Part shown: piece after piece, positions 1-64,000 of the stretch
Position numbering within the stretch: position 1 is the first letter of the stretch
Layout of the letters: each line of letters begins with the position of its first letter
Assembly: GCA_905182495.1 (NCBI GenBank)
Contig: CAJJBU010000018.1
Location: 1-64,000, forward strand
From: Flavobacteriales bacterium UBA952
GTDB taxonomy: Bacteria; Bacteroidota; Bacteroidia; Flavobacteriales_D; Crocinitomicaceae
Reading direction: 5' to 3'
DNA length: 64,000 bases
Notes under the pieces: model-generated
The model's input: only the letters and a program-made list of their open reading frames with translations
Database searches by the model: none
What the model was told of the DNA's origin: nothing
Translations under genes and position numbers: made by a program

Positions 1-2006
1 CCATGATGTGGGTTGAATTAATTGCAACAGATGCCTCATGTGCTGGAAATTGTGATGGATCCATTTATCCCATAATTAACGGTGGCTCTCCCCCTTATAC
101 TCTGTGGTGGTCGAACGGAAGTACATCGGCCAGTATTCAAGACCTTTGTCCAGGAACTTATGACTTTCAAGTTTTTGATGCATTTGGATGTGTAAGTTTT
201 GAATTTACTACAATAAATGGATCTGTACAGGCATCTGATTTTGTCGTTTACAATGACATCAACCAAAATTGCATATTAGAAGCAGAACAAGGAGTGCCTG
301 ATATTCCCGTGTTGATTCAGCCTGGCAATTTGATTCAAACTACGGACTCCTGTGGGAGCATAGCTCTACCTTATGCTGACGGAATAATTACGGCTACCAT
401 TGATACTGCAAATCTCAATTGGTCTACCAATTGTCCAATTTCACAGACATTTGAAATATTAAATCAAAATTGTACAAATGATGTAAGCTTTGGCATCTAT
501 TCTGATTTTCCATGTCCCGACCCTGATGTAAGCATATTTATGTCGTTTATGAGGCCGTGTTTTTCGAATCAGTCGGTATATGTCATGGTTTCAAATTCAA
601 ATACAGCTACCGGAGTGATGACAGATGCTTTTATTGATGTCGAGCTTGACCCTCTAATTATCGTGGATTCGGCTTCAGCTTCCTATGTAGGGCTAGGGAA
701 TAATGTATATCAATTCGAAATTGACAGTTTGAATCCAGGAGAGTCAGTTACCTTGATTTTATGGACAACGGTTAGTTGTAGTGCTTTTTTAGGCCAGACT
801 TTGTGCATGGAAGCCAGCTTAAATTCTTTTGACCCTTGTGTCTTGGATGAAGTAATGTCTGACCCAGTAATTGATGATGGGACAGGTGGTATATTAAATG
901 GATTGCCTGAACCATGTACATTACCTTGGGATCAGAGTAGTTTAACGGTGGATGGATGGTGTGAAAATGACTCCATTTTCTTTGAAATCACCAATACCGG
1001 TGACTTTGGGATGGGAGACATGGAATGCTATGCACCAGTATGGATAACAATAGATGGTGTCGTTATTTCCACAGATTCAATAATGATTCAAGGGGGTGAA
1101 ACACTTCTTTATTCGTATGCTGGAAATGGACAAACTTGGATTTTGAATGCAGAACAGCATCCTTTACACCCTGGAAATTCGCATCCAAATGCACACGTGG
1201 AAGCCTGCGGCGACTTCAACAATTGGACACCCAATCTAGTCAATGATTTTCCATTAGACGATGCGGATCCGATAGTTGATATTTATTGTGGTACGGTAAC
1301 CGGAAGCTTTGACCCAAATGATAAAACTGGATATCCCACAGGGCAAACATCAGAAAACTATATCCAGCCCAATCAACAATTGCAATATGTGGTGCGATTT
1401 CAAAATACAGGTACTGATACAGCATTTACGGTAGTCATTAGAGATACATTGGATTTGGATTTAAATGTTTTTTCTGTTGTACCCGGTGTTGCGAGCCATT
1501 CTTATACCTTTAAAATGTATGGTCCGAGAGTTCTCGAATGGACCTTTGAGAACATCCTATTGCCGGATAGCACGACTAATCTAGAGGCGAGTAACGGGTT
1601 TATAACTTTCCATGTGGATCAACTGCCTGACCTTACCCCTGGAACTCTCATTGAAAATGATGCAGATATTTATTTTGATTTCAATCCACCTATCATAACC
1701 AATGAAACCTATCACAATATATTTGTTGGGTTTGTGGAAGTGGATAACCCAACAGTTTCCTTTAATCTTTTAACATCGGAGAATCGGATTAAGGTTTATC
1801 CAAATCCGACCAAATACCTCATCACTATAGAATCTGAAGACTCCATTGACAAGACCTTCAGTATTTTTGACCAACAGGGGAGGGTCGTAATCTTTGGAAA
1901 GCTCAAGGCAGTATCAACAGATGTCTCTCTTGAAAACCTTTCCAGAGGGGCATACACGATCCAGGTAGAAGGAAACTACAAACCTGTAGTGATTGTTAAA
2001 GATTAG
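1..2006 (+). CDS. T9SS-secreted protein, C-terminal part (5' truncated by window)
   Basis: The reading frame is open to the left edge, so the Met at position 3 is probably internal and only the last ~667 residues are present. The first ~65 residues form a SprB-type repeat (ASCAGNCDGS, then GGSPPYTLWWSNG, then CPGTYDFQVFDAFGC). Around residues 430-580 lies a conserved surface-protein domain (SFDPNDKTGYP, then YVVRFQNTGTDTAF, ending DADIYFDFNPPIITN) of the kind annotated as DUF7619. The last ~80 residues are a type A T9SS sorting domain (KVYPNPTKYLITIE, then LSRGAYTIQVE, ending VIVKD). The protein should therefore be exported by T9SS, cleaved at the C-terminus and kept on the surface or released. 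Its ligand or activity cannot be told from this part. It converges on the TonB receptor gene. Confidence 0.88.
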   Translation, partial: MMWVELIATDASCAGNCDGSIYPIINGGSPPYTLWWSNGSTSASIQDLCPGTYDFQVFDAFGCVSFEFTTINGSVQASDFVVYNDINQNCILEAEQGVPDIPVLIQPGNLIQTTDSCGSIALPYADGIITATIDTANLNWSTNCPISQTFEILNQNCTNDVSFGIYSDFPCPDPDVSIFMSFMRPCFSNQSVYVMVSNSNTATGVMTDAFIDVELDPLIIVDSASASYVGLGNNVYQFEIDSLNPGESVTLILWTTVSCSAFLGQTLCMEASLNSFDPCVLDEVMSDPVIDDGTGGILNGLPEPCTLPWDQSSLTVDGWCENDSIFFEITNTGDFGMGDMECYAPVWITIDGVVISTDSIMIQGGETLLYSYAGNGQTWILNAEQHPLHPGNSHPNAHVEACGDFNNWTPNLVNDFPLDDADPIVDIYCGTVTGSFDPNDKTGYPTGQTSENYIQPNQQLQYVVRFQNTGTDTAFTVVIRDTLDLDLNVFSVVPGVASHSYTFKMYGPRVLEWTFENILLPDSTTNLEASNGFITFHVDQLPDLTPGTLIENDADIYFDFNPPIITNETYHNIFVGFVEVDNPTVSFNLLTSENRIKVYPNPTKYLITIESEDSIDKTFSIFDQQGRVVIFGKLKAVSTDVSLENLSRGAYTIQVEGNYKPVVIVKD

Positions 2007-2043
2007 TGTAGCAATCAGATTTACGTTAAAAGAGAGAGGTCCC

Positions 2044-4482
2044 TTAAATTTTAACCTGAAGAGTGACATAAAAATTTCTTCTCGATCCGGGTATGATACC
2101 TGGTCCAGGATAAGCGACAGCCCTGCGCGTAAAGTAGGTGCTATTCGCAAGGTTGTTGACGCCTGCTTCAACTTGAAATCTACCAAAGATTGCCTTTCCA
2201 GACAAGTCCATGATAGAATAGGAGGGAATCAATCCATTTACAGCATTGGCCTGATGGGTTGAGTTTGTCGCATCAGAAAAGTGTTCTTGAGTAAAGCTAT
2301 ATTGATAGGAAAGTGAAAATCGAGGGTTTCCAATGGTGAGCCCCGCTTTTAGAACGATAGGAGGCACCAGCTCAACGCGTTTATTCTGGAAAGCCTCTTC
2401 CTTAGAGCGGATGTATTTCGCATCATTATAAGAGAAATTAACGAAGGTGCTTAAACGTAAATCCGAAGAATCATTAACGAAAACCTTCCACCAATCAACC
2501 TCGGTCATACATTCGAAACCGAATGTTCGCGATGCAGAAATATTTGTCCGGTATTGAAAAGTTGAAAACAAAACTTCGTCAACCTCTAGCGTGGTTCCAA
2601 TTCTATTGTTGTAATACATGCCATATCCCGAGACATCGAAGTAAAGCTTGTTTTTGATTTGACCTCGAATTCCTAGATCTACATTAAATCCCGTTTCATC
2701 TTCTAATTCGGGATCAATCTTGAAGTTTGGATTTTGAATTTGCATTTCTGTAAAATGAATACTTCTGTAATTCTGAGAAAAATTAGAATAGATTTCAATT
2801 TCGTTATTTATATTATAAGTAAGGCCTAAACCGGCAATCACAAAACCCCGATTACTAGATTTTTGTACCCCAAACAAAGTGTCAAAGATGATGTTGCCAG
2901 CAAGGTCCTCCTGAATAAATCTATAGTTCCCATTGGCATTGGTACTAATGTATTCGTAACGTGCGCCTGGTGTTAGGCTAAGTTTTTCTGAAAAATTAAA
3001 AATATGTTCTGCAAATAAGGCGAAATTAAAACTTGGAAATTGGTAATCACTTGCCACATCGTTTTCCGAGGGGGTTCCATCGGGTGAAACAAAATAAAAG
3101 TCAGGTCCAAATTCATTATTTGCATCGCCTTGTTTGCTTTGGCTATACCCTTTGTATATTCTCAAACCTGTAACAAAGGCCCAAGGTGCTTCATAGGGCC
3201 GGTATTGGTGTATGAACCGCGTTTCGTTGCCAATGTTTTGAAACTGACCAAAGATTAAATTTCTTTCTTCCAATGGATCTATTCTATTGATTTGATCCAA
3301 ATAACCGAGGGATTCTCTTTTCGCGATGAGTCCAAAGGTTTTTGAGCTGAGTCTAGACTTCGAATTGAATTTATGCTTAAAGGATAGGGAAGCAAGATTC
3401 CAATTCACGCGAAACCAATTCCTTTGCCGTACAGAAGTATCTGGATTGCTGTTAAAAAGTAGATCTGTCAGTCCTCCAGCTTGTTGAGCGAGATAATACA
3501 TTTTTGTATACTCAATACTGATACTTGATTTTTTTGAGAGCTTTTTATTTAATGAAAAATATCCTGTAGCCGACTTAAATGAGGCATTGGGGCGCCATTC
3601 ATTTCCGATTTTAAAATTCCCGTAGACTACATAGCTCCAGGATTTTAATGTGCCTGACAATGATAAAAAGGAGTTGTTTAACCCAAATGAGCCTACAGTA
3701 TGTCGTGCAATGACCTCCAGCTTTTTACCTTTTGGAGCTTGTTTAAGCTTGTAATTGATCAAACCTCCAAATTGAGGCCCAAACTGCAAGGACGCCGCAC
3801 CTCGAATCAGCTGGATCTCCTCAAGTGCCTCACTAGGTGGTGTATAATAGCTTTCAGGATAACCTAGTGCATCGGCGCTAATGTCATAACCGTTTTGTCG
3901 GGTATTGAAATTTACATTTCTACTCGGATTTAACCCTCTTCCTCCCAAACCAATCTGCAGTCCGCTGCCATCACTTTCCCATATATTTAGCCCGGGCACT
4001 CTTGCAAAAATCTGCCGACTAGAGTTTGTTGCTTTATTCGCATCTATTGTTTCTAGTGATATTACTTCCGTTTTTTTTCCTTTTGTAAGAATATCGCCTT
4101 CTATAGCTTTCATTCTTCTAATAAAAAATGAATTGTCTTTATCTCTAGATACCTGAACCTCTTCTAGGGTGTAAGCATTGCTTCGTTCCAAGTTAAACAC
4201 CAGAACTAATTCAGATTTTTGAAGCCTGATGAACTGTTCCATTTTGAGGTAACCGCTGGCTTGAGCACTTACTTTATAATCACCATAATTTACTTTAGGA
4301 CTTAAGAAAAAACCATTACGGTCCGTATAGATGACTTTATTTGTTCCAATAATTTCTACTTTTGAAAAAGGAATAATCTCTCCCTTTTCAGAATAAACGG
4401 TTCCTGAAAGTTGTCCTTTTTGTCCAAATGTATGGAGCAATGAAATCATGAAAATTGAGAAAAGTAAGCGTTTAATTTTCAT
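2044..4482 (-). CDS. TonB-dependent outer-membrane receptor, probably iron-related (FecA-like)
   Basis: An 812-residue outer-membrane receptor with an N-terminal signal peptide (MKIKRLLFSIFMISLLHTFG). A carboxypeptidase-regulatory-like beta domain follows at ~22-105 (GQLSGTVYSEKGEIIPFSKV), then a plug domain (EEIQLIRGAASLQFGPQFGG, residues ~210-230) and a 22-strand-type barrel ending in YVTLQVKI with the usual aromatic/hydrophobic C-terminal strand. Such receptors import iron chelates or other large ligands using TonB energy. It is the last gene of a minus-strand operon with DUF4856, imelysin and HTTM genes, and overlaps the HTTM stop by about 11 bases, so the two are co-translated. The imelysin neighbour supports an iron substrate, but the ligand itself is inferred. 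Confidence 0.9.
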   Translation of the reverse strand: MKIKRLLFSIFMISLLHTFGQKGQLSGTVYSEKGEIIPFSKVEIIGTNKVIYTDRNGFFLSPKVNYGDYKVSAQASGYLKMEQFIRLQKSELVLVFNLERSNAYTLEEVQVSRDKDNSFFIRRMKAIEGDILTKGKKTEVISLETIDANKATNSSRQIFARVPGLNIWESDGSGLQIGLGGRGLNPSRNVNFNTRQNGYDISADALGYPESYYTPPSEALEEIQLIRGAASLQFGPQFGGLINYKLKQAPKGKKLEVIARHTVGSFGLNNSFLSLSGTLKSWSYVVYGNFKIGNEWRPNASFKSATGYFSLNKKLSKKSSISIEYTKMYYLAQQAGGLTDLLFNSNPDTSVRQRNWFRVNWNLASLSFKHKFNSKSRLSSKTFGLIAKRESLGYLDQINRIDPLEERNLIFGQFQNIGNETRFIHQYRPYEAPWAFVTGLRIYKGYSQSKQGDANNEFGPDFYFVSPDGTPSENDVASDYQFPSFNFALFAEHIFNFSEKLSLTPGARYEYISTNANGNYRFIQEDLAGNIIFDTLFGVQKSSNRGFVIAGLGLTYNINNEIEIYSNFSQNYRSIHFTEMQIQNPNFKIDPELEDETGFNVDLGIRGQIKNKLYFDVSGYGMYYNNRIGTTLEVDEVLFSTFQYRTNISASRTFGFECMTEVDWWKVFVNDSSDLRLSTFVNFSYNDAKYIRSKEEAFQNKRVELVPPIVLKAGLTIGNPRFSLSYQYSFTQEHFSDATNSTHQANAVNGLIPSYSIMDLSGKAIFGRFQVEAGVNNLANSTYFTRRAVAYPGPGIIPGSRRNFYVTLQVKI

Positions 4483-5860
4483 TTTTTAAAATCCATTTTT
4501 TTTGTGCAAAGCCCCTATTTATTTTCGACAAATTTACAGTAGAATCAATAAATAACTTACTGCCTTTATTAAATAAACTAACATATATTTCGGCGGTTAT
4601 TTTTGGGCTTTCAAGATGAACGTTTAGTCCATTTTTTTCCACGATAATAGTATCCGAATATTGATCCCGAATGTGATGCGCAAATTGTAAGATCATGTCA
4701 GGTTGGGTTACCATCATTTTTTCTTGTTGGGGTTTTAGATATTCACTCGTGTTTATTAGTTTTTTATTGCCACTAGCAGCATCATGAACATAAAATTGGG
4801 CATAACCTGCTTTTTCGATGAGCATGACTCTCCAGCTAAACCGATAGCCTTGTTCTGTCCAAAACAAGTCGCCAGAATAAATAAGGAACCTTAATGGAAT
4901 TAGAACTTGAAGCATGATGTAAGCACCTATAAAAAACACATGTATTTTATTTGTTTTTTGACGATATACCTCGGGTTTTTTCGTTTCTTTATTTTTATTC
5001 CAAGAAAATAGTTTTTGTAAATGAAACAGTAGTTTTTCGTGAAAAGCACTAGAGAAAAACATCAAGGTGCTAACAATCATCACAAATGGAAATACGCCTA
5101 TTGGAAACATAATCGATGTAAGGGTATGAAATAGGATGACGAAAATATATCCTACGAGTCTAAATCGTTTATTCAATAGGATAAATGGGATCATCAAATC
5201 AAAAATTGCTCCGCCCCAGCTAAAGACATAGGCTGTAAAATCATATTGCATCAGTTCTCCAATAAATGGAAGATCGGTTTGATGTTTTAACCAATTTGAA
5301 AGAGGTTGAGCTTCAAAAAGCCAATGGTAATTTAATTTTGAAAGGCCTGCGAAGAAGTAAACAAGGCCAATTTGAAATTTAATGAGATTAATATTCCAAG
5401 CGGGAACGAATTCTTTTCTTTTCACAAAGCCCAGATGTTGGTCAACAGAACAAGATCGATTAGCAGGTAGAAACAGCAAAATAAAAGCGATCAAGCTAAT
5501 AAAATAATAGTGGTTTAGGTAATTTGTTTTGTCAATGAGCTCTATGTAGGTGAAAGCGAAGAAAAAAAGAGATATTGCAACTCTATAGAATAAGCCAATG
5601 GTAATAAAAATGGCACTTAATATAAGCGCCCCATATAACAGGTACATCCCATATATATCAAATGGCCTTACCCAATCAAAGCCATAATAAGTAAAAAAGT
5701 AGGTCGGTTCAATATACAACTCCTGAAGCCATCCTTTTACTATAAATCTCATCGTACTGATGAGCATCATCATCCCGAATAAGATCCTAAAAACGACTAA
5801 CGGGGCAATAGATTTTTTTGAGAAAGTGAAGTCAGAAAGCCAATTACTAATCCCCATCAT
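4472..5860 (-). CDS. HTTM-domain integral membrane protein
   Basis: A polytopic membrane protein of about 462 residues from the Met at 5860; an in-frame Met at 5884 would add eight residues, and I prefer the downstream MMG start. At least eight hydrophobic segments lie in the first ~340 residues. Family signatures are SIAPLVVFRILFG near the N-terminus and NYLNHYYFISLIAFILLFLP followed by ANRSCSVDQ around residues 120-150, as in HTTM (vitamin K-dependent gamma-carboxylase-related) proteins. The C-terminal ~120 residues are soluble. It overlaps the imelysin gene upstream by 14 bases and the TonB receptor downstream by 11. HTTM proteins are common in Bacteroidota next to imelysin and TonB receptors; whether this one modifies or transports anything is unknown. 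Confidence 0.82.
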   Translation of the reverse strand: MMGISNWLSDFTFSKKSIAPLVVFRILFGMMMLISTMRFIVKGWLQELYIEPTYFFTYYGFDWVRPFDIYGMYLLYGALILSAIFITIGLFYRVAISLFFFAFTYIELIDKTNYLNHYYFISLIAFILLFLPANRSCSVDQHLGFVKRKEFVPAWNINLIKFQIGLVYFFAGLSKLNYHWLFEAQPLSNWLKHQTDLPFIGELMQYDFTAYVFSWGGAIFDLMIPFILLNKRFRLVGYIFVILFHTLTSIMFPIGVFPFVMIVSTLMFFSSAFHEKLLFHLQKLFSWNKNKETKKPEVYRQKTNKIHVFFIGAYIMLQVLIPLRFLIYSGDLFWTEQGYRFSWRVMLIEKAGYAQFYVHDAASGNKKLINTSEYLKPQQEKMMVTQPDMILQFAHHIRDQYSDTIIVEKNGLNVHLESPKITAEIYVSLFNKGSKLFIDSTVNLSKINRGFAQKKWILKNEN

Positions 5861-7007
5861 TATCTTGATAGGTAATAAGAACACCGAGGGCCGATGTCAT
5901 ATCAACCTTTAGGTAAGGAACGAGTTGTTGCATTTCCTCATAGCATTTACTCACAGCCGATTTATTGCTGAAAATCTCGTTACTTAAAGGGTCATTTAGC
6001 TCCTCTAAACTTACAATAATAGCATCAATTTGATTTGTAATGACATCAGATAAAGGCGATGCGCCTTGAGTGGCTCCAACGTAATTCATGTAATCGTCTA
6101 ACCCTAATCGATTTTCAGACGCGACAAAAGAGGTTCCATTTATGTATTTTTTCATTCCTTGCATTGCCGCAATGGCAAAGGGAAGTGATTCTTGGCGATA
6201 GTAACACTCTACTAACTCCGGCATTTCTTGCTGGGAAAACCCATTAAAAACACCGAGAGGTAAACCTATTTTCCCCTTACGAATATAGGTTTCAAAATAG
6301 GCACATAGTCCATTCACCAAATTACTTGTGGAACTGCCTTGTGCATTGGTTTCACTATTGTTTTTAAAGTTGGTTTTATAGCTTTGCCATTCATTTACAA
6401 CGTACTGTGAGTTCATAACAAGGTTGTTTGCTAAATCTTGCAGGTAAACTTTAACCTGATCGTTGGTTGTAAAATAGTAGGCAATTTCTTGGTCATTAAG
6501 GTCAGGTAGGTGAAGTAAATAGTCGAAAGCTTGAAAACCCTTTGCATCATTATTTAAAGCACTTTCGAGATTGTAATTTCCTAAAGCGATATTCTCTTTA
6601 ATTAAAGCCGTATCCATAGGATATAGATTGACTTGGGTTTTTAGCAATATAACATTTGCAGGCCCAAAATCTATAAACGAGACTGCCTGCCATGCGAGTA
6701 ATGCTTCTCTGAACTGATTGCGCAGAATTTCCAGGTTTCCAATTGTAGGATTTTCCGTAAATGATACTGCGAGGTCTTGAAATAAGAGAGTCTGATCGTT
6801 AAAATTAGTGTAGGCCGGAAGAATGTAGTTGTCGCATATATTGGATAACATATCTGCTTTTTTAAAATCGGAATAAAGGCAAAGTGAGTTATCTGCTATT
6901 TCGGCAGCAGTATCCAGATTTACGGCATTTGGATCTAAACATCCTTTTTTCTGGCAGGAGAATGTTGTAAGAAATATAACGATTAATAAAAATATCCTTT
7001 TTAGCAT
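5847..7007 (-). CDS. Imelysin-family (M75-like) lipoprotein
   Basis: A periplasmic or surface lipoprotein with signal peptide and lipobox MLKRIFLLIVIFLTTFSC. I chose the Met at 7007 because it begins this signal; a Met at 7043 would add 12 residues. After the lipid cysteine comes a short Cys/Asp motif (GCLDPNAVNLDTAAE, then SLCLY) shared with the gene upstream. The body (~60-385) is an all-helical imelysin-type domain with LLAWQAVSFIDFGPA and GFQAFDYLLH, at the places where the family carries conserved regions; the classic GxHxxE metal-binding signature is not intact (GFQAFDY), as in many Bacteroidota members. Imelysin proteins are iron-regulated and thought to act in iron uptake. It is second in the operon. 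Confidence 0.85.
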   Translation of the reverse strand: MLKRIFLLIVIFLTTFSCQKKGCLDPNAVNLDTAAEIADNSLCLYSDFKKADMLSNICDNYILPAYTNFNDQTLLFQDLAVSFTENPTIGNLEILRNQFREALLAWQAVSFIDFGPANVILLKTQVNLYPMDTALIKENIALGNYNLESALNNDAKGFQAFDYLLHLPDLNDQEIAYYFTTNDQVKVYLQDLANNLVMNSQYVVNEWQSYKTNFKNNSETNAQGSSTSNLVNGLCAYFETYIRKGKIGLPLGVFNGFSQQEMPELVECYYRQESLPFAIAAMQGMKKYINGTSFVASENRLGLDDYMNYVGATQGASPLSDVITNQIDAIIVSLEELNDPLSNEIFSNKSAVSKCYEEMQQLVPYLKVDMTSALGVLITYQDNDGD

Positions 7008-7103
7008 TAAGACCTTAATCAATAATTGTTTTGTTTTGCCCATTGTTTTAATTCAAGAACCGAGTATTTAATTTTCGGGTATGCGTTTTACACTAATAAA
7101 TTT

Positions 7104-8261
7104 TTACAAATCATTTTTTTCGTTTTCTAACCCTGTTGCTATGGCTAGGGTGTCAATCAGGTTATTGATATTGCTTACATTTTGTGTAAAGCCTTCAAAA
7201 TCCGCATCAATTTGTGCCAAAAGGCCATTCACAGTCTCAGAGCTCATGTCTGGGTTTTCGCAGAATTGAATTCCATAGATGAAAGCATAAGCTTCAGACA
7301 TGTAGTGATTCACTGTATTTTGAGTTTCACCGTCAGCCACTTTTTGCTTTGTTGAATTCAAGTAATGAATTGCCATACCTGCAACCATTCTTCGAGCTTC
7401 TTCTTGGATAATTGCAACTTGTGCAGGAACATCAGCGGTTATACCTGCAGCAATTGCAGCTCTTCCTGTTCTGAATGCTTCACTAATAGCGGTAGCCGAT
7501 CCTAACAAAGTTTCCAATGTGTTGTTCGCATATTTACCCCAGAATCTGTCTGCACCGTTTGTTGGGTAGTCTACAGCGTCTGTGAAGTAACCGTATGCCT
7601 CATCCCAGTGGTGCTCCATTTCGGTATAGTACTTACCCAATAAAGGATCAATCGCCACTGTATTTTCATCACTTTGGATATCCGCAAGATAATTTGATGT
7701 CATTTGATTTGCAAAACATGCGCTCATGAGACCTTTCTCAATAAGCTGAGTCCATTCGTGTCCTGAAGGTGCTTGAAGGTAGCTTCCATTGACACTTGGA
7801 CTGGCTGCTGCTGCATCGTTCATCCAAATTTCGAATTGTGCTTGAATTCCAACGTCACCAAGAGCCGTTTTATTCTTTAATTGCTTACCATTTCCAACTA
7901 GAGCGTTATCTGCCCAGTTTGCATAAGAATTGTCGTACATCGACAATAAAGTAGGACCGTCTAAAGTTGCTGGTACTTCGTTAATTCCATTAGCTGATTT
8001 TAGATAATTTGTCATTTCAGAAAGCATGTCTAGCCTTGCCGTTTGTCCACTAAAAGAGACGGTGTTATTACCATCGGCATCCATAAATGTATAGGTTGAG
8101 GGTACAGAGTAGCTGGGCGCTAGGTCATAGATACAACTTTCATCATCTTTTTCTGCTTCTGTGTTGTAATTATTCGCTAATGGGTCTGTACACCCTTTTT
8201 TCTTACAAGATGCAAGTGATACGAGGACAATTAATGATAATAATAGCAGGAGTTTTTTCAT
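7104..8261 (-). CDS. DUF4856-domain lipoprotein
   Basis: First gene of the iron-type operon, 385 residues. The signal peptide and lipobox are MKKLLLLLSLIVLVSLASC. Right after the cysteine is the motif GCTDPLANNYNTEAEKDDES, a Bacteroidota surface motif with acidic residues suggesting metal binding. The rest (~60-380) matches the DUF4856 pattern: VSFSGQTARLDMLSEMTNYL, a repeated emphasis on Asn-Trp-Ala-Asp segments, EMEHHWDEAYGYF with a His/Glu cluster, and helices to the end. DUF4856 proteins resemble imelysin in being helical, His/Glu-containing and encoded with imelysin and TonB receptors, so a role in capturing metal at the surface is plausible but unproven. Expression should be driven by the promoter at 8295-8325. 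Confidence 0.83.
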   Translation of the reverse strand: MKKLLLLLSLIVLVSLASCKKKGCTDPLANNYNTEAEKDDESCIYDLAPSYSVPSTYTFMDADGNNTVSFSGQTARLDMLSEMTNYLKSANGINEVPATLDGPTLLSMYDNSYANWADNALVGNGKQLKNKTALGDVGIQAQFEIWMNDAAAASPSVNGSYLQAPSGHEWTQLIEKGLMSACFANQMTSNYLADIQSDENTVAIDPLLGKYYTEMEHHWDEAYGYFTDAVDYPTNGADRFWGKYANNTLETLLGSATAISEAFRTGRAAIAAGITADVPAQVAIIQEEARRMVAGMAIHYLNSTKQKVADGETQNTVNHYMSEAYAFIYGIQFCENPDMSSETVNGLLAQIDADFEGFTQNVSNINNLIDTLAIATGLENEKNDL

Positions 8262-8294
8262 TTAATTTCTTTTTTTTATACTTTATAACCAGGG

Positions 8295-8325
8295 CAAAAT
8301 TACTAGTCATTTTTAGTTGTTACAA
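8295..8325 (-). promoter_or_regulatory. Promoter of the DUF4856-imelysin-HTTM-TonB receptor operon
   Basis: On the minus strand TTG (8325-8323) is followed by 20 bases and then TAATTTTG (8302-8295), an exact match to the Bacteroidota promoter form TTG-N19-21-TAnnTTTG. Transcription would start around 8288, about 27 bases before the DUF4856 ATG at 8261. I see no convincing palindrome for a Fur-type operator. Confidence 0.72.
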
Positions 8326-8468
8326 TACCATAAAAGAGGTATTATTTATATTTATTCTAAATAAGTCATGTGCTTATGCTATCTAGCAAAGTGAATTTAA
8401 TAGCTTATCAACGACCATACAATTTGACTTTGGTCTAATTTTTGTTAATTTTCATAAAATTTCTATTC

Positions 8469-8846
8469 ATGCAGATTGTTTTATTTTATTTTAGTTTTCT
8501 TTTATTAGGGGGGCATTTTGCTGTGGATTTACCCTATTCTGAAATTGAAAATGCTTTCGAAAATAATAAACCGGCTCTTATAATTTCTTACTGTGAAAAC
8601 CCTGTTTTACTTATCGTTAATGATGCAGAAGGTGTATACAATCATGCACAGGCAGGGATGGTGTTAATGGATTTTTTAAAGAAAAAACCTAGCGGCGTAT
8701 TTGAATATCAATTTCAAGGAAAGGAGGCCGATGACGATATTTTTTCTGCAGCGACCTATACTGTGGGGCGAGAGGAGTTTAGAATTCTCTTTTCTTTTTC
8801 AAGTGAAACCCCAAATAATATCCAAAGTATTCAGATTACTAAATAA
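8469..8846 (+). CDS. DUF4783-family secreted protein
   Basis: A 125-residue protein read from the ATG at 8469; the frame can be extended to a TTG at 8442, but the ATG directly precedes a signal peptide (MQIVLFYFSFLLLGGHFA). The mature part looks like a small cone-shaped NTF2/DUF4783-like fold: LPYSEIENAFENNKPALIIS, then VYNHAQAGMVLMDFLKKKP, then a core of beta strands ending FRILFSFSS and IQSIQITK. DUF4783 proteins are small secreted Bacteroidota proteins of unknown function. It is divergent from the iron operon and lies upstream of a tiny lipoprotein gene that has its own promoter. Confidence 0.72.
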   Translation: MQIVLFYFSFLLLGGHFAVDLPYSEIENAFENNKPALIISYCENPVLLIVNDAEGVYNHAQAGMVLMDFLKKKPSGVFEYQFQGKEADDDIFSAATYTVGREEFRILFSFSSETPNNIQSIQITK

Positions 8847-8870
8847 GTCATCTTATCCTTTAAGGATGTC

Positions 8871-8901
8871 TTGCTTATTCTATGATAAGTTTGTAGATTT
8901 G
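8871..8901 (+). promoter_or_regulatory. Promoter of the 38-residue lipoprotein gene
   Basis: TTG (8871-8873), a 20-base spacer and TAGATTTG (8894-8901) match the Bacteroidota consensus exactly. A second -7-like box TAAGTTTG overlaps at 8886-8893. The predicted start near 8907 gives a leader of about 25 bases ending in an A-rich stretch before the ATG at 8932, typical of translation initiation in this phylum. Confidence 0.72.
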
Positions 8902-8931
8902 TGCCGTTAAAAACCCATAAAAAAATAAAAA

Positions 8932-9048
8932 ATGAAAAAATTTTTCTCAATTATCATGTTAGCCGCAGCAGTATCATTAGTTACTTTGTCTGCATGTGGT
9001 GACGCTTCTGGTAATGCTTCTGATGAAGCTACTGAAGAAGCGCACTAA
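8932..9048 (+). CDS. Very small lipoprotein (38 residues)
   Basis: An ATG at 8932 opens a 38-codon frame with a full lipoprotein signal (MKKFFSIIMLAAAVSLVTLS) and lipobox cysteine (LSAC). The mature peptide after the cysteine is only 17 residues long and rich in Gly, Ser, Ala and acidic residues (GDASGNASDEATEEAH). The gene is a complete transcription unit: exact promoter at 8871-8901, A-rich leader, and a strong terminator at 9072-9096. I do not recognise a family. Such short lipid-anchored acidic peptides are often highly expressed, but the role is unknown. Confidence 0.8.
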   Translation: MKKFFSIIMLAAAVSLVTLSACGDASGNASDEATEEAH

Positions 9049-9071
9049 GAAATTAGTACACAAAAAATTAA

Positions 9072-9096
9072 GGGCGGCCAAGGCCGCCCTTTTTTT
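9072..9096 (+). terminator. Strong intrinsic terminator
   Basis: A perfect 8-bp GC stem (GGGCGGCC, 2-base AA loop region, GGCCGCCC) is followed by seven T residues. It ends the small lipoprotein transcript. On the other strand the hairpin is followed by a T-rich stretch (TTAATTTTTTG), so it may also serve the convergent S46 peptidase gene. Confidence 0.9.
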
Positions 9097-9102
9097 ATGT
9101 TC

Positions 9103-11208
9103 TTAATTTTTTAAGTCCATTTCTTTTATCAAATGACTAGCTTGGGAGTACTTGTCAATAACCCAAAGCACATATCGAATGTCAACCGCAATGTTTCTAC
9201 AACGATTCGGGTCAAACATATAATCACTCATTGTACTTTCCCAACTACGGTCAAAATTGATACCAATCAGGTATCCATCCGCATCAATTACAGGCGAGCC
9301 TGAATTACCACCCGTAGTGTGATTTGATCCCGAAAAACAAACCCATAGTTCATCCCCTTGGGCATAAGGCCCGTAATCTTTTGAATTGTGTAATTCAAGC
9401 ATTCTAGGTTTAATATCAAAATCAGGATTACCAGAATTGTATTTTGCGATTATTCCATCTAGTGTCGTATGTTCAGTATAAACTTTGCCATCGGAAGGTT
9501 CAGAACCTTCTAGTTGCCCAAAAGTGATTCTCAAGGTACTATTGGCATCGGGCCAGTTTTTTCTCTCAGGAAACATCTCCAACTTACCAGCAACATACTT
9601 TTTTAATAAAACATCCATTGTTTGAGAAAAGCTTCTGTAGTTTGGGATAATATCAGTCAGCCATACGTTATAATGACTTGAATAATGAATAAAACCAGGA
9701 TCTTTGTTTACTTTTTTGAGACTCTTTTTATTGAATTGAGTGATGAATTTATCAAATCGAGTTTGATCTGTAAATACAGATTTATTATATATGACAGATG
9801 AAGAATTTGATTTCATACCGTTAACAGGGGCGTGAAGAAAATATTCCTTAGTCAACAACTCAAAAATCTCTTGATCAATTTTTTTATTGTAGTTTTTGAA
9901 AAAACCTGCAGAGGTTTTAATTAATTTTTCTTTTGCTTCATCTATTTTACCATCACTCAAATATTTCGAATAATTTTTAATAAAATCCTGAGTTGAACGT
10001 ATCAATTTGAAATACTCGGCACCGACATAAAAGTATTCTATTCCCATAGCATAACTAAATTCATATTTGAAAAACTCATCTGCTAATGCATTCATTTGGC
10101 CCACCGTTTCACCATATTTTTGCTTCCAACTTGAATTGGAGTTTGCTCTTTTAATGAATTCTTCCTCTGTTTCTTTTTTGAGACTAACAGCATCTAATCT
10201 TTTTAAGCCATCAATTTGTCCAATCCATTTTTTCCAAGCATTAGATATTCTCGCTTGTTTAGAGGCATATTGAATTCGAATAAGCTCGGAGTTTTTCATT
10301 GCCTTATCTATTACAGACAGAGATAGGTCCCGCATATGAATTCTAGCTGGTCGTTCTTTTGTGATAATCTGTTCCAAGTATGATGAACAAACATGCTGTT
10401 CAGTACTCCCTGGAAACCCGTAAACCATTGTGAAATCCCCATTGTGTTTATCCTTCATAGATATAGGAAGAAAATGAAGCGGGGTGTATGGCTTGTTTTC
10501 ACTTGAATAAGATGCGGGCTTATTGTCTTGATCTGTATAGATTCTAAATACGGAAAAGTCTCCTGTATGCCTCGGCCAGATCCAATTGTCAGTATCGCCG
10601 CCGAACTTCCCAATAGAGTTTGGGGGCGTTCCCACAAAACGTACATCAAGAAAGGTTTCTTTTAACATGAGGTAATATTCATTGCCATAATTGAAGGCTT
10701 TTACATCTCCAGTGTAATGCGTTCCCTTTGTAGCATTCTCAATAATCATTTTAATATTGGCCTTGATAAGGATTGCTTCGTCAGGCGAGTCCGAGGTGAC
10801 ACCAATGAGGACTTGTTCCGTTACATTTTCTATTCGGACAATACGCATGGCGGTAAGTCCGGGATTCTTTAATTCCTGACTTAAATTCTTTGCCCAATAA
10901 CCGTTCTCTATGTAATTGTTTTCAAGTGAAGAATGCGATTGAATTTGTGAGTAACCACAATGATGATTTGTTAACAAAAGTCCTTGATCAGAAACGACTT
11001 CAGCAGTGCAGCCTCCTCCGAATTGAAAAATTGCATCTTTCAAACTTGAAGAATTTATACTATAAATATCTTCGGCACTCAACCTCATGCCTTTTGCTTT
11101 CATGTCCGACTCAAAAGCCTTAATCAATGACGGAATGATCATCCCCTCATCTGCGAGAACATTATTTAGGAGAAAGAGGCCGAATAATAGACTTACTATT
11201 TTTTTCAT
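9103..11208 (-). CDS. S46-family dipeptidyl-peptidase, DPP11-like
   Basis: A 701-residue exopeptidase that removes dipeptides from the N-terminus of peptides in the periplasm. The signal peptide is MKKIVSLLFGLFLLNNVLAD. The chymotrypsin-like catalytic residues are visible: His in TNHHCGY (~82), Asp in GGDTDNWIWPRHTGDF (~215) and Ser in GGNSGSPVID (~640). The long helical insertion (~300-480) is typical of S46. The residue that separates DPP7 (Gly, hydrophobic P1) from DPP11 (Arg, acidic P1) reads Arg here (INFDRSWE), which predicts preference for Asp/Glu at P1; this rests on remembered alignment. Length matches the family. It is a single minus-strand gene facing ribF. Confidence 0.92.
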   Translation of the reverse strand: MKKIVSLLFGLFLLNNVLADEGMIIPSLIKAFESDMKAKGMRLSAEDIYSINSSSLKDAIFQFGGGCTAEVVSDQGLLLTNHHCGYSQIQSHSSLENNYIENGYWAKNLSQELKNPGLTAMRIVRIENVTEQVLIGVTSDSPDEAILIKANIKMIIENATKGTHYTGDVKAFNYGNEYYLMLKETFLDVRFVGTPPNSIGKFGGDTDNWIWPRHTGDFSVFRIYTDQDNKPASYSSENKPYTPLHFLPISMKDKHNGDFTMVYGFPGSTEQHVCSSYLEQIITKERPARIHMRDLSLSVIDKAMKNSELIRIQYASKQARISNAWKKWIGQIDGLKRLDAVSLKKETEEEFIKRANSNSSWKQKYGETVGQMNALADEFFKYEFSYAMGIEYFYVGAEYFKLIRSTQDFIKNYSKYLSDGKIDEAKEKLIKTSAGFFKNYNKKIDQEIFELLTKEYFLHAPVNGMKSNSSSVIYNKSVFTDQTRFDKFITQFNKKSLKKVNKDPGFIHYSSHYNVWLTDIIPNYRSFSQTMDVLLKKYVAGKLEMFPERKNWPDANSTLRITFGQLEGSEPSDGKVYTEHTTLDGIIAKYNSGNPDFDIKPRMLELHNSKDYGPYAQGDELWVCFSGSNHTTGGNSGSPVIDADGYLIGINFDRSWESTMSDYMFDPNRCRNIAVDIRYVLWVIDKYSQASHLIKEMDLKN

Positions 11209-11272
11209 TATTTTTTTTGACTAAAAATAGAGCTTATCATTTGAATAGGAAAGCCAATACCTCACAAATGCG

Positions 11273-11280
11273 TAATTTTG
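11273..11280 (+). promoter_or_regulatory. Possible -7 box upstream of ribF
   Basis: TAATTTTG at 11273-11280 fits TAnnTTTG, but the nearest TTG (11241-11243) lies 29 bases upstream, which is too far. Transcription from here would give a leader of about ten bases to the GTG start. Confidence 0.35.
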
Positions 11281-11297
11281 TACTTTAGAACAAATCA

Positions 11298-12245
11298 GTG
11301 AGGATATTCAAAGGTATAGACGATTTAGGGGAATTTAAAAACTCCGTGGTAACAATTGGAACATTTGATGGTTTGCATTTAGGGCATCAAAAGATATTAA
11401 CGCGTTTGAATGACCGAGCGAAAGAAATATCAGGGGAGAGTATCTTGTTTACTTTTTATCCGCATCCAAGAATGGTTGTCTTTCCCGAAAATCACAATTT
11501 GAAACTTTTACAGACGATTGATGAAAAAGTTGATAGTCTTGATGATTTTGGTTTAGATAATCTTATCATTTATCCTTTCACCAAAGAATTCTCGCGATTA
11601 ACCGCCTTTGAATTTGTTCGCGACATCTTGGTTGAAAAACTAAAAGTAAAAACCTTAGTTATTGGTTATGACCATCAGTTTGGAAGGAACAGAGAGGGGG
11701 ACTTGGCATTTTTAAAAGAAACAGCAAAGATATTTGATTTTGTTGTTGAGGAGATTTCGGCAGAAGAAGTACAAGAGGTTAATGTTAGTTCGACTAAAAT
11801 TCGTAAGTCCTTGCAGAATGGTGATATCGAAAGAGCAAATGAGTTTTTAGGAAGGAAATTTCTCTGCACAGGGAATGTGTTTGAAGGTTTAAAGCTAGGG
11901 CGTAAAATGGGCTTCCCAACGCTCAATATTAGTATAAAAAACGAACATAAAATCCTACCTAAAGATGGCGTATATGCCGTTCAAGTTCGAATGAAAGGTG
12001 AACTCATCGATGGAATGATGAATATTGGTCAGAACCCAACTGTTTCTAAAGAGAATACGATTGCCAAAAAGATAGAAATACATCTTTTTGATTTTAATCA
12101 AGATGTTTATGGGGAAGATGTAACTATCTTATTTCATAAGTTTATTCGAAACGAAAAAACTTTCTCTAATTTAGAAGCATTAAAATCTCAATTGATTCAA
12201 GATGAAATCCTGGTTCGTCAATTTTTTAACAGCGCTATTCTTTAG
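11298..12245 (+). CDS. ribF: Bifunctional riboflavin kinase / FMN adenylyltransferase
   Basis: Makes FMN from riboflavin and then FAD from FMN in the cytoplasm. The 315-residue protein starts at a GTG codon (11298). The N-terminal FAD-synthetase domain carries the nucleotidyltransferase motif TIGTFDGLHLGHQKI (~19-33), YDHQFGRNREG (~120) and SSTKIRKSLQNGD (~165). The C-terminal riboflavin-kinase domain has LGRKMGFPTLNI (~200) and DGVYAVQV. Length matches the family. Its last 44 bases overlap the next gene in another frame, so the two are probably transcribed together. Confidence 0.95.
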   Translation: MRIFKGIDDLGEFKNSVVTIGTFDGLHLGHQKILTRLNDRAKEISGESILFTFYPHPRMVVFPENHNLKLLQTIDEKVDSLDDFGLDNLIIYPFTKEFSRLTAFEFVRDILVEKLKVKTLVIGYDHQFGRNREGDLAFLKETAKIFDFVVEEISAEEVQEVNVSSTKIRKSLQNGDIERANEFLGRKFLCTGNVFEGLKLGRKMGFPTLNISIKNEHKILPKDGVYAVQVRMKGELIDGMMNIGQNPTVSKENTIAKKIEIHLFDFNQDVYGEDVTILFHKFIRNEKTFSNLEALKSQLIQDEILVRQFFNSAIL

Positions 12246-12777
12246 CCTACCATTTATTTCTAATGGACAGGCGTATATGACTATTAAGGAATCATTTAAT
12301 GTGCCTTCTGATTCCGTATTCTACTTGAAGATTTCACGTGAGAAACTCACTGAAATTCCGTCAAAAGTATACAGTTTTAAAAATTTAAGAGGACTAGATT
12401 TGTCTAGAAATCGATTAACTGTTCTTTCTGATTCTCTGGAGGGTCTAATTATGCTTGAGACACTCAATTTGAGTAAAAATAAATTTGAGATTTTCCCTGC
12501 GTTACTGTTTAAGCTAAAATCGTTAAGGGTTTTAAGGCTTGCAAGCAATCATTTGGGATATATTCCTGATGGTATTTCTAGGTGCCCTAGATTGGAGGAA
12601 TTGGATTTGTATAATAACCCAATTGGTGATTTGGGTAAGGGGATTTTCTCGTTGCCTACACTGCTTAATCTAGATTTGAGAGGGCTCATGTACAATGCTA
12701 AAAAACAGACTTATATTCAAAATCAACTAGAGGGTGTTGATATCCTTTTTGACCCTCCTTGTAAGTGTATAGATTAA
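12202..12777 (+). CDS. Secreted leucine-rich-repeat protein
   Basis: A 191-residue protein whose ATG at 12202 lies inside ribF. The signal peptide is MKSWFVNFLTALFFSLPFIS. The mature part has about five LRR units of ~23 residues with the xxLxxLxLxxNxL pattern: LRGLDLSRNRLTVLSDSL, METLNLSKNKFEIFPALL, LRVLRLASNHLGYIPDGI, LEELDLYNNPIGDLGKGI, followed by a LLNLDLRG cap. A Cys pair (PPCKCID) ends the protein. LRR solenoids bind other proteins; the partner is unknown. There is no T9SS sorting domain, so it should stay in the periplasm unless lipid-free export occurs by another route. Confidence 0.8.
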   Translation: MKSWFVNFLTALFFSLPFISNGQAYMTIKESFNVPSDSVFYLKISREKLTEIPSKVYSFKNLRGLDLSRNRLTVLSDSLEGLIMLETLNLSKNKFEIFPALLFKLKSLRVLRLASNHLGYIPDGISRCPRLEELDLYNNPIGDLGKGIFSLPTLLNLDLRGLMYNAKKQTYIQNQLEGVDILFDPPCKCID

Positions 12778-12793
12778 AAACTTACGTAATATT

Positions 12794-12823
12794 TTGTCCT
12801 TTAGTTTGATTCTGCTATTTTTG
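12794..12823 (+). promoter_or_regulatory. Promoter of the giant adhesin locus (long leader)
   Basis: TTG (12794-12796), a 19-base spacer and TATTTTTG (12816-12823) match the Bacteroidota consensus. The leader to the first ATG (13003) would be about 170 bases; it includes a small palindrome (ATTCTTTAAGAAT near 12934) but no riboswitch I recognise. Confidence 0.55.
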
Positions 12824-13002
12824 TTTCGCTAAACTATAACTCTTTTATGAAACTCATCAATCTATTCCATCTGGAATTTTAGTTTTTCTGTCGTGATATT
12901 ATGCTATAATAGGTTTAGCATAATTAGACCGTGATTCTTTAAGAATACTCGCTTAGAGTGCTATTGATGATGCTTTTTATTAGAGTTTGTACAAACTCGA
13001 TT

Positions 13003-13371
13003 ATGAAAAGGACTCTTCTATTATGTCTTTTCCTGGTGTTCGTTTTTATTACGAATGCACAAGGAAAGCACACCGAAATTCAATTAGGATCAAAATATTC
13101 TTTCGGAGAAATCGAAGCCGCTATTGAAAAAGCGAATTGGTGTGGATATTACCATGAGACTGAAAACTTTCAATTATTGTTTGACGACGGTGCAATCGCT
13201 CTCCTTAAAAACAAGGCAGAGATTTCGGCAAAACCTTCTGAAATCGCTTTATCTCCAGCTTGTTTTCAAACTGAATTTACTTCTTTAAATAATATTTATG
13301 TAATTACCTCTGAGGGTTGGATATTGGTTCCAAAAAAATCTGCAGAAAGTAAAAACTCCAAAACGAATTAG
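13003..13371 (+). CDS. Small secreted protein upstream of giant adhesin
   Basis: The frame is open from a GTG at 12958, but the ATG at 13003 starts a standard signal peptide (MKRTLLLCLFLVFVFITNAQ), giving 122 residues. The mature part has KYSFGEIEAAIEKANWCGYY and two cysteines (NWCGYY, SPACFQ) and ends in a basic, polar tail. I do not recognise a family. It sits one base before the adhesin start and is matched by a similar-sized secreted protein before the second type B adhesin (42677-43048), which suggests a helper role such as a chaperone or secretion partner; this is inference from position only. Confidence 0.62.
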   Translation: MKRTLLLCLFLVFVFITNAQGKHTEIQLGSKYSFGEIEAAIEKANWCGYYHETENFQLLFDDGAIALLKNKAEISAKPSEIALSPACFQTEFTSLNNIYVITSEGWILVPKKSAESKNSKTN

Positions 13372-13372
13372 A

Positions 13373-16300
13373 ATGAAGAATCTAACATTAATTTGTTTAT
13401 TGGTTATTTCTTCTTTTGCTTTTGCTCAAGGAGATGATTGCTCGAATGCCGAAGATTTAGGAACATTACCAACGCCACTTTCTTGTTTTGGTGGTAATCC
13501 AGCAGACTATGGTGTTGGTTCATCCATTACTGAAACTGGATCTTCCATTGGTTCGACAGCGGCAAATCCTTATGTGTACATGATCGACTGTGGTGCAGGA
13601 ACTACTGATATGGCAAACGGAGCTGTAGATGTATGGTATTCTTTTGTTGCTAGTGGTACTGAGTTAGTGGTAAACTTAACTGGTTCAATGGCGAATCCTA
13701 ATATAGGATTATGGTCAGGGAATTGTTTGAACTTAGTTGGCCGCGGCTGTGCTATTGGTGATGCAGCAGGGAATTTAACCGAATCATTTGGGCCTCTGAC
13801 TATAGGTGAAACTTATTTAATACAAGTTAGTGGTAATGCTCCTTTTATTCAAGGAAATTTTACTCTTGAATTAAATAATAATTTAGATTGTAATGGTTGC
13901 CTAGAAGTTGGTGTGTTAACTGCTAACCCTCCTCCAATCAATGGTACATATGCTGCTGGGCAGGTTGTTGAGTTTTGTTATACAATTACGGATTACAATC
14001 AAACAAATTCTAATTGGCTACACGGTGTTCAAGTAGAATGGAGCGCAGGCTGGGAAACAACAGTAAATAATGTTACTACTACCGTCCCTCCTTCTTGTGG
14101 ATCTGCAGGAAATTGGGTTTGGACGCCAACGGGAACTACCGGCTCATCTACCGGACAAGTTTTTCCGTCAGGTTTTTATTTTGAATCTAATGGCGGTTGT
14201 TTCCCATGTGATCCAAATAACCCTGGGGATAACTACGGTGATTCAGGAGCTGAAAATTGTGATCCTGAATTTTGTTGGTCATTAACAACATTGCCTCCAA
14301 TTTCATGCACGACGAGTATTCCTTTAACCGTAATTGTAAATACGTCTGCTGATTCTGAATCAGGAAGTTACGGGAGTCTTGCGTGTCAAACTGACTTGGC
14401 TTCTGAATTTTCAAGTATGCTTTCATGTTGCTCAGCTCCTCCGGCATTAACTGTCGTTGACGTATCATGTGCTCCGGGAGCTATAGATGGTTCTGTAACG
14501 GTTGAAGCTGTTGGATCGGCTTTGCCATGGACCTATCAATGGTACGATAATTCTGGGACATTAATTTCAACAACTACATTTTCTTCATCGAACACCAATA
14601 CCTTATCGAATTTAGCGGCAGGGAGTTATACGGCTGTAGTCACTGATAATACAGGTTGTTCAGCGGGTAGTTCTGCTGTAATAAATACGATTGTGGCTCC
14701 TCCTCCCTCTGTTTCTGTGGTAGATGTCTCATGTGGTTCGGGAGCTACAGATGGAAGTATAACAGCACAGGCTTCGGGAACAAGTTTACCCTGGACTTAT
14801 GAGTGGTATGATAATACGGGCACATTGATTTCAACGACTTCATTTTCTTCAATTAACACCAATACTATATCGAATTTAGCTGCTGGAGACTATTCTGTTA
14901 CTGTAACAGATATTACAGGCTGTTCAGCAACTACGAATACGGTTGTAAATGCTCCAAGTGCATCACCACCTACTTTTAACAACTTCGGTTTCGTTTGTGA
15001 GGGCGAGCCCTTTCTTTTTCCTACAACTAGTTTGGAAGGAGTTCAAGGAACATGGACGCCAGCAATAGATTACACTGTAGGCCCAACAACTTATACTTTT
15101 ACTCCTAATCCAGGAGAGTGTGCCATTCCGACTACGATGGTACTTGTTATTAGAGCTGCTCCATCAATTGACCCAATACCTGATGTCATCGCTTGTAATG
15201 GAGACGCAATAGATTTTAATGCTATTATCAACGGTGGAGCCTCAATAGCCTGGACCTCTTCGGAAGGTGCGTTTTCAGCTCCAGCGTCAATCTCAACTAC
15301 TTTTACGCCGAGTATCTCTAATGGTACTGCTACTGTTACTGCAGAGGTTTCTGTCGGTTGGTGCACAATAACGACTCAAGAAGTAATCCTTGTGACTTTC
15401 AGTTCTGGTACAACATCAGTTTTCACACCTATTGCTGATATTTGTCCGGGTGATGCCTTGACGCTTCCTACAACTTCAGATAATGGTATTACTGGGACAT
15501 GGGCTCCAGTAGCCAATAATACCCTGACAACAACATATACATTTACGCCTGACGCAGGACAATGCGCGACGACTGAAACAATGACCGTAAATGTTACAAC
15601 TGGATCAACTCCTACTTTTAATCCTATAGCAGATATATGTAGTGGGGATCCTTTAACACTACCGGTTACATCTACCAATAGTATAAACGGAACATGGTCA
15701 CCTGTAATTGATAACACATTGACTACCAACTATACATTTACACCTGCCCCAGGTCAATGTGCTTCTGATGCTTCTATGACAGTTGTTGTTGTTCAGGCTT
15801 CTTTAGGAACAGATACCCAAGCTTCTTGTGATACCTATACTTGGATTGATGGCAATACGTATACTGCAAGTAACAACTCGGCTACTTTCCTATTAACGAA
15901 TGCTGCGGGATGCGACAGTACAGTAACTCTTGATTTAACGATTACAAACTCCACAACAGGAACAGATACCCAAACGGCATGTGATACCTATACTTGGATT
16001 GATGGCAATACGTATACTTCAAGTAACAACTCGGCTACTGTCCTATTAACGAATGCTGCAGGATGCGACAGTACAGTAACTCTTGATTTAACGATTACAA
16101 ACTCCACAACTGGAACAGATACCCAAACGGCTTGTGATACCTATACTTGGATTGATGGCAATACGTATACTGCAAGTAACAACTCGGCCACTGTCCTATT
16201 AATGAATGCTGCGGGATGCGACAGTACAGTAACTCTTGATTTAACGATTACAAACTCCACAACTGGAACAGATACCCAAACGGCTTGTGATACCTATACC

Positions 16301-19300
16301 TGGATTGATGGCAATACGTATACTGCAAGTAACAACTCGGCTACTGTCCTATTAACGAATGCTGCGGGATGCGACAGTACAGTAACTCTTGATTTAACGA
16401 TTACAAACTCCACAACTGGAACAGATACCCAAACGGCATGTGATACCTATACTTGGATTGATGGCAATACGTATACTTCAAGTAACAACTCGGCTACTGT
16501 TCTATTAACGAATGCTGCGGGATGCGACAGTACAGTAACTCTTGATTTAACGATTACAAACTCCACAACTGGAACAGATACCCAAACGGCATGTGATACC
16601 TATACTTGGATTGATGGCAATACGTATACTGCAAGTAACAACTCGGCTACTGTTCTATTAACGAATGCTGCGGGATGCGACAGTACAGTAACTCTTGATT
16701 TAACGATTACAAATTCTACAACTGGAACAGATACCCAAACGGCATGTGATACCTATACTTGGATTGATGGCAATACGTATACTGCAAGTAACAACTCGGC
16801 TACTGTCCTATTAACGAATGCTGCAGGATGCGACAGTACAGTAACTCTTGATTTAACGATTACAAACTCCACAACTGGAACAGATACCCAAACGGCTTGT
16901 GATACCTATACTTGGATTGATGGCAATACGTATACTTCAAGTAACAACTCGGCTACTGTCCTATTAACGAATGCTGCGGGATGCGACAGTACAGTAACTC
17001 TTGATTTAACGATTACAAACTCCACAACAGGAACAGATACCCAAACGGCTTGTGATACCTATACTTGGATTGATGGCAATACGTATACTTCAAGTAACAA
17101 CTCGGCTACTGTCCTATTAACGAATGCTGCAGGATGCGACAGTACAGTAACTCTTGATTTAACGATTACAAACTCCACAACTGGAACAGATACCCAAACG
17201 GCATGTGATACCTATACTTGGATTGATGGCAATACGTATACTTCAAGTAACAACTCGGCTACTGTCCTATTAACGAATGCTGCGGGATGCGACAGTACAG
17301 TAACTCTTGATTTAACGATTACAAACTCCACAACAGGAACAGATACCCAAACGGCTTGTGATACCTATACTTGGATTGATGGCAATACGTATACTGCAAG
17401 TAACAACTCGGCTACTGTTCTATTAACGAATGCTGCAGGATGCGACAGTACAGTAACTCTTGATTTAACGATTACAAACTCCACAACAGGAACAGATACC
17501 CAAACGGCATGTGATACCTATACTTGGATTGATGGCAATACGTATACTTCAAGTAACAACTCGGCTACTGTCCTATTAACGAATGCTGCAGGATGCGACA
17601 GTACAGTAACTCTTGATTTAACGATTACAAACTCCACAACTGGAACAGATACCCAAACGGCATGTGATACCTATACTTGGATTGATGGCAATACGTATAC
17701 TGCAAGTAACAACTCGGCTACTGTTCTATTAACGAATGCTGCGGGATGCGACAGTACAGTAACTCTTGATTTAACGATTACAAACTCCACAACTGGAACA
17801 GATACCCAAACGGCTTGTGATACCTATACTTGGATTGATGGCAATACGTATACTTCAAGTAACAACTCGGCTACTGTTCTATTAACGAATGCTGCAGGAT
17901 GCGACAGTACAGTAACTCTTGATTTAACGATTACAAACTCCACAACAGGAACAGATACCCAAACGGCATGTGATACCTATACTTGGATTGATGGCAATAC
18001 GTATACTTCAAGTAACAACTCGGCTACTGTCCTATTAACGAATGCTGCAGGATGCGACAGTACAGTAACTCTTGATCTAACGATTACAAACTCCACAACT
18101 GGAACAGATACCCAAACGGCATGTGATACCTATACTTGGATTGATGGCAATACGTATACTGTCAAGTAACAACTCGGCTACTGTCCTATTAACGAATGCT
18201 GCGGGATGCGACAGTACAGTAACTCTTGATTTAACGATTACAAACTCCACAACTGGAACAGATACCCAAACGGCTTGTGATACCTATACTTGGATTGATG
18301 GCAATACGTATACTGCAAGTAACAACTCGGCTACTGTTCTATTAACGAATGCTGCGGGATGCGACAGTACCGTAACTCTTGATTTAACAATAGCTAATTC
18401 CCTGACAGGAACAGATACCCAAACGGCATGTGATACCTATACTTGGATTGATGGCAATACGTATACTGTAAGTAATAACTCGGCAACGTTCTTACTAACG
18501 GCTAGTGGAGGATGTGACAGTACAGTAACTCTTGATTTAACGATTACAAACTCCACGACAGGAACAGATACCCAAACGGCTTGTGATACCTATACCTGGA
18601 TTGATGGCAATACGTATACTTCAAGTAACAACTCGTGCTACTGTCCTATTAACGAATGCTGCAGGATGCGACAGTACAGTAACTCTTGATTTAACGATTA
18701 CAAACTCTACAACTGGAACAGATAACCAAACGGCTTGTGATACCTATACTTGGATTGATGGCAATACGTATACTTCAAGTAACAACAGTGCTACTGTCCT
18801 ATTAACGAATGCTGCGGGATGCGACAGTACAGTAACTCTTGATTTAACGATTACAAACTCCACAACTGGAACAGATACCCAAACGGCTTGTGATACCTAT
18901 ACTTGGATTGATGGCAATACGTATACTGCAAGTAACAACTCGGCTACTGTCCTATTAACGAATGCTGCGGGATGCGACAGTACAGTAACTCTTGATTTAA
19001 CGATTACAAATTCTACAACTGGAACAGATACCCAAACGGCATGTGATACCTATACTTGGATTGATGGCAATACGTATACTTCAAGTAACAACTCGGCTAC
19101 TGTCCTATTAACGAATGCTGCAGGATGCGACAGTACAGTAACTCTTGATCTAACGATTACAAACTCCACAACTGGAACAGATACCCAAACGGCTTGTGAT
19201 ACCTATACTTGGATTGATGGCAATACGTATACTGTCAAGTAACAACTCGGCTACTGTCCTATTAACGAATGCTGCAGGATGCGACAGTACAGTAACTCTT

Positions 19301-22300
19301 GATTTAACGATTACAAACTCCACAACAGGAACAGATACCCAAACGGCTTGTGATACTTATACCTGGATTGATGGCAATACGTATACTTCAAGTAACAACT
19401 CGGCTACTGTCCTATTAACGAATGCTGCAGGATGCGACAGTACAGTAACTCTTGATTTAACAATTACGAACTCCACAACTGGAACAGATACCCAAACGGC
19501 ATGTGATACCTATACTTGGATTGATGGCAATACGTATACTGCAAGTAACAATTCGGCTACTGTCCTATTAACGAATGCTGCGGGATGCGACAGTACAGTA
19601 ACTCTTGATTTAACGATTACAAATTCTACAACAGGAACAGATACACAGGCTTCTTGTGATACCTATACTTGGATTGATGGCAATACGTATACTTCAAGTA
19701 ACAACAGTGCGACATGGTTACTCACAAATGCTGCAGGATGCGACAGTACCGTAACTCTTGATTTAACAATAGCTAATTCCCTGACAGGAACAGATACCCA
19801 AACGGCATGTGATACCTATACTTGGATTGATGGCAATACGTATACTGTAAGTAATAACTCGGCAACGTTCTTACTAACGGCTAGTGGAGGATGTGACAGT
19901 ACAGTAACTCTTGATTTAACGATTACAAATTCTACAACTGGAACTGATACCCAAACGGCATGTGATACCTATACTTGGATTGATGGCAATACGTATACTT
20001 CAAGTAACAACTCGGCTACTGTTCTATTAACGAATGCTGCGGGATGCGACAGTACAGTAACTCTTGATCTAACGATTACAAACTCCACAACTGGAACAGA
20101 TACCCAAACGGCTTGTGATACTTACACCTGGATTGATGGGAACACATATACTGCAAGTAACAACTCGGCTACTGTTCTATTAACGAATGCTGCGGGATGC
20201 GACAGTACAGTAACTCTTGATCTAACGATTACAAACTCCACAACTGGAACAGATACCCAAACGGCATGTGATACTTATACCTGGATTGATGGCAATACGT
20301 ATACTGTAAGTAACAACTCGGCTACTGTCCTATTAACGAATGCTGCGGGATGCGACAGTACAGTAACTCTTGATTTAACGATTACAAACTCCACAACAGG
20401 AACAGATACACAGGCTTCTTGTGATACCTATACTTGGATTGATGGTAATACGTATACTGTAAGTAACAACTCGGCTACTGTTCTATTAACGAATGCTGCG
20501 GGATGCGACAGTACCGTAACTCTTGATTTAACAATAGCTAATTCCCTGACAGGAACAGATACCCAAACGGCATGTGATACCTATACTTGGATTGATGGCA
20601 ATACGTATACTGTAAGTAATAACTCGGCAACGTTCTTACTAACGGCTAGTGGAGGATGTGACAGTACAGTAACTCTTGATTTAACGATTACAAATTCTAC
20701 AACTGGAACTGATACCCAAACGGCATGTGATACCTATACTTGGATTGATGGCAATACGTATACTTCAAGTAACAACTCGGCTACTGTCCTATTAACGAAT
20801 GCTGCGGGATGCGACAGTACAGTAACTCTTGATCTAACGATTACAAACTCCACAACTGGAACAGATACCCAAACGGCTTGTGATACTTACACCTGGATTG
20901 ATGGGAACACATATACTGCAAGTAACAACTCGGCTACTGTCCTATTAATGAATGCTGCAGGATGCGACAGTACAGTAACTCTTGATCTAACGATTACAAA
21001 CTCCACAACTGGAACAGATACCCAAACGGCATGTGATACCTATACTTGGATTGATGGCAATACGTATACTGTAAGTAACAACTCGGCTACTGTCCTATTA
21101 ACGAATGCTGCAGGATGCGACAGTACAGTAACTCTTGATTTAACGATTACAAATTCTACAACTGGAACAGATACCCAAACGGCATGTGATACCTATACTT
21201 GGATTGATGGCAATACGTATACTGCAAGTAACAACTCGGCTACTGTTCTATTAACGAATGCTGCAGGATGTGACAGTACAGTAACTTTAGATCTTACGAT
21301 TAATAATACGCCCTCATTTTTAATCTTAGGAACAGATCCAACAGTTTGTAATGCTTCAGATGGTTTGATTACCATCAGTGGATTAGACCCACTCACAAAT
21401 TATACTTTGACATATGATTCCCTATCGACGGCAACACAAGTAGCTATAATCACCACAGATGCTGTGGGAGAATTTACTCTTATTGGATTTGAAGCCGGTC
21501 TCTATAATGCATTCTCAATCACACTAAATACTTGTTCCTTCACGTCCACAGAAAACATTGACCTCAATAACCCTTTAGCGCCTTCTGTTGATGTGCAAGC
21601 TGACAATACGGTATGCGATAGCTATACACTTGAAGCCATAACGGGGAACAACCTATCTGGAAATGAGGCCTATTATTCTCAAAGTAATGGTGCAGGAGTA
21701 CCTTTAAATCCTGGAGATGTGATTACGGCTTCGCAAACCGTTTACATCTACGACATTATTGGAATCTGCAGTGATGAAACTTCTTTTATACTTACAATAG
21801 ACAACACCCCTCTTATAACGCCCCCAGGTGATCAGCAAGTATGCGAGTCTTATTTCTTACCTCTGAGTATTTTAGGAACAAACCTATCAGGGAATGAGAG
21901 TTATTATAATGATTTACAAAGCAATGGAGGTGCCGTTATTACAGATGTAATTACAAGTTCTCAAACGGTTTATATCTATGATGAAAACGGCGCTTGTAAT
22001 AATGAAGTTTCTTTTGAACTGACGATAAACTACCTTCCCGAAGTGATTTCTTTCTCAGGTGAGGGAACCTACTGTGAGGGCGACATCATCGGAAATCTCA
22101 CTGCAGAAGTAAGTGGCGTAGGACAATACAGTTTAGGATATTCCCTTGATGGTATTCCGATGACTGAAACGTCTTCTTCTGTTACTATTGATCTTGGAAA
22201 TGAAGCTGGGGTATATATTCTCACAGCAATCTCTGATGACCATTGTAGTAACAATGTGGATCTTACACAAACAATCCTTATTAATGCATTGCCTGATGCT

Positions 22301-22816
22301 CCGATACTTTCTGATGATGCCCAGTACTGCGCCAATGAACCAGCTGCACCGATGGAGGCGCAAGGAAGCGCGGGGACCTACACCTGGTATGCTGACAACA
22401 CATTAAGCGATGTGCTCTCTACACAAGAAAGCTATACGCCACCAAATACCATTGGAAGTATAAGCTATTATGTAACCGCTACCGAGAACGGGTGTCAAGG
22501 GCCGGCACAAATGATTACTATAGAATTCCAAGAATGTGGAATCATTATACCTACAGCGTTCACACCTGATAACGACAATGTAAATGACTTTTGGGAAATT
22601 GGTGATATAGATGCAATTTATCCAAACAATGTAGTGCGTGTATATAACAGACTTGGCAATAAAGTCTATGAATCTATCAAAGGGATCTACAACCAAATGC
22701 CTTGGGATGGAACCTATCAAAACCAAGCTCTTCCCGTGGCTTCTTACTACTATATCATTGAATACAACGATAATACAACAACCAATTCAAACGGAATTAT
22801 TACTATTGTAAAATAA
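13373..22816 (+). CDS. Giant tandem-repeat adhesin with T9SS type B sorting domain (three apparent frameshifts)
   Basis: SprB-like surface adhesin. After a signal peptide (MKNLTLICLLVISSFAFAQG) come ~800 residues of Cys-containing and Ig-like domains, then 36 copies of a 51-residue repeat (CDTYTWIDGNTYTASNNS, then AAGCDSTVTLDLTI; two Cys each), then ~500 residues of further Ig-like domains and a gliding-associated type B sorting domain (IPTAFTPDNDNVNDFWEI, VRVYNRLGNKVYES, ending GIITIVK). As read, the frame stops at 18169 because of a one-base insertion near 18163. Further one-base insertions lie near 18636 and 19235, so the last part returns to the starting frame. Corrected, the protein is about 3146 residues. 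A SprF/PorP-like gene follows directly, as for SprB. The insertions look like assembly blends rather than true mutations, but a truncated product cannot be excluded. Confidence 0.85.
15806..21316 (+). repeat. 36 tandem copies of a 153-bp coding unit
   Basis: Units start with GGAACAGATAC at 15806 and then every 153 bases (15959, 16112 and so on) to 21164. The distance from first to last start is 5358 bases, that is 35 x 153 plus the three extra bases. Most copies are nearly identical, differing at a few codons (Ala, Ser or Val before SNNSAT; occasional ASC for TAC; TASGG for TNAAG). Units 16, 19 and 23 are 154 bases long. Confidence 0.95.
19634..21163 (+). repeat. Higher-order repeat: 765-bp block of five units, duplicated
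   Basis: Units 19634-20398 and 20399-21163 show the same order of variants: an ASC unit ending IANSL, a Val/TASGG unit, a Ser unit, an Ala unit with the rare spelling GGGAACACATATACT, and a Val unit. The marker sequences recur exactly 765 bases apart (for example IANSL-TGTD at 19787 and 20552). This shows that the array grew by block duplication. Confidence 0.85.
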
Positions 22817-22822
22817 CTGACT

Positions 22823-23809
22823 ATGAAAAACTTAACTTTTATTATAATAATATTTGCGACCTCATTTGTTTTTGGTCAGCAAACTCCCCAGTATTCACAA
22901 TATCAACGCAATCAGTTCATGGTTAATCCCGCAGCAGCTGGGGTTTATGACTTTGTAGATATAACCATGTCAGGAAGATGGCAATGGATGGGCGTTCAGG
23001 ATGCTCCAAAGACATCCTATTTGGCATTTTCTGTCCCAATTCGCTTTAAACCAAAATTTTACAATCCAGGTATTCGAACCAGTAGTGGAATAGTAGAGAA
23101 TCCGGAAATTAAAACGGGTAAGTTAAAGCATACAATCGGAGGTCAATTATTAGCAGATCAATATGGCGCATTTCGCAAAATGTCTTTTTCAGGAACATAC
23201 GCAATTCATGTCCCTATGACTAAAAAGTTAAATCTGTCATTTGGCTTAAAGGCAGGTCTTTCTAATAACACCTTTTTTGCTGATCAAGCGCAAGTCCTTA
23301 ACATTATGGCTCCAGGTACAAACCCATATGTTGACAACACCTATGATAATTTTATACAAGACCAATCAAATAAGTATTTGATGGATATGGGGGCGGGTTT
23401 ATATATGTATTCGAAAAAACTCTTTATTGGTCTTTCAGCCGAGCAATTAACAAGAGATTTGGTGCAATTTGGTCAAGGGACTGCTAATTTTAACCCTCAA
23501 ATACATTTTGCATTAATTGGTGGATATCAAATCCCGGCGGGTGATAACCTTACAATAACACCTAGTTTTTTATTGAAATACATGAGTCCTGCACCAATGT
23601 CTATTGACGGAAATGTACAATTCGAATATAAGAAATGGCTTTGGTTGACGATGGGTTATCGACATACAGACGCTTTAATCGTTATGGCGGGAATGAATAT
23701 CAGTGAACGATTTAAAGTTGGATATTCTTATGATTACTCGTTGTCTCGATTTAATAATTTTTCTTCCGGAGGTCATGAGTTGACTTTAGGCTTAATGTTG
23801 GGTAGATAA
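22823..23809 (+). CDS. PorP/SprF-family T9SS outer-membrane protein
   Basis: A 328-residue barrel protein that anchors or helps export a T9SS type B substrate. The signal peptide is MKNLTFIIIIFATSFVFGQ. Family features are QTPQYSQYQRNQFMVNPAAAG right after the signal, GRWQWMGVQDAPKTSYLAFS, and the C-terminal strands VGYSYDYSLSRFNNFSSGGH with ELTLGLMLG. It lies six bases after the giant adhesin and four before the OmpA-like gene, the same order as SprB-SprF in Flavobacterium. It is most likely the dedicated partner of that adhesin. Confidence 0.93.
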   Translation: MKNLTFIIIIFATSFVFGQQTPQYSQYQRNQFMVNPAAAGVYDFVDITMSGRWQWMGVQDAPKTSYLAFSVPIRFKPKFYNPGIRTSSGIVENPEIKTGKLKHTIGGQLLADQYGAFRKMSFSGTYAIHVPMTKKLNLSFGLKAGLSNNTFFADQAQVLNIMAPGTNPYVDNTYDNFIQDQSNKYLMDMGAGLYMYSKKLFIGLSAEQLTRDLVQFGQGTANFNPQIHFALIGGYQIPAGDNLTITPSFLLKYMSPAPMSIDGNVQFEYKKWLWLTMGYRHTDALIVMAGMNISERFKVGYSYDYSLSRFNNFSSGGHELTLGLMLGR

Positions 23810-23813
23810 TAAT

Positions 23814-25304
23814 ATGAAAGTTATGCGATTAAATTCTTTAGTTAGTTTCCTTTTAATAGGATTCAGTGCAGCAGCACAATATAGTGATATAGAAGAGCCT
23901 CATCGTTTAGGTGGAGAGGTGAATTCAATAGCAGAGGAGATTTCACCTGTCTTTTCTAAGGAAAGCTCAACGCTCTATTATACGAGAGTAAATGATCCTC
24001 AATCAATAGGAGGGATAAACGACCAAGATATTTGGCTTAGCGAATGGAATGGTGAAAAAAACTATTCAAAAGGAGAAGATTATAAGAGTTTGAATAATAA
24101 ATATAACAATTCAATTGTCGGATTTAATAGTGATGAGACCATTGTCTATTTAATCAACTCTTATGACGGAAAAAAAGACATGAAAAAGGGATTGTCTTAT
24201 GCGAAGAAAAAAGGAAATGCATGGGGTTCTCCTAAAGAAATATCTATACCAGGACTTGATATTGAGGGCGATTTCTATGGCTTTCATGTCAATAAGCAAG
24301 GGAACGTTATTCTTATCTCCTATGTCGGCCCAAATTCTCTTGGACAAGAGGACCTTTATGTGAGTCTTAAAAATGATGAAAAATGGTCTGAGCCACTAAG
24401 TTTAGGTACAACTATAAATTCTACAGGTTTTGAGATTTCTCCATTTTTATCAGAAAACAATGACACCCTCTATTTTTCAACCAATGGAAGAGATGGTGAA
24501 GGGGATGCGGATATTTTTTACGCTGTTAGAAATTCCGAATCTTGGACAGATTGGTCAACGCCTAAAAATATAGGCCCACTTATTAACTCTCCTAAGTTTG
24601 ATGCCTATTTTACCATGTCAGATGGTTTCTTTTATTGGTCTAGCAATCGAGACAGTGAAAGATCTGATATTTATTATTCAACATTTCTTCCACCACCACC
24701 ACTTTTTGCTTCTGCAGAAGGGACTGATGTGACCATTTTTCAAGGAAATGATGGTTCAATTGATTTAACCCCTGAAGGAGGGATCTCCCCATATGCATAT
24801 GAATGGTCTAATGGAGTGACTGAAGAGGACCCCACAGATTTGGTTAAGGGGATATATACCGTTCTTGTTACTGATGCTATTGGTCAGGAAGTGCAAGTTG
24901 TCGTTGAAATTGGAGAACCTGACTTAGTTATTGAGCCTGTTGTTGAGCCAGTGATAGAAACACCACTTATTGCCACAATTATTTATTTTGATTTTAATTC
25001 GAGCTATCACAATGCAATCAATAAAAAGGAGATGCTTGCATTCTGCCAAGGAATTGAAAATAAAAAAGATACAAAAATCGTTATTGAATCCCATTGTGAT
25101 AAAAGAGCAACTGTTGAATATAACGTTTGGCTTTCAAAAAAGCGTATGGAAAGAACAAGCGAATTCTTGGTAAGCAAAGGGTTTTCGAAAGAAAATATTT
25201 CAGGGGCGTATAAGGGAGAATCTGAATTAGAGATTAATTGCGACAACTGTACTGAGGAAAACCATACCATTAATCGTAGAACGGTTATTAAGGTTGTAAA
25301 ATAA
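23814..25304 (+). CDS. OmpA-family protein with PD40 beta-propeller and SprB repeat
   Basis: A 496-residue periplasmic protein linked to the cell wall. A signal peptide (MRLNSLVSFLLIGFSAAAQ, after MKV) is followed by WD40-like PD40 blades (~30-290: EISPVFSKESSTLYYTRV, EISPFLSENNDTLYFSTNG, FDAYFTMSDGFFYWSSNR). Next is one SprB-type repeat (~305-365: GNDGSIDLTPEGGISPYAYE), an acidic linker and an OmpA C-terminal peptidoglycan-binding domain (~385-496: IIYFDFNSSYHN, ESHCDKRATVEYN, LSKKRMERT, NRRTVIKV). The Asp and Arg that bind diaminopimelate are kept. This resembles PorE/SprE-neighbourhood proteins that fix T9SS components to the wall. It ends the adhesin operon. Confidence 0.88.
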   Translation: MKVMRLNSLVSFLLIGFSAAAQYSDIEEPHRLGGEVNSIAEEISPVFSKESSTLYYTRVNDPQSIGGINDQDIWLSEWNGEKNYSKGEDYKSLNNKYNNSIVGFNSDETIVYLINSYDGKKDMKKGLSYAKKKGNAWGSPKEISIPGLDIEGDFYGFHVNKQGNVILISYVGPNSLGQEDLYVSLKNDEKWSEPLSLGTTINSTGFEISPFLSENNDTLYFSTNGRDGEGDADIFYAVRNSESWTDWSTPKNIGPLINSPKFDAYFTMSDGFFYWSSNRDSERSDIYYSTFLPPPPLFASAEGTDVTIFQGNDGSIDLTPEGGISPYAYEWSNGVTEEDPTDLVKGIYTVLVTDAIGQEVQVVVEIGEPDLVIEPVVEPVIETPLIATIIYFDFNSSYHNAINKKEMLAFCQGIENKKDTKIVIESHCDKRATVEYNVWLSKKRMERTSEFLVSKGFSKENISGAYKGESELEINCDNCTEENHTINRRTVIKVVK

Positions 25305-25365
25305 ATCACGTCAGCTAAATTTCAACTAGCCTATCCTTTTATTTAAATAGGCATAATTTATGTGC

Positions 25366-25373
25366 TACCTTTG
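25366..25373 (+). promoter_or_regulatory. Possible -7 box upstream of the 207-residue membrane protein
   Basis: TACCTTTG fits TAnnTTTG, 40 bases before the ATG at 25413. No good TTG is found 19-21 bases upstream. Just before it, GCCTAT (25329) and ATAGGC (25347) could form a weak hairpin ending the previous operon. Confidence 0.4.
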
Positions 25374-25412
25374 AATTAGGTTAATTACAATTATTTGCTT
25401 CAAAGTGTGTAA

Positions 25413-26036
25413 ATGGATATTCTAAGGCTTACTTTTCAATTAGGGGTTTTCTTCGCTATATATAGCTTTATCTGGTTCTTTATTGACCTTGGAATTAAAA
25501 TAATGACATCAGGTTCGGTCAGAGGATTAATTCAAACGTATCTTCTAAAAGGGGTAAAGTATCTGTTTTTAGTTAATGTTATTTTTTTATTTTCTATCGC
25601 TGAGAATCAGGTGTCTATAAAGGATAGCTCCATGTTTCCTGTCGTTGTGATTTTAGTTCTTTATTTTGTTGGAAAATTTCAAAAAAATCAAAATACGAAT
25701 GCGCTGTTTTCTAGAATGGGAATGCAATCAAAAGTGATTCAATTCAATGCCAAGTATGAAATCATCGTTATCTCCTTTTCGATTCTTGCCTTTATCGGTT
25801 TTATAATAGAGCCCAGTTACGCCCTCAATCCAGTTTCTTTATGGTTTAAAGAGAGTATCATTGATATCGCGTCAACGGCTCTCATTGGATTTATTTTTAA
25901 AATAATCGGGTTGTTCTTTTTATTGGGCCTTTTAACTAAAACAGTAAATGCATTTCAATTTCTCTTAGGTAAATTAGTCCCTAGCGACAATGGACCAAAA
26001 CAAGATCAATTTGATGATTTTGAAGAAGTAGAATAA
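25413..26036 (+). CDS. Membrane protein of unknown function
   Basis: A 207-residue protein with about four or five hydrophobic segments (~7-30, 45-65, 72-90, 118-136, 155-180) and an acidic C-terminal tail (QDQFDDFEEVE). I do not recognise a family. It lies 25 bases before rnpA on the same strand and probably shares its transcript with rnpA and the S41 protease. There is no signal peptide apart from the first membrane segment. Confidence 0.6.
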   Translation: MDILRLTFQLGVFFAIYSFIWFFIDLGIKIMTSGSVRGLIQTYLLKGVKYLFLVNVIFLFSIAENQVSIKDSSMFPVVVILVLYFVGKFQKNQNTNALFSRMGMQSKVIQFNAKYEIIVISFSILAFIGFIIEPSYALNPVSLWFKESIIDIASTALIGFIFKIIGLFFLLGLLTKTVNAFQFLLGKLVPSDNGPKQDQFDDFEEVE

Positions 26037-26061
26037 TTTAATCTTCAGGAATAATAACACA

Positions 26062-26424
26062 ATGGATCATTCATTTCCAAAGGAATTAAGACTTACCCAT
26101 AAAAAGGATATCGATCACCTATTCGAGAAAGGACAGCGATTGAAATCTCATCCATTTGTGATTCTTTATGAGGATATTACTCCAAAGAGAGGAATCCCTT
26201 TTAAGTTACTTATATCTGTTCCAAAACGAAATTTCAAGAGAGCGGTAGATAGAAATTATTTGAAGCGCTGCATCCGTGAAATTGTTCGACGAAATAAAGA
26301 ACTTCTTACCAAGGGTGACGATAAGACCCTTTGTATTGCTATTTTATATAGTTTTAAGACCAAGCTTGAATTCTCTAGACTTGAGGAAGGATTGTTGAAT
26401 GGGCTAAAAAAAATTCATTCATGA
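26062..26424 (+). CDS. rnpA: Ribonuclease P protein component
   Basis: The 120-residue basic protein subunit of RNase P, which helps the catalytic RNA trim tRNA 5' leaders. Family features are LTHKKDIDHLFEKGQRLKSH at the N-terminus and the signature KRNFKRAVDRNYLKRCIREI (~58-77) with its Arg/Lys-rich helix, followed by a short hydrophobic strand. Length is normal. Its stop overlaps the S41 protease start (ATGA). The usual rpmH and yidC neighbours are absent, as is common in Bacteroidota. Confidence 0.93.
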   Translation: MDHSFPKELRLTHKKDIDHLFEKGQRLKSHPFVILYEDITPKRGIPFKLLISVPKRNFKRAVDRNYLKRCIREIVRRNKELLTKGDDKTLCIAILYSFKTKLEFSRLEEGLLNGLKKIHS

Positions 26425-28064
26425 AGATAATTATAAACAGTGCGTTAATCGTTGCGTCTCTATTCCTTTTCCCCAATTCATTCAATAGCCAATCTAGAGG
26501 TTTTGAAATCTTAAAAAACATGGAGCTTATGGATCAAATCCATGAGTATCTTGATTTATATTATGTGGACGAACCAGCAACTGGATATATTTCTAAAGTT
26601 GCTATTGATGAGATGCTAAAGGAGCTAGATCCGTACACCGTATTTTATCATGAGTCTAACATGGAGAATTTCCGTTTGATGGCCACAGGGCAATACGGGG
26701 GAATAGGAGCTTTAATTAGAAAAATAAAAGACGTCACTTGTATCGTACAACCCTATGAAAATAGCCCTGCTCATTTAAGCGGTTTAAAGGCAGGAGATAG
26801 GATTATGGCAATAGATGGTGTTTCTATGGTTGGGAAGTCTTCTGATGATGTCTCTTCGTTTCTTAAAGGCCCAAGAGGCACCACGATTGAAATCGAAGTC
26901 GACCGCGTAAATTCTGAAAAACAAATCATCAAAGTGACCCGAGAGGAAATTAAGCTGCCTGATTTACCTTATTTCGGAATGGTATCCCAAGACATTGGCT
27001 ATGTCAAGCTATCGAGCTTCTCACAAACGGCATTTCAAAGTGTTGAAACTGCTTTCAAATCGTTAAGTGACCAAGGAATGCAAACGGCTATTCTCGATTT
27101 AAGAGATAACGGTGGTGGATTGCTCAAGGAAGCCATTAGAATAGTTAATCTATTTGTCCCGAAAGGTCGAGAAGTTGTTTCTACAAAAGGCCGCTTGGTA
27201 GAGGAGAACAGAACTTATAAAACAAGTGAAAAAGCAATTTACCCAGAAATGAAATTGGTTGTACTCATTAACGAAAGAAGTGCTTCTGCTAGTGAAATTG
27301 TTGCGGGTAGTTTACAAGATTTAGATCGAGCGGTTATTATTGGTAATCAGAGTTATGGTAAAGGATTGGTTCAAAGAACTTTTGACCTTAAATATGGCTC
27401 AAAATTAAAACTAACCATTTCCAAGTACTATACACCCTCCGGTAGATGCGTGCAAAGACTAGAGTATTACAATAAGAACTCTAATGAAAAACCAGAAGAG
27501 ATTTCAGATACGTTATTAACCATTTTTAAAACGAGAAATGGAAGAGAAGTGATAGATGGTAGGGGAGTCGTTCCGGATCTAGAGATAAAAAAAGAAACAT
27601 TATCTCGTCTGACCACGCTTTTACTGATGCGAGATATGGTCTTCCATTTCGCAACCCAATATGCAGATAAAGTAGATTCCATTCCTCGTCCAGAAGACTT
27701 TTCATTAGCTGCAGACCGTTATCAGGATTTCATTGCCTTTGTTCTTGAAAATAAAGAGTTTACTTATGAAACAGCTACAGAGTTAAAGCTCAAGGAACTT
27801 AAAGAGTCGGCAATTGAGGAGGGGTATCTGGATTTGATACAAACCTCCTACGATTTGATTCAAAAATCAGTTTCAGCCGATTTAGAAAGAGAATTAGTTT
27901 CAATACAGCAAGAAATTTCAAGATGGATTGAAAGTGAAATTATTTCAAGGTATTATTTCCAATCCGGAATGAGTCGTCATGGTTTTAGGTTTGATTTGGA
28001 CATGATAAAGGCGCTAGAGATTTTAAATAATGACCAGGAGTATAATAATATCCTTAAATTTTAG
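26421..28064 (+). CDS. S41-family carboxy-terminal processing protease (CtpA/Prc-like)
   Basis: A periplasmic serine protease of 547 residues that cleaves proteins near their C-termini. The signal peptide is MKIIINSALIVASLFLFP. A PDZ domain lies at ~90-170 (GQYGGIGALIRKIKDVTCIV, GLKAGDRIMAIDGVSM). The tail-specific protease domain (~180-380) has the Ser-Lys dyad: Ser in NERSASASEIVAGSL (~295) and Lys in GNQSYGKGLVQ (~320). A ~170-residue C-terminal extension follows. It overlaps rnpA by four bases. The substrate is unknown. Confidence 0.92.
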   Translation: MKIIINSALIVASLFLFPNSFNSQSRGFEILKNMELMDQIHEYLDLYYVDEPATGYISKVAIDEMLKELDPYTVFYHESNMENFRLMATGQYGGIGALIRKIKDVTCIVQPYENSPAHLSGLKAGDRIMAIDGVSMVGKSSDDVSSFLKGPRGTTIEIEVDRVNSEKQIIKVTREEIKLPDLPYFGMVSQDIGYVKLSSFSQTAFQSVETAFKSLSDQGMQTAILDLRDNGGGLLKEAIRIVNLFVPKGREVVSTKGRLVEENRTYKTSEKAIYPEMKLVVLINERSASASEIVAGSLQDLDRAVIIGNQSYGKGLVQRTFDLKYGSKLKLTISKYYTPSGRCVQRLEYYNKNSNEKPEEISDTLLTIFKTRNGREVIDGRGVVPDLEIKKETLSRLTTLLLMRDMVFHFATQYADKVDSIPRPEDFSLAADRYQDFIAFVLENKEFTYETATELKLKELKESAIEEGYLDLIQTSYDLIQKSVSADLERELVSIQQEISRWIESEIISRYYFQSGMSRHGFRFDLDMIKALEILNNDQEYNNILKF

Positions 28065-28075
28065 TTTTAAGTAAA

Positions 28076-29527
28076 ATGAATCGGCCTTCTTCAAAATTCA
28101 TTCATTACTATACACATTTATTTGTTTTGTGCCTTTTTGTGGTAGGCATTGTTTGCAGTAAGTTCTTAATGTCTATGGGGATATTACTAGGAATTATCAG
28201 CCTACTTATCGAAGGTGATTTTAAAGCATATTATACCAACCTGAAAGCAAATCGTTTTTTCCTAGCGGTTCTTGTTTTTTATGGTATTCATGTATTTGGC
28301 ATGTTTTGGACAGAAGATATTATAGAGGGATTAAGTGATCTGAAAAGCAAGTTGACACTTGTTATCGTTCCTTTGATTGTCATCTCAAGGCCCCTTGTGC
28401 TTCGTAAAAGTTATAAGGCCATTATCTCTGTTTTTGTTTTGAGTCTGATAATTACCAGTATGATTAATTTCATCTCTTATCATTTTTATAGTTCAGATTT
28501 CAATTTCAAGGATGCCAGGGATATGTCCCTATTTAATTCTCATATACGATTTGCAATCATGATTGCTTTTGGTCTTCCCTTGCTTTACGATCTATCTAGA
28601 GATAATAAAAAGACGAGGTATTTATTTATTATTCCAGCAATTTGGTTTTTGTATTACACTTTTGTGAGTCAGGTTCTTACGGGCGTAGTTTGTTTAGGGG
28701 CCATTTTCATGACGCTTCTTATTTTCCCTTTATGGTTAAACAAGAAATATATTTCACTGTTATTTCTATCCTTTTCGGGAATCATTATATGCTCCCTGAT
28801 CTTTATTGGATTGAAATCAACTATCGTAAATGAGGCTCTGCCATCAGTAGATAATGAAAGTGTAAAATCTGCTTGGCAAATTCGTTCAAAACTTTCATAT
28901 GATGGAAAGGACAATAGAAATCAAGCCTTAAAATACACTTTGTCAAGATTTTTGATTTCTAAGAACTATTCTATGACTGGTTCAGGAGTTGACAAATTAA
29001 CCAAAGAAGAGGTGAGGTCGATTGAAAAAGGTATGGCACACTATTCTGAAATGGAGGGAGGATTTAGAGGGAGGATTGAAGGAATACGTTACCAGTTAAG
29101 CCATATGTCAGATCCAAATGGACATTCTTTATTACAGCGCATAGAAGCATGGAAGGTTGGTGCCTCAATATTTTGGTCTGAACCGATATTAGGTGTGGGG
29201 ACAGGTGACTTAATTAGTTCCTTTAAGTTGAAGTATAAAGAACTTCAGACAAAACTCACCCCTAAAAATCAAATCCGAGCACATAACACCTATTTAACCA
29301 GTCTAATTACATTTGGGCTTATTGGATTGTTGTCTTTTCTTCTGCTTCTATTTTCTTCTGGTATTATTCAGCTGCAACAGAAGCAGCTGATTGGATTCAT
29401 TTTCTTAGTGATTATGATGGTGACTTTCTTTTTTGAAGATACATTGGAGACGCAGACAGGCATCACTCTTTTTGCTTTTTTTTCAGCCTTATTTTCGCTT
29501 CCGATTCCAGGTCCTTCAACTGATTGA
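28076..29527 (+). CDS. O-antigen ligase/polymerase-family membrane protein
   Basis: A 483-residue polytopic protein with roughly eleven membrane segments and a long periplasmic loop (~255-390). Segments near the end carry the Wzy/WaaL-type motif RAHNTYLTSLITFGLIGL, and EAWKVGASIFWSEPILGVGT lies just before it, the usual place of the conserved Gly/His residues of the O-antigen ligase domain. Such proteins join or polymerise surface polysaccharide. No other polysaccharide genes lie beside it, so ligase and polymerase roles cannot be separated. It lies 11 bases after the S41 gene. Confidence 0.78.
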   Translation: MNRPSSKFIHYYTHLFVLCLFVVGIVCSKFLMSMGILLGIISLLIEGDFKAYYTNLKANRFFLAVLVFYGIHVFGMFWTEDIIEGLSDLKSKLTLVIVPLIVISRPLVLRKSYKAIISVFVLSLIITSMINFISYHFYSSDFNFKDARDMSLFNSHIRFAIMIAFGLPLLYDLSRDNKKTRYLFIIPAIWFLYYTFVSQVLTGVVCLGAIFMTLLIFPLWLNKKYISLLFLSFSGIIICSLIFIGLKSTIVNEALPSVDNESVKSAWQIRSKLSYDGKDNRNQALKYTLSRFLISKNYSMTGSGVDKLTKEEVRSIEKGMAHYSEMEGGFRGRIEGIRYQLSHMSDPNGHSLLQRIEAWKVGASIFWSEPILGVGTGDLISSFKLKYKELQTKLTPKNQIRAHNTYLTSLITFGLIGLLSFLLLLFSSGIIQLQQKQLIGFIFLVIMMVTFFFEDTLETQTGITLFAFFSALFSLPIPGPSTD

Positions 29528-29552
29528 TAAAAATCATTAATTTCGCTTAACC

Positions 29553-30452
29553 ATGTCTATTGAAGTAAAAAACGTATATAAATATTATGGGGAGCAGGCT
29601 GCTGTAAAAGGCATCAGTTTTTCCGTGAAGTCCGGTGAAATAGTTGGATTCCTAGGCCCGAATGGAGCAGGGAAAAGCACGACCATGAAAATGATTACTG
29701 GGTTTATACCTGTTTCTTCAGGTGAGATTTTTGTGTCCGGAATGCCTGTAGGTACGGACCAATTAAAGCCTCAAAAAAAGATTGGTTACCTCCCTGAAAA
29801 CAACCCGCTTTATCTAGATATGTATGTTAAGGAATATCTTGATTTTGTAGCTAGGATTTATAAAATATCTAATAGGTCTGATCGTGTAAAGCAGATGATT
29901 AATGCCGTTGGTTTAGAAATCGAACAAAATAAAAAAATAGGAGCCTTGTCAAAAGGCTATAGACAACGCGTAGGTATTGCCCAGGCGATGATTCATGATC
30001 CCGAAGTATTGATCTTAGATGAACCAACCTCTGGATTAGATCCGAATCAGTTAATTGAAATTAGGGAGTTAATTAAATCGATAGGTAAAGAAAAGACATT
30101 AATGCTTTCTACGCATATCATGCAAGAGGCGGAAGCCATTTGTGACCGAGTCGTTATATTATCTAAAGGAGAAATCGTGGCGGATACCCCCACAAATATG
30201 CTCCATTCACACTCTTCCGATGTTAAATGTGTTTTTGTGGAGTTTGACGGTGATGTAACGAAGTCATTACTTTCTAAGATACTTGGAGTCACCAAAATAC
30301 AGCAAAGGGAAGATGGGTGGCTCTTGTATTCCAATACAGATGATCCAAGGGCGAATATTTCAAGATTTAGTCAGGAGAACAATCTATTGATTCTAACCTT
30401 ACAATTAGAACAAAAGTCACTATCCTCAGTATTTAAAGATTTAACAAACTAA
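29553..30452 (+). CDS. gldA: Gliding-motility ABC transporter ATP-binding protein
   Basis: A 299-residue cytoplasmic ATPase. It shows Walker A (GPNGAGKST, ~36), the Q-loop region (GYLPENNPLYLDMYV), the signature LSKGYRQRVGIAQAM (~133), Walker B (VLILDEPTSGLDP, ~152) and the H-loop (LSTHIMQEAE), followed by a ~75-residue C-terminal regulatory part. Overall length and the opening SIEVKNVYKYYGEQAAVKGI match GldA, which works with GldF and GldG in gliding of Flavobacteria; those partners are not in the window. It could also be a related ABC-2 exporter ATPase. tyrS starts two bases after it ends. Confidence 0.82.
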   Translation: MSIEVKNVYKYYGEQAAVKGISFSVKSGEIVGFLGPNGAGKSTTMKMITGFIPVSSGEIFVSGMPVGTDQLKPQKKIGYLPENNPLYLDMYVKEYLDFVARIYKISNRSDRVKQMINAVGLEIEQNKKIGALSKGYRQRVGIAQAMIHDPEVLILDEPTSGLDPNQLIEIRELIKSIGKEKTLMLSTHIMQEAEAICDRVVILSKGEIVADTPTNMLHSHSSDVKCVFVEFDGDVTKSLLSKILGVTKIQQREDGWLLYSNTDDPRANISRFSQENNLLILTLQLEQKSLSSVFKDLTN

Positions 30453-30453
30453 T

Positions 30454-31725
30454 ATGAATTTTATACAAGAACTTACGTGGAGGGGCATGATTCACGATAT
30501 GATGCCGGGTACTGAAGAAGCATTATTAAAGAGTCCGTCTGGAGGTTATATTGGTTTTGATCCAACATCGGATTCCTTGCATATTGGCAGCTTGGTTCAA
30601 ATAATGATTTTAGTCCACTTTCAACGAGCAGGACATAGACCAATTGCATTGATCGGCGGCGCTACAGGAATGGTTGGTGATCCTTCAGGAAAGTCGCAAG
30701 AAAGGAATCTATTAGATGAGAATACGATTACTGAAAACATCAAGGGTGTAAAAAAACAGCTAGAGCGTTTCTTAAGCTTTGAAGGCACTAATGCAGCAGA
30801 ATTAGTGAATAATTACGATTGGTTTCAGTCCATGAATTTCTTGTCCTTCATCCGCGATGTTGGCAAGCATATTCCTGTGAATTACATGATGGCTAAAGAT
30901 TCTGTAAAATCAAGATTAGAGACGGGAATGTCGTTTACCGAGTTCACCTATCAGCTAGTACAGGGGTATGACTTTTACCACTTACATAAAAATAAAGACT
31001 GTATTGTTCAACTCGGTGGTTCAGATCAATGGGGTAATATCGTGACGGGAACCGAATTAATTCGCCGTAAATCAGGCGGTACAGCTTTTGCGGTGACCAC
31101 ACCACTGATTAAGAAGGCCGATGGAACCAAATTTGGAAAGACAGAAAGTGGGAATATTTGGTTAGATAAAGAAAAAACATCGCCTTATGCTTTTTATCAA
31201 TATTGGTTAAATGCCTCCGATACTGATGCCTCTAACTTTATTAAAATATTCACCTTATTTACCCAAGAACAGATTGGTTCTTTTCAGCAAGAGCATGATG
31301 AAGCACCACATCTGAGATTACTTCAGAAAAAAATCGCAGAAGATATTACAGTTCGTGTTCATGGAAAAGATGCATATGATCAAGCGCTTAATGCCTCGAA
31401 AATTTTATTTGGAAAATCTACTCAAGAAGATTTGATGCGCTTGTCTTCAGCGGATTTTTTAGAAGTTTTTAAAGGCGTTCCCCAGGCACATATTTCTCGT
31501 GATGAGCTGCTGGCAGGTATGTCAATAGTTGATGTGCTTGCGAGCAAATCAGGATTCCTTTCCTCTAATGGTGAAGCAAGAAGAGAGCTGAAGGCCAACG
31601 CTATTTCTGTTAACAAAGAAAAAGTTAATGAATCTTTTGAAGTGAGTCAAAACAATTTCATCAATGACAAGTACCTCTTGCTCGGTAAAGGCAAGAAATC
31701 CAATTTTATTGTAGTAATCGACTAG
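30454..31725 (+). CDS. tyrS: Tyrosyl-tRNA synthetase
   Basis: A 423-residue class I synthetase that charges tRNA-Tyr. The HIGH motif appears as SDSLHIGSL (~38-46) and the KMSKS loop as KFGKTESGN (~229). Tyrosine-binding residues lie in YDWFQSMNFL and YQLVQGYDFYHL with GGSDQWGN. The C-terminal S4 RNA-binding domain (~360-423) ends in LLGKGKKSNFIVVI. Length is normal. Confidence 0.97.
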   Translation: MNFIQELTWRGMIHDMMPGTEEALLKSPSGGYIGFDPTSDSLHIGSLVQIMILVHFQRAGHRPIALIGGATGMVGDPSGKSQERNLLDENTITENIKGVKKQLERFLSFEGTNAAELVNNYDWFQSMNFLSFIRDVGKHIPVNYMMAKDSVKSRLETGMSFTEFTYQLVQGYDFYHLHKNKDCIVQLGGSDQWGNIVTGTELIRRKSGGTAFAVTTPLIKKADGTKFGKTESGNIWLDKEKTSPYAFYQYWLNASDTDASNFIKIFTLFTQEQIGSFQQEHDEAPHLRLLQKKIAEDITVRVHGKDAYDQALNASKILFGKSTQEDLMRLSSADFLEVFKGVPQAHISRDELLAGMSIVDVLASKSGFLSSNGEARRELKANAISVNKEKVNESFEVSQNNFINDKYLLLGKGKKSNFIVVID

Positions 31726-31731
31726 AGAATT

Positions 31732-31756
31732 ATTATTTGACTTGAAATCAAATAAT
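31732..31756. terminator. Hairpin between convergent tyrS and queA
   Basis: ATTATTTGA, a 7-base loop and TCAAATAAT form a perfect but AT-only 9-bp stem overlapping the last codons of queA. There is no clear T run after it on either strand, so terminator activity is uncertain. Confidence 0.35.
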
Positions 31757-32806
31757 CAGCATAGCGTCTCCGTAGGAGAAGAATCTATACTTTTCTTTTA
31801 TTGCCTCTTTGTAAGTCTTTTCCATTAATTGATGTCCCCCAAATGCAGATACCATCATTAATAAGGTCGACAATGGTGTATGAAAATTCGTGATTAAGCA
31901 ATTGGCAATACTGAAGTCGTAAGGAGGAAAGATGAATTTATTTGTCCAACCTTGGTAAGGCTTTAAAAATCCATCAGTAGTTACTGCAGTTTCAATGGTT
32001 CTCATCGAAGTCGTTCCCACGGCACAAACTCTTTTCTTAGATCTTTTTGCCTTATTTACAATATCTGAAGCTTTCTCTGTTATAATTGCTTGCTCAGAGT
32101 CCATTTTATGCTTGGTTAAATCTTCTACCTCAACTGGACGGAAAGTACCCAATCCAACGTGCAGTGTGATTTCTGAAAACTCAATTCCTTTGAGCTCGAG
32201 TCTTTTTAGTAGCTGACGAGAGAAATGCAAACCTGCTGTTGGTGCCGCTACAGCTCCTTCTTCTTTAGCGAAAATGGTTTGGTAGCGTTCTTCATCTGAG
32301 GCTTCAACTTCCCTTTTGATATACTTAGGAAGAGGCGTTTCCCCCAATTCAGTTATTTTAGCCTTGAAATCTTCATAAGGGCCATCAAATAAAAATCGTA
32401 GGGTTCGTCCTCTTGAAGTCGTGTTGTCAATTACCTCTGCTACAAGAGAATCATCTTCACCAAAATATAGTTTGTTTCCGATTCTTATTTTTCGCGCTGG
32501 GTCTACTAGAACATCCCACAATAAACTCTCTCTATTTAATTCTCTCAATAAAAAGACCTCTATCTTTGCGCCTGTCTTTTCCTTGTTGCCGTACATTCTA
32601 GCAGGAAAAACACGTGTGTTATTCATGACCATGACATCCCCCTCATCGAAATAATCGATAACATCTTTAAACAGCTTGTGTTCAATTTCACCCGTGTCTT
32701 TGTGAACAACCATTAACCTAGATTCATCTCTATTTTCAGTTGGGTAATTTGCAATTAATTCCTCAGGAAGATCGAAGTTGAACTCCGATAATTTCATCTT
32801 ACTCAT
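31748..32806 (-). CDS. queA: S-adenosylmethionine:tRNA ribosyltransferase-isomerase
   Basis: Queuosine biosynthesis: transfers the ribosyl group of SAM to preQ1 in tRNA to make epoxyqueuosine. The 352-residue protein has [14 protein letters not shown] near the start, [15 protein letters not shown]-like [17 protein letters not shown] (~58), [13 protein letters not shown] (~185) and [11 protein letters not shown] (~215), all QueA hallmarks. A second Met at 32797 (MKLSEF) is the more common QueA start. A clear promoter lies at 32841-32872. Confidence 0.96.
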
Positions 32807-32840
32807 AGTTGGTTTTTTGGGGTTAAATGATCAAAGAGTG

Positions 32841-32872
32841 CAAAGATACAACATGCGGACCCCGTTTGTCAA
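32841..32872 (-). promoter_or_regulatory. Promoter of queA
   Basis: On the minus strand TTG (32872-32870), a 21-base spacer and TATCTTTG (32848-32841) match the Bacteroidota consensus, about 35 bases before the queA ATG. Confidence 0.68.
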
Positions 32873-32893
32873 GTAAAACTCCATATTTGTCAC

Positions 32894-34555
32894 TTAAAAC
32901 TGAAAATAAACAAATGGTTTGAAGGTGTCCGAGAATCCCTGATAGACAGCAATAAGAATAAATGCAACGATAATCGATTGCATATACATTGGCATTTTGG
33001 TGAAGATTTTTTCACCGAAAAGCTTTGTCCTATTGGGCAACCAGTGAAATAGGTAGCCCAAGAGCATGATGTAAAGAGTGGTGTCAAAACCCGTCATGAA
33101 AACATCAAATGATGTTTGGTTCAATTCAAAATGATACCAAATCTGTCGGATCATCTGAGCAGGGGCACCATCTTCTTCCAAGCGGAACCATATTCGTGTA
33201 AACGTGATGAAGTTAAAGGTGATAAAAATGCGCCAAATCCTCACGTAAAAGGCTTTAGAATGCTCGTAAGGGCTTACCTTCTTCCAGTGATTGTATAAGA
33301 TCAATGCGATACCATTCATGGCGCCCCAGATCACAAAATTCTCACTTGCTCCATGCCATAGTCCTCCTATAACCATGGTGATCAAAAGGTTGAGGTCTCG
33401 GTGAATATGTTTTTTAAAGCTGCTGAATAATAGGGACAAGACACTGTAAAGAAGGATCAACCCGATATAGATGAAAGCGAGCCAATACCATTGGGTTATA
33501 AAAATCAAGAACACTAAAATGATAAGTGTCGCGATGTATGTCCCTACTCCACCTCCTCTATTTCCCCCCAGTGGTATGTATAAATAATCTCTCAGCCATG
33601 ATCCTAATGACTTGTGCCACCTCCGCCAAAAGTCGGCTACACTGACCGCTTTGTATGGTGAATTGAAATTCTCCAAGAGCTTAAAGCCCATTAATCTTGA
33701 GACTCCAATAGCAATATCTGTATACCCTGAAAAGTCGCCATAAATTTGTAAGGAGTACCCCCACATGGCAATGATACTAATGAAACCTGGAAAAGCTTCC
33801 GGTGCATCAACGACCTTGTCTATAAGGTGAATCGCTATGTAATCTGCAAGTATTACCTTTTTGAGAATCCCCTTTACAATTTGAATAATAGCCCAACTAA
33901 AGTCATTGTGATTCAGCTGAAAAGGTTGTCGAATTTGAGGTATGAAGTCCTTTGCTCTTACAATTGGACCCGCCACGAGTTGCGGGAAAAAGCTAACAAA
34001 AAAGGCGTATTCGAAAAAGTTTTTTACTGGAGGGACCTCTTTTCTGTAAATATCAACCACATAGCTAATACTTTGAAATGTAAAGAACGAAACGCCTACC
34101 GGAAGAACAATGTGGTCTGCGAAGGAGCCAGAATCCATAAATGAATTTGCCATCCGTGCAAAGACATTAAATGTTTCATAATTAGTATGAAACATTTCAT
34201 TAAAAGAATCTGTAAAGAAGTAGGCGTATTTAAAATAACCTAATGTGAGCATGTTAAAAAGGACAGAAAGTGTCACGTAAAACTTCTTTCTATTTTGAGA
34301 TAAGGCCCCCCAGACTCCTTTACCAATAAAATAATTAATAACGATGCTGGCACTCAAAAGTAGTACCAGTAGTCCTGACGTTTTAAAGTAGAAAAACAGA
34401 CTGACTACAAATAAAAAAATGCTTCGTGTAAGTTTGTATTTATGTATAAAGCTAAATATAGATAGTACAATTAGAAAAAAGATCCAAAAATCGAGTTGGG
34501 TGAAAATCAAGGGTTGGGCCTCATCAAAAGAAAATAATTGTATCAGTCTCTCCAT
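32894..34555 (-). CDS. MBOAT-family O-acyltransferase (AlgI/DltB-like)
   Basis: A 553-residue membrane enzyme that passes acyl groups, usually acetyl, across the membrane for modifying a polysaccharide. It has about a dozen membrane segments. Family motifs are FFPQLVAGPIVRAKDFIPQI (~190), FWRRWHKSLGSWLRDYLYIP with LGGNRGG (~305) and GGLWHGASENFVIWG (~400), with the catalytic His in LWHGAS. It is the last gene of a minus-strand operon behind two SGNH hydrolases; in AlgI/AlgJ/AlgX-type systems such hydrolases finish the acetyl transfer outside. The polymer acetylated is unknown. Confidence 0.92.
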   Translation of the reverse strand: MERLIQLFSFDEAQPLIFTQLDFWIFFLIVLSIFSFIHKYKLTRSIFLFVVSLFFYFKTSGLLVLLLSASIVINYFIGKGVWGALSQNRKKFYVTLSVLFNMLTLGYFKYAYFFTDSFNEMFHTNYETFNVFARMANSFMDSGSFADHIVLPVGVSFFTFQSISYVVDIYRKEVPPVKNFFEYAFFVSFFPQLVAGPIVRAKDFIPQIRQPFQLNHNDFSWAIIQIVKGILKKVILADYIAIHLIDKVVDAPEAFPGFISIIAMWGYSLQIYGDFSGYTDIAIGVSRLMGFKLLENFNSPYKAVSVADFWRRWHKSLGSWLRDYLYIPLGGNRGGGVGTYIATLIILVFLIFITQWYWLAFIYIGLILLYSVLSLLFSSFKKHIHRDLNLLITMVIGGLWHGASENFVIWGAMNGIALILYNHWKKVSPYEHSKAFYVRIWRIFITFNFITFTRIWFRLEEDGAPAQMIRQIWYHFELNQTSFDVFMTGFDTTLYIMLLGYLFHWLPNRTKLFGEKIFTKMPMYMQSIIVAFILIAVYQGFSDTFKPFVYFQF

Positions 34556-34556
34556 C

Positions 34557-35855
34557 TTAAAAATTGACTTTTTCTAGTTCGCACTCTTTTTGATTCAAGT
34601 ATTTTAAAAAGGCATCGATGTATAACTCTGCTTTTAGGTGGTATCCTTTTTTTGTGAAGTGAACGAGGTCACTTCTCATTAATCCTGAATTTTTCCACGT
34701 GTAGGAAGATCCTAGCCCGCCCATAAAACCATAGAAATCCCAAATGCCCGTATTGTATTTTTTTGCAAGTTCAATAATTACCTCCCTTTGTCGAGCGGTG
34801 TTTTTATTAGGGTATTTTCTTTTGTAATAACAGTCATTAGGGACGGTCAAAAGGATTGCGCATTTTGGATTTGCCTCTAATACCATTTGCATCATGGCTT
34901 CCAGATTCTTTTTATAAACGTTGGGGTCAAAACTCTTAAACGGAACAAAACCGTCATTCGTTCCAACAGAAAAAGCAAAGTAATCGGGGGGCGTTTGTTT
35001 TAGGTCGCGTAAAAAGAATTCATTGTCTAAATAAGTATAGAGCCCTGCGCCATTTATTCCAATTGAGTTGTATGAGATTCCAGGGTTTTCATTCATCAAC
35101 TCAAATCCATATAGGTCTAATCTGTAAGGCGCTTTGATTGTTCGAACAAACTGTATATCCAAGGAGTCTATAGGGTCTGTAAAGTGGATTTCTGTGTAAC
35201 CCATTTCGGCGCATCTTCGCACGGATTTAATTAGTATTTCATTTGAGCCAAAATTAAACTCGAATGGAATCACACCATTATTGTGATAAATTCTAATGGC
35301 CGCAATCGGTGGGCTGACTCTCGTTTTTTTGTAAATAAAATTTAAGCCAATTAAGGAATCACTGCATGAAATAGCAGCCCCTGTAATTCCATAATGAAGA
35401 AATTTAGGCCTGTGAATCACACTTCGATACCCGCTCCAACTATTCGAAGAAGAAAACCGATAATTACCTGGATTGTTTGTTTTAGCTAAGTTAAATGGGA
35501 AGACCAGTCCTCTATGGCCTACGAGTCCAGGCCAATTATTTTGTAAAAAAGTTCTAAAATCATGAGTGTAAATATCTGCTTGTATATGCGAGCCGCCTAT
35601 GTGATAGAAGTTTAACTTCCTGTCTTTTAACTCGATCATAGAATCCATTTGATTGTATAAATGATTCCAATTCACATTCTCTTGCCCAGGAAAATCAAAA
35701 ACATTTCTTTCAAAAGAAATAAAAGGAAATTGTATTACTGCATTTGAATCTATAGTCACTGTGTTTATTAAAGAAAACTCAGAGGTGTCCACAGGGGCTT
35801 GACTAAATAAACATAGTGGAATACAAAGTAGTATTAAAATTAATCGCTTATTCAT
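34557..35855 (-). CDS. SGNH/GDSL-fold hydrolase, probable acetyltransferase partner of MBOAT
   Basis: Read from the Met at 35855, which begins a signal peptide (MNKRLILILLCIPLCLFSQ); an upstream Met at 35906 would place 17 non-signal residues before it. The start overlaps the stop of the preceding SGNH gene (ATGAATAA) and has a GGAG sequence just upstream, unusual in this phylum. Of the SGNH blocks, block I is altered (FYHIGGSHIQADIY instead of GDSQ, with Ser kept), block III is FSVGTNDGF and block V is SDLVHFTKKGYHLKA. About 432 residues. Exported, and likely to transfer or remove acetyl groups on a periplasmic polymer. Confidence 0.78.
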   Translation of the reverse strand: MNKRLILILLCIPLCLFSQAPVDTSEFSLINTVTIDSNAVIQFPFISFERNVFDFPGQENVNWNHLYNQMDSMIELKDRKLNFYHIGGSHIQADIYTHDFRTFLQNNWPGLVGHRGLVFPFNLAKTNNPGNYRFSSSNSWSGYRSVIHRPKFLHYGITGAAISCSDSLIGLNFIYKKTRVSPPIAAIRIYHNNGVIPFEFNFGSNEILIKSVRRCAEMGYTEIHFTDPIDSLDIQFVRTIKAPYRLDLYGFELMNENPGISYNSIGINGAGLYTYLDNEFFLRDLKQTPPDYFAFSVGTNDGFVPFKSFDPNVYKKNLEAMMQMVLEANPKCAILLTVPNDCYYKRKYPNKNTARQREVIIELAKKYNTGIWDFYGFMGGLGSSYTWKNSGLMRSDLVHFTKKGYHLKAELYIDAFLKYLNQKECELEKVNF

Positions 35856-37338
35856 TAATGATCTCCTTCTTGCTTTCATCGTTTTTTTCGGTGTTCCAAA
35901 CTCCATATGCTGCTACAAGGGCATCATAAAAAAGTTGGGAAGCCTTTCGGGCTCCTTTTGGGGTAAAATGGATGTAGTCTTTACCAGCTAGATTGTTTTC
36001 TACCCAAGCATACATTGAATCTTTTCCGCCCATCGCATTGTATAAGCTCCAAAATGATCCACCAGCGGATAGCGTCTGTTTCTTCATTTGTTCTATGCAA
36101 TAAGGAATAAAAGGATAAGTAGTGTAAATACCATTTTGCAATTGAGACATATCACTAGGTCCTATAACGATAATAGAAGCGTTTGGGGTACATTTTTGTA
36201 TTAATTGTATTTGTCTTTTAAATCTTCGGCTATAAGCTCTTACAGAACTACTGTCTTTGAAAAAGGGAATTGAGTTTCCTCCAAATTGGAGGATGACAAG
36301 CTTTGTGTTCAACTCTTTGTGCATATAGGACATTGATTCGATGTCAACAGAGGAGAACTGTGTGCCTGACGAGCCTCTCATGGCTATGTTATTCATTTGT
36401 ATCCCGACATCTCCTTCTAAGGCAATCCCACTGATGGTTGGGCTTTTTTTAGAACGGATTACGAATTTTAATTTTTCAGGTGTTGTTTCAACTTTATAAT
36501 ACAATTTGTGGGGTAATCCATCGGTTTTCAAAGAGTCTTGTTGGTATAATTTACCATTTACATAAACATCAATGGCACATGTGTCTTGACAGTCATTATA
36601 AAATAAAGAGATGTTTGTATAGGCTTTACATCGAGAATATCCTTTTGTTGACGGAGTCAGTTCAATCCAAGCTTCAGTAGGTCTGTTTTTTGAATCTGAC
36701 AGACTATCTATACTGAAAATGGCAGCTGATAGCATTGCTCCGTATTTGTTTGAAGAAAGCCTTTCTTTTCCAAAGATTATTTTTCTCCGAAAATTTTCTG
36801 AATAAGCATGTCCGAAGGAGATTGTGTTGTAAACATTGATTGCAGGGATTAATCCCGGGCCCGCACCTCCAAATTCACTTTGTAAGCGTTGTCGTATAAA
36901 TGCGGTCATCCGATCGCCTTCAATTTGAGAATCTCCATAATGGAAGATGGAGATTTTTTCTTTTTTTGATGCGGCATGTTTTAGCTGTTCAAAAAAGTTA
37001 CCTAGATTAACTTTTGCTTGAGCATTTTGCTCAAGTTTACTTGCACTTTCTATGGAAAGCACGGTGCTTTTTGTAGGCAAACCTAAATCCGTTTGGTTAG
37101 ATTCTAGTTGCAGATCAAAAGAGTCATCATTGATATCCGAAATATTTACACCGTCAAGGAAATCAATATTTTTATTTTCTTGATTTTTTGGAGACAATAG
37201 GTTTTCCCAGGTTAGAAATCTGACATTAAAGCCAAAGAAATCATAGCCTTTACTTGGTGCGAAATAGATAATAGGGAGAAGTAAAAGACAGGTCAATAAC
37301 AGAAAAAAAAGTACATTTAATGGTCTGTATTCCCTCAT
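35848..37338 (-). CDS. SGNH/GDSL-fold hydrolase, membrane-anchored, acetylation module
   Basis: A 496-residue protein with one N-terminal membrane anchor (PLNVLFFLLLTCLLLLPIIY) and a periplasmic SGNH domain (~150-480). Block I is IFHYGDSQIEGDRM (~155), the Asn of block III lies in LVILQFGGNSIPF, and block V is KDYIHFTPKGARKASQLFYD. The middle part (~230-310) is a beta-rich insertion like the carbohydrate-binding part of AlgX/PatB-type proteins. It is the first gene of the operon, with a promoter at 37357-37386, followed by a second SGNH gene and the MBOAT gene. Confidence 0.8.
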   Translation of the reverse strand: MREYRPLNVLFFLLLTCLLLLPIIYFAPSKGYDFFGFNVRFLTWENLLSPKNQENKNIDFLDGVNISDINDDSFDLQLESNQTDLGLPTKSTVLSIESASKLEQNAQAKVNLGNFFEQLKHAASKKEKISIFHYGDSQIEGDRMTAFIRQRLQSEFGGAGPGLIPAINVYNTISFGHAYSENFRRKIIFGKERLSSNKYGAMLSAAIFSIDSLSDSKNRPTEAWIELTPSTKGYSRCKAYTNISLFYNDCQDTCAIDVYVNGKLYQQDSLKTDGLPHKLYYKVETTPEKLKFVIRSKKSPTISGIALEGDVGIQMNNIAMRGSSGTQFSSVDIESMSYMHKELNTKLVILQFGGNSIPFFKDSSSVRAYSRRFKRQIQLIQKCTPNASIIVIGPSDMSQLQNGIYTTYPFIPYCIEQMKKQTLSAGGSFWSLYNAMGGKDSMYAWVENNLAGKDYIHFTPKGARKASQLFYDALVAAYGVWNTEKNDESKKEIINE

Positions 37339-37356
37339 TCAAAAACCTTTGATAAA

Positions 37357-37386
37357 CAAATATAGTTTTTATACAAATACGATCAA
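37357..37386 (-). promoter_or_regulatory. Promoter of the SGNH-SGNH-MBOAT operon
   Basis: On the minus strand TTG (37386-37384), a 19-base spacer and TATATTTG (37364-37357) match the consensus, about 19 bases before the ATG at 37338. The -33 box overlaps the start codon of the divergent YyaL-like gene. Confidence 0.65.
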
Positions 37387-39389
37387 TGAAAGATAACCTT
37401 CTACACCTAGAAACTTCATTATATCTCTTGCAACATGCGAATAACCCTGTGCATTGGAGGCCGTGGTCACAAACTACATTGGATTTTGCAAAAGCAAAAG
37501 GAAAACTAATGATCGTAAGTATTGGTTACTCGTCTTGTCATTGGTGCCATGTGATGGAGGATGAAAGTTTTGAGGATTTGGAGGTTGCCGAAATAATGAA
37601 TACGCACTTTATCAATGTGAAAGTTGACCGTGAAGAAAGGCCCGATATTGATCAGTTATATATGTCATCCGTCCAACTTATGGGGGTTCAAGGAGGGTGG
37701 CCCTTAAATTGCATATTATTGCCAGATGGCAGACCTATTTATGGTGGGACATACTTTCAAAAAGAGAAATGGATCCAAATACTCAAGGCCGTTGTTGAGA
37801 CTTATGAGCAAGATTCACTGAGGGTAGAGGAGTTCGCTCGAGAAATGAGTGATAACCTTCAGGATAAGCATTTTCAATTTCTAGAGAATAATTCAGAGAT
37901 TACTTCAGAAGAGTTGAATGCTTGGATCACAAAATGGAGAGCCTCTTTTGACAACGTACTTGGGGGTTATCAGTATGTGCCTAAATTCCCGTTGCCCAAT
38001 CACATGAGGTTTATGCTGGATTATGGTCAAGATGAGCAAGACATCTCACTAGCTGCTCATGTTCATCTTACGCTGCAAGCCATGGGTAATGGAGGTATAT
38101 TTGATCACGTTGAAGGTGGATTTGCTCGGTATTCTACAGATGCTTTATGGAAGGTTCCGCATTTTGAAAAAATGCTTTATGACAACGCGCAGCTTATTAG
38201 TTTGTATAGCTTGGCTTCACTGGCCCATAGCAAGAAAGATGTTATAGACTTTTACAAATCGATAGTTATGCAAACCTATTCTTGGCTCACGGCTACATTG
38301 AAGACTCCTTCAGGGTCTTTTTTATGCTCACAAGATGCGGATACAGAAGGCGCGGAGGGTAAGTATTATTGTTGGACAAAGAAAGAGCTTAAAACCATAT
38401 TAAAGGATGATTTTAATTGGTTTCAAGAGTACTATAGTATTGAAGAAAATGAAATTTGGGAGAACGATTTATATATTCTTCAAAAAAAGTATACTCATTT
38501 TGATTACGCTCAAAAACAAAATTGGTCCGAAGAGGAATTGGATTTAAAAGTAAAACAGGCTAGGCTCTTATTATCAAAAGAAAGAGCCAAGAAGGTCAAG
38601 CCATTGATAGACACAAAGTCTTTGACCTCGTGGAATGCACTTTTAATTCAAGGATTCTGTCATGCTTATGTTGCTTTTGGTGAGACTCGAATCATTGATG
38701 AGGCGCTGTCCATTAGTCAATGGTTAGTTCGTAATCAGTACGATGGGGAGGGGGGGGTGTATCGCAATAATGTAAATGGAAAGCCAAGTATCGATGGTTT
38801 TTTAGATGATTATGCCAACACGATACAAGCCCTAATTTGCTTATACCAAACCAATGGCGACCTCAAGCATTTGATTCTTGCTAAAAAACTATGTGAGACT
38901 GTAGAAATAGAGTTTTACAGTAAGGATCAAAGGCTCTGTTACTACACTAAAAGAAATACAAAACTGATTGCTAGAAAAATAGATGTAGATGACGATGTAA
39001 TGCCATCATCGAATTCGGTAATGGCTCATAATTTTTATTCTCTTGGGTATTACTTCCGTAATGACCGATGGATTCAAAACAGCAAAGACATGCTACAAAA
39101 GGTAAAGGGATTTATTTCTAAATACCCTGGGAGCTACGTTAACTGGATGGGATTATATTATAGAATCCTGAAGGGCCCAACAGAAATTTCAATTTTAGGC
39201 ATGGAGGCTTTGAATAATTCTCAGGTCTCTCAGCTGCACGGTATTCATAATTTAGTTTCATACCATCGAGAAATCGCAGTTTCAGCAGCTTATTCTGAGG
39301 ACGGTATCTACCTCTGTAAAGAGCACGTTTGTTTGCCTAAAATGAAAACAATTGAAGGCGTTTTCACACATCTAAATTCGAGAAAATAG
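37386..39389 (+). CDS. DUF255 thioredoxin-domain protein (YyaL/SSP411-like)
   Basis: A 667-residue cytoplasmic protein. The N-terminal thioredoxin-like domain (~1-160) opens LYLLQHANNPVHWRPWS and carries the CxxC-type motif SSCHWCHVMEDESF (~52), then DREERPDIDQLYM and GGWPLNCILLPDGRPIYGGT. The rest (~190-660) is an alpha/alpha toroid like N-acylglucosamine epimerases, with FDHVEGGFARYSTD, VPHFEKMLYDNAQLI and LDDYANTIQALI. The family is widespread, and its enzymatic role is unsettled. The gene is complete and ends one base before the tail-to-tail transketolase gene. Confidence 0.93.
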   Translation: MKDNLLHLETSLYLLQHANNPVHWRPWSQTTLDFAKAKGKLMIVSIGYSSCHWCHVMEDESFEDLEVAEIMNTHFINVKVDREERPDIDQLYMSSVQLMGVQGGWPLNCILLPDGRPIYGGTYFQKEKWIQILKAVVETYEQDSLRVEEFAREMSDNLQDKHFQFLENNSEITSEELNAWITKWRASFDNVLGGYQYVPKFPLPNHMRFMLDYGQDEQDISLAAHVHLTLQAMGNGGIFDHVEGGFARYSTDALWKVPHFEKMLYDNAQLISLYSLASLAHSKKDVIDFYKSIVMQTYSWLTATLKTPSGSFLCSQDADTEGAEGKYYCWTKKELKTILKDDFNWFQEYYSIEENEIWENDLYILQKKYTHFDYAQKQNWSEEELDLKVKQARLLLSKERAKKVKPLIDTKSLTSWNALLIQGFCHAYVAFGETRIIDEALSISQWLVRNQYDGEGGVYRNNVNGKPSIDGFLDDYANTIQALICLYQTNGDLKHLILAKKLCETVEIEFYSKDQRLCYYTKRNTKLIARKIDVDDDVMPSSNSVMAHNFYSLGYYFRNDRWIQNSKDMLQKVKGFISKYPGSYVNWMGLYYRILKGPTEISILGMEALNNSQVSQLHGIHNLVSYHREIAVSAAYSEDGIYLCKEHVCLPKMKTIEGVFTHLNSRK

Positions 39390-39390
39390 A

Positions 39391-40347
39391 CTAGCCTTTT
39401 CTTTGCATAGCTTTTTGAGCTGCAGCCTCAATGTGGGTCGCACCCAAACCGTATTTTTCCATCAGATCCATCGGTTTCCCACTCTCTCCGAAGGAGTCAT
39501 TGACTGCAATAAATTCCTGAGGAGCTGGCGTTTTTGAAGCTAAAACTCTCGCGACAGCCTCTCCTAATCCACCATTGGCCATATGCTCTTCAGCAGTTAC
39601 AACACATTTTGTTTTAGCGACAGACTTTAATATTGCAGCCTCATCTAAAGGTTTTATTGTATGCATGTTGATTAGTTCAACTGAAATCCCTTTTGCCGCT
39701 AATAATTGTGCTGCCTCAATTGACTTCCAGACCATATGTCCACACGCAATAATTGTAACGTCTGTACCTTTCTGAATAATGTCAGCTTTCCCAATTTGAA
39801 AAACAGCATCGGGTTTAACGAAGATAGGCATCACCGGCCTTCCAAATCTTAAATAAACAGGTCCTTGATGATCAGCAATCGCTATTGTTGCTTGTTTGGT
39901 TTGATTGAAGTCTGCAGGCACAATCACGGTCATGTTCGGAAGCATTCGCATCATCCCAATATCTTCTAGTATCTGATGTGTTGCACCATCCTCTCCTAAA
40001 GTCAGTCCGGCGTGCGAAGCACATATTTTTACGTTTTTCTGAGAATAGGCAATGGACTGCCGAATCTGATCATAAACACGTCCAGTTGAGAAATTAGCAA
40101 AAGTACCTGTAAAAGGTATTTTCCCTCCAATAGTCATTCCTGCAGCCATGCTCATCATATTTGCTTCAGCGATACCGACCTGAAAAAAACGATTTGGGAA
40201 AGCATCTTGAAACGCATTCATTTTTAATGAGCCTGTTAAATCAGCGCAAAGTGCCACGACATTTTCATTTCGAGCGCCAAGCTCAGCAAGACCTTCTCCA
40301 AATCCAGAGCGGGTGTCTTTATTTCCAAATGTTTCGATACTTTCCAT
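39391..40347 (-). CDS. Transketolase, C-terminal subunit
   Basis: The second half of a split transketolase (318 residues): pyrimidine-binding and C-terminal domains. Motifs are [18 protein letters not shown] (with the catalytic Glu, ~58), [20 protein letters not shown] (~110), [14 protein letters not shown] and a C-terminal domain with [14 protein letters not shown]. With the N-terminal subunit at 41699-42541 it forms one enzyme of the pentose phosphate pathway. Unusually, a VWA gene lies between the two halves; this gene starts two bases after that gene ends. Confidence 0.94.
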
Positions 40348-40349
40348 AG

Positions 40350-41699
40350 TTATAATTTTAAATAATTCGTATTCAATGATTTTATACTAAAAGTTTCTTC
40401 GTTCGTATAGGAACTTGAAAACTGATTCTTTTCTCGATAAATGATTTTATAATCCCCAGGCTGAAGTTGCCATTTTTGCGTTCGAACTTTCGAGTTGATA
40501 TTGCAGACCCATTCATAGCTTCCATTCGTTTTTTTTACAAAAATTTGTCCAACATAAAGCTTGGCTGATTTCAGGTCTAAGCTACCCGAGGCAGGGATGT
40601 CGATTGTCGTAGTTTTGTATTCATTTATTTCAAATTCCTTATAGGTTCTAGGTAGCGTGAACACTTCCATTTGATATTTCCCGATGAGGTATTTCTGAGT
40701 GCTTCCTAATTCTTGATGATTAATGGTGCTCGATTCACCTGCTAAAATAATTCTTGAGGGATACTTTATATTGTAGGCACTTTTACGACTAGTGAAATTC
40801 AAGAACCCTTGTGCGGCATCCACTTGAATAATGTTGTGGGCATGTTCTGTAATAGAAATATTCTTCTTTAAAATAGATGGTAAGGTTTCCACTTTCAAAT
40901 CATATTTGATTGAAGGGTTGAGAACGAGAGTGTCAGGATTTTTATATTGGTTTAAAGTATGCGTATAGCGATATAAAACCTCTTCTGTTCCCGCTCGATA
41001 GAAAAGCATGGTCACGTCTGTTTCTTTTGGTTGCAGAGACAAGTCATTAAGGTTTACTTGAACGGTTGTATTCAGCAGCGCTTTGTCAATGATTTTTGTC
41101 AACACAGATCTAAAAGTTGTTTTGTTTTCAGCTTCTGTAAATGATCCAATGCAATTGAATTGTTCTAAGTAGGATAGGTCTAAACCGATTCCAATAACAA
41201 AAGGAGTCACTTTAACATCTTTTTCTTTTAGCTTTCTTGCAATAACGCAAGGGTCGTTGTCACAAGACTCCAAACCATCTGTGATTAATATAATGAAATT
41301 CCTTGCGTCACTTTGCGGAAAATCATCTGCGGCAGCTTCTAATGATCTAGCAATCGGTGTTGCTCCTTTCGCTGTGATAAACTTAACCCTTTTCTTAATC
41401 GCATCAATTGTATTTGGTCCGAAAGGCACCTCTAGTTTTGTATCATTGCAGTCTTGAAATGTATTACTGACAAGCGATTGGTGTCCGTAGACGCGTAGAG
41501 CAATTTCTAAATCAGGGATTCCCCTTAGGTCCTCCACGGCCTCATTTAAAATTTCTTTTGCCGATTCCATACGAGATTGATCTTCCCACTTAAGATTCAT
41601 GCTGTTGGACGCATCTAGAATAAATAGAATTCTCGTTTTCGTCTGGCTATATGTCGCCAGAGAAGAAAGTAAAAATAAAATGAATAAATATCGGCTCAC
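40350..41699 (-). CDS. Secreted von Willebrand factor A domain protein
   Basis: A 449-residue protein starting at a GTG that overlaps the tktN stop (TAGTG), with GGAG a few bases upstream. The signal peptide is [18 protein letters not shown]. The VWA domain (~20-195) has a complete metal-ion site: [16 protein letters not shown] (DxSxS), the Thr in [18 protein letters not shown] and the Asp in [16 protein letters not shown] cysteine-rich stretch (ESCDNDPC) follows. The C-terminal ~250 residues are beta-rich repeats without a name I know. A VWA fold binds proteins in a Mg-dependent way. Its place inside the transketolase operon has no obvious metabolic reason. Confidence 0.87.
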
Positions 41700-42541
41700 T
41701 AATAATCTCCTAAAGTTTCTTTTAGTTGGCTCAAAGCATCTTTTAACTGATCTTCATTTGGAGCGACACCATGCCATTTGTGTGTCCCCATCATAAAGTC
41801 AACACCCATGCCCATCTCAGTTTTCATAATAATAACTACTGGTTTACCTTGCCCCATTTTTCCTTTGGCTTCGGTAAGGGTATTGTGGATGCTTTCAAAG
41901 TTATGCCCGTCCATTTCAAGTACGTCCCATCCAAAAGCTTGCCACTTTTCTGTTAAGGACCCTAAAGGGAGCACATCTTCGAGGTCACCATCAATTTGTC
42001 GGCCGTTATAATCAATAGTGGCGATGAGGTTATCAACCTTGTTTCCCGCAGCATACATGGCTGCTTCCCAAATTTGACCTTCTTGGAGTTCACCATCACC
42101 ATGAAGTGTATAAACGATCTGAGAATCATTATTTAGTTTTTTAGTCACTGCTGTGCCAATGGCCACAGATAGGCCTTGACCCAAAGACCCAGAAGCCATT
42201 CGTATACCGGGGAGTTTTTTATCTGTTGAAGGATGTCCTTGCAGCCTAGATGATATCTTTCTAAATGTAGCTAGTTCCGAAACAGGGAAGTATCCCTTTC
42301 TTGCAAGTACACTATACCAAACTGGAGAAATGTGTCCATTTGAAAGAAAAAACACGTCTTCGTCTTTTGCGTCCATTGCGAAACGATCAGGGTCATGCTT
42401 CATTGATTCGAAATACAAGTAGGTTATGAAGTCTGCACAACCGAGAGAACCGCCTGGATGACCTGATTTAACGGCAGAAACCATTCTAACGATGTCTCTT
42501 CTAACTTGTGATGCAATTGATTTTAATTCCTCTTTATTCAT
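41699..42541 (-). CDS. Transketolase, N-terminal subunit
   Basis: The first half of the split transketolase (280 residues), carrying the diphosphate-binding part for thiamine diphosphate. Motifs are KSGHPGGSLGCADFITYLYF (~24-43), FFLSNGHISPVWYSVLARKG, GSLGQGLSVAIGTA (~117) and the ThDP signature GDGELQEGQIWEAAMYA (~150) through IATIDYNGRQIDGD. Its stop codon overlaps the GTG start of the VWA gene by one base, so all three genes probably sit on one transcript. Confidence 0.95.
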   Translation of the reverse strand: MNKEELKSIASQVRRDIVRMVSAVKSGHPGGSLGCADFITYLYFESMKHDPDRFAMDAKDEDVFFLSNGHISPVWYSVLARKGYFPVSELATFRKISSRLQGHPSTDKKLPGIRMASGSLGQGLSVAIGTAVTKKLNNDSQIVYTLHGDGELQEGQIWEAAMYAAGNKVDNLIATIDYNGRQIDGDLEDVLPLGSLTEKWQAFGWDVLEMDGHNFESIHNTLTEAKGKMGQGKPVVIIMKTEMGMGVDFMMGTHKWHGVAPNEDQLKDALSQLKETLGDY

Positions 42542-42676
42542 GGTTTTATATATTGGATAGTATTGCTAACTTTACAAAACTAATTTTAATTGTCGTTTGA
42601 CTTGACATTTTCTTTGAACAATAGAGGCAACTTTTCAACGATTTAGTAGGTCTTTAACAATGAATTCAAATTGTTT

Positions 42677-43048
42677 ATGAAATTATTATTCTCACTCGCG
42701 TTATTTTTTTGTTTTTCTTTGAATGGTCTTTCACAAGATATTTCTAGTAAATTATTACACAGTTATAGTCAGCAGGAGCTCAATATCATTGAGGAAAACA
42801 ATCAAAATCAATACCTTTTATTAGAATATGCATTAGAAAATGCAATCTATACTGCCTCATATGATTCAGAAAAACATTCTGGACTTCATGTAATTCAGTT
42901 GAAAACAGAAAGCGAAAGTCCTTCCTTTACAGATTTTGGGGTAAAAATAACGGAGACGAATCAGTATTTTTATTGGGAAAGTAGAGACAAGGTTTTGGTT
43001 GTCAAATCCTTTTGGGTTTTGAATCATGAAAAAACATCAAGGCCATGA
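42677..43048 (+). CDS. Small secreted protein upstream of second type B adhesin
   Basis: Starts at the ATG at 42677 (the frame extends to a TTG at 42671). The signal peptide is MKLLFSLALFFCFSLNGLSQ. The 123-residue product then has LLHSYSQQELNIIEENNQNQ and a mixed alpha/beta body ending in FWVLNHEKTSRP. I do not recognise a family. Its stop overlaps the start of the following adhesin (ATGA). The parallel with 13003-13371 in size, export signal and position suggests a shared helper function. Confidence 0.62.
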   Translation: MKLLFSLALFFCFSLNGLSQDISSKLLHSYSQQELNIIEENNQNQYLLLEYALENAIYTASYDSEKHSGLHVIQLKTESESPSFTDFGVKITETNQYFYWESRDKVLVVKSFWVLNHEKTSRP

Positions 43049-45945
43049 AGAGATTAATTCTTTTAAGCTTTTTAATCATCATGCCATCTCTTGTGTTGTG
43101 GTCTCAGGTAATCACTATGGGAGAGCCTGGCTTCCCTGAGAACAACCCCATGGATTGTAATAATTTCGGGATTATCGGAACTAATTTTCAAGATCCAGGT
43201 GCAGGTGGTAATTATCCTCCCAATTTCAATGATACAACAGTCTTTTGTCCAGACCTCAATCTAGGGACTAAAGCAACCATAACATTTGCTATAAACGCGG
43301 GATTTGAATTTAATGTAGATGGTTCTGACTTTATTCAAGTTTATGATGGGCCAAACACAAGTGCGCCTCTGCTGGGTATACATAATTCGGTTACAGACCC
43401 AACAGGTTTTACCTATCAGGCTAGTTGGGATAACCCTAGTGGATGTTTGACAGTCGTTTTTGTTTCTAATGGAAGCAATGAGAATACGGGGTGGCTAGCA
43501 AATGCCTCTTGTGGTAATCAATTCCAACCTTTTGAAGCGCATATGTTGGCTTATGTTAATGGCGTTGGAGAAGACGCTATAAACCCATCTGATACAGGGT
43601 TTGTCGATATTTGTTTTGGGGATAGTATCTTGTTTATAGCAAAACCAATCTTTCCGAACTCATTAGATTCAACAGGTTTTGGCTATTCTCAAAACGTTAA
43701 TTCAGATATAGATTTTGTTTGGAGTATTACGGATGGAAATACATACCCTAATAATGACTCAATTTGGTTTACACCCCCTGCTCGTGCCGGCTATTTAATT
43801 GACTTGAAAATAGAAGATGATTTCCCTTTAAATGAACGTGTAAGGAGTAAAGTCCGTGTGTCTTTATTACCCAGTTTTGCAGGAACGGGTCCCATAGAAG
43901 ATTCTGTTTGTCTTGGTGCTAGCACAACCTTGGTTGGTGGCGTCACACCATTAGATACGGTGGGGGTGGAGATTCCAGCGGGTTCTTTTGAATTGGGAGG
44001 TAATTTTGCAGGTTTAACCTATCTACCAGATGGGTCAGGACAACAATACCAGGCCCCAATTACGATTGGCGGGTTTCCTGATGGATCAATCATTACTAAT
44101 GATCAAGATTTGAATCAGGTCTGTATTACAATGGAACATTCTTATTTGGGAGATTTAGAGATTTGGTTGCAATGTCCAAATGGCACAACGGTTCCTTTGG
44201 TTAATTCATACAGCCCAGGAGCAATACCTGGAGGGAGCTCCGGTGGCGGAACTTATTTAGGTGACCCTATCGATGACAGCGGTGGTGGTGGGCCTGGAGA
44301 GGGTTGGGAGTATTGCTTTAGTTCAGTTTTTAATGACATAGGCCCTATAACATCAAACTTAGGAAATACGATACCGGCACCGAATTTCGGTAACAATGGA
44401 CCGTCAATTAATCCTAATAACACCTATGCTCCAGAGGCCTCCTTTAATTCTCTAGCAGGATGCCCTGTAAATGGGAATTGGACGATTTTTGTTCAAGACA
44501 ACCTTGGAATTGATGACGGCTATATTTTTGAATGGGGATTGTTCTTTGATGCTTCTTATTTCCCGGGTTTAGGGTCTTATCAGACGCAAGCGGATACAAG
44601 TTGGTGGAATAATGACCCTACGATTATATCGGGATTGAATGATACCTTGATCGTTGTTCAACCAGAAACGGAGGGGACCTATAGCTATACTTTTAATATT
44701 CTAGATAATTTTGGGTGTCCTTTTGATACCACGGTTTCCTTTACAGTTACTGAAGGCCCCGAGATTTTCCCTGATACCTTGGCTTGTGATTTAGCATTCC
44801 CAGTTTCAGGTACCATCGCTTTTAGTGGAGGTGAATGGTCTACATTGGATACGGCAATTACTTTTAGTGATTCATCTTTAAATAATCCACTAATCCAATC
44901 TTCTTCTGGTGGTTTCTTTGATGTGACTTTCACGGATAATGAATGTAACGTTTCGGTTACGTCAGAGATACATTTCCCACCTTATTTATTTATTGAAATG
45001 CCAGACACGACAGTTTGCGCAGGGTCGAATTATGAAATTGTACCTCAGGTAACGGCGAATGATTTAGATCCGGGATATGTTCCGACCTTAATATATGAAT
45101 GGGGTAATGGGTCTGTTGATTCCACTTTGATCGTAAATTCTGCGGGGACTTATGACTTCAGTGTAATGAACGAATGCGTATTGGTGACGAATGATTTTAC
45201 CATATTAGCGCTTCCAACTATTCAGAGTGACACACTGGTCTGCAATTATGGATTCCAAATTGCAGGCACAAATGCACCTAATGGTGGATTCTGGTCCACA
45301 TCTAGTCCAGAACTTAGCCTTTCAGGGAATACATTAAATCCAGATGTCAGTACATCTTTAGCTGGTTTATATGACTTGACTTTTACGGATCCTGTTTGTC
45401 AATACGACCAAACCATTTTTGTTGCATTTCCTCCAAATTATAATGTAGTAGCGATGGATACAAGTGTTTGTTTTGGATCTTTGGTCAGTCTCAATGCCAT
45501 TGCGGTGCCAGATGCAGTGCAAGCAGGTTTCCCTATTGATTATTCAATGAGTTGGAGTAATGGAGATGTCGGCGAATCAATATCGGTAGATCAAGAGGGT
45601 GATTATACCGTTACCATTTCGTATCAATGTGGAAATACTTCAGATATTTCAAGTCTCGGCTTTTATGGATGCGACATCGAGGTTCCCAATGTTATTGTGT
45701 TGTCGTCTAATGTTGGAAACAATGAGTTTTTCGTTAACTATAGTGGTATAAATGAATTTCAATGTATCATTTTAAACCGTTGGGGAAATGTTATCTATGA
45801 GTATTTTGATGCGGCAGGTACATGGCCAGGAACTAACAAATCTGGTAAAATAGTGAATGAAGGAACCTATTTCTACAAAATCAACGCAACTTTTGAAGGT
45901 GGACAAGAAGTGCAAAAGCATGGCTTTGTTACGTTAAAGTATTGA
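43045..45945 (+). CDS. T9SS type B surface protein with CUB-like and P domains
   Basis: A 966-residue exported protein. After the signal peptide (MKRLILLSFLIIMPSLVLWS) comes a CUB-like domain (~20-155: FVDGSDFIQVYDGPNTSAPL-type text reads NVDGSDFIQVYDGPNTSAPL). A subtilisin-type P domain follows at ~305-505 (VCITMEHSYLGDLEIWLQCP, CPVNGNWTIFVQDNLGIDDG). Several Ig-like/PKD-like segments come next, and the gliding-associated type B sorting domain ends the protein (ECIILNRWGNVIYE-like QCIILNRWGNVIYEYFDAAG, then GTYFYKINATFEGGQE, HGFVTLKY). There is no catalytic domain, so it is probably an adhesin or scaffold. No SprF gene follows it. Confidence 0.88.
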   Translation: MKRLILLSFLIIMPSLVLWSQVITMGEPGFPENNPMDCNNFGIIGTNFQDPGAGGNYPPNFNDTTVFCPDLNLGTKATITFAINAGFEFNVDGSDFIQVYDGPNTSAPLLGIHNSVTDPTGFTYQASWDNPSGCLTVVFVSNGSNENTGWLANASCGNQFQPFEAHMLAYVNGVGEDAINPSDTGFVDICFGDSILFIAKPIFPNSLDSTGFGYSQNVNSDIDFVWSITDGNTYPNNDSIWFTPPARAGYLIDLKIEDDFPLNERVRSKVRVSLLPSFAGTGPIEDSVCLGASTTLVGGVTPLDTVGVEIPAGSFELGGNFAGLTYLPDGSGQQYQAPITIGGFPDGSIITNDQDLNQVCITMEHSYLGDLEIWLQCPNGTTVPLVNSYSPGAIPGGSSGGGTYLGDPIDDSGGGGPGEGWEYCFSSVFNDIGPITSNLGNTIPAPNFGNNGPSINPNNTYAPEASFNSLAGCPVNGNWTIFVQDNLGIDDGYIFEWGLFFDASYFPGLGSYQTQADTSWWNNDPTIISGLNDTLIVVQPETEGTYSYTFNILDNFGCPFDTTVSFTVTEGPEIFPDTLACDLAFPVSGTIAFSGGEWSTLDTAITFSDSSLNNPLIQSSSGGFFDVTFTDNECNVSVTSEIHFPPYLFIEMPDTTVCAGSNYEIVPQVTANDLDPGYVPTLIYEWGNGSVDSTLIVNSAGTYDFSVMNECVLVTNDFTILALPTIQSDTLVCNYGFQIAGTNAPNGGFWSTSSPELSLSGNTLNPDVSTSLAGLYDLTFTDPVCQYDQTIFVAFPPNYNVVAMDTSVCFGSLVSLNAIAVPDAVQAGFPIDYSMSWSNGDVGESISVDQEGDYTVTISYQCGNTSDISSLGFYGCDIEVPNVIVLSSNVGNNEFFVNYSGINEFQCIILNRWGNVIYEYFDAAGTWPGTNKSGKIVNEGTYFYKINATFEGGQEVQKHGFVTLKY

Positions 45946-45985
45946 TGAAACTCATAACTTTGTACTTCAATTAAATTTTTTGAGT

Positions 45986-47992
45986 ATGAAGTCATTTTCC
46001 GACGAAATTCTAGAAGGGATTCCATCAGATCTCCCGCAAGTAAAGCCTCTTGATTACGAAATTAATCGTGCTCCAAAGAGAAAAGACATCTTGTCAAATG
46101 ATGAAAAAAAATTAGCATTAAAGAATGCACTTCGTTATTTCCCTAAAAACCAGCATAAAGTATTGGCTTCCGAGTTTTTAAATGAGTTAAAAACATTCGG
46201 TAGAATTTATATGCATCGTTATCGTCCGGACAATGAAATTTATGCGCGTCCAATTGATGAATATCCCGGGGAATCGCTTCAGGCGAAGGCAATCATGCTT
46301 ATGATTCAAAATAATTTAAGCTTGGCAATTGCCCAGCATCCACATGAACTAATTACTTATGGTGGAAATGGTTCTGTGTTTCAAAATTGGATCCAATACC
46401 GCTTGACGATGAAATATCTTTCTGAGATGACCGATTCGCAGACCTTAGTCATGAACTCCGGTCACCCTCAAGGTTTATTCCCGTCTCATAAAAATGCCCC
46501 ACGTGTTGTTGTTTCAAATGGAATGATGATTCCCAATTACTCTAAACCAGATGATTGGGAGCGGTATAACGCATTGGGGGTCACACAGTACGGACAGATG
46601 ACCGCAGGCTCATTTATGTATATCGGCCCGCAAGGTATCGTGCATGGTACAACAATAACGGTGCTAAATGCGATACGAAAAATGACGAAACCTGGAGAAT
46701 CACAAAAGGGGAAATTATTTGTTACTGCAGGACTTGGTGGCATGTCAGGTGCCCAACCAAAGGCGGGAAATATTGCTGGTGTGATTTCTGTTACGGCTGA
46801 GGTGAATCCCAAAGCCGTGAAAACTAGACATGAACAGGGCTGGGTAGATGAAGTCATCGATGATTTAGATGCACTATGCAACAGGGTTCGTATAGCGAAA
46901 CAAAATCTAGAGGTTGTTTCTATCGCTTACATCGGAAATGTTGTTGATGTTTGGGATAAATTTGCGGAAGAGGATATATTTATTGATTTAGGTTCTGATC
47001 AAACATCCTTGCATAACCCGTGGGCGGGGGGTTATTACCCGGTAGGTTTAAGTCTTGAAGAATCTAACCGGATGATGGCTGAAGAACCAGAGCTTTTCAA
47101 AAGTCATGTGCGTAAAAGTCTCCTTAGACACGCAGAAGCAATTCAAAAAAACACGAAGAAGGGTAGTTACTTCTTTGATTACGGCAATGCTTTTTTACTA
47201 GAAGCGAGTAGGGCGGGAGCTGAATTACTTTTAGCAAACGGCGAAGATTTTATTTACCCCTCATATGTTCAAGACATTCTGGGTCCAATGTGTTTTGATT
47301 TTGGTTTTGGACCTTTTCGATGGGTATGTGCCTCTGGAAAGCAAACTGACCTTGATATTACTGATGAAATCGCCTGTTCTGTTTTAGAAGAGATGAGGTT
47401 AACTAGTCCCCCTGAAATTCAGCAGCAAATGGCAGATAATATTCAATGGATAAAAGGGGCGGGAGAGAATGAATTGGTTGTCGGCTCAAAAGCAAGAATT
47501 CTTTATGCTGATGCAGAGGGAAGGATGAAAATAGCGTTAGCCTTTAATAAGGCCATCCAAGAAAACAAAATAGGCCCCGTGGTCTTGGGACGTGATCACC
47601 ATGATGTATCAGGGACAGACTCGCCATATCGCGAGACCTCAAACATCTATGATGGTTCGAGATATACAGCAGATATGGCCATTCAGAATGTGATAGGGGA
47701 TAGCTTTAGAGGAGCAACGTGGGTTTCTATTCACAATGGCGGTGGCGTTGGCTGGGGAGAAGTTATTAATGGCGGCTTTGGAATGTTGTTAGATGGAGGT
47801 ACTCAAGCGAGCGAAAACATTAAGCAAATGTTGCATTGGGATGTTAATAATGGAATAGCACGACGGAGTTGGGCTCGCAATGAAAATGCAAATTTTGCTA
47901 TCGCCCGTGCCATGGAAAAAGAACCCCTTCTCAAAGTGACTATGCCAGAATTGGTAGATGAGGACATTCTTTCAAACTTGGATATTTCCTAA
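45986..47992 (+). CDS. hutU: Urocanate hydratase
   Basis: Second step of histidine breakdown: urocanate to imidazolonepropionate, using NAD as electrophile. The ATG at 45986 is preferred to the TTG at 45980, giving 668 residues; this is longer than the ~550-residue proteobacterial enzyme, as in Bacteroidota forms. Motifs are LITYGGNGSVFQNWIQYRL (~125), the NAD-binding TAGLGGMSGAQPKAGNI (~250), DLGSDQTSLHNPWAGGYYP and the active-site Cys in FGPFRWVCASGKQTD (~450). No hutH, hutI or hutG gene is present in the window. The stop overlaps the next start (TAATG). Confidence 0.95.
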   Translation: MKSFSDEILEGIPSDLPQVKPLDYEINRAPKRKDILSNDEKKLALKNALRYFPKNQHKVLASEFLNELKTFGRIYMHRYRPDNEIYARPIDEYPGESLQAKAIMLMIQNNLSLAIAQHPHELITYGGNGSVFQNWIQYRLTMKYLSEMTDSQTLVMNSGHPQGLFPSHKNAPRVVVSNGMMIPNYSKPDDWERYNALGVTQYGQMTAGSFMYIGPQGIVHGTTITVLNAIRKMTKPGESQKGKLFVTAGLGGMSGAQPKAGNIAGVISVTAEVNPKAVKTRHEQGWVDEVIDDLDALCNRVRIAKQNLEVVSIAYIGNVVDVWDKFAEEDIFIDLGSDQTSLHNPWAGGYYPVGLSLEESNRMMAEEPELFKSHVRKSLLRHAEAIQKNTKKGSYFFDYGNAFLLEASRAGAELLLANGEDFIYPSYVQDILGPMCFDFGFGPFRWVCASGKQTDLDITDEIACSVLEEMRLTSPPEIQQQMADNIQWIKGAGENELVVGSKARILYADAEGRMKIALAFNKAIQENKIGPVVLGRDHHDVSGTDSPYRETSNIYDGSRYTADMAIQNVIGDSFRGATWVSIHNGGGVGWGEVINGGFGMLLDGGTQASENIKQMLHWDVNNGIARRSWARNENANFAIARAMEKEPLLKVTMPELVDEDILSNLDIS

Positions 47993-49566
47993 TGCATTTG
48001 ATGGGGCATAAGGGGTATTATGTACTTGTCATTTTAGCCTTGGCTTTATACATTCCCTTGGTGTTTCTTGGTGGTTTTGGAACCTCAGATGATTTGTCTC
48101 TTGTAGCCCATATTGGTCCGAGCTATTTAACAGATTTGAAATACAGTATAATGAGGACTGGACATGTCTCAAGGCCTATTTATGGTTTTGTTCAAACCAG
48201 TACTTTACACCTTTTCGGAACCCATTTTATCCTTTATAATTTGTTCCGTTTTGTATTGTGGGGTCTTGTTGTGTATTTTTCAAATCTTGTTTTTAAGAAG
48301 ATCATAGGCAGAAGGGGTTCATTATTGTTTTTATTTTTTTTATCCTTCCCTGTTTTCGCGTCATCGCAACTTTTTAATGGACTGCAAACAGGGTATCTCT
48401 TATCTGTTATTTTTTATCTCTTGGCGCTAAATTCAATTCAAGATGAACAGGGTGTTTTTCTACAAGAATCCTATAAGAGGTATTTCATTTGGTTACTTTT
48501 GGCTTTATTGTCCTGTGAAATTGTATTTCCCTTATTCCTTTTTCCAGTATTACAGGTTTGGCAATACCGAGGTAAGTCAAAGGCGTTTACAAATCTTTTT
48601 ATAACGACCATTTTAGTTTTCATTATCCTTCTTGTCTTGAAGTTTTTTGTTGGCCCGATTTATCAAATTGGATCTACTCTAGTTTTTTCTTTCTCTTTGC
48701 ATTCTGTTTTACAGGGTATCTATTATTTTTTCGCGGTAGGTATAGAAGTCCCATTATTACTCTTTGAAGTGGTTCCATTCTATTTTTCAGAACCAATTTT
48801 ATGGTCTAGTTTTTTGGCAATCCCCATCGTTTATTGGTCTAAGTCCAAATTGATTGTTGCGTTTGATAGGAAATTGTTTGTAAATATAACCCTAACCATT
48901 TCTGCCTGCTGCCTGATTTTCATTCTTTCTAATTATCCTGCAGTTACCTATGGCTTGTACAATAAAATGCTTTTACCGAGCCATATTTTTGTTGCTTTAG
49001 CCTTGTCTATTGCGTGTGGAATATTGCTTCGCACTAAATTTTATTTGGCGACTTATGTAGTGGCGATTCTTTGGTTAGCTTCTATGCAAATGCAAGTTTT
49101 AAACACCATAAGATCTTGGGATACACGTATGACGGTTTTTGAGGAGATTATACCTGTGCTTAATAATATGGACAATCAATACGACTATACTTTTGCAGAG
49201 GTGCCCTATTTTTTAGAGTCGAACTACAATAATGAACCGGTTTTTTCATTAATTGATGATTTTCAAGGGGGCTTGTTATTAAAAGGATTTACTGGAAAAG
49301 TGAGTAACGTTTTCCCATATACATCAAGGATGGTCTTAGATCGTTCCTATTGGTCTAATCATAATTTATTGAATGTGATTGATTCTAAAGGGATTGTTGA
49401 TTTTTCTTGTGTTCATTATAAAAATAGCTTTAACTATGGGGGTTCTATAGTTCATAACAATGCTAGCTTTTCTTCTTTTTTAAGCTCACATTATTCCCCC
49501 ATTCAAACGGAGTGTTTTCGGGCTGAAGTCAGAGAATTTATTTCAAATAAATTTTTTGAAAAATGA
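47992..49566 (+). CDS. Polytopic membrane protein, GT-C glycosyltransferase-like
   Basis: A 524-residue protein with about ten or eleven membrane segments in the first ~380 residues and a soluble C-terminal ~130. The first outer loop carries an acidic pair (GGFGTSDDLSLVAH, ~27-40) placed like the catalytic Asp motif of GT-C-type glycosyltransferases, and a later loop has HVSRPIYGFVQ. I do not recognise a named family, so a lipid-linked sugar transferase is only a suggestion. It is coupled on both sides: its start overlaps the hutU stop and its stop overlaps the PI-PLC-like start. Confidence 0.65.
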   Translation: MHLMGHKGYYVLVILALALYIPLVFLGGFGTSDDLSLVAHIGPSYLTDLKYSIMRTGHVSRPIYGFVQTSTLHLFGTHFILYNLFRFVLWGLVVYFSNLVFKKIIGRRGSLLFLFFLSFPVFASSQLFNGLQTGYLLSVIFYLLALNSIQDEQGVFLQESYKRYFIWLLLALLSCEIVFPLFLFPVLQVWQYRGKSKAFTNLFITTILVFIILLVLKFFVGPIYQIGSTLVFSFSLHSVLQGIYYFFAVGIEVPLLLFEVVPFYFSEPILWSSFLAIPIVYWSKSKLIVAFDRKLFVNITLTISACCLIFILSNYPAVTYGLYNKMLLPSHIFVALALSIACGILLRTKFYLATYVVAILWLASMQMQVLNTIRSWDTRMTVFEEIIPVLNNMDNQYDYTFAEVPYFLESNYNNEPVFSLIDDFQGGLLLKGFTGKVSNVFPYTSRMVLDRSYWSNHNLLNVIDSKGIVDFSCVHYKNSFNYGGSIVHNNASFSSFLSSHYSPIQTECFRAEVREFISNKFFEK

Positions 49567-50633
49567 GATTTTTGATTTTGATTTTGTTTTTACCGGGCTT
49601 TGGTTTTTCCCAGAAACCAGATGATTCCATGAGAATGAATGACATCCGGATATTGGCTTCTCATAATAGCTATAAAAAGCAACCGCACAAGAATGTGCTT
49701 AAGTTTTTGAAGAAATTCCAAGACAAACTGGGAGATCAAAACAATCCGGATTATATCGATTATGGTCATTTGCTTTTCTCAGAACAATTTGATAAGTATG
49801 GAATACGTGGGCTAGAACTGGATGTTAATTATGATCCTCATGGGGGGCACTATAAGAGGCGACGGGTTAACCTATTTATATGCGGTCAAAGGCAAAGGGT
49901 CAAAGGCGGGGGCTTAAAAAATCCGGGTTTTAAACTACTGCATATAGCTGATGTGGACTTTGAAACGAATTACCTCACCCTTAAGTTGGCGTTACAGGAG
50001 ATCAAGGCTTGGAGTAATCAGCATCCTGGTCACATTCCGATCTATATTAACATAGAAGCAAAAGGATCTCATCCAGCAGATGAATCAAAGGCATTAAAAA
50101 GGTTAGGTTTTAAAAAGTGCATTCCTTTTGATACTCAAGCTTATCATTTACTTGAAAAGGAGATCAGTGAGGTTTTTGGGTCTAATACGCTTTATTGCCC
50201 TTCTGATTTTAGGCAAGGCCATCAGAGTTTAAGGGCTAGAATTGATAGTGTCGGTTGGCCATTACTTAAAGACGTTTCAGGAAAAGTAATTTTTATTTTA
50301 GAGGGCAATAACCATCATTTATATAAATCATTTTCAAATTCAATCATGTTTTATTATGGTGTTGAAAAGGACAGTAACACCATTTTTTTATTGAGGAACA
50401 ATGCGGTAGGGCAATTAGGGGAAATACAACGCTTATCTAAGCTTTATATGGTTCGAACGAGAACTGATGCTGGAACTATAGAGTCTCGCGAAAATAATTA
50501 TTCAGTATGGAATGCTGCAATTAAGAGTGAGGCTCAAATACTTTCAACTGACTATTATAGACATGATGCCCGGTGGAGCACTTATCAAGTTGGTTTCAAG
50601 AATGGTCTTTATTTAAAAACTAAAGCACCTTAA
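49563..50633 (+). CDS. Ca2+-dependent phosphoinositide phospholipase C-like protein
   Basis: A 356-residue secreted protein (signal MRFLILILFLPGFGFS). The TIM-barrel PLC fold is recognised by DIRILASHNSYKKQPHKNVL (catalytic-type His, ~28-40), GIRGLELDVNYDPHGGHYK (Glu and Asp for metal, ~83-100), FKLLHIADVDFETN with a second His and IPIYINIEAKGSH (Glu). These match the PI-specific phospholipase C1-like, Ca2+-dependent group. It would cleave phosphoinositide or a related phosphodiester lipid outside the cell; the true substrate is not shown. It is last in the hutU operon and ends tail-to-tail with ppiD, sharing TTAA. Confidence 0.82.
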   Translation: MRFLILILFLPGFGFSQKPDDSMRMNDIRILASHNSYKKQPHKNVLKFLKKFQDKLGDQNNPDYIDYGHLLFSEQFDKYGIRGLELDVNYDPHGGHYKRRRVNLFICGQRQRVKGGGLKNPGFKLLHIADVDFETNYLTLKLALQEIKAWSNQHPGHIPIYINIEAKGSHPADESKALKRLGFKKCIPFDTQAYHLLEKEISEVFGSNTLYCPSDFRQGHQSLRARIDSVGWPLLKDVSGKVIFILEGNNHHLYKSFSNSIMFYYGVEKDSNTIFLLRNNAVGQLGEIQRLSKLYMVRTRTDAGTIESRENNYSVWNAAIKSEAQILSTDYYRHDARWSTYQVGFKNGLYLKTKAP

Positions 50634-52879
50634 TTTCTAATACTTAATTGTAACAGTTTTCTATTGTCAATGATATTCGCTTTCTTATAAAGACTATTGA
50701 TTAAATAGCTTTCCTCGGAAGGTTTTCTATTTTGATTATAACTAATAGGCGTCGAGACCATTTTAGTAATTTGTTCTTTATTCATTTGCTCTTTTTCAAC
50801 CTTAAAGCTTTTCTTTTCAACCGGTACAGAACTTGATTTAATAAAGATTTTATAAACGCCATTTTCTGCAATAATTGGATCTAAGGAGATTTTCTCTTTA
50901 TTATTCTTGGCCGAAAATAATGCCCCGACAACCTTTGCATCAATGTTGCTCAAGTTTTTAAGTGAGACAGACGGGGATTGAATTTGCAGGTTTTGTTCTG
51001 CGGCGAGATCTTGAATGGATTTCCCTTCAAAATCTTTTAAAATCATTTCTGTTTTCTTTTCGTTAATATATAGCTTACGAAGTTCATCTTCAATTTCACT
51101 ATAATTAGGCGCTCCTTTTGAACGGGTTGAATAAACCATACCGATTACATATGTGTTTTTATCACGTATCGGACGCCCAACTAAAGTGCCTACTTGTGCA
51201 CCTTCTTTGTACGCCGCTCTAATAAGCCTGTCACCTGCGCTAGGGCTGTTTAGGTACGATTCTGGAACCTCAGGGCTATTGTCTAATAATTTAATGGCTC
51301 TAGGCTTGTATGAGCCAGCTAGACTTATGGAATCAAAAAAGTTACGAATCTCTTTTTGAGACTTTAGTTTATTAATTCCCTGATACAATTCACTTAGAAT
51401 GTTGTTTGACTCTTCTTCCTTCAGGTTCATTGTTTCTTCTGAGGGTTTGAATTCCTTGAAAATTGTCGCCAGTTTTGGTAGGTTTTTCGCGTCTTTTTCT
51501 AAAACTTCAACTATATGAGTCCCGAGTGCAGATTGAATCACCTCGATTGACCCTACGGAATTACTTGTGCAAAATTCAGAGATTTCTTTACCATAAAATT
51601 TTGTTCTAGTTTGCTCAGGATAAATTAATGTTAATTCCAATAGGTTGTCAAACTCTACCGAAGCATCTGCTGAATTTGTTCTTGCCAATGTTTCGAATAA
51701 AGAATTACGGTCAGCTGCACTTTTCAGTTGGTTTAAAATCCCATTAGCTTGTAAGACTACTGCAGCTGAGTCTTTTTCGGCTGTCACTTGAAGTAAAATA
51801 TGTCTCGCTTTTATTCTAGAGTGAGTTTTCCCAATCACCTTAGAAACGGCATAGTAATTAAGCCCATTGGTCTTGGTCTTCATCTTTTCACCACATGAAT
51901 AAGGTCCAATGACATCCCCTTGAGAAGCATTGGCAAACGTACTATCCATGATGCTAGGATAGGTGAATAATTCCTCTGCTTTAAAATGACTTTCGGGTAC
52001 AAAAGTAGATCTCGAGTTAAAAAAGGATAATTTGATATCACTTTTTGAATTTGAGTAAAGGGTATCATTTTCTGCTTTTTTAAGTCCATCGATAAAATTC
52101 CCTAGTGATGCGTTGAAATTCATTGTGTCTTTTGTAGAAGGCGATTCGTCGATACTGAAATACTTAACTATTTTATAGGATTCATTATTCTGGAATTGCG
52201 CATCCCATTTATGGGCAGCGAAGAATACTGAGAGGTCATTTTCTTTAACCTCGACATTTTCTGCAGGAATGCTATTTACTGACTTAAATACATAATCAAT
52301 GTTCTTTTTATCGTTCTTGCCCTTATAGTCCTCTTCGGCTTCCAAACTTGAGACATAAATTCCCTGAGAAACCACATCTAAATATTTTTGGCGCATTCTT
52401 TGGTTCTCGTAATAAAGTTTAATGTCACCCCACTTTGCTTTGTCTTTTTTGAGGTCAGTTAGCTGTTGTTTTAGTTTAACACGACCTTCAATTTTCGATT
52501 GTTCAGTGATTTGCCCTGTTAAAGAATCCGTGAAAAAAGACCGAATATTCTGATCAGGACAAATATCAAACCCATCAGTTGCCATAAGGTAACTGTTCAA
52601 TTCTTTATCAGAAACTGAAATACCAAGGGCGTCATATTCTCTAGTCATGACAACGGAGTCAACTAGAATTGGCCATGCCGATTCATTATATTTGGAACGA
52701 AGGTATTCGTAACGATTGATATCAACTTTTTCGCCATAGATATGACCAACGCCATATTCTCCTTCATTTCCACCCCCACGTGTGCTGAAAAAATCACCTG
52801 CAATAAATGCGAGTAATGCGAGACCGATGATAATTACTAATAGAACGGACTTCTCTCTGATTTTACCAATTAATGCCAT
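50630..52879 (-). CDS. PpiD/SurA-type peptidyl-prolyl cis-trans isomerase
   Basis: A 749-residue periplasmic folding factor. One N-terminal membrane anchor (VLLVIIIGLALLAFIAGDFF, ~13-33) is followed by a SurA-N-type helical chaperone part (~40-340). A parvulin domain lies at ~345-450 (KARHILLQVTAEKDSAAVVL, then SVGSIEVIQSALGTHIVEVL) and a long C-terminal part follows. Architecture and length match Bacteroidota PpiD-like proteins, which help outer-membrane proteins fold. It is a single gene; a promoter candidate lies at 52902-52933. Confidence 0.92.
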   Translation of the reverse strand: MALIGKIREKSVLLVIIIGLALLAFIAGDFFSTRGGGNEGEYGVGHIYGEKVDINRYEYLRSKYNESAWPILVDSVVMTREYDALGISVSDKELNSYLMATDGFDICPDQNIRSFFTDSLTGQITEQSKIEGRVKLKQQLTDLKKDKAKWGDIKLYYENQRMRQKYLDVVSQGIYVSSLEAEEDYKGKNDKKNIDYVFKSVNSIPAENVEVKENDLSVFFAAHKWDAQFQNNESYKIVKYFSIDESPSTKDTMNFNASLGNFIDGLKKAENDTLYSNSKSDIKLSFFNSRSTFVPESHFKAEELFTYPSIMDSTFANASQGDVIGPYSCGEKMKTKTNGLNYYAVSKVIGKTHSRIKARHILLQVTAEKDSAAVVLQANGILNQLKSAADRNSLFETLARTNSADASVEFDNLLELTLIYPEQTRTKFYGKEISEFCTSNSVGSIEVIQSALGTHIVEVLEKDAKNLPKLATIFKEFKPSEETMNLKEEESNNILSELYQGINKLKSQKEIRNFFDSISLAGSYKPRAIKLLDNSPEVPESYLNSPSAGDRLIRAAYKEGAQVGTLVGRPIRDKNTYVIGMVYSTRSKGAPNYSEIEDELRKLYINEKKTEMILKDFEGKSIQDLAAEQNLQIQSPSVSLKNLSNIDAKVVGALFSAKNNKEKISLDPIIAENGVYKIFIKSSSVPVEKKSFKVEKEQMNKEQITKMVSTPISYNQNRKPSEESYLINSLYKKANIIDNRKLLQLSIRN

Positions 52880-52901
52880 AGCGTTTAATAAATTTAGTGA
52901 G

Positions 52902-52933
52902 CAAAAATACTAAGATTTAATGAGAATATGCAG
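52902..52933 (-). promoter_or_regulatory. Promoter candidate of the PpiD-like gene
   Basis: On the minus strand TATTTTTG (52909-52902) is a perfect -7 box; 21 bases upstream is CTG rather than TTG. The leader would be about 15-20 bases. Confidence 0.5.
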
Positions 52934-52957
52934 TAAAATCATGAAAAAGTGGGCTTA

Positions 52958-55900
52958 TCAGCCTTTTCCATTTTCTTTCTTTTTAGCAGGGGTTTTAGGC
53001 GTTAAACTTCCTTTTTTTTCAGGAGGTTCATTTGCTTTTAGTGTCGCGGCAGCCTTTGCTTTTGCACCGGCATCAGCTTTTGCTTTTAGTGTCGCGGCAG
53101 CCTTTGCTTTTGCAGCAGCATCAGCTTTTGCTTTAAGTGTCGCGGCAGCCTTTGCTTTTGCAGCAGCATCAGCCTTTGCAGCAGCATCAGCTTTTGCTTT
53201 TGCAGCGGCATCAGCTTTTGCTTTAAGTGTTGCGGCAGCCTTTGCTTTAAGTATTGCGGCAGCCTTTGCTTTTGCATCGGCATCAGCTTTTGCTTTAAGT
53301 GTCGCGGCAGCCTTTGCTTTAAGTGTCGCGGCAGCCTTTGCTTTTGCATCGGCATCAGCTTTTGCTTTAAGTGTTGCGGCAGCCTTTGCTTTTGCAGCGG
53401 CATCAGCTTTTGCTTTTAGTGTTGCGGCAGCCTTTGCTTTTGCATCGGCATCAGCTTTTGCTTTAAGTGTTGCGGCAGCCTTTGCTTTTGCATCGGCATC
53501 AGCTTTTGCTTTAAGTGTTGCGGCAGCCTTTGCTTTTGCAGCGGCATCTGCTTTTGTCCCATTTCCTTGCTCAGTATTTCCTCCCATATTTGTTCCTACA
53601 CCCTGGTTTTCATCATCTTCATCACCGCTTTCATCTTCCTGGCCATTTGGGCCACCGTTGCCTTGCCCAGGATTAGAAACATCTACTCCATCAGTGTTAT
53701 TGCCATGTCCATTATTGTTTCCAGGCCCACCTTCATTTCCGTTAGAGTTCCCTGATCCATTTTGACCATCTTCATCTGAATTGGTTCCAATATTTGTTCC
53801 GACACCCTGGTTTTCATCATCTTCATCACCGCTTTCATCTTCCTGGCCATTTGGGCCACCGTTGCCTTGCCCAGGATTAGAAACATCTACCCCATCAGTG
53901 TTATTGCCATGTCCATTATTGTTTCCAGGCCCACCTTCATTTCCATTAGAATTTCCCATTCCATTTCCGTTAGAGTTCCCTGATCCATTTTGACCATCTT
54001 CATCTGAATTGTTTCCAGTATTTGTTCCTACGCCCTGGTTTTCATCATCTTCATCACCGCTTTCATCTTCCTGGCCATTTGGGCCACCGTTGCCTTGCCC
54101 AGGATTAGAAACATCTACTCCATCAGTGTTATTGCCATGTCCATTATTGTTTCCAGGCCCACCTTCATTTCCATTAGAATTCCCCATTCCATTTCCGTTA
54201 TTCGAACCGTTACCATTTTGACCATTTAATGTGTCGTAAATAACTGTAATGCTAGAATTTGCAGCACCACAAGCGTTTTGAATCCTAATTGCAAAAACAT
54301 TATCCCCCGGCACTAAAATCACGGTTTTAGTTAGTTTTTCATTGCTAATATCGAAATCAAAGCCTTGAGGACTGCCATTAAAGGAAAATTGAATATTAGC
54401 GGCATCTAAAGCATTGTTAGCCATTGCTTCTAAATTGAAGGATTCATTTGTAACCACAGTATTTACCAGTGCAGGATTGATCCAGTTTACAGATGGGTTT
54501 TTACAACGCAATATTGAAAATGATTCCGAATCTGAACCACATGGGTTCACTGCATAAATAGAAATTGTGTTTTGTCCTAATATCAAAGGGATTGAGCCTG
54601 TTAAAGTCCCATTCATAATTTGATGATTAGAGGCTGGGAGCGTATTTCCATTTACGTTTATGGTGATGGTCGTGCTTGGCTGATCGTTAAAAATAGCAGC
54701 ATTTATGGAAACATTCGAAGACGTAATTACCGAAGGAATACTCGAGTTGTCTAAAACAATTTCCGGGATGTCACATGGCAGATATTCAATGATAATTAAC
54801 TCTGTGTCTTCTCCACAAGGGTTTTTGACATTCAATACAATTGAATTATTCCCATCAACTAAATTGATTTGTGATTTTAAAATTCCATTATTAAATGCAA
54901 ATGGTATTGAAATACCACCATTTTGCACAGTGATTTGGCTCGAAGTATTAATGTTCATCAGCTTAGCAATGAGTTGAATCTTTTGAGATGTGCTTAGAAC
55001 AGCATTACTCGTCGGTACTTTTAAGGAAATACTCGGTGGCTGGCAATCATCATAAACGATAGTCAATTCAACACTTGCATTCCCGCAAGGAGTAGTCACA
55101 ACGATTTTAAATGTATTTAAACCAGGACCAAGTACAACATTACTCATCAAAACACTATTAACAAATGAAAAGTTGATGTACTGTCCATTATGCTTGATCG
55201 AAATTTCGTTAGAGGTATTTACATTGCTCAAGTTTGCTGCAATTGTGTAAGATGAATTTGTGACCGTGGTGTTTGTCCCTCCATTAAGAGAACCTTGACT
55301 TGTAATGGCAATCATTGGATCTTTACAGTCATTGTAAATAACATGAAGCGTTTCTACATCATTACCACAATCATTTGAAGCACTTACTGTGAAGAAATTA
55401 TCTCCAGGGATAAGAACAATTTGTCCTGATAAGGTATTGCTTTGCGTATTATATTGAAGGCCTTGAATGGCTTGTCCATTTAAATTATAAGAGATGTTCT
55501 GAGCTCCAAATACTTCATTCACAGTAATATTCACGTTTAAGTTCGCTTGTAATGTGATTAAACCGGTTTGTGAGTTATTGAAGACAATTGAAGGAGCATC
55601 ACAATCTTCAAGATCAATCATAAAACTCTTGGTGTCTGAAGCGCATTCGTTTTGAACTACAACTGAAATGTTATTGATTCCTGGCACAAGTACAACAGCA
55701 AAATTCAGTTGATGATTTGCATAGGACGCGGATGCGATATTAATAAAAGCCCCATTTAGCTTTACAGCAATATTGTTTATTGTGATATCAGATCCTGTGA
55801 TTTGAATTTCAATATTCTGATTTTGATTATTCGTAGTCGCTCCTGAAGCAGAAGGGAGAATCATTTCAATATTAGGCGTCTCACATTCCTCAAATATGAT

Positions 55901-57616
55901 TGAGTTACTTATAGTTCCTGAGCCACATTCATTTTCAAAATCAATACGTATTGTATTTTGTCCTTGGTTGAGAGACAAGTTGCTGATTAAAAGTCCCGTA
56001 GATGGATTAAAGCTAAAACCAAAAACCTGGCTGTTATTTAGATATACTTCAAGCAAAGAGGCATCTGATATTTCTAAGACTCTTGCTTGAATCATTAAAT
56101 TCGGTGCATCAACTGTAATGTTTGATGTTGGGCTAATGAATGCCCCTGTTGGAATCGAGCAATTTGAATACTGAATATTTAAGCGATCCGTATCGCTGCC
56201 GCAATTGTTTGCTGCGGAGATGTAAAAAGTATTATTTCCTTCAACCAATGTTACTAAAGCAGTTAGTGTCTTTGTATTAGAATCAAAATTAAATGGCAGC
56301 TGAATTTGGTTTGCATTCGTGAATTTAATTTCAGAAACATCATTGACATTCTCTATTTGAGCGCTGAGTGAGATGGTTCCTTCGCTAACTGAAGTATTGT
56401 TTGCATTAAGAATATTCACTAAAGGTGATGGGCAGCTTGTAAACCCTGATGATGGGCTTGTTGTGTTTTGAAGATTTAGACGTGCCATATCACTGCCGCA
56501 ATTTGTTGTTGCTCTTAAGAAAAATGTATTGTTACCTGGGACTAAGCTAACAGTCGCCGTTACTTTATTGGAAAAAGAGTCATAATCAAATGGCAGTGGC
56601 ATTTGATTCATATCTGTAAGCTTGATCTGGCTTACGGCATTTACGTTTGTCAACTGCGCATTAATTGTTGTCGTACCTTCGTTTGAGGTACTATTATTTG
56701 TATTAAGAATACTCACTACAGGTGTCGGACAGCTTGTGAAACCGGAAGATGACGTAGGCGGTTTGGGGCTTGTCGGCCGCGATGAATTGTTAGATCCACC
56801 GAGTCTAAACTTAATGAAGGCTGAGGTGTAATGGTATAAATCATTCTCAAACCTTGGTATTTCAGAAATATACCCATCAAATTGATCACCACGCGTGAAA
56901 GTTGTTTTGTGCTCTAATCCAATAGAAGTTCTTCCAAAATCGTAAGCCAGTCCAAAGCCAAGGCTGGGCATGAAATACTTCTGCTTATTAATCAAGTCAG
57001 TTTCATAAATAAAGTCTAAGTCTTCATCAAGCATTTGTTGCTCAGAATAAATAGTACCCGTTTCCAAAGATGTTAAGTCGGCTTTGATGGTCTTCCATGA
57101 AATTCCAACACCTCCAAAAATATATGCATCTAAACCGGTCTTCTCTCGAAGTTTATTGAGGTGAATCACAAGTTCAAGGCTCAACCGACGCAAGTCCGTA
57201 TGATAGTTTGGGACAAATCCACCGTAGGCACTAGTGTATTGATCAAACAGCAGTTGGGCATCGTCATTAACTGATGTAATAGAAGTATCAATTGCTGTAT
57301 TTTGTCCATACCAGTGGCCGTGAAGGTAGCGTCCGCGAATATCAAAGCTTAAAAACTTACCATAATCATAATTGAATGATTTCCCTAAAACTATGCCCCA
57401 TCCTGAGGGACGTGTAAACCTAAAGTCATCGTCTTCCTGAGCAACATCTAGTGATGATGCTCTCCATTTCCATGAATTATCTATATCTGAACTACTCCAA
57501 GTAACTCCGGTATTAAATCCGATAAACCATTTAGAATCGTAATTGTTTCTGTCTTTCTGTCCTAAAAGACTTCCAAACACTATAAAAGTAAATGCGAGTA
57601 GGTATAAATTTTTCAT
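52958..57616 (-). CDS. 1552-residue surface protein: N-terminal barrel-like domain, nine Ig-like repeats, low-complexity tail
   Basis: After a signal peptide (MKNLYLLAFTFIVFGSLLGQ) residues ~25-275 look like an outer-membrane beta-barrel (WFIGFNTGVTWSSSDI, FDIRGRYLHGHWYG, FIFGGVGISWKT-like YIFGGVGISWKT, SIGLEHKTTFTRGDQFDG). Residues ~292-1130 are nine repeats of ~85-100 residues, each opening Cys-x-x-Pro (CPTPVVSIL, CPSPLVNIL, CSIPTGAFI, CETPNIEMI and so on) and containing PGxNxxxVxxxNxCG. Residues ~1133-1350 are three Asn/Gly/Asp-rich repeats, ~1350-1529 a Lys/Ala octad array, and the end is Pro/Lys-rich. There is no T9SS sorting domain. It is probably anchored in the outer membrane by its N-terminus and reaches outward or into the periplasm; I know no family for the whole. 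Confidence 0.8.
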   Translation of the reverse strand: MKNLYLLAFTFIVFGSLLGQKDRNNYDSKWFIGFNTGVTWSSSDIDNSWKWRASSLDVAQEDDDFRFTRPSGWGIVLGKSFNYDYGKFLSFDIRGRYLHGHWYGQNTAIDTSITSVNDDAQLLFDQYTSAYGGFVPNYHTDLRRLSLELVIHLNKLREKTGLDAYIFGGVGISWKTIKADLTSLETGTIYSEQQMLDEDLDFIYETDLINKQKYFMPSLGFGLAYDFGRTSIGLEHKTTFTRGDQFDGYISEIPRFENDLYHYTSAFIKFRLGGSNNSSRPTSPKPPTSSSGFTSCPTPVVSILNTNNSTSNEGTTTINAQLTNVNAVSQIKLTDMNQMPLPFDYDSFSNKVTATVSLVPGNNTFFLRATTNCGSDMARLNLQNTTSPSSGFTSCPSPLVNILNANNTSVSEGTISLSAQIENVNDVSEIKFTNANQIQLPFNFDSNTKTLTALVTLVEGNNTFYISAANNCGSDTDRLNIQYSNCSIPTGAFISPTSNITVDAPNLMIQARVLEISDASLLEVYLNNSQVFGFSFNPSTGLLISNLSLNQGQNTIRIDFENECGSGTISNSIIFEECETPNIEMILPSASGATTNNQNQNIEIQITGSDITINNIAVKLNGAFINIASASYANHQLNFAVVLVPGINNISVVVQNECASDTKSFMIDLEDCDAPSIVFNNSQTGLITLQANLNVNITVNEVFGAQNISYNLNGQAIQGLQYNTQSNTLSGQIVLIPGDNFFTVSASNDCGNDVETLHVIYNDCKDPMIAITSQGSLNGGTNTTVTNSSYTIAANLSNVNTSNEISIKHNGQYINFSFVNSVLMSNVVLGPGLNTFKIVVTTPCGNASVELTIVYDDCQPPSISLKVPTSNAVLSTSQKIQLIAKLMNINTSSQITVQNGGISIPFAFNNGILKSQINLVDGNNSIVLNVKNPCGEDTELIIIEYLPCDIPEIVLDNSSIPSVITSSNVSINAAIFNDQPSTTITINVNGNTLPASNHQIMNGTLTGSIPLILGQNTISIYAVNPCGSDSESFSILRCKNPSVNWINPALVNTVVTNESFNLEAMANNALDAANIQFSFNGSPQGFDFDISNEKLTKTVILVPGDNVFAIRIQNACGAANSSITVIYDTLNGQNGNGSNNGNGMGNSNGNEGGPGNNNGHGNNTDGVDVSNPGQGNGGPNGQEDESGDEDDENQGVGTNTGNNSDEDGQNGSGNSNGNGMGNSNGNEGGPGNNNGHGNNTDGVDVSNPGQGNGGPNGQEDESGDEDDENQGVGTNIGTNSDEDGQNGSGNSNGNEGGPGNNNGHGNNTDGVDVSNPGQGNGGPNGQEDESGDEDDENQGVGTNMGGNTEQGNGTKADAAAKAKAAATLKAKADADAKAKAAATLKAKADADAKAKAAATLKAKADAAAKAKAAATLKAKADADAKAKAAATLKAKAAATLKAKADADAKAKAAAILKAKAAATLKAKADAAAKAKADAAAKADAAAKAKAAATLKAKADAAAKAKAAATLKAKADAGAKAKAAATLKANEPPEKKGSLTPKTPAKKKENGKG
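53030..53558 (-). repeat. 24-bp/48-bp coding repeat: Lys/Ala octads
   Basis: Encodes alternating octads KAKAAATL and KAKADADA (or ADAA), about 22 in a row, likely a long helix of high positive charge. The spacing of 8 residues is irregular in a few places where one octad type is repeated. The bias also opens a long false frame on the plus strand. Confidence 0.85.
53565..54217 (-). repeat. Three Asn/Gly/Asp-rich coding repeats (204 and 228 bp spacing)
   Basis: Each copy has a Gly/Asn part (GNEGGPGNNNGHGNNTDGVD), then SNPGQGNGGPNGQ, then an acidic run (EDESGDEDDENQ). The marker TTTTCATCATCTTC recurs on the plus strand at 53607, 53811 and 54039. The longer spacing comes from an extra NGNGMGNS octapeptide. 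The acidic blocks could bind calcium. Confidence 0.85.
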
Positions 57617-57759
57617 ATCGTTAGGGTTTTCCTCAATCGTTGGAATTATTGTGCCAAATTAATTAAAAAAGAAGGTATCAAATAAATAAATAAATAAAAC
57701 AGGGTTAAAATCGATTGTTTTATTGGGTTTCAGAGACTTGTTAAAGTTATGTTATTTAA

Positions 57760-58647
57760 TTAATCGAAATAATCGTAGGTCGTAAATCGAATTATAGCCA
57801 TGAAATTTGTGTTTGGATTCCGACGAATGATAGAGTGAAGTAATTGGGTCTTTGTATCGAATATAACTTGAAGATCTTTGACTAGAGTATTCATTTTTTT
57901 CTCAAGTCGTTCCGTCATATTTCCAAAGGCATCATAAGAAAAAGAAATCGTTTGTACCGGATCTGTTTTTTTATCGTAAAAAGTTAGAATCTGTTTCAGC
58001 AATCCTTTTTCAGTGTAAGTATATTTGTTTTCAGAAATCGTACCGCTTCTTTTTAGTTTTTCTTGAGAAGCTATTTTATATCCATCTTCGTCGTAGGTCT
58101 CAAATGAGATTAGATAAGGCAAACCATAGGAATTATATCTTGTTTTTTTCTCTCCGTTGTATTGTATTGATTCTTGATTAATCTCGACCCGCTTGATTGT
58201 ATTTCCCTTATTATCGAGACTGACGCGATAATTGGTGATTTTCGTCAGTCGATCAATGCTGTCATAAGTCATTTCTTGCTCAGTAATCCCACCATATTCA
58301 CTTTTTTTAAATGAAATTAAATCACCTTTTTCACTATAAGAGAAATAGTTAACCAGTGTGTCTAGTTTTTTTCCATTCCATTTGAGGTCAACAATTGAGG
58401 CGAGCTGACCGGCATGGTCAAATGTAAAGGTGTAGCTGCCAGGAACTTTTCTGATGAGATCACCATTTTTTTTAAAGGAATAGGAGCCTTGTATTGTTTT
58501 TATTTTGTTGTTCCTAATGAAATTATCATTAAAAAACTCATGATCAGTAAAGGCTTGGCCAGTTTGATTTGAAATCATCTGCCCGTGTAGTGTCGTCCCA
58601 AATAGAAACAAAAGAGATTGAATTAAAAGAAGCCTTGTTGCTTTCAA
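57760..58647 (-). CDS. Secreted YD-repeat-like protein
   Basis: A 295-residue protein that starts at TTG (58647), four bases after the glyS stop. No ATG fits, and this start gives a good signal peptide (KATRLLLIQSLLFLFGTTLH). The mature part is beta-rich with repeats of RHS/YD type: SYTFTFDHAGQLASIVDLKW, NYFSYSEKGDLISFKKSEYG, EMTYDSIDRLTKITNYRV, KYTYTEKGLLKQILTFY, SFSYDAFGNMTERLEKK. Such repeats form a beta shell or filament. It has no toxin domain and is far too short for an RHS toxin. The function is unknown; it is probably cotranscribed with glyS. Confidence 0.72.
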   Translation of the reverse strand: MKATRLLLIQSLLFLFGTTLHGQMISNQTGQAFTDHEFFNDNFIRNNKIKTIQGSYSFKKNGDLIRKVPGSYTFTFDHAGQLASIVDLKWNGKKLDTLVNYFSYSEKGDLISFKKSEYGGITEQEMTYDSIDRLTKITNYRVSLDNKGNTIKRVEINQESIQYNGEKKTRYNSYGLPYLISFETYDEDGYKIASQEKLKRSGTISENKYTYTEKGLLKQILTFYDKKTDPVQTISFSYDAFGNMTERLEKKMNTLVKDLQVIFDTKTQLLHSIIRRNPNTNFMAIIRFTTYDYFD

Positions 58648-58650
58648 TAC

Positions 58651-60195
58651 CTACGCTAAATTAAGAAGTAATTTTTTCCATCCAAGTTCATTTTCCAAGA
58701 TACCCTGTAAATCGGCTAATGCAATTCGTTCTTGTTTCATTGTATCTCGAAAACGCAGGGTAACAGTTTGGTCTTCTTTGGTCTGATGGTCAATGGTGAT
58801 GCATATAGGCGTACCGATTGCGTCTTGTCTTCTGTATCTTTTGCCAATTGAATCTTTCAAATCTATTTGATAGTTGTAATCAAACTTTAATTGATTGGCC
58901 AATTCATTTGCTATGTCAGGAAGCCCATCTTTTTTAACTAATGGTAATATGGCCACTTTAACTGGCGCAAGAGGAGCCGGTATTTTTAGGACAATTCGAG
59001 ATGATTGATCTTCAAGTACTTCATTTTTTAAGGATGCACTCAATATGGCAAGAAACATGCGGTCCAAACCAATCGATGTTTCAATGACATAGGGCACATA
59101 GCTTTCATTTCGTTCAGGATCAAAGTAACTGAGTTTTTTACCAGAATGCTTCTCGTGCTGTTTCAAATCAAAATCGGTTCGGGAATGAATCCCCTCAAGC
59201 TCTTTAAAGCCCATAGGGAAGTCAAATTCAATATCGCAAGCCGCATTCGCATAATGTGCAAGTTTTATGTGGTCATGAAATCTATGTAAATCTTCACCTA
59301 GATTTAAGTTTTTATGCCATTTTTCTCTTTGAATCTTCCAATAGTCGTACCATTTTAATTCTTCACCAGGTGGCACAAAGAATTGCATCTCCATTTGCTC
59401 AAACTCCCGCATACGGAAAATAAATTGCCGAGCAATAATTTCATTTCTGAAAGCTTTTCCTATTTGAGCAATACCAAAAGGAATTTTCATTCGACCTGAT
59501 TTTTGAACATTTAAGAAGTTCACAAAAATACCTTGAGCTGTTTCTGGTCTAAGATAAATCTTTGCCGCATCACCTGCTACAGAGCCCATATCTGTGGAGA
59601 ACATCAGGTTGAATTGTCTGACCTCGGTCCAGTTCTTTGATCCGGAAAGCGGACAGGCTATTTCTAATTCTACAATGAGGGTCCTGAGCGCTTCAAGGTC
59701 ATTTTCTTCAAGCGATTTCTTCATCGATGTTTTCACGCTGTCTATTTTAGCTTGATTCCTTAAAATATTAGGATTCGTAGCTCTAAATTCAGCTTCATTA
59801 AATGTGTCTCCAAACCTTTTCTTTCCCTTAAGAACCTCTTTAATGATTTTCTTATTTATTTTTTCCATATGCTCTTCTAAAAGAACATCGGCGCGGTATC
59901 TTTTTTTAGAATCTTTATTATCTATTAATGGATCATTAAATGCATCAAGGTGACCTGAAGCTTCCCAGGTTTTGGGGTGCATGAAAATCGAAGCATCTAA
60001 ACCCACAATATTTTGGTGCATCTGAGTCATAGATTTCCACCAGTACTGTTTAATATTGTTTTTCAATTCTGCACCAAGCTGGCCATAGTCATATGTAGCT
60101 GCCAAGCCATCATAGATTTCCGAAGAAGGGAAAACAAAACCATATTCTTTGGCATGTGAAATGATTTCTTTCAGCTTATCTTGTTTGTGTTCCAT
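58651..60195 (-). CDS. glyS: Glycyl-tRNA synthetase, single-chain type
   Basis: A 514-residue class II synthetase of the homodimeric alpha2 type, found in Bacteroidota and eukaryotes, not the bacterial alpha2beta2 form. Class II motifs are visible: motif 2 (FRNEIIARQFIFRMREFEQM, ~228-247), motif 3 (YVIETSIGLDRMFLAILSA, ~375), the opening KEYGFVFPSSEIYDGLAATY and YLRPETAQGIFVNFLN. The C-terminal anticodon-binding domain (~410-514) includes GLPDIANELANQLKFDYNYQ. Length is normal. A -7 box lies at 60200-60207. Confidence 0.95.
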   Translation of the reverse strand: MEHKQDKLKEIISHAKEYGFVFPSSEIYDGLAATYDYGQLGAELKNNIKQYWWKSMTQMHQNIVGLDASIFMHPKTWEASGHLDAFNDPLIDNKDSKKRYRADVLLEEHMEKINKKIIKEVLKGKKRFGDTFNEAEFRATNPNILRNQAKIDSVKTSMKKSLEENDLEALRTLIVELEIACPLSGSKNWTEVRQFNLMFSTDMGSVAGDAAKIYLRPETAQGIFVNFLNVQKSGRMKIPFGIAQIGKAFRNEIIARQFIFRMREFEQMEMQFFVPPGEELKWYDYWKIQREKWHKNLNLGEDLHRFHDHIKLAHYANAACDIEFDFPMGFKELEGIHSRTDFDLKQHEKHSGKKLSYFDPERNESYVPYVIETSIGLDRMFLAILSASLKNEVLEDQSSRIVLKIPAPLAPVKVAILPLVKKDGLPDIANELANQLKFDYNYQIDLKDSIGKRYRRQDAIGTPICITIDHQTKEDQTVTLRFRDTMKQERIALADLQGILENELGWKKLLLNLA

Positions 60196-60199
60196 AGAA

Positions 60200-60207
60200 C
60201 AAAGATA
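60200..60207 (-). promoter_or_regulatory. -7 box of glyS
   Basis: On the minus strand TATCTTTG fits TAnnTTTG. The -33 region is TTC rather than TTG at a 19-base distance. The leader is very short. Confidence 0.45.
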
Positions 60208-60275
60208 GTGCAGTTCTGTACTTTTTGAAGAATAAACAGATAAATTATAAGGGAATATTATATTACATTTATCTT

Positions 60276-61022
60276 ATGATTTTACATCTGAACCAGCATG
60301 AATTTATTAACACCCTTACACCCATAGATCTGTCGATTGAGTTAACGGCTCATGATAACAGTTTGAAAGCGTGGGGTCAAGGGAACCCCGAAATAGAACC
60401 CGTTAGAGACGATAATTTTGTTGGTAGCGTTGCGGAAGGCGGCGTGGTTAATTTTAAAAACATCCTTTTTAACCCTCATGCACACCTTACTCATACTGAA
60501 TGCTGTGGGCATATTACAAAAGAATTTTATTCTGTTAATGATGGTTTAAAGAACTTTTTCTTCAATGCCCAGCTTTTGACGTTTATCCCAGTTGAAAAAA
60601 ACAATGAATCTGTGATTACATTGGATCAAATCAGGTCTGTTGATATAGCTCCAGATGTAGAGGCCATTTTGATCCGAACATTACCAAACGGAAGTGATAA
60701 AAAGACATTTAATTACACGGGTTCGAACCCCCCTTTTATTCATGCTGACGTAGCTATGTTCTTAATCGAAAATGGGATCAATCATCTTTTGGTCGACCTC
60801 CCCTCTGTTGATAAAGAGCAGGATGACGGCAAGCTCGCTTTCCACCACGCTTTTTGGAATGTTCCTAAAAACCCGAATACGATCCGGACGATTACAGAAT
60901 TTATATTTGTACCCACGGAAGTTGAGGACGGACACTATGTTTTAGAATTACAGATGAGTTCTTTTAAGAATGACGCTTGTCCAAGCCGTCCGGTTTTATA
61001 CCGTCGGGAACAAAATCAATAA
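60276..61022 (+). CDS. Cyclase-family protein (kynurenine formamidase-like)
   Basis: Read from the ATG at 60276 (MILHLNQHEFINTLTP), giving 248 residues; an upstream TTG frame start at 60225 adds no recognised sequence. The metal-binding motif typical of the cyclase family appears as FNPHAHLTHTECCGHITKEF (~65-84), where His, His, Thr, His, Glu and the later His line up with HxGTHxDxPxH. ADVAMFLIENGINHLLVDLP and LAFHHAFWNVPKNPNTIRTI are also typical. Members hydrolyse amide or ester bonds, for example N-formylkynurenine. No tryptophan genes lie nearby, so the substrate is open. Confidence 0.85.
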   Translation: MILHLNQHEFINTLTPIDLSIELTAHDNSLKAWGQGNPEIEPVRDDNFVGSVAEGGVVNFKNILFNPHAHLTHTECCGHITKEFYSVNDGLKNFFFNAQLLTFIPVEKNNESVITLDQIRSVDIAPDVEAILIRTLPNGSDKKTFNYTGSNPPFIHADVAMFLIENGINHLLVDLPSVDKEQDDGKLAFHHAFWNVPKNPNTIRTITEFIFVPTEVEDGHYVLELQMSSFKNDACPSRPVLYRREQNQ

Positions 61023-61038
61023 AATGGTGAGACCAAGG

Positions 61039-61176
61039 TAAGGACAGGACTTCTCACACAATTGGTCCAAGGTGGACCATGCTAAAACTATTAAACTCTT
61101 ATCATTAGATGATACAAATCCAGCTTCTCCAAGCAAGATTTTAAGTGTTGCGTGAGAAGAGGCCTGTTTATCCTTA
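61039..61176 (-). ncRNA. Structured RNA, diverged copy A
   Basis: Seventeen bases after the cyclase gene. Plus-strand pairing: TAAGG (61039) with CCTTA (61172), ACAGG with CCTGT, and CTTCTCAC with GTGAGAAG. Inside are hairpin 1 (TGGTCCA-AGG-TGGACCA, 61063-61079) and hairpin 2 (GCTT-CTCC-AAGC). The core at 61082-61104 is identical over 23 bases to copy B. A minus-strand TACCTTTG (61188-61181) lies just upstream of the 5' end. I see no terminator after it, so this copy may be less independent or inactive. Confidence 0.62.
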
Positions 61177-61246
61177 AGTACAAAGGTATGAAAATTTTAT
61201 AAGTTTTGGAATTTTAGATACAGATATTCAATTAATTTAAATAACT

Positions 61247-61269
61247 AAAAAAGGCCCCGAAAGGCCTTT
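61247..61269 (-). terminator. Terminator of RNA copy B
   Basis: A 7-bp stem (AAAGGCC 61250-61256 with GGCCTTT 61263-61269, 6-base loop). The T run lies on the minus strand (A run at 61247-61252 on the plus strand), while the plus-strand side continues GTATTG, so it favours minus-strand transcripts. The same element recurs at 61546-61568 and 61846-61868. Confidence 0.72.
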
Positions 61270-61437
61270 GTATTGATTGTTTGTGTTACTGCAAGTTATA
61301 AATAAGGTACAGGAACTTCTTATGCAAATGACCCAAGATGGGTCTACTAAAACTATTAAACTCTTATCAAACTAGAAAACTGCTTCTCCAAGCAGCTAAA
61401 ATTTCGCATAAGAAGTAGCCTGTGTCTCTCCTTATTT
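61247..61437 (-). ncRNA. Structured RNA, copy B, with terminator
   Basis: The core is 61300-61437: AAATAAGG/CCTTATTT, ACAGG/CCTGT and an 11-bp stem ACTTCTTATGC (61315) with GCATAAGAAGT (61406). Enclosed are hairpin GACCCA-AGA-TGGGTC (61330-61344), a long unpaired A/T-rich core (61345-61379) and hairpin CTGCTT-CTCC-AAGCAG (61380-61395). On the minus strand the 3' end is followed by AAAGGCC-loop-GGCCTTTTTT, a good intrinsic terminator. The orientation is inferred from that and from copy D's promoter. Its own -7 box is TAGTTATG, one base off consensus. Confidence 0.68.
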
Positions 61438-61545
61438 CATAACTAAGGTAGGTTACTTGTTTGGGTCTATTGAGCCAGAATGAATATTCCATTGAAGTTC
61501 TCGAAAGTAAATGGGCAATGGTTTATTATTTGAGTTTTGGGCATA

Positions 61546-61737
61546 AAAAAAGGCCCCGAAAGGCCTTTGTATTGATTGTTTGTGTTACTGCAAGTTATAA
61601 ATAAGGTACAGGAACTTCTTATGCAAATGACCCAAGGTGGGTCTACTAAAACTATTAAACTCTTATCAAACTAGAAAACTGCTTCTCCAAGCAGCTAAAA
61701 TTTCGCATAAGAAGTAAGCCTGTGTCTCTCCTTATTT
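61546..61737 (-). ncRNA. Structured RNA, copy C, with terminator
   Basis: Near-identical to copy B at a spacing of 299 bases (core 61599-61737, terminator 61546-61568). It differs by single bases, such as the hairpin-1 loop AGG for AGA and an extra A after the right arm of the main stem (AAGAAGTAAGCC). Stems are unchanged. The flanking ~100-base spacer is also duplicated, so the entire cassette was copied recently. Confidence 0.68.
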
Positions 61738-61845
61738 CATAACTAAGGTAGGTTACTTGTTTGGGTCTATTGAGCCAGAATGAATATTCCATTGAAGTTC
61801 TCGAAAGTAAAGGGGCAATGGTTTATTATTTGAGTTTTGGGCATA

Positions 61846-62031
61846 AAAAAAGGCCCTGAAAGGCCTTTGTATTGATTGTTTGTGTTACTGCAAGTTATAA
61901 ATAAGGTACAGGAACTTCTTATGCAAGTGACTCAAAAAGGGCCGATTAATAATAACTCTTACGAATTATAAAACTACTTCTCCAAGCAGCTAACATTTTG
62001 CATAAGAAGCAACCTGAGTCTCTCCTTATTT
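61846..62031 (-). ncRNA. Structured RNA, copy D, with terminator and best promoter
   Basis: Core 61899-62031, terminator 61846-61868 (loop CTGAAA). The outer and main stems are kept (AAATAAGG/CCTTATTT, CTTCTTATGCAA/TTGCATAAGAAG). Hairpin 1 is weakened (GACTC-AAAAA-GGGCC), hairpin 2 has one mismatch (CTACTT/AAGCAG), and the central core is changed to a different A/T-rich sequence keeping only a TAAGAGTT element on the minus strand. It stands behind an exact consensus promoter. Confidence 0.68.
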
Positions 62032-62062
62032 CAAACCTAAAATAGGTACTTACATGGATCAA
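62032..62062 (-). promoter_or_regulatory. Promoter of RNA copy D
   Basis: On the minus strand TTG (62062-62060), a 20-base spacer and TAGGTTTG (62039-62032) match the Bacteroidota consensus exactly. The RNA's outer stem begins directly after it at 62031, a few bases before the expected start point. Confidence 0.7.
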
Positions 62063-62138
62063 GATGATCGGAATGAATATATAGTCACTCTGAATGAGTA
62101 TTAGTGCCTTTTGAATTATTATTGAGTGTTATTTGAGA

Positions 62139-62588
62139 TCAGTATTTGAAATTGAGACGGCCATTTATCCATTGCCCATCTAGTTCAGCACTGTGTTTTA
62201 CGTAAAAGTCAATAGCAGGTTTATTCCAGTCTAATACTTGCCAATCCATACGTCTTACTTTTTTTAATTTTGCAATGTCGATTACGGCATTGTAGAGTTT
62301 AGATCCAACACCTTGTTGACGCGCATTTTCTTTTACATAAAAGTCTTCCAAGTAAAGGCAATGACCTTTCCAGGTAGAATAAGACATGTAATACAGTGCA
62401 AAACCAATAATTTCATTTTTTTTTTCAGCAACTATAGCATGACATATTTTTTCATGAAAAAGATGATTGCAAAGTTCTTGTTCGTTGTTAACAACCTCAT
62501 CGGGTTCTTTTTCATAAAGTGCTAACTCCTTTATCATAGAAAAGATGTCCTTTTCATCTCCAGGTTTAGCTTCTCGTATTAGAATCAT
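62139..62588 (-). CDS. GNAT-family N-acetyltransferase (diamine acetyltransferase-like)
   Basis: A 149-residue cytoplasmic enzyme that moves acetyl from acetyl-CoA to an amine. The acetyl-CoA loop is VKENARQQGVGSKLYNAVID (~86-105, matching Q/RxxGxG/A), preceded by LYLEDFYV, and the last strand is MDWQVLDWNKPAIDFYVKHS. The opening IREAKPGDEKDIFSMIKELA and overall layout resemble spermidine/spermine-type acetyltransferases. Its ATG overlaps the natural sprA stop (ATGA), so the two should be translationally coupled. Confidence 0.9.
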   Translation of the reverse strand: MILIREAKPGDEKDIFSMIKELALYEKEPDEVVNNEQELCNHLFHEKICHAIVAEKKNEIIGFALYYMSYSTWKGHCLYLEDFYVKENARQQGVGSKLYNAVIDIAKLKKVRRMDWQVLDWNKPAIDFYVKHSAELDGQWINGRLNFKY

Positions 62589-64000
62589 TGTACACCGGCT
62601 AAATTGAACCTTATTTTAAAGCCAGTATTTATATTTCCCGTTGGGTAGCTGGTTTGAACTTTTGGCGTATTCAGATTTTGATCATAATAAAACATCAATG
62701 TTAAATTGTTTTGGAAGATCAGCCGATATTTTTATTGCTATCGTCTTTTGTCCAGCAGTGGCTTGATTGGTGTTTTCTACTATTTTTCTTATTACCGTTA
62801 AGTTATCCCTGAATGAGAAGTCGAACTTGATATTGACATCACTAGATTTAACATTCCTAAATGGGAGCTTTACGTCTTTAATTCTGGCCGCAGTCCCAAT
62901 AACGATTTCTTCTGATAAGGACTCTGTTACTTGGTTGTTGCTCAAGGCGAGGGTAGAGTTTCGGTCTTTCTTGTACTCAAATCTTGTCTGTAGGGTATGA
63001 CTTCCGATAATCCACTTTGCATCAATACCTATTAAAGGAGAAAAGCGTTCACTTATAACGACATTTTGAATTTGCATATTCGGAATGTAATTATTGTTGA
63101 TGTCTAAGGCGATGAGATGGCCTTGTGCATCGGACTCCGAGTTTAGGTTGGTCTGCATTCCATTTAATGATACCGTTGAGCTGTAACCATGTCTTAGAAT
63201 AAAGGATTTTAAAATTTTCTTAGTGAATTTATATTTGGTAAGACCACTATAATTTACAGACCAATTTGGTAAAGGGGCGCTTTGGAGTGGATCAATATTC
63301 CGGCTGTTTACAGGCGAATTATTAAAAGCAGTCATAAATGATCCAAGCACAACGTCTTGTTGACTTCCCGAATACCCTTCGTAGTAACCACCAGAACTAT
63401 TTAATGAGGAGTTCGCATTTTGACTTCCAATTAATTGAGAAACTTCTGCTCGATTGTCTAAGAGGTTCTGAAACACACTGGATTGGTACTGTGAACCTTG
63501 TTTAATGAAACTGGTTCCTAAGGTTATTGTCGAATACGTTAGGGTAGAGGTCTGAAATTGGCTTTGTCCCTCAAAAACAGACGTGCTTTCATTCCATCGG
63601 TAGAACTCACCAGAATTGTTGGAATAATTTCGATTCAAATTAAGGTCTATATTGACGTCTTTAAAGGGCTCTAAGGTCGCTCTCATTGTAAGATTAGACG
63701 AATGCGTTATGGCATATTGCGAATTTAAATTCTCATTTTGAATCAACCAATTGTTTTCGGTAGCCAAAGTAGAAACACTGTATTTGTTTTTTCTTCCAAA
63801 AACGTCATACCCTTGTTGACCAAATACAAAGCCGCTTAGTTGAGTGGTCGCATTGTTCATTCCTAAGAACCTTGACTCTTCTGCATATCCTGGAAGAATG
63901 GTTCCGTCATTTAAAGCATACGTCCCAGATATATTTCTAACGGTCATAATTATTCTTGCAAAGAAGCCCAAGATTTTAGGAACCTTCCTTTTAACACGCT
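62585..64000 (-). CDS. sprA: SprA/Sov, T9SS outer-membrane translocon, C-terminal part (frameshifted, 5' outside window)
   Basis: SprA is the huge barrel that forms the T9SS channel; only about its last 470 residues are here and the frame runs off the right edge. SprA-like text includes RIIMTVRNISGTYALNDGTI and LPGYAEESRFLGMN, then MRATLEPFKDVNIDLNLNRN and SKYKFTKKILKSFILRHGYS-like TKYKFTKKILKSFILRHGYS. As read, the frame ends at 62682 after ISADLPKQFNIDVLL. In the +1 frame, reading continues FQNNLTLMFYYDQNLNTPKV, then QTSYPTGNINTGFKIRFNLA, ending GVQ and TGA at 62585, the expected SprA end. A one-base loss around 62713-62720 explains this, either a sequencing error or a real mutation. Confidence 0.85.

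What the first reader, a model, noticed from the sequence alone, without database searches (positions are those of the whole stretch)
61039..62031. Four tandem copies of an unrecognised structured RNA
The only gene-free region holds four copies of a ~138-base element. Each folds into the same plan: a three-part closing stem with a bulge on one side, two inner hairpins (the second with a CTCC/GGAG loop) and a long unpaired A/T-rich core. No protein frame is kept across copies. Tandem small RNAs of this kind usually act as redundant or additive regulators, or carry different target-pairing cores. I cannot match it to a known family; 6S RNA is one alternative, but two hairpins inside one large junction do not fit it well.
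Basis: partly seen in the sequence, partly recalled or inferred. Interest (0 to 1): 0.88.

Follow-up and report, generated by a model that had tools for sequence, protein, structure and literature searches.

The report
Tandem small RNAs under two-component control
Four side-by-side copies of an uncatalogued small regulatory RNA were found in an uncultured aquatic bacterium; in related genera the RNA gene usually sits right behind a signal-sensing kinase and its DNA-binding partner, which probably switch it on.

Summary
In detail: window 61037-62032 holds four copies of a structured element. No Rfam family matches it. A covariance model finds it in 80 of 86 genomes of the genus and, in a 299-genome sample of the order, in 38 genomes of other genera, all of the same family. 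The family is Crocinitomicaceae; it includes cultured Fluviicola taffensis. Two TATTCATT-like direct repeats 21 bp apart precede the gene (>=12/14 in 84 of 88; reversed control 0 of 88). In 30 of 36 fetched loci of other genera a LytTR response regulator gene lies directly upstream, after a histidine kinase gene. LytTR proteins bind such repeats. The same repeats precede a second RpoD-type sigma gene in several lineages. Best reading: a two-component system drives a trans-acting small RNA, as AgrA drives RNAIII, with tandem copies for dosage. Targets are unknown; no long antisense partner was found. 6S RNA is unlikely.

The parts
61842..62032 (-). sRNA copy 4 (first transcribed): 5' GAAATAAGG at 62032, terminator stem 61868-61849; core damaged (CGTAAGAGT----TATTATTAATC)
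61542..61738 (-). sRNA copy 3: body 61738-61600, terminator stem 61568-61549; intact core
61243..61438 (-). sRNA copy 2: body 61438-61301, terminator stem 61269-61250; intact core
61023..61175 (-). sRNA copy 1 (type B, last of the array): no GAAATAAGG 5' end, no box pair (best 9/14, control level), no terminator listed; keeps closing stem and GATAAGAGTTTAATAGTTTTAGC; ends approximate
   Evidence: similar last copy in the 10 arrays compared
62072..62100 (-). direct-repeat box pair of copy 4: TACTCATT and TATTCATT, 21 bp apart, 13/14
61779..61807 (-). box pair of copy 3, 11/14: second box TATTCATT (61786-61779) intact, first degenerate
61479..61507 (-). box pair of copy 2, 11/14: second box TATTCATT (61486-61479) intact, first degenerate
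62037..62044 (-). -7 promoter box of copy 4 (TATTTTAG)
   Evidence: statistics
61743..61750 (-). -7 promoter box of copy 3 (TACCTTAG)
   Evidence: statistics
61443..61450 (-). -7 promoter box of copy 2 (TACCTTAG)
   Evidence: statistics
61181..61188 (-). -7 promoter box of copy 1 (TACCTTTG, fits the published consensus TAnnTTTG fully)
   Evidence: consensus from PMC7366714 and PMC9723704
60225..61022 (+). convergent neighbour, putative cyclase (PF04199); conserved neighbour in the genus, not taken as part of the system
62139..62588 (-). upstream neighbour, GNAT acetyltransferase; in most fetched loci of other genera this place is held by the histidine kinase-LytTR pair

Best explanation
The element is a family of ~190-200 nt trans-acting regulatory RNAs, so far seen only in Crocinitomicaceae. 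A sensor histidine kinase phosphorylates a LytTR response regulator, which binds two direct repeats 21 bp apart centred about 55 bp before the RNA and activates its sigma-A type promoter. The 5' and 3' ends form a long closing stem; inner stem P2 holds out an almost invariant apical domain (hairpin with a GGAGA loop plus a U-rich single-stranded core, CAUUUUCUAGUUUGAU..AAGAGUWUAAYAGUU). This domain acts in trans on mRNAs, most likely by short base pairing, perhaps with a helper protein. Tandem copies in one clade raise dosage; the last (type B) copy has a promoter without the repeats. Shown by sequence comparison: RNA gene, strand, structure, promoter repeats, neighbouring two-component genes in other genera. 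Inferred: binding of this LytTR protein, activation, action in trans, base pairing, dosage.
For: Structure conserved with compensatory changes; P2 with the adjoining part of P1 pairs far better with its own partner than with swapped ones (-19.0 vs -9.5 kcal/mol, 43 own and 344 swapped pairs). Own terminator in 82 of 88 genes; in equal windows 79 of 85 against 3 of 85 on the other strand; -7 box >=5/6 in 84 of 88 against 25 of 88 reversed and 10 of 88 in a window further upstream. Box pair >=12/14 in 84 of 88 against 0 of 88 reversed. Adjacent Response_reg+LytTR gene and kinase gene in 30 of 36 loci outside the genus (one protein of each type checked with Pfam). The LytTR-like spacing stood in my notes before the neighbour was seen. 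In those 36 loci 31 have a pair of >=13/14, 33 pairs in all, each before the RNA (32 counted so, the 33rd before the weak RNA of L166); reversed control 0. LytTR sites are paired 9-bp direct repeats 10-13 bp apart (PMC11347149, passages). Box pairs also precede a second RpoD-type gene.
Against: In the window's own genus the kinase-LytTR pair is not next to the RNA in the loci held, and I could not search for it elsewhere. Copies 2 and 3 of the window have a degenerate first box (11/14, the level of the best reversed control). 6 of 36 outside loci lack the pair of genes. Synteny alone can be inherited without function. No transcript data. No target: with 3 mismatches allowed, one place besides the RNA genes in 41 genomes, fewer than the 8 matches of the reversed control, and no consistent pairing with the sigma gene leader. 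Near-invariance of ~50 nt is more than a short seed needs and could mean protein binding.
Confidence: 0.7

Rival explanations
1. Protein-titrating RNA: the conserved apical domain (GGAGA in a loop and again at the 5' end, U-rich strand) binds and sequesters an RNA-binding protein, as RsmY/Z/CsrB do for CsrA; pairing with mRNA plays no part.
For: About 50 nt almost invariant across the family, including unpaired positions; two GGAGA motifs; no antisense partner; extra copies fit titration.
Against: No CsrA in the own genome (one genome, 85% complete). Only two motifs per RNA. L034/L035 lost the GGAG loop but keep the core. RRM, Hfq and other RNA-binding proteins were not searched.
Confidence: 0.25
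2. A divergent 6S RNA that binds RNA polymerase.
For: Nearly ubiquitous in the genus, long closing stem; no known 6S family found in the genomes tested; shared promoter boxes with an RpoD-type gene in several lineages.
Against: No Rfam 6S similarity. The predicted open region is one-sided (a few nt against ~36 nt) with a small hairpin, not a roughly symmetrical bubble with a long terminal stem (6S architecture recalled). Two-component neighbour. Failure to find 6S may be a limit of the models: the RF01685 control genomes gave no true positive.
Confidence: 0.06
3. Cis element: 3' element of the convergent cyclase gene or leader of a downstream gene.
For: The cyclase gene is next to it in 45 of 53 genus loci; 6 of the other 8 are cut within 250 bases.
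Against: Own promoter and terminator; upstream neighbours differ in other genera.
Confidence: 0.02
4. Repeat or mobile element without function.
For: Tandem copies, two of them 95% alike over 238 nt.
Against: One syntenic copy in most genus genomes, compensatory changes, conserved promoter sites.
Confidence: 0.01

Closest known systems
AgrCA-RNAIII of staphylococci
   Same: LytTR response regulator, encoded beside the RNA gene, binds two direct repeats upstream of the promoter of a regulatory RNA (PMC4227749, passages)
   Different: Different phylum; no peptide-signal genes looked for; RNA not similar as far as Rfam shows; RNAIII ~514 nt and encodes delta-hemolysin (length recalled)
FopS/GibS paralogous sRNAs of Bacteroides thetaiotaomicron
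   Same: Multicopy sRNAs in Bacteroidota, dosage idea, sigma-ABfr promoters (PMC11697453, passages)
   Different: FopS: single-stranded 5' stretch plus terminator hairpin, many loci, Bacteroidaceae; no closing stem and no LytTR locus in the passages read
Qrr sRNAs of Vibrio (recalled; named in PMC11697453)
   Same: Two-component controlled, several redundant copies
   Different: Hfq and sigma-54 dependent, dispersed genes, other fold (recalled)
6S-Flavo (RF01685) and 6S (RF00013)
   Same: Long closing stem, housekeeping-like distribution
   Different: No match over cut-off; different open region
Rfp18 of Flavobacterium psychrophilum
   Same: Flavobacterial sRNA conserved in its genus (PMC9723704, passages)
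   Different: No convincing homologue of the present RNA seen outside Crocinitomicaceae in the samples searched; Rfp18's sequence was not compared directly

Membership tests
Independent trans-acting sRNA gene | Own promoter and own terminator, no ORF | tested here: met
   -7 box in 84 of 88, terminator in 82 of 88 (controls); no ORF of 60 aa
Independent trans-acting sRNA gene | Transcript observed | not testable with these tools
   no expression data
Independent trans-acting sRNA gene | Target mRNAs by base pairing | tested here: inconclusive
   only one suggestive site in one genome
LytTR-controlled promoter | Paired ~9-bp direct repeats, 10-13 bp between, upstream of the promoter | tested here: met
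   21-bp period, 84 of 88 genes at >=12/14, control 0 of 88; copies 2 and 3 of the window only 11/14
LytTR-controlled promoter | LytTR gene in the locus | tested here: met
   30 of 36 loci in other genera; not adjacent in the window's genus
LytTR-controlled promoter | Protein binds the repeats | not testable with these tools
   needs EMSA or footprint
6S RNA | Match to RF00013 or RF01685 | tested here: not met
   RF00013: 0 of 15 at E<=1, six control genomes ring. RF01685: 0 of 40 over cut-off, two weak matches (one in genus genome G017, not at the RNA); no true positive among its controls
6S RNA | Roughly symmetrical central bubble mimicking an open promoter (recalled) | tested here: not met
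   one-sided open strand in the predicted structures
CsrB/RsmY-type sponge | CsrA protein in the genome | tested here: not met
   PF02599 absent in own genome, 85% complete; one genome tested
Any Rfam 15 family | Gathering score reached | tested here: not met
   window and 15 homologous loci: only an unrelated tRNA in L027
AgrA-RNAIII system | agrBD peptide-signal genes and RNAIII homology | not tested
   flanks were searched for kinase and regulator only

The most novel reading that the evidence does not exclude
A family-wide histidine kinase-LytTR-sRNA module that runs in parallel with a duplicated primary-type sigma factor: the same phospho-relay raises the sRNA and a second RpoD, and the sRNA (by binding polymerase, a sigma factor or sigma mRNAs) sets which sigma programme wins. 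It would be an RNAIII-like global effector in Bacteroidota, possibly taking the place of 6S RNA.
Probability: 0.1. Interest if true: 0.85.

Novelty: new variant of a known kind. Interest (0 to 1): 0.62.

Why it matters
Regulatory RNAs of Bacteroidota outside Bacteroides are little studied (my recollection). This one is found throughout a family of aquatic bacteria (by record titles, lakes and sea), has a probable dedicated signal system, shares promoter sites with a second primary-type sigma factor, and occurs in a cultured type strain, so it can be tested directly.

Tried and rejected
Plus-strand RNA: rejected on terminators, G-U against A-C counts (67 to 11 in the 34 rows of A2) and promoter; the terminator scan lists the same hairpins for the plus strand with poorer T-tails. 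Known Rfam families: none. 6S and CsrA sponge: see rivals. Long antisense partner of the core: 36 of 37 listed matches are the RNA gene itself, the other is one place in G031 with 3 mismatches, and the reversed control gives 8; only the first 22 nt of the core were tested this way, the rest by blastn. Pairing with the sigma paralogue leader: 7 of 30 leaders at p<=0.05, at differing positions, not accepted. Weak blastn sites (13 fetched): 12 lie inside an ORF on one strand or the other. The 13th, in the window's own genome, puts a 14-bp perfect complement of UUUUCUAGUUUGAU 11-24 nt before the first ATG of an ECF-like sigma gene (named by eye). By a rough estimate of my own, not computed in a call, chance gives about 0.06 such core matches in start regions; it was noticed after the fact and not tested in relatives, so it is only a lead. 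P5 hairpin in the core: no covariation support. Class-wide search: three matches at E 0.05-0.07 outside the family, treated as chance.

Limits: the order search scored 10 candidates per genome with strict filters, so absence outside the family is not absolute; 8 of its 38 family matches have E above 0.01. The 36 outside loci are those fetched of the 38. The 20 box-pair places fetched were chosen by eye, so their lying outside ORFs of 80 aa (20 of 20) is biased. The 30 sigma loci are the best-scoring ones, not a random sample. Of 86 genus genomes 6 had no match, two of them 98-99% complete (G072, G007).

Full report
1. Observation. The stretch 61023-62138 between a putative cyclase gene and a GNAT gene (Pfam) has no ORF of 60 aa or more and holds a repeated element. 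Copies are 295-300 bp apart, about 265 bp to the diverged one; a 238-nt unit and its repeat are 95% identical. Each copy folds below all 200 dinucleotide shuffles, z -4.7 to -5.9; the plus strand of copy 2 does so too, z -6.8. Rfam: no match in the whole window at gathering scores; 15 weak matches at E up to 10, all far below their gathering scores.

2. Homologues. Blastn with copy 2 gave matches in 38 of 60 genomes, four of them weak ones outside the genus. Aligned in RNA orientation, 34 distinct bodies, the four copies included, gave a structure with compensatory changes: 88.2% of cells paired, 14 of 37 pairs with a change on both sides, 57 doubly changed cells against 17.7 in shuffles, slid controls 41-51% paired; the outermost helix reaches only 68.9%. 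A covariance model (R1) finds it in 80 of 86 genomes of the genus, 48 of 50 of the good ones; 12 of the 86 have two or more copies. In a sample of 299 genomes of the order 81 match: 43 of the genus and 38 others, all of the same family, 8 of these 38 with E above 0.01. A second model, on the apical domain, run on 198 genomes of the class, gives strong matches in three genomes of that family, none in two others of it, and three marginal ones, E 0.05-0.07, elsewhere. An exact core pattern in the collection of 84,980 species genomes gives 52 stretches, 40 of them titled Crocinitomicaceae or Flavobacteriales; the other 12 bear names such as Cryomorphaceae, Chitinophaga, Chryseobacterium, Sphingomonadales or Polynucleobacter. 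Crocinitomicaceae includes Fluviicola; handle G180 has one contig of 4,633,577 bases, the length of the F. taffensis RW262 genome (PMC3236050, passages).

3. Strand and gene anatomy. Of 88 distinct complete genes (60 from loci of the genus, 28 from L133-L172) an intrinsic terminator follows on the RNA strand in 82, and none was found on the opposite strand in the 120 nt before the 5' end; with equal 200-nt windows the figures are 79 and 3 of 85. Paired cells of the 34-row alignment show 67 G-U against 11 A-C (which would be G-U on the other strand). A -7 box like the Bacteroidota consensus TAnnTTTG (PMC7366714; PMC9723704; passages) scores 5-6 of 6 in 84 of 88, against 25 reversed and 10 in a window further upstream, and lies 4-6 nt before GAAATAAGGAG in 77 of 88. 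So the RNA reads on the minus strand of the window and should be about 190-200 nt long (median 205 to the end of the terminator stem over the 82 genes). Parts: closing stem P1 in segments with an AGAGA bulge; P2, which changes wholly in sequence between genera but keeps pairing (mean duplex, with part of P1, -19.0 against -9.5 kcal/mol for swapped flanks); hairpin P3 (CTGC..GCAG, loop with GGAGA); and a U-rich core nearly invariant in the 43 sequences aligned. P3 does not vary there and a possible P5 hardly does, so neither has covariation support in that alignment.

4. Array. In the genus the cyclase gene, convergent, is next to the RNA in 45 of 53 loci; 6 of the other 8 are cut within 250 bases. 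In the cyclase tree 9 array-bearing rows and one single-copy row form a fully supported set of 10; the label needs two changes, and the program warns of long branches (the tenth array, L083, dropped out because its cyclase match is short). The last copy of each of the 10 arrays compared is of one type (B): TAnnTTTG in 9 of 10, box-pair score 8-10 of 14 (control level), no GAAATAAGG, but an invariant GATAAGAGTTTAATAGTTTTAGC. In the window copy 4 has lost part of the core; its box pair scores 13 of 14, those of copies 2 and 3 only 11.

5. Regulation. Upstream of the -7 box stand two TATTCATT-like direct repeats 21 bp apart: 12 or more of 14 positions in 84 of 88 genes, against none of 88 when read backwards. 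In 61 genus genomes the strict pair occurs 114 times against 19 for the reversed pattern (sums). The spacing suggested a LytTR protein (notes). Reading the other genera then showed that the gene directly before the RNA, on the same strand, is related to a Response_reg-LytTR protein (PF00072, PF04397) and is preceded by a TPR histidine kinase (PF06580): 30 of 36 loci, that is all that I fetched of the 38 family matches (Pfam was run on one protein of each type, the rest by tblastn). L133, L144, L156, L157, L160 and L165 lack the pair. Three weak model hits (L164, L166, L167) share the neighbourhood, which supports them as homologues. In these 36 loci 31 have a box pair of 13 or more; all 33 such pairs lie before the RNA (32 counted so, the 33rd before the weak RNA of L166), and the reversed control has none. 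LytTR sites are paired 9-bp direct repeats 10-13 bp apart, mostly upstream of the promoter (PMC11347149, passages); AgrA binds such repeats before RNAIII (PMC4227749, passages).

6. Other genes with the boxes. The pair also precedes a gene for an RpoD-type sigma factor: in four genus genomes found by pattern (L173, L215, L216, L223), and with 13-14 of 14 in 10 of 30 loci examined across the family (L226 is the same gene as L215); four more of one genus reach 12 of 14. The other 16, including the window's own genome (10 of 14), score 9-11. The family usually has two such sigma genes (102 of 110 genomes with two matches, my count of its table).

7. Function. A small RNA acting in trans under a two-component system is the best reading. 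How it acts is open. The complement of the first 22 nt of the core does not recur outside the RNA genes in 41 genomes beyond the control level. Pairing with the sigma leader is not consistent. One start-region site before an ECF-like sigma gene in the own genome is a lead only. The invariance of the apical domain would also suit protein binding. 6S RNA is not supported (and the one-sided open strand).

8. Literature. No paper in the held library has both Crocinitomicaceae and 'small RNA' or 'sRNA', or Fluviicola and 'noncoding RNA'. A search for three of LytTR, direct repeats, 21 bp and sRNA gave six papers, none on such a system by title and start of abstract. The nearest Bacteroidota case seen is FopS (PMC11697453, passages). 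The library is incomplete, so this is no proof of novelty.

Noticed in passing
family genomes, e.g. L226-L255, L173, L215, L216, L223: Most genomes of the family hold two RpoD-type sigma genes (102 of 110); one of the two carries the LytTR-like box pair in several lineages.
   Followed up: partly
L306 (G000:C9:32681-32698): 14-bp perfect complement of the RNA core 11-24 nt before the first ATG of an ECF-like sigma gene in the window's genome.
   Followed up: partly
L207, L209: Box pair before a gene that looks by eye like a winged-helix regulator, with an APS-kinase-like gene further on, in two genomes.
   Followed up: no
L034, L035; L032, L033: L034 and L035 have other stems and no GGAG loop but keep the core; L032 and L033 show the opposite, with the core changed and the GGAG hairpin kept.
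   Followed up: partly
RNA 5' end, e.g. window 62032-62022 (-): The conserved GAAAUAAGGAG at the 5' end looks like a Shine-Dalgarno sequence, which most Flavobacteriales mRNAs lack (PMC9976891, passages); the 16S tail of this family was not checked.
   Followed up: no
window 52958-57616 (-): 1552-aa ORF with one Ig-like Pfam match, long Gly/Asn-rich repeats and an Ala-Lys-rich tail.
   Followed up: no
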